DNA from: an uncultured Lachnospiraceae bacterium
Lineage (GTDB): Bacteria > Bacillota_A > Clostridia > Lachnospirales > Lachnospiraceae
NCBI GenBank assembly: GCA_902796775.1
Contig: CADBQK010000267.1
Span: 1 to 5,443 of the forward strand
Direction: 5' to 3'
Length of the DNA stretch: 5,443 nucleotides
The position numbers and the translations under genes were made by a program. The number at the start of each line of letters is the position of its first letter. Position 1 is the first letter of the stretch. The notes below the pieces were generated by a model that saw nothing but the letters and a program-made list of their open reading frames with translations, did no database searches and was not told where the DNA came from. Below are positions 1 to 5,443 of this stretch, in pieces.

Positions 1-376
1 AAGGTACATTCGGTTGACGGAGCTAATACCTGAATTACTCGATTATGTTGATCATAAAAGGGTACAGCTTTTAGTTGCCGTCGAGATCTCCTACATCGAC
101 AAAGAAATCCAGCGCTGGCTCTATGCGTATATTAGAGACAACGGTGCTGTGAAACTGAACCAGATCGGCATCCTGCGGACACAACTGCAGGCCGGTGCGA
201 TCACGGAGGCAAAAATGATTATGTTACTGAACGACAGTCAGCCGGGGAAGGTACCTTCTTCCAAGCTGACGTTTTCGGAGAAGAAGTTGCGGGAGTATTT
301 CCCGGCAGATTACACGACGACACAGATGAGAAGCATCATTGAACATCTGCTTCAGGAGTGGAAGCAGAGTCAATGA
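1..376 (+). CDS. ParB/Spo0J-family partition protein, C-terminal part (5' end outside window)
   Basis: This is the last 124 codons of a gene that begins before the window. The frame is open from base 2, and the TTG at base 14 is an internal Leu rather than a start. The stretch RYIRLTELIPELLDYVD followed by AVEISYIDKE resembles the region after the helix-turn-helix in ParB-like proteins of Clostridia plasmids and integrative elements, where 'R.IRL..LI.ELL..VD' is recurrent. A lysine-rich segment and a C-terminal helix (TTQMRSIIEHLLQEW) follow, as in those relatives. ParB binds centromere-like parS sites and works with a ParA ATPase to segregate or stabilise the replicon; parA would be expected just upstream, outside the window. 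The stop lies 28 bases before repA, so the two are probably co-transcribed. The DNA-binding half is not visible, so the family call rests on the C-terminal pattern alone. Confidence 0.75.
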   Translation, partial: RYIRLTELIPELLDYVDHKRVQLLVAVEISYIDKEIQRWLYAYIRDNGAVKLNQIGILRTQLQAGAITEAKMIMLLNDSQPGKVPSSKLTFSEKKLREYFPADYTTTQMRSIIEHLLQEWKQSQ

Positions 377-404
377 CGATAATGGATGAGGGGGGATAAG
401 CTGT

Positions 405-1526
405 ATGAAGTTTAACTACTATTACGGATCTGAGGCTGATCAGTTCAGTTTTATCCGGATCCCGAAGATAATGCTGACGGACAGTGTTTTTCAGGAATTG
501 TCCATGGCGGCAAAGGTGCTGTATGGGGTACTTCTGGACAGGATGAACCTGTCCATGAAGAACGGCTGGCTGGATGAAGAAAAGCGGGTTTACATCATCT
601 ACCAGATCGGTGAGATCCAGGAGGATCTGGGCTTTTCAAAGAAAAAAGCTATGGATCTGCTTACAGAACTGGAGGTTTTCGGGTTGCTGCAGAAGAAGCG
701 CCGTGGCCACGGTCTGCCGAACATTCTGTACGTGAAGAATTTCATGGCGGAATCTGATGCAAGTGGTGCAGAAATGAGTACCTCTGGGCAGCATCGGGAG
801 AAGGAAACGGAAGAGGAGATCGATGCTGTGCTGCTCTCAAAACCTGATCTCGGGGATGAGGCGAAAGGGAGTACAGGCATAGACACAAAGAAATCATTGA
901 CCGTGGTCTGTTCCAGAAGTGCTGATATGGTCACCTCTGACCAATCCGAGCATGGTTCCAGAGGTGACGGAATCCGCACCCAAGAGGTTACCAAATCTGC
1001 ACTTCTTGAAGTCCCGGATCCGGCACCTCTTAAGAATCAGACTAATATAAATAATACTTACAAGAGTAATACAGAATCTAATCTTATCGTATCGACGGAG
1101 AGCCAGGCAGTTGAGGATACGATGCGAAGAGATGAGAAACTCAAAACAGATGATCCCGGCATTAGGGCAAAGCTTTATCGTCAGATCATCCGGGAGAACA
1201 TCAACTATGATGACTTGCTGATATCCCATGCGGATGATGCTGAACTGATTGAAGGCATTGCAGATCTGATCCTGGAGACCGTGATCGGCAGACAGAATGA
1301 GATCCTGGTTGCCGGCGGCCGTTATCCGGCAGAAATGGTAAGAAGCCGGTTTTTGAAGCTGAACTATTTTCACATCGAGTACGTACTGCGCTGCCTGAAG
1401 CAGAACACGACAAAAGTGAAAAACATCCGGAAATACCTGCTGGCGGCACTTTTCAATGCCCCGTCCACCATGGATGGATACTATCAGGCGGAAGTCAATC
1501 ACGATATGCCACAGTATGCACGGTAG
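405..1526 (+). CDS. repA: Replication initiator RepA (RepA_N domain plus C-terminal DUF6017)
   Basis: Predicted replication initiator of a plasmid or ICE, 373 residues. Residues 1-113 match the RepA_N winged-helix domain: an opening MKFNYYYGSEADQF, then FIRIPKIML, SMAAKVLYGVLLDRM, and a predicted recognition region around QEDLGFSKKKAMDLL. This domain binds iterons or origin DNA in related plasmids. Residues 114-256 are a polar, low-conservation linker. Residues 257-372 are the DUF6017 domain, seen in RYP.E.VRSRFLKLN, HIEYVL.CLKQNT and KYLLAALFNAPSTMDGYY. The ATG at 405 is preceded by an AGGGGGG ribosome binding site (389-395) at 9 bases. Position after parB and before a CD1845-like gene is the standard order in these elements. 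No iterons are visible in the linker-coding DNA, so the origin cannot be placed. The length and both domains look complete. Confidence 0.9.
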   Translation: MKFNYYYGSEADQFSFIRIPKIMLTDSVFQELSMAAKVLYGVLLDRMNLSMKNGWLDEEKRVYIIYQIGEIQEDLGFSKKKAMDLLTELEVFGLLQKKRRGHGLPNILYVKNFMAESDASGAEMSTSGQHREKETEEEIDAVLLSKPDLGDEAKGSTGIDTKKSLTVVCSRSADMVTSDQSEHGSRGDGIRTQEVTKSALLEVPDPAPLKNQTNINNTYKSNTESNLIVSTESQAVEDTMRRDEKLKTDDPGIRAKLYRQIIRENINYDDLLISHADDAELIEGIADLILETVIGRQNEILVAGGRYPAEMVRSRFLKLNYFHIEYVLRCLKQNTTKVKNIRKYLLAALFNAPSTMDGYYQAEVNHDMPQYAR

Positions 1527-2016
1527 CTGCGAGCCACATCCAGACGAAAGAACAAAGATGTTGTGTGTGGCTTTCAACAGGAATCTCGATGATTATTGAT
1601 ATGCAAGAGGAGGCGACGATACGATGCGATGCGAAACGATCGGCAGACGACCCAAGTGTTAAGGCAAGGATCTATGAGCAGATCATCCGGGAAAACATCA
1701 GCTATGACGACCTGATGATCTCCCATCCTGAGGATAAAGAATTGATCCAAGGCATTGCGGATTTGATTCTGGAAACGGTAGTAGACAACCAGTCGGAGAT
1801 CCTGATTGCCAGCTGTCGATATCCGGCTCAGGTCGTAAAAAGCAAGTTCCTGAAGCTGAATTACATGCATATCGAGTATGTTCTGCACTGTTTGAAACAG
1901 AACACGACGGATGTGAAGAATATCCGGAAATATCTGCTGGCTGCACTTTTTAATGCTCCGTCAACCATGGACGGGTATTACCAGGCAAAAGTTAACCATG
2001 AAATGCCACAGTATGC
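1116..2016 (+). repeat. Tandem partial duplication of the 3' end of repA (two diverged copies, 1116-1519 and 1618-2016)
   Basis: The 3' third of repA is repeated once, directly downstream and in the same orientation. Both copies begin at an exact GATACGATGCGA (1116-1127 and 1618-1629) and end at an exact ATGCCACAGTATGC (1506-1519 and 2003-2016). The offset is 502 bases at the left end and 497 at the right, so there is a net 5-base difference between the copies, located in the segment just before DDP. The encoded proteins differ at about 24 of 116 aligned residues, mostly conservatively, while the DNA also differs at many silent positions. That pattern suggests an old duplication with both copies kept under protein-level selection. 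Identity was counted by hand. Confidence 0.85.
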
Positions 2017-2029
2017 TATGGTGCGCTGA
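1589..2029 (+). CDS. Stand-alone DUF6017 protein, paralog of the RepA C-terminal domain
   Basis: A 146-residue protein that is almost entirely the DUF6017 domain of the preceding RepA, without the RepA_N DNA-binding part. Key blocks are shared: IIRENI.YDDL, IADLILETV, FLKLNY.HIEYVL, CLKQNTT.VKNIRKYLLAALFNAPSTMDGYY. Hand alignment gives about 92 of 116 identical residues. The function of DUF6017 is not known. A free copy could modulate RepA through domain-domain contacts, but that is inference. Start choice is uncertain. The ATG at 1589 has an AGGA (1579-1582) at 6 bases; GTG at 1565 and ATG at 1601 are in-frame alternatives. The strongest Shine-Dalgarno (GAGGAGG, 1607-1613) instead points to an out-of-frame ATG at 1624. 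The stop is 19 bases before the next gene. It could be a decaying remnant, but the long undisturbed conserved reading frame argues for function. Confidence 0.75.
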   Translation: MIIDMQEEATIRCDAKRSADDPSVKARIYEQIIRENISYDDLMISHPEDKELIQGIADLILETVVDNQSEILIASCRYPAQVVKSKFLKLNYMHIEYVLHCLKQNTTDVKNIRKYLLAALFNAPSTMDGYYQAKVNHEMPQYAMVR

Positions 2030-2048
2030 TTGATGGAAGGAGAAAGGC

Positions 2049-2360
2049 ATGATGACAAAAAGAAGTCCCCGTGTATTGACGTGGATTGTATGTATACCGT
2101 TGATGATACTGATTGGGAGCTTACAGGCAGTAGGCACAGTTCTCACAGCAATCAGTGCTATTGTGTTTAAGACCATCAGCTCACTAATGATTTTTGTTAC
2201 ACTGCTGCTTCTTGTTTTTGGGCTGTTTACCTGGGCACAGACACTAGTAGTAGTGCTGATTAGCGTGAGTATATTCTGGCTGCCTGAAGGAATTGCCTTG
2301 GTTGTACTTGGGCTGACCTTTATTCAGGCGAAATTGCGGGATTTACTTGATTGCCGTTGA
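2049..2360 (+). CDS. Small three-helix membrane protein, CD1845-like
   Basis: A 103-residue hydrophobic protein with three predicted membrane segments at about residues 9-36, 40-62 and 65-91. It has a short basic N-terminus (MMTKRSPR) and a charged C-terminal tail (QAKLRDLLDCR). Size, three-helix layout and the closing L.RDL-type tail resemble CD1845 family proteins, small membrane proteins of unknown function encoded just after repA in Clostridia ICEs and plasmids. The family call therefore rests on topology plus gene order, not on a catalytic motif. A good ribosome binding site, AAGGAG (2037-2042), lies 6 bases before the first ATG and 9 before the second (2052), so either could start it. 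It sits 19 bases after the DUF6017 gene and is probably the last gene of that operon. No clear terminator follows it. Confidence 0.6.
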   Translation: MMTKRSPRVLTWIVCIPLMILIGSLQAVGTVLTAISAIVFKTISSLMIFVTLLLLVFGLFTWAQTLVVVLISVSIFWLPEGIALVVLGLTFIQAKLRDLLDCR

Positions 2361-2458
2361 TATGTCTGTAAGGATAATCCAAAACAGATTCTCAGGATAT
2401 CGGATTTACAAAAATACACGAGGCGAGACTTTTTAATCTATTCTTAATTCTCCGGATA

Positions 2459-2486
2459 TTGATTTTTCCCGCAGAAGTGTTAGTAT
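2459..2486 (+). promoter_or_regulatory. Candidate sigma-A promoter (extended -10) for the riboswitch transcript
   Basis: TTGATT (2459-2464) resembles a -35 box. TAGTAT (2481-2486) with an upstream TG (2478-2479) forms an extended -10. The spacer is 16 bases. Transcription would start near 2492-2494, just where the aptamer's first stem begins, which supports the assignment. Each hexamer matches the consensus at only four of six positions. Confidence 0.5.
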
Positions 2487-2493
2487 TCTATCA

Positions 2494-2592
2494 ATAAAAG
2501 GGAGTAGCGCAGCGGCAGATATGCCGGACTTGAAAACGTCAGTACGATGTGGATACCCGCATCCGTATCAAGTGAGACCGCAAGACTTTTAT
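2494..2592 (+). promoter_or_regulatory. yybP-ykoY-type manganese riboswitch (aptamer)
   Basis: Conserved bases of the yybP-ykoY (Mn2+-sensing) RNA appear in order: AAAAGGGAGTAGC (2496-2508), the L3-like AACGTCA (2535-2541), and GTGAGACC (2572-2579). The fold agrees. P1 pairs ATAAAAG (2494-2500) with CTTTTAT (2586-2592), with GG (2501-2502) able to pair with CC (2578-2579). P2 is a 5-bp CGGCA/TGCCG hairpin with loop GATA (2513-2526). A 6-bp ACTTGA/TCAAGT helix (2528-2533 with 2567-2572) carries the asymmetric AAACGTCA internal loop. Above it is a GTACG/CGTAT plus ATGTGG/CCGCAT arm with one bulged C and an ATAC loop. In known members two loops dock to bind Mn2+ and close P1. An oddity is that GCAAGA (2580-2585) separates GAGACC from the rest of P1, whereas the usual form continues directly as CCUUU. 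No covariance search could be run. Confidence 0.75.
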
Positions 2593-2623
2593 CAGGGCAC
2601 GGGCTGTGGTAAAAGTCTTTTTT
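2584..2623 (+). terminator. Riboswitch-controlled intrinsic terminator
   Basis: GACTTTTATCA (2584-2594) pairs with TGGTAAAAGTC (2607-2617), an 11-bp stem with one G-U pair, followed by six T (2618-2623). The left arm contains CTTTTAT (2586-2592), which is also the 3' strand of the aptamer P1 stem, so P1 and this hairpin cannot form together. Ligand-stabilised P1 should block termination and turn the downstream hydrolase gene ON, the logic known for transcriptional yybP-ykoY switches. Confidence 0.8.
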
Positions 2624-2677
2624 CTTTACCCAGGCTTCCCGAGATAAAGTCGGAGAAATCGGAAAGGAGAAAAACCA

Positions 2678-3760
2678 GTGAAAAAGAAAACATCGAAAAA
2701 GAGGATAATACTGATCGTTCTTTTCTGCGTCATCATTCTGGCTGTTTGCGGCTGGGGGATGTTTTGTATAAAGATATACGATGAAAACTTTAATGTCCGG
2801 GGAGATAGCTACGAACCCCTGATGCTGCGCCTGGAGGATTTCAGGGGACTAAGGTGCTCAGAATATACGTTTCCTTCCGACCATGGACAGATGCTGGCAG
2901 GTTACCTTTACAGCGCCGGGGAAGATCAGCGCGGAGTTGTGGTCGTTGCCCACGGCTTTGGCGACGGAGGACACAACTCCTATATGGACGCCGCGAACTA
3001 TTTTGCCCAGCACGGCTGGTATGTTTTTGCCTATGATGCCACAGGGACCGATCAGAGTGAAGGCGATGGTGTAGGCGGTGTTCCGCAGGGCGTGATAGAT
3101 CTTGATCATGCCATTTCGTTTGTTGAGGCGGATGAAGACCTTTCCAATCTCCCCATTGTTCTTTTCGGACATAGCTGGGGCGCGTACAGTGTATGCAGTG
3201 TGTTGAACTATCATCCTGAGGTAAAGGCTGTCATTGAATGCTCAGGCTTTAACAGCTCATCGGATATGTTTGAGTCCGGCGGAAAATCGCAGGCTGGGGG
3301 ACTGATTTATGCCATGACACCCTTTGTGAAGCTCTATGAGCGGGTAAAATATGGGAAATATGCAGAAAAAACCGCAATGGATGGCTTTGCATCTACAGAT
3401 GCGGCTGTGATGGTCGTTCACAGTGCAGATGATGACGTGATAGAAATCGGGTACGGATATGATAAATACTATAAGAAATATAAGGATGATGCCCGTTTCA
3501 CCTTCCTCAGATTTGAGGACAAAGGCCATAATAATATTCTCAATGACCCGGAAGATACCTACAAGGATGAGTTTAATGCCAAATTCGATCAGTGGCTTGA
3601 GAGCCTGGATTACGATTATAAGGCAGAAGAAAACAAGGAGCGTTTCATAGAGGAAAAAGCGGAATATATTATGCAGAATCTGGACCACGCCAGATGGAGC
3701 AGCCGTTTGGATGAAGAGCTGTTCTCTTCGTTTTTGGCGTTCTACAATAATGCGATATAG
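2678..3760 (+). CDS. Membrane-anchored alpha/beta hydrolase
   Basis: A 360-residue protein with a lysine-rich N-terminus (MKKKTSKKR) and one hydrophobic segment at about residues 9-32. It is probably a signal anchor placing the catalytic domain outside the membrane. The fold is an S33/Hydrolase_4-like alpha/beta hydrolase: strand and oxyanion region VVVVAHGFGDGG (87-98), strand VFAYDATGTDQSEG (116-129), nucleophile elbow GHSWG with Ser166, acid-residue strand VMVVHSADDDVI (Asp251-253, Asp252 aligning best), and His284 in GHNNIL. The triad is therefore complete. The substrate is unknown; esterase, lipase and peptidase activities are all possible. A charged helical C-terminal extension (about 312-360) follows. 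The GTG start at 2678 has AAGGAGA (2664-2670) 7 bases upstream. It is alone in its transcription unit, behind a Mn2+-type riboswitch and ahead of a strong terminator, so manganese-dependent expression is inferred. Confidence 0.85.
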   Translation: MKKKTSKKRIILIVLFCVIILAVCGWGMFCIKIYDENFNVRGDSYEPLMLRLEDFRGLRCSEYTFPSDHGQMLAGYLYSAGEDQRGVVVVAHGFGDGGHNSYMDAANYFAQHGWYVFAYDATGTDQSEGDGVGGVPQGVIDLDHAISFVEADEDLSNLPIVLFGHSWGAYSVCSVLNYHPEVKAVIECSGFNSSSDMFESGGKSQAGGLIYAMTPFVKLYERVKYGKYAEKTAMDGFASTDAAVMVVHSADDDVIEIGYGYDKYYKKYKDDARFTFLRFEDKGHNNILNDPEDTYKDEFNAKFDQWLESLDYDYKAEENKERFIEEKAEYIMQNLDHARWSSRLDEELFSSFLAFYNNAI

Positions 3761-3835
3761 GGAATGACTTGTTCCACCCTGAGATTTTCAATGAGTTACT
3801 GATATAGTATAAAAGAACAAGCTTACTTTATTTGG

Positions 3836-3869
3836 GTCCCCCTGGAATATTGTTCCAGGGGACTTTTTT
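3836..3869 (+). terminator. Intrinsic terminator after the hydrolase gene
   Basis: GTCCCCCTGGAA (3836-3847) pairs with TTCCAGGGGAC (3853-3863), an 11-bp GC-rich stem with one bulged C and loop TATTG, followed by six T (3864-3869). It lies 75 bases after the hydrolase stop and closes that one-gene unit. Confidence 0.9.
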
Positions 3870-3878
3870 CTGTAGGAT

Positions 3879-4031
3879 ATGAAGAAAGAAAAATGGAATG
3901 ATGGATGGAAACTGATCAAGCCGGGCCAGACACCCATAATGGCTGCAATGATGGGAGATGCAGGGAGGTTAGGCAGATCAGGAGATATGGTGGAGGAAAT
4001 GAAGAGATGGAGATCTCTTTTCTTTGATTAG
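3879..4031 (+). CDS. Orphan 50-codon ORF, possible gene remnant
   Basis: An ATG-to-TAG frame encoding 50 residues that begins MKKEKWNDGWKLIKPGQTP and ends MKRWRSLFFD. It starts 10 bases after the T-tract of the preceding terminator. The only Shine-Dalgarno-like bases (AGGA, 3874-3877) are one base from the ATG, too close to serve well. The opening 'KW..GWKL' is vaguely like N-termini of glycoside hydrolase family 2 enzymes, but no family motif follows, so no function is assigned. It may be the broken 5' end of a lost gene, or not a gene. No other ORF covers 3870-4094. The rest of that stretch holds only a short CTGGGTA/TATCCAG hairpin (4050-4067). Confidence 0.2.
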   Translation: MKKEKWNDGWKLIKPGQTPIMAAMMGDAGRLGRSGDMVEEMKRWRSLFFD

Positions 4032-4094
4032 AGTAATCTTTACAGCAGTCTGGGTACTTGTATCCAGGCAACCATAGCCAGAAAACAGATTAAG

Positions 4095-4153
4095 AAAAGG
4101 CACGGAGAAGCAGCATAGCAATAGGCTGCCTACTCTCCGTGCTTTTGTTTTTT
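4095..4153 (+). terminator. Long hairpin terminator without an obvious gene upstream
   Basis: AAAAGGCACGGAGA (4095-4108) pairs with TCTCCGTGCTTTT (4134-4146) with one bulged G. The stem continues inward through GCAGC/GCTGC (4110-4114 with 4125-4129), and T-rich TTTTGTTTTTTC follows on the + strand. The A-run at the 5' base means it could also terminate minus-strand transcription. The nearest upstream intact + strand gene already has its own terminator, so this one probably belongs to a gene that has been lost, or insulates the downstream genes. Confidence 0.8.
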
Positions 4154-4167
4154 CTTCAGTATACTCT

Positions 4168-4506
4168 ATGGTAACCCCTGAACGAACATTCGATGCAGAG
4201 TTGCCAGATTTGGGATATCTGAGGGTGTTTAATCAGATCATCAGGTTATCAAGAGGAAGTCGCTTATATGGCGACCATATGAAAGACACATTCAGGTATG
4301 ATTACGGTAAAACAACTGAACGCAGTGCGGAGCAGGATTATCAAAGAGCAGCAGGAGGAGTAGCTGATTATGTACCAGATTTCGATAGGATGAAGTATGT
4401 AGAACTCAATCGCCCATTTTGGTACGCCATTGTACGTGAGAAGACCGGACTGCCGGTGTTTATTGGAATCTTAAATCGGTTATGCGAACGGAGAGAGAGG
4501 GGATAA
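4168..4506 (+). pseudogene. Serpin C-terminal remnant (112-codon ORF)
   Basis: Residues 76-103 (KYVELNRPFWYAIVREK, then TGLPVFIGILN) match the C-terminal serpin signature region, where '..RPF.Y.I....TG...F.G...N' forms strands s4B and s5B just after the reactive-centre loop. The PROSITE-type pattern is met at all positions but one, with Trp where an aliphatic, Phe or Tyr is usual. Serpins are about 370-400 residues. Here the preceding 75 residues do not show the conserved serpin core or a recognisable hinge (the run of small residues after EEGT), so a functional inhibitor cannot be made. The ATG at 4168 has no Shine-Dalgarno sequence. The ORF begins just after a terminator, and its 3' end carries the ribosome binding site of the next gene. 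A truncated serpin fused to unrelated sequence is the best reading; a genuine small unknown protein is the alternative. Confidence 0.5.
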
Positions 4507-4510
4507 AGTG

Positions 4511-5176
4511 ATGAGAAGAATATTCGTTGATCTGGAGATGTGCCCAATTCCAAAGGAATACGCAACTGAGAAGGAGCTCTGCAATCTGGAGACCATAGAG
4601 ATCGGAGCTGTCGCTCTCGATGAGGACGGCAGAGAGATCGCCTCCTTCAAAGAATATGTTAGGCCGCAATACGCCAAAAATATCCCGCAGCACATCAAAA
4701 AACTGACCGGCATCTCTTATGAAACTGTTCAGGAAGCTGCCTCCTTCAAGGAAGCTTTAGGCCGCTTTACCAGTTGGTGCGGAGAAATGGATTACACCAT
4801 CTATTCATGGAGTGATAACGACCTTCTCCAGATCCTTCAGGAAACGACCCTGAAAGAGATCGCAGATACTCCACAAATGAACTACATGTATCATCACTGG
4901 AAAGACTTCCAGCAGGAGTATTGTGAGCTCTTCCCCATGGATCATGTGATGAGTCTCGAAAAGGCAGTCAATTACTGCGGACTCGAAATCAAGGGTAGAG
5001 CACACGACGGATTAAACGACGCCAGGGCAACCGCAGATATCTACCGCATGATCAATGACAAAGAAACCTTCGCCCGGTTTCAGGAGAGAGTGCTGGACTT
5101 TTTCAAGCCCAAGACGGTTTCGACTACGCTGGCAGATCTCTTCGATTTTTCCATGCTCCAGGTATCGACCTCATAA
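4511..5176 (+). CDS. DEDDh-type 3'-5' exonuclease (DnaQ/RNase T-like)
   Basis: A 221-residue protein containing a full DnaQ-like exonuclease domain, which removes nucleotides from 3' ends of DNA or RNA using two metal ions. Counting from the ATG at 4511, Exo I is IFVDLEM with Asp7 and Glu9, followed by ETIEIGAV. Exo II is SWSDNDLLQI with Asp104 as the likely ligand. Exo III is HDGLNDARATADIY with His165 and Asp170, the DEDDh spacing. The domain spans about residues 3-182; a short Phe-rich tail follows. It could be a stand-alone proofreading or repair exonuclease or an RNA-trimming enzyme; the sequence does not decide. GTG at 4508 is an in-frame alternative start, but GAGGGG (4497-4502) is 8 bases from the ATG and only 5 from the GTG, so the ATG is preferred. 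It begins just after the serpin-like ORF's stop and has no clear promoter or terminator of its own. Confidence 0.88.
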   Translation: MRRIFVDLEMCPIPKEYATEKELCNLETIEIGAVALDEDGREIASFKEYVRPQYAKNIPQHIKKLTGISYETVQEAASFKEALGRFTSWCGEMDYTIYSWSDNDLLQILQETTLKEIADTPQMNYMYHHWKDFQQEYCELFPMDHVMSLEKAVNYCGLEIKGRAHDGLNDARATADIYRMINDKETFARFQERVLDFFKPKTVSTTLADLFDFSMLQVSTS

Positions 5177-5443
5177 TCGCCAGGTTTCCCATATTCGGCC
5201 AAACCAAGAAAGGAACCATGACACCTTAAAGATAGAAGGGCAGAGGACAATCAGGAAGCCGTCGCCGTACAGGCGACCACTAACAAGTTCCAAGGCAGTA
5301 TACTGATTTCATCATCAGAGAGAACGTAAAACAAACGCTTACATTTTGTATGCTGAAAGAAGAAAATGCAATCGAAACGAAAGCGAAACCTTACGGCACG
5401 AAAGCACGCCTATTGAAAACGAAATTCTGGATTTGTTACACTA
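5177..5443. other. Right-end stretch with no supportable gene
   Basis: Neither strand shows an ORF with a start, a ribosome binding site and recognisable content. A GTCGCC/GGCGAC hairpin (5261-5277, loop GTACA) lacks a T-tract, so it is not a terminator. An open frame runs from 5284 to the window edge, with its first ATG at 5350 (MLKEENAIETKAKPYG...), but it has no Shine-Dalgarno sequence and matches no family I recognise. Its status depends on sequence beyond the edge. Confidence 0.4.

Follow-up and report, generated by a model that had tools for sequence, protein, structure and literature searches.

Organization of the locus

The window, by which we mean the whole 5,443-nt stretch of DNA analyzed here, carries on its forward strand a yybP-ykoY-type leader RNA with an intrinsic terminator and, downstream, a gene encoding a predicted membrane-anchored alpha/beta hydrolase. 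The features of this unit are as follows, where R1 denotes a covariance model and protein X a small protein, both described below.

2459..2486, + strand: candidate promoter, TTGATT (2459-2464), a 16-nt spacer and TAGTAT (2481-2486), read from the sequence, with a start near 2493
2494..2592, + strand: yybP-ykoY-type aptamer (R1 score of 85.6 bits, fold covariation, and core residues as in PMC6754395)
2494-2500/2586-2592, + strand: aptamer helix P1.1
2501-2508, + strand: aptamer loop L1, GGAGUAGC, from the R1 alignment
2513-2516/2523-2526, + strand: aptamer hairpin
2528-2533/2568-2573, + strand: aptamer helix P2
2537-2541, + strand: aptamer CGUCA, in which A2541 is the discriminator adenosine
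2546-2552/2557-2563, + strand: aptamer helix P3
2580-2585, + strand: aptamer GCAAGA, from the R1 alignment
2582..2626, + strand: intrinsic terminator, a 13-pair stem (2582-2594/2607-2619) and U tract, from the minimum free energy (MFE) fold
2639..2685, + strand: junction zone, in which leader-type similarity stops and hydrolase-type similarity starts
2663..2669, + strand: ribosome binding site AAAGGAG, read from the sequence and aligning with the AAAGGAG of the protein X leader in genome G403
2678..3760, + strand: alpha/beta hydrolase gene, GTG start, 360 aa, with a predicted N-terminal helix anchor and Ser166/Asp251-252/His284
3839..3861, + strand: terminator at the end of the unit, with 10 pairs and then ACTTTTTT

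The candidate promoter agrees with the consensus at 8/12 positions, which is below the 9/12 threshold of the promoter listing, and it is not entered there. The stem of the leader terminator is formed by AAGACTTTTATCA and TGGTAAAAGTCTT and is followed by the tail TTTTCTTT. The RNA start at position 2494 in the initial annotation is exact for P1.1, and its statement that the hydrolase is the sole gene between the switch and the next terminator was borne out, with one large open reading frame (ORF; 2678-3760) ahead of the terminator at 3839-3861.

The upstream part of the window contains a RepA_N/DUF6017 replication-type gene (405-1526) and a second ORF (1565-2029) that repeats its C-terminal part with 74% identity over 136 residues. 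This partial duplication of a replication-type gene suggests a mobile element. A plasmid match for positions 2400-3800 was not found.

Identity of the leader RNA

Judged from its sequence, the leader RNA looks real as a riboswitch of the manganese type. The initial annotation had placed such an RNA directly upstream of the anchored hydrolase, and this assignment is supported by the R1 score, the L1 and L3 motifs, covariation, and the overlap of the aptamer with the terminator. The search that it had proposed as a check, Infernal with Rfam RF00080, came out negative: cmscan of the whole window gave no match at E≤1, and positions 2440-2700 gave none at E≤10. The top Rfam match in 2440-2700 is the streptococcal “sRNA” SSRC10 (RF02617), and this match is weak (17.5 bits, E 0.4). 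The window RNA is not filed as a member of RF00080, since no match over the gathering cut-off of 45 bits was obtained. When applied to Escherichia coli K-12, RF00080 scores the mntP leader at 41.6 bits, short of the same cut-off, and leaves alx unlisted at E≤0.5; because the model under-scores the former and omits the latter, its miss in the window says little. Among 14 named control genomes, RF00080 matches occur in 5 and exceed the cut-off in 2. A scan of 20 related loci at E≤2 labelled none as RF00080, and RF00080 was likewise missing from all six genomes with close hydrolase relatives, five of which were matched by R1. SSRC10 matches 2/20 relatives of the window RNA, weakly (35.4 and 33 bits). 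As an observation in its own right, the poor sensitivity of the Rfam 15 RF00080 model to mntP and alx means that many members may be overlooked when it is used for surveys.

The R1 model was built from 50 MAFFT-aligned Lachnospiraceae relatives with the window excluded. The training pattern, GGGAGTAGC..CGTCA..GCAAGAC, occurs at 51 places, of which 50 were modelled and one, in G120, was left out; it is present in 45/299 genomes of the family of Lachnospiraceae bacterium NK4A179 (G005, L018), while the reversed control pattern was found in none of the genomes listed. The training RNAs were chosen by motif, so that invariance of the motif among them is circular. On the window, R1 scores 85.6 bits (E 2e-15; 711 kb from 92 sources searched). 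In 32 kb of E. coli DNA around alx and mntP, it returns only two matches at E≤10, both weak, and these are the mntP leader (20.4 bits, E 0.011) and the alx leader (15.5 bits, E 0.13). Thus R1 picks out, if weakly, the leaders of established members, which points to a common fold, and the covariation concurs. Within the family, R1 matches are found in 159/397 genomes.

Viral contigs pulled by the motif pattern (IMG/VR, L001-L011) all match R1 (11/11, 35-49 bits), with an additional weak match in L002 (E 0.23). Contig L001 also has a weak RF00080 match (23.1 bits), and the next ORF is a Pfam TerC protein. The manganese-type leaders on these contigs each lie directly 5′ of an ORF judged by eye to be TerC-like. 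The ORFs come in two forms, one of which is confirmed by Pfam; a 70-residue piece of the other gave no Pfam hit.

Covariation and folding energy were examined separately. Across the 50 relatives, the proposed fold has a covariation score of 0.380 versus 0.153 for shuffled alignments, with 0/500 shuffles as high, and 88.0% of cells in the proposed helices are paired versus 73.5% after shuffling. The MAFFT alignment was not fitted to the helices, though the structure was drawn by eye from the same alignment. The MFE of the leader with its terminator (2490-2635) is unusually low (z = -3.69, 0/200 shuffles as stable). The aptamer alone (2491-2598) has a stability ordinary for its composition (z = -1.55, 19/200 shuffles as stable), so that the stability of the leader comes mostly from the terminator, and thermodynamics alone cannot prove the aptamer.

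The core residues of the class are present in the window, namely L1 with its conserved A10 context (GGAGUAGC, 2501-2508), the 3′ partner GCAAGA (2580-2585), and, within CGUCA (2537-2541), the L3 discriminator adenosine equivalent to A41/A48. For the Lactococcus lactis and Xanthomonas oryzae structures, PMC6754395 describes an L3 adenosine that is invariant and a contact made by A10 of L1. A target in Mn2+ transport or homeostasis, a usual but non-defining trait of the class, is not what is found here, as the gene behind the window RNA encodes a hydrolase. A tRNA-like reading of 2501-2535 was rejected; ARAGORN finds no tRNA.

Terminator overlap and predicted switching

The 3′ strand of P1.1 (2586-2592) sits within the 5′ arm of the 13-pair terminator (2582-2619). 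The terminator and the folded aptamer are therefore mutually exclusive, and the strand common to both predicts an ON switch for Mn2+. Without metal, the P1.1 3′ strand would pair downstream into the terminator, and transcription would stop near 2620. Mn2+ bound between L1 and L3 would hold P1.1 so that the terminator could not form, and RNA polymerase would then read through into the hydrolase gene, giving a metal-ON transcription switch. Both Mn2+ as the ligand and this direction of control are what we infer for the window RNA from its sequence. Forcing P1.1 in 2491-2625 costs ~14 kcal/mol relative to the free fold, as expected of a switch that needs its ligand and co-transcriptional timing.

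This overlap is widespread in the RNA group. The group was surveyed at 169 loci (among the matches listed, covering 89 of 90 that were additional, with one place in G120 left out), from which 20 duplicate or identical loci were removed to give 149, 148 of them followed by an ORF. A terminator stem of at least 8 pairs that starts in the AAGAC segment and has 4 or more T among the 8 bases after it is found in 133/149 loci, and 125 of these stems include the P1.1 3′ strand; the same criterion finds 8/145 in a control region further downstream. A precedent exists in L. lactis, where, according to PMC11087558, the P1.1 3′ segment passes to the terminator without ligand in an antitermination layout, and an A41U mutant loses Mn2+ binding. 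A review of Clostridioides difficile riboswitches (PMC11477304) terms the class OFF switches, a description that does not fit the layout of the window.

Target genes and L3 variation in the RNA group

The target of each switch was taken as the longest ORF starting within 700 nt, a rule by which a few labels may be wrong, and labels were assigned after clustering by similarity, with one or two members of each cluster scanned against Pfam. The 148 ORFs comprise 47 P-type ATPases, 23 copies of protein X, 23 SPFH/flotillin proteins, 15 Na/Ca exchangers, 8 OadB, 4 YccF, 3 CNNM/CorC and 3 CitMHS/ArsB-like proteins, and 22 others. Protein X has ~140 residues, is encoded, for example, at L152, L263 and L015, and gave no Pfam match in the two members scanned. 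The statement in the initial annotation that members of the class mostly control exporters is thus incomplete for this group: it describes 62/148 loci, which precede P-type ATPases or Na/Ca exchangers, and not the other 86, of which 41 precede SPFH, OadB, YccF, CNNM or CitMHS-like proteins. We found no discussion of this riboswitch with SPFH/flotillin genes or in Lachnospiraceae in the open-licence literature covered by our searches.

The metal-sensing loop varies with the class of the downstream gene. An L3 that is one nucleotide shorter (3-nt form) is found in 21/27 X/YccF loci versus 0/62 loci with P-type ATPases or Na/Ca exchangers, and also in 4/23 SPFH loci and 10/22 other loci. The SPFH loci mostly have CGUCA-nRAC (15/23), and the P-type ATPase and Na/Ca exchanger switches have nUAC in 45/62 cases. 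Because loci from within a genus depend on one another, the Fisher value for this association cannot be read as a true probability, and contrasts within single genomes are the stronger argument. Of 18 genomes holding both X/YccF and P-type/Na-Ca loci, 14 show the L3 contrast, and by the rule used none is seen in G155, G185, G197 and G346. The discriminator adenosine is replaced by U (CGUCU) in 3/149 loci (L179, L180 and L186), two of which precede protein X and one an unassigned gene. A possible but doubtful interpretation is that the group includes a variant subclass whose L3 has been re-shaped according to the target gene, maybe for another ion or another set-point, and which serves membrane maintenance rather than Mn2+ export. 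If this is true, the window hydrolase would have joined a wider membrane regulon of this RNA family, with its own loop in the canonical form, UCA-GUAC.

The hydrolase and its association with the switch

The product of the gene at 2678-3760 matches Pfam Hydrolase_4 at 57.3 bits against a cut-off of 27. The catalytic triad had been described as intact, and indeed an alignment of 21 sequences shows no variation at Ser166 (in GHSWG), Asp251/252 or His284. A structure model of moderate quality (pLDDT 70.7) predicts a helix at residues 7-38, whose hydrophobic sequence suggests that it is a membrane anchor. Fold matches are to esterases, lipases and S9 peptidases with 12-20% identity among the matches listed. 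With 1755 proteins at E≤1e-20, the family is a large one. Carriage of the hydrolase by a phage was rejected, as a profile search of viral sequences yielded no confirmed relative.

The initial annotation had made the presence of the RNA upstream of hydrolase homologs a test of its reading, and the outcome went against a conserved link: relatives number at least 387, and among the 80 best of them, a set that does not include the 98% identical P0001, none carries an R1 match at E≤10. Of these 80, 77 have at least 400 nt of upstream sequence. A crude regex for the RNA also gave 0/80, in agreement with the covariance model. In the opposite direction, no hydrolase relative was found behind the surveyed switches (0/148 ORFs, for loci among the matches listed) or in two further ORF sets (0/28 and 0/18). 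Among the 38 genomes in which a hydrolase relative lies, an R1 match is also present in 16, and in all 13 of these in which both places were located the two are on different contigs, though many contigs are short. Within the genus of G403, 12/13 genomes have R1 matches and 3/13 have the hydrolase. The proposed link between metal status and envelope hydrolysis therefore stands as a prediction for this locus and does not extend to a conserved link (0/80, 0/148). From these comparisons, the pairing of switch and hydrolase looks like a local swap and not like a conserved partnership.

Origin of the leader

The closest leader found to that of the window precedes protein X in G403. A blastn match between the two covers 2493-2638 (77%) and similarity stops at 2638, with 103/137 aligned columns of 2493-2626 identical. 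With the terminator included, the G403 leader tops all 149 surveyed leaders (189 versus 162 for the next); in the aptamer part alone its margin is small (132 versus 130 for a flotillin leader). The 15 RNAs nearest to that of the window among the 149 are followed by flotillin and other genes, and none precedes a P-type ATPase or Na/Ca exchanger. The flanks resemble those of the G403 leader weakly (32/54 columns upstream and 29/52 after the terminator), each above 200/200 shuffles, and at the place equivalent to the candidate promoter the G403 leader has TTGATA/TACAAT. The ribosome binding site agrees as well, a match that function alone could explain. On the other side of the junction zone, DNA similarity to hydrolase relatives starts at 2669-2685 in most matches, the exceptions being 2657 (L032) and 2662 (L042). 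The G403 hydrolase is on another contig and lacks the RNA. Separately, the stretch at window positions 2441-2490 resembles a site in G403 contig C84 (84% identity across 51 nt), one at which R1 has no match.

In L015, which has the highest identity (86%) among the relatives listed, protein X lies immediately 5′ of the hydrolase; no other locus among the 80 for the hydrolase has it (1/80). The L015 protein X (2816-3226) is 80.8% identical to that of G403 over 120 residues, and no R1 match was found in L015 despite the adjacent protein X and hydrolase. In G434, tblastn and blastn found neither protein X nor a window-like leader beside the hydrolase. An intact switch-X-hydrolase operon was sought in the L015, G403 and G434 loci and was not found; having been seen in no locus, such an ancestral operon remains conjecture.

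These observations favor, with a probability of roughly 0.7, the reading that the window RNA belongs to the yybP-ykoY (Mn2+) class as a divergent representative from Lachnospiraceae, that it acts as a metal-ON switch, and that the hydrolase came under its control recently and locally. A leader of the kind preceding protein X in G403 would have been joined, near the ribosome binding site and start codon, to a hydrolase gene that is seen elsewhere without such a leader. The arrangement suggests either that the leader was captured or that protein X, once situated between the two, was lost; switch and hydrolase were probably joined locally, by leader capture, the evidence for which is the leader of a single relative (G403).

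Alternative explanations

The pairing could instead be a selected functional circuit in which the host needs an envelope hydrolase at high Mn2+ and has kept the switch for that purpose. The unit is intact throughout, from switch and terminator to ribosome binding site and hydrolase; the RNA group often has targets that are neither cation ATPases nor exchangers (86/148); and, according to PMC10550928, a gene under a Mn riboswitch, meeY, acts in exoenzyme metalation in Bacillus subtilis. Against this, the RNA lies upstream of 0/80 hydrolase relatives (best 80 of at least 387), a relative follows 0/148 switches, and we saw no sign that the hydrolase uses metal; we regard such a circuit as unlikely. 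It is less likely again that the window RNA represents a variant that responds not to Mn2+ but to another divalent ion or to a signal of envelope stress. The absence of P-type ATPases and Na/Ca exchangers behind its 15 nearest RNAs would suit this explanation, as would the variation of the metal-sensing loop by gene class and the change of the discriminator from A to U in three relatives, but the window loop is the canonical UCA-GUAC, as in most P-type/Na-Ca switches (nUAC in 45/62), it is similar to that of alx (UCA-UUAC), and A2541 is kept.

Finally, the RNA could be a short terminated sRNA rather than a riboswitch for the hydrolase, which would then have a promoter of its own. The top, though weak, Rfam match (SSRC10, 17.5 bits) is recorded in PMC3675131 as a terminated sRNA of Streptococcus pyogenes. 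Against this, the same source places SSRC10 just 5′ of a “putative calcium transporter” gene, where a terminated riboswitch leader would be expected to lie, and the promoter listing for the window has no entry on the + strand between 2490 and 2678. The sRNA explanation is very improbable, and SSRC10 itself may be a misfiled Mn riboswitch leader. Returning to the favored reading, of a manganese-type switch with a locally acquired hydrolase, the locus exemplifies a regulatory leader apparently transferred to a functionally unrelated gene. Lachnospiraceae are a major bacterial family of gut and rumen, and the targets of this RNA in them include flotillins, OadB, YccF and protein X. If Mn2+ sensing is true, their manganese regulon would be larger and less transporter-centred than Rfam annotation shows.

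Comparison with known systems

The window leader is like the L. lactis yybP-ykoY Mn2+ riboswitch in having the P1.1 3′ strand within the terminator and a transcriptional ON architecture, as described for the latter RNA in PMC11087558 and PMC6754395. Both have L1 and an L3 with the invariant adenosine, the L3 being UCA-AUUC in L. lactis and UCA-GUAC in the window. The window differs in its A/U-rich P1.1 (AUAAAAG/CUUUUAU) and in the gene located 3′, which is the hydrolase. We take the L. lactis RNA to have CCG followed by G where the window has CCG followed by U, and presumably a U.G pair below L3 that is replaced in the window by an unpaired base, so that affinity could differ.

E. coli alx shares CGUCA-nUAC-GAUGUG...AUCCG with the window. 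The alx and mntP leaders are unlike the window in their low R1 scores (15.5 and 20.4 bits), and their genes are annotated as Mn2+ exporters. The hydrolase, for its part, resembles monoglyceride-lipase-like/S33-type alpha/beta hydrolases in Hydrolase_4, the GHSWG nucleophile elbow and the fold, and is set apart from them by its extra N-terminal helix and by low identity (12-20% in the matches listed). SSRC10 is filed by Rfam as an sRNA and matches the window weakly (17.5 bits). Martin et al. reportedly described, in 2019, a Streptococcus Mn riboswitch located 5′ of an Mn2+/Ca2+ ATPase, and we infer that SSRC10 is this same riboswitch.
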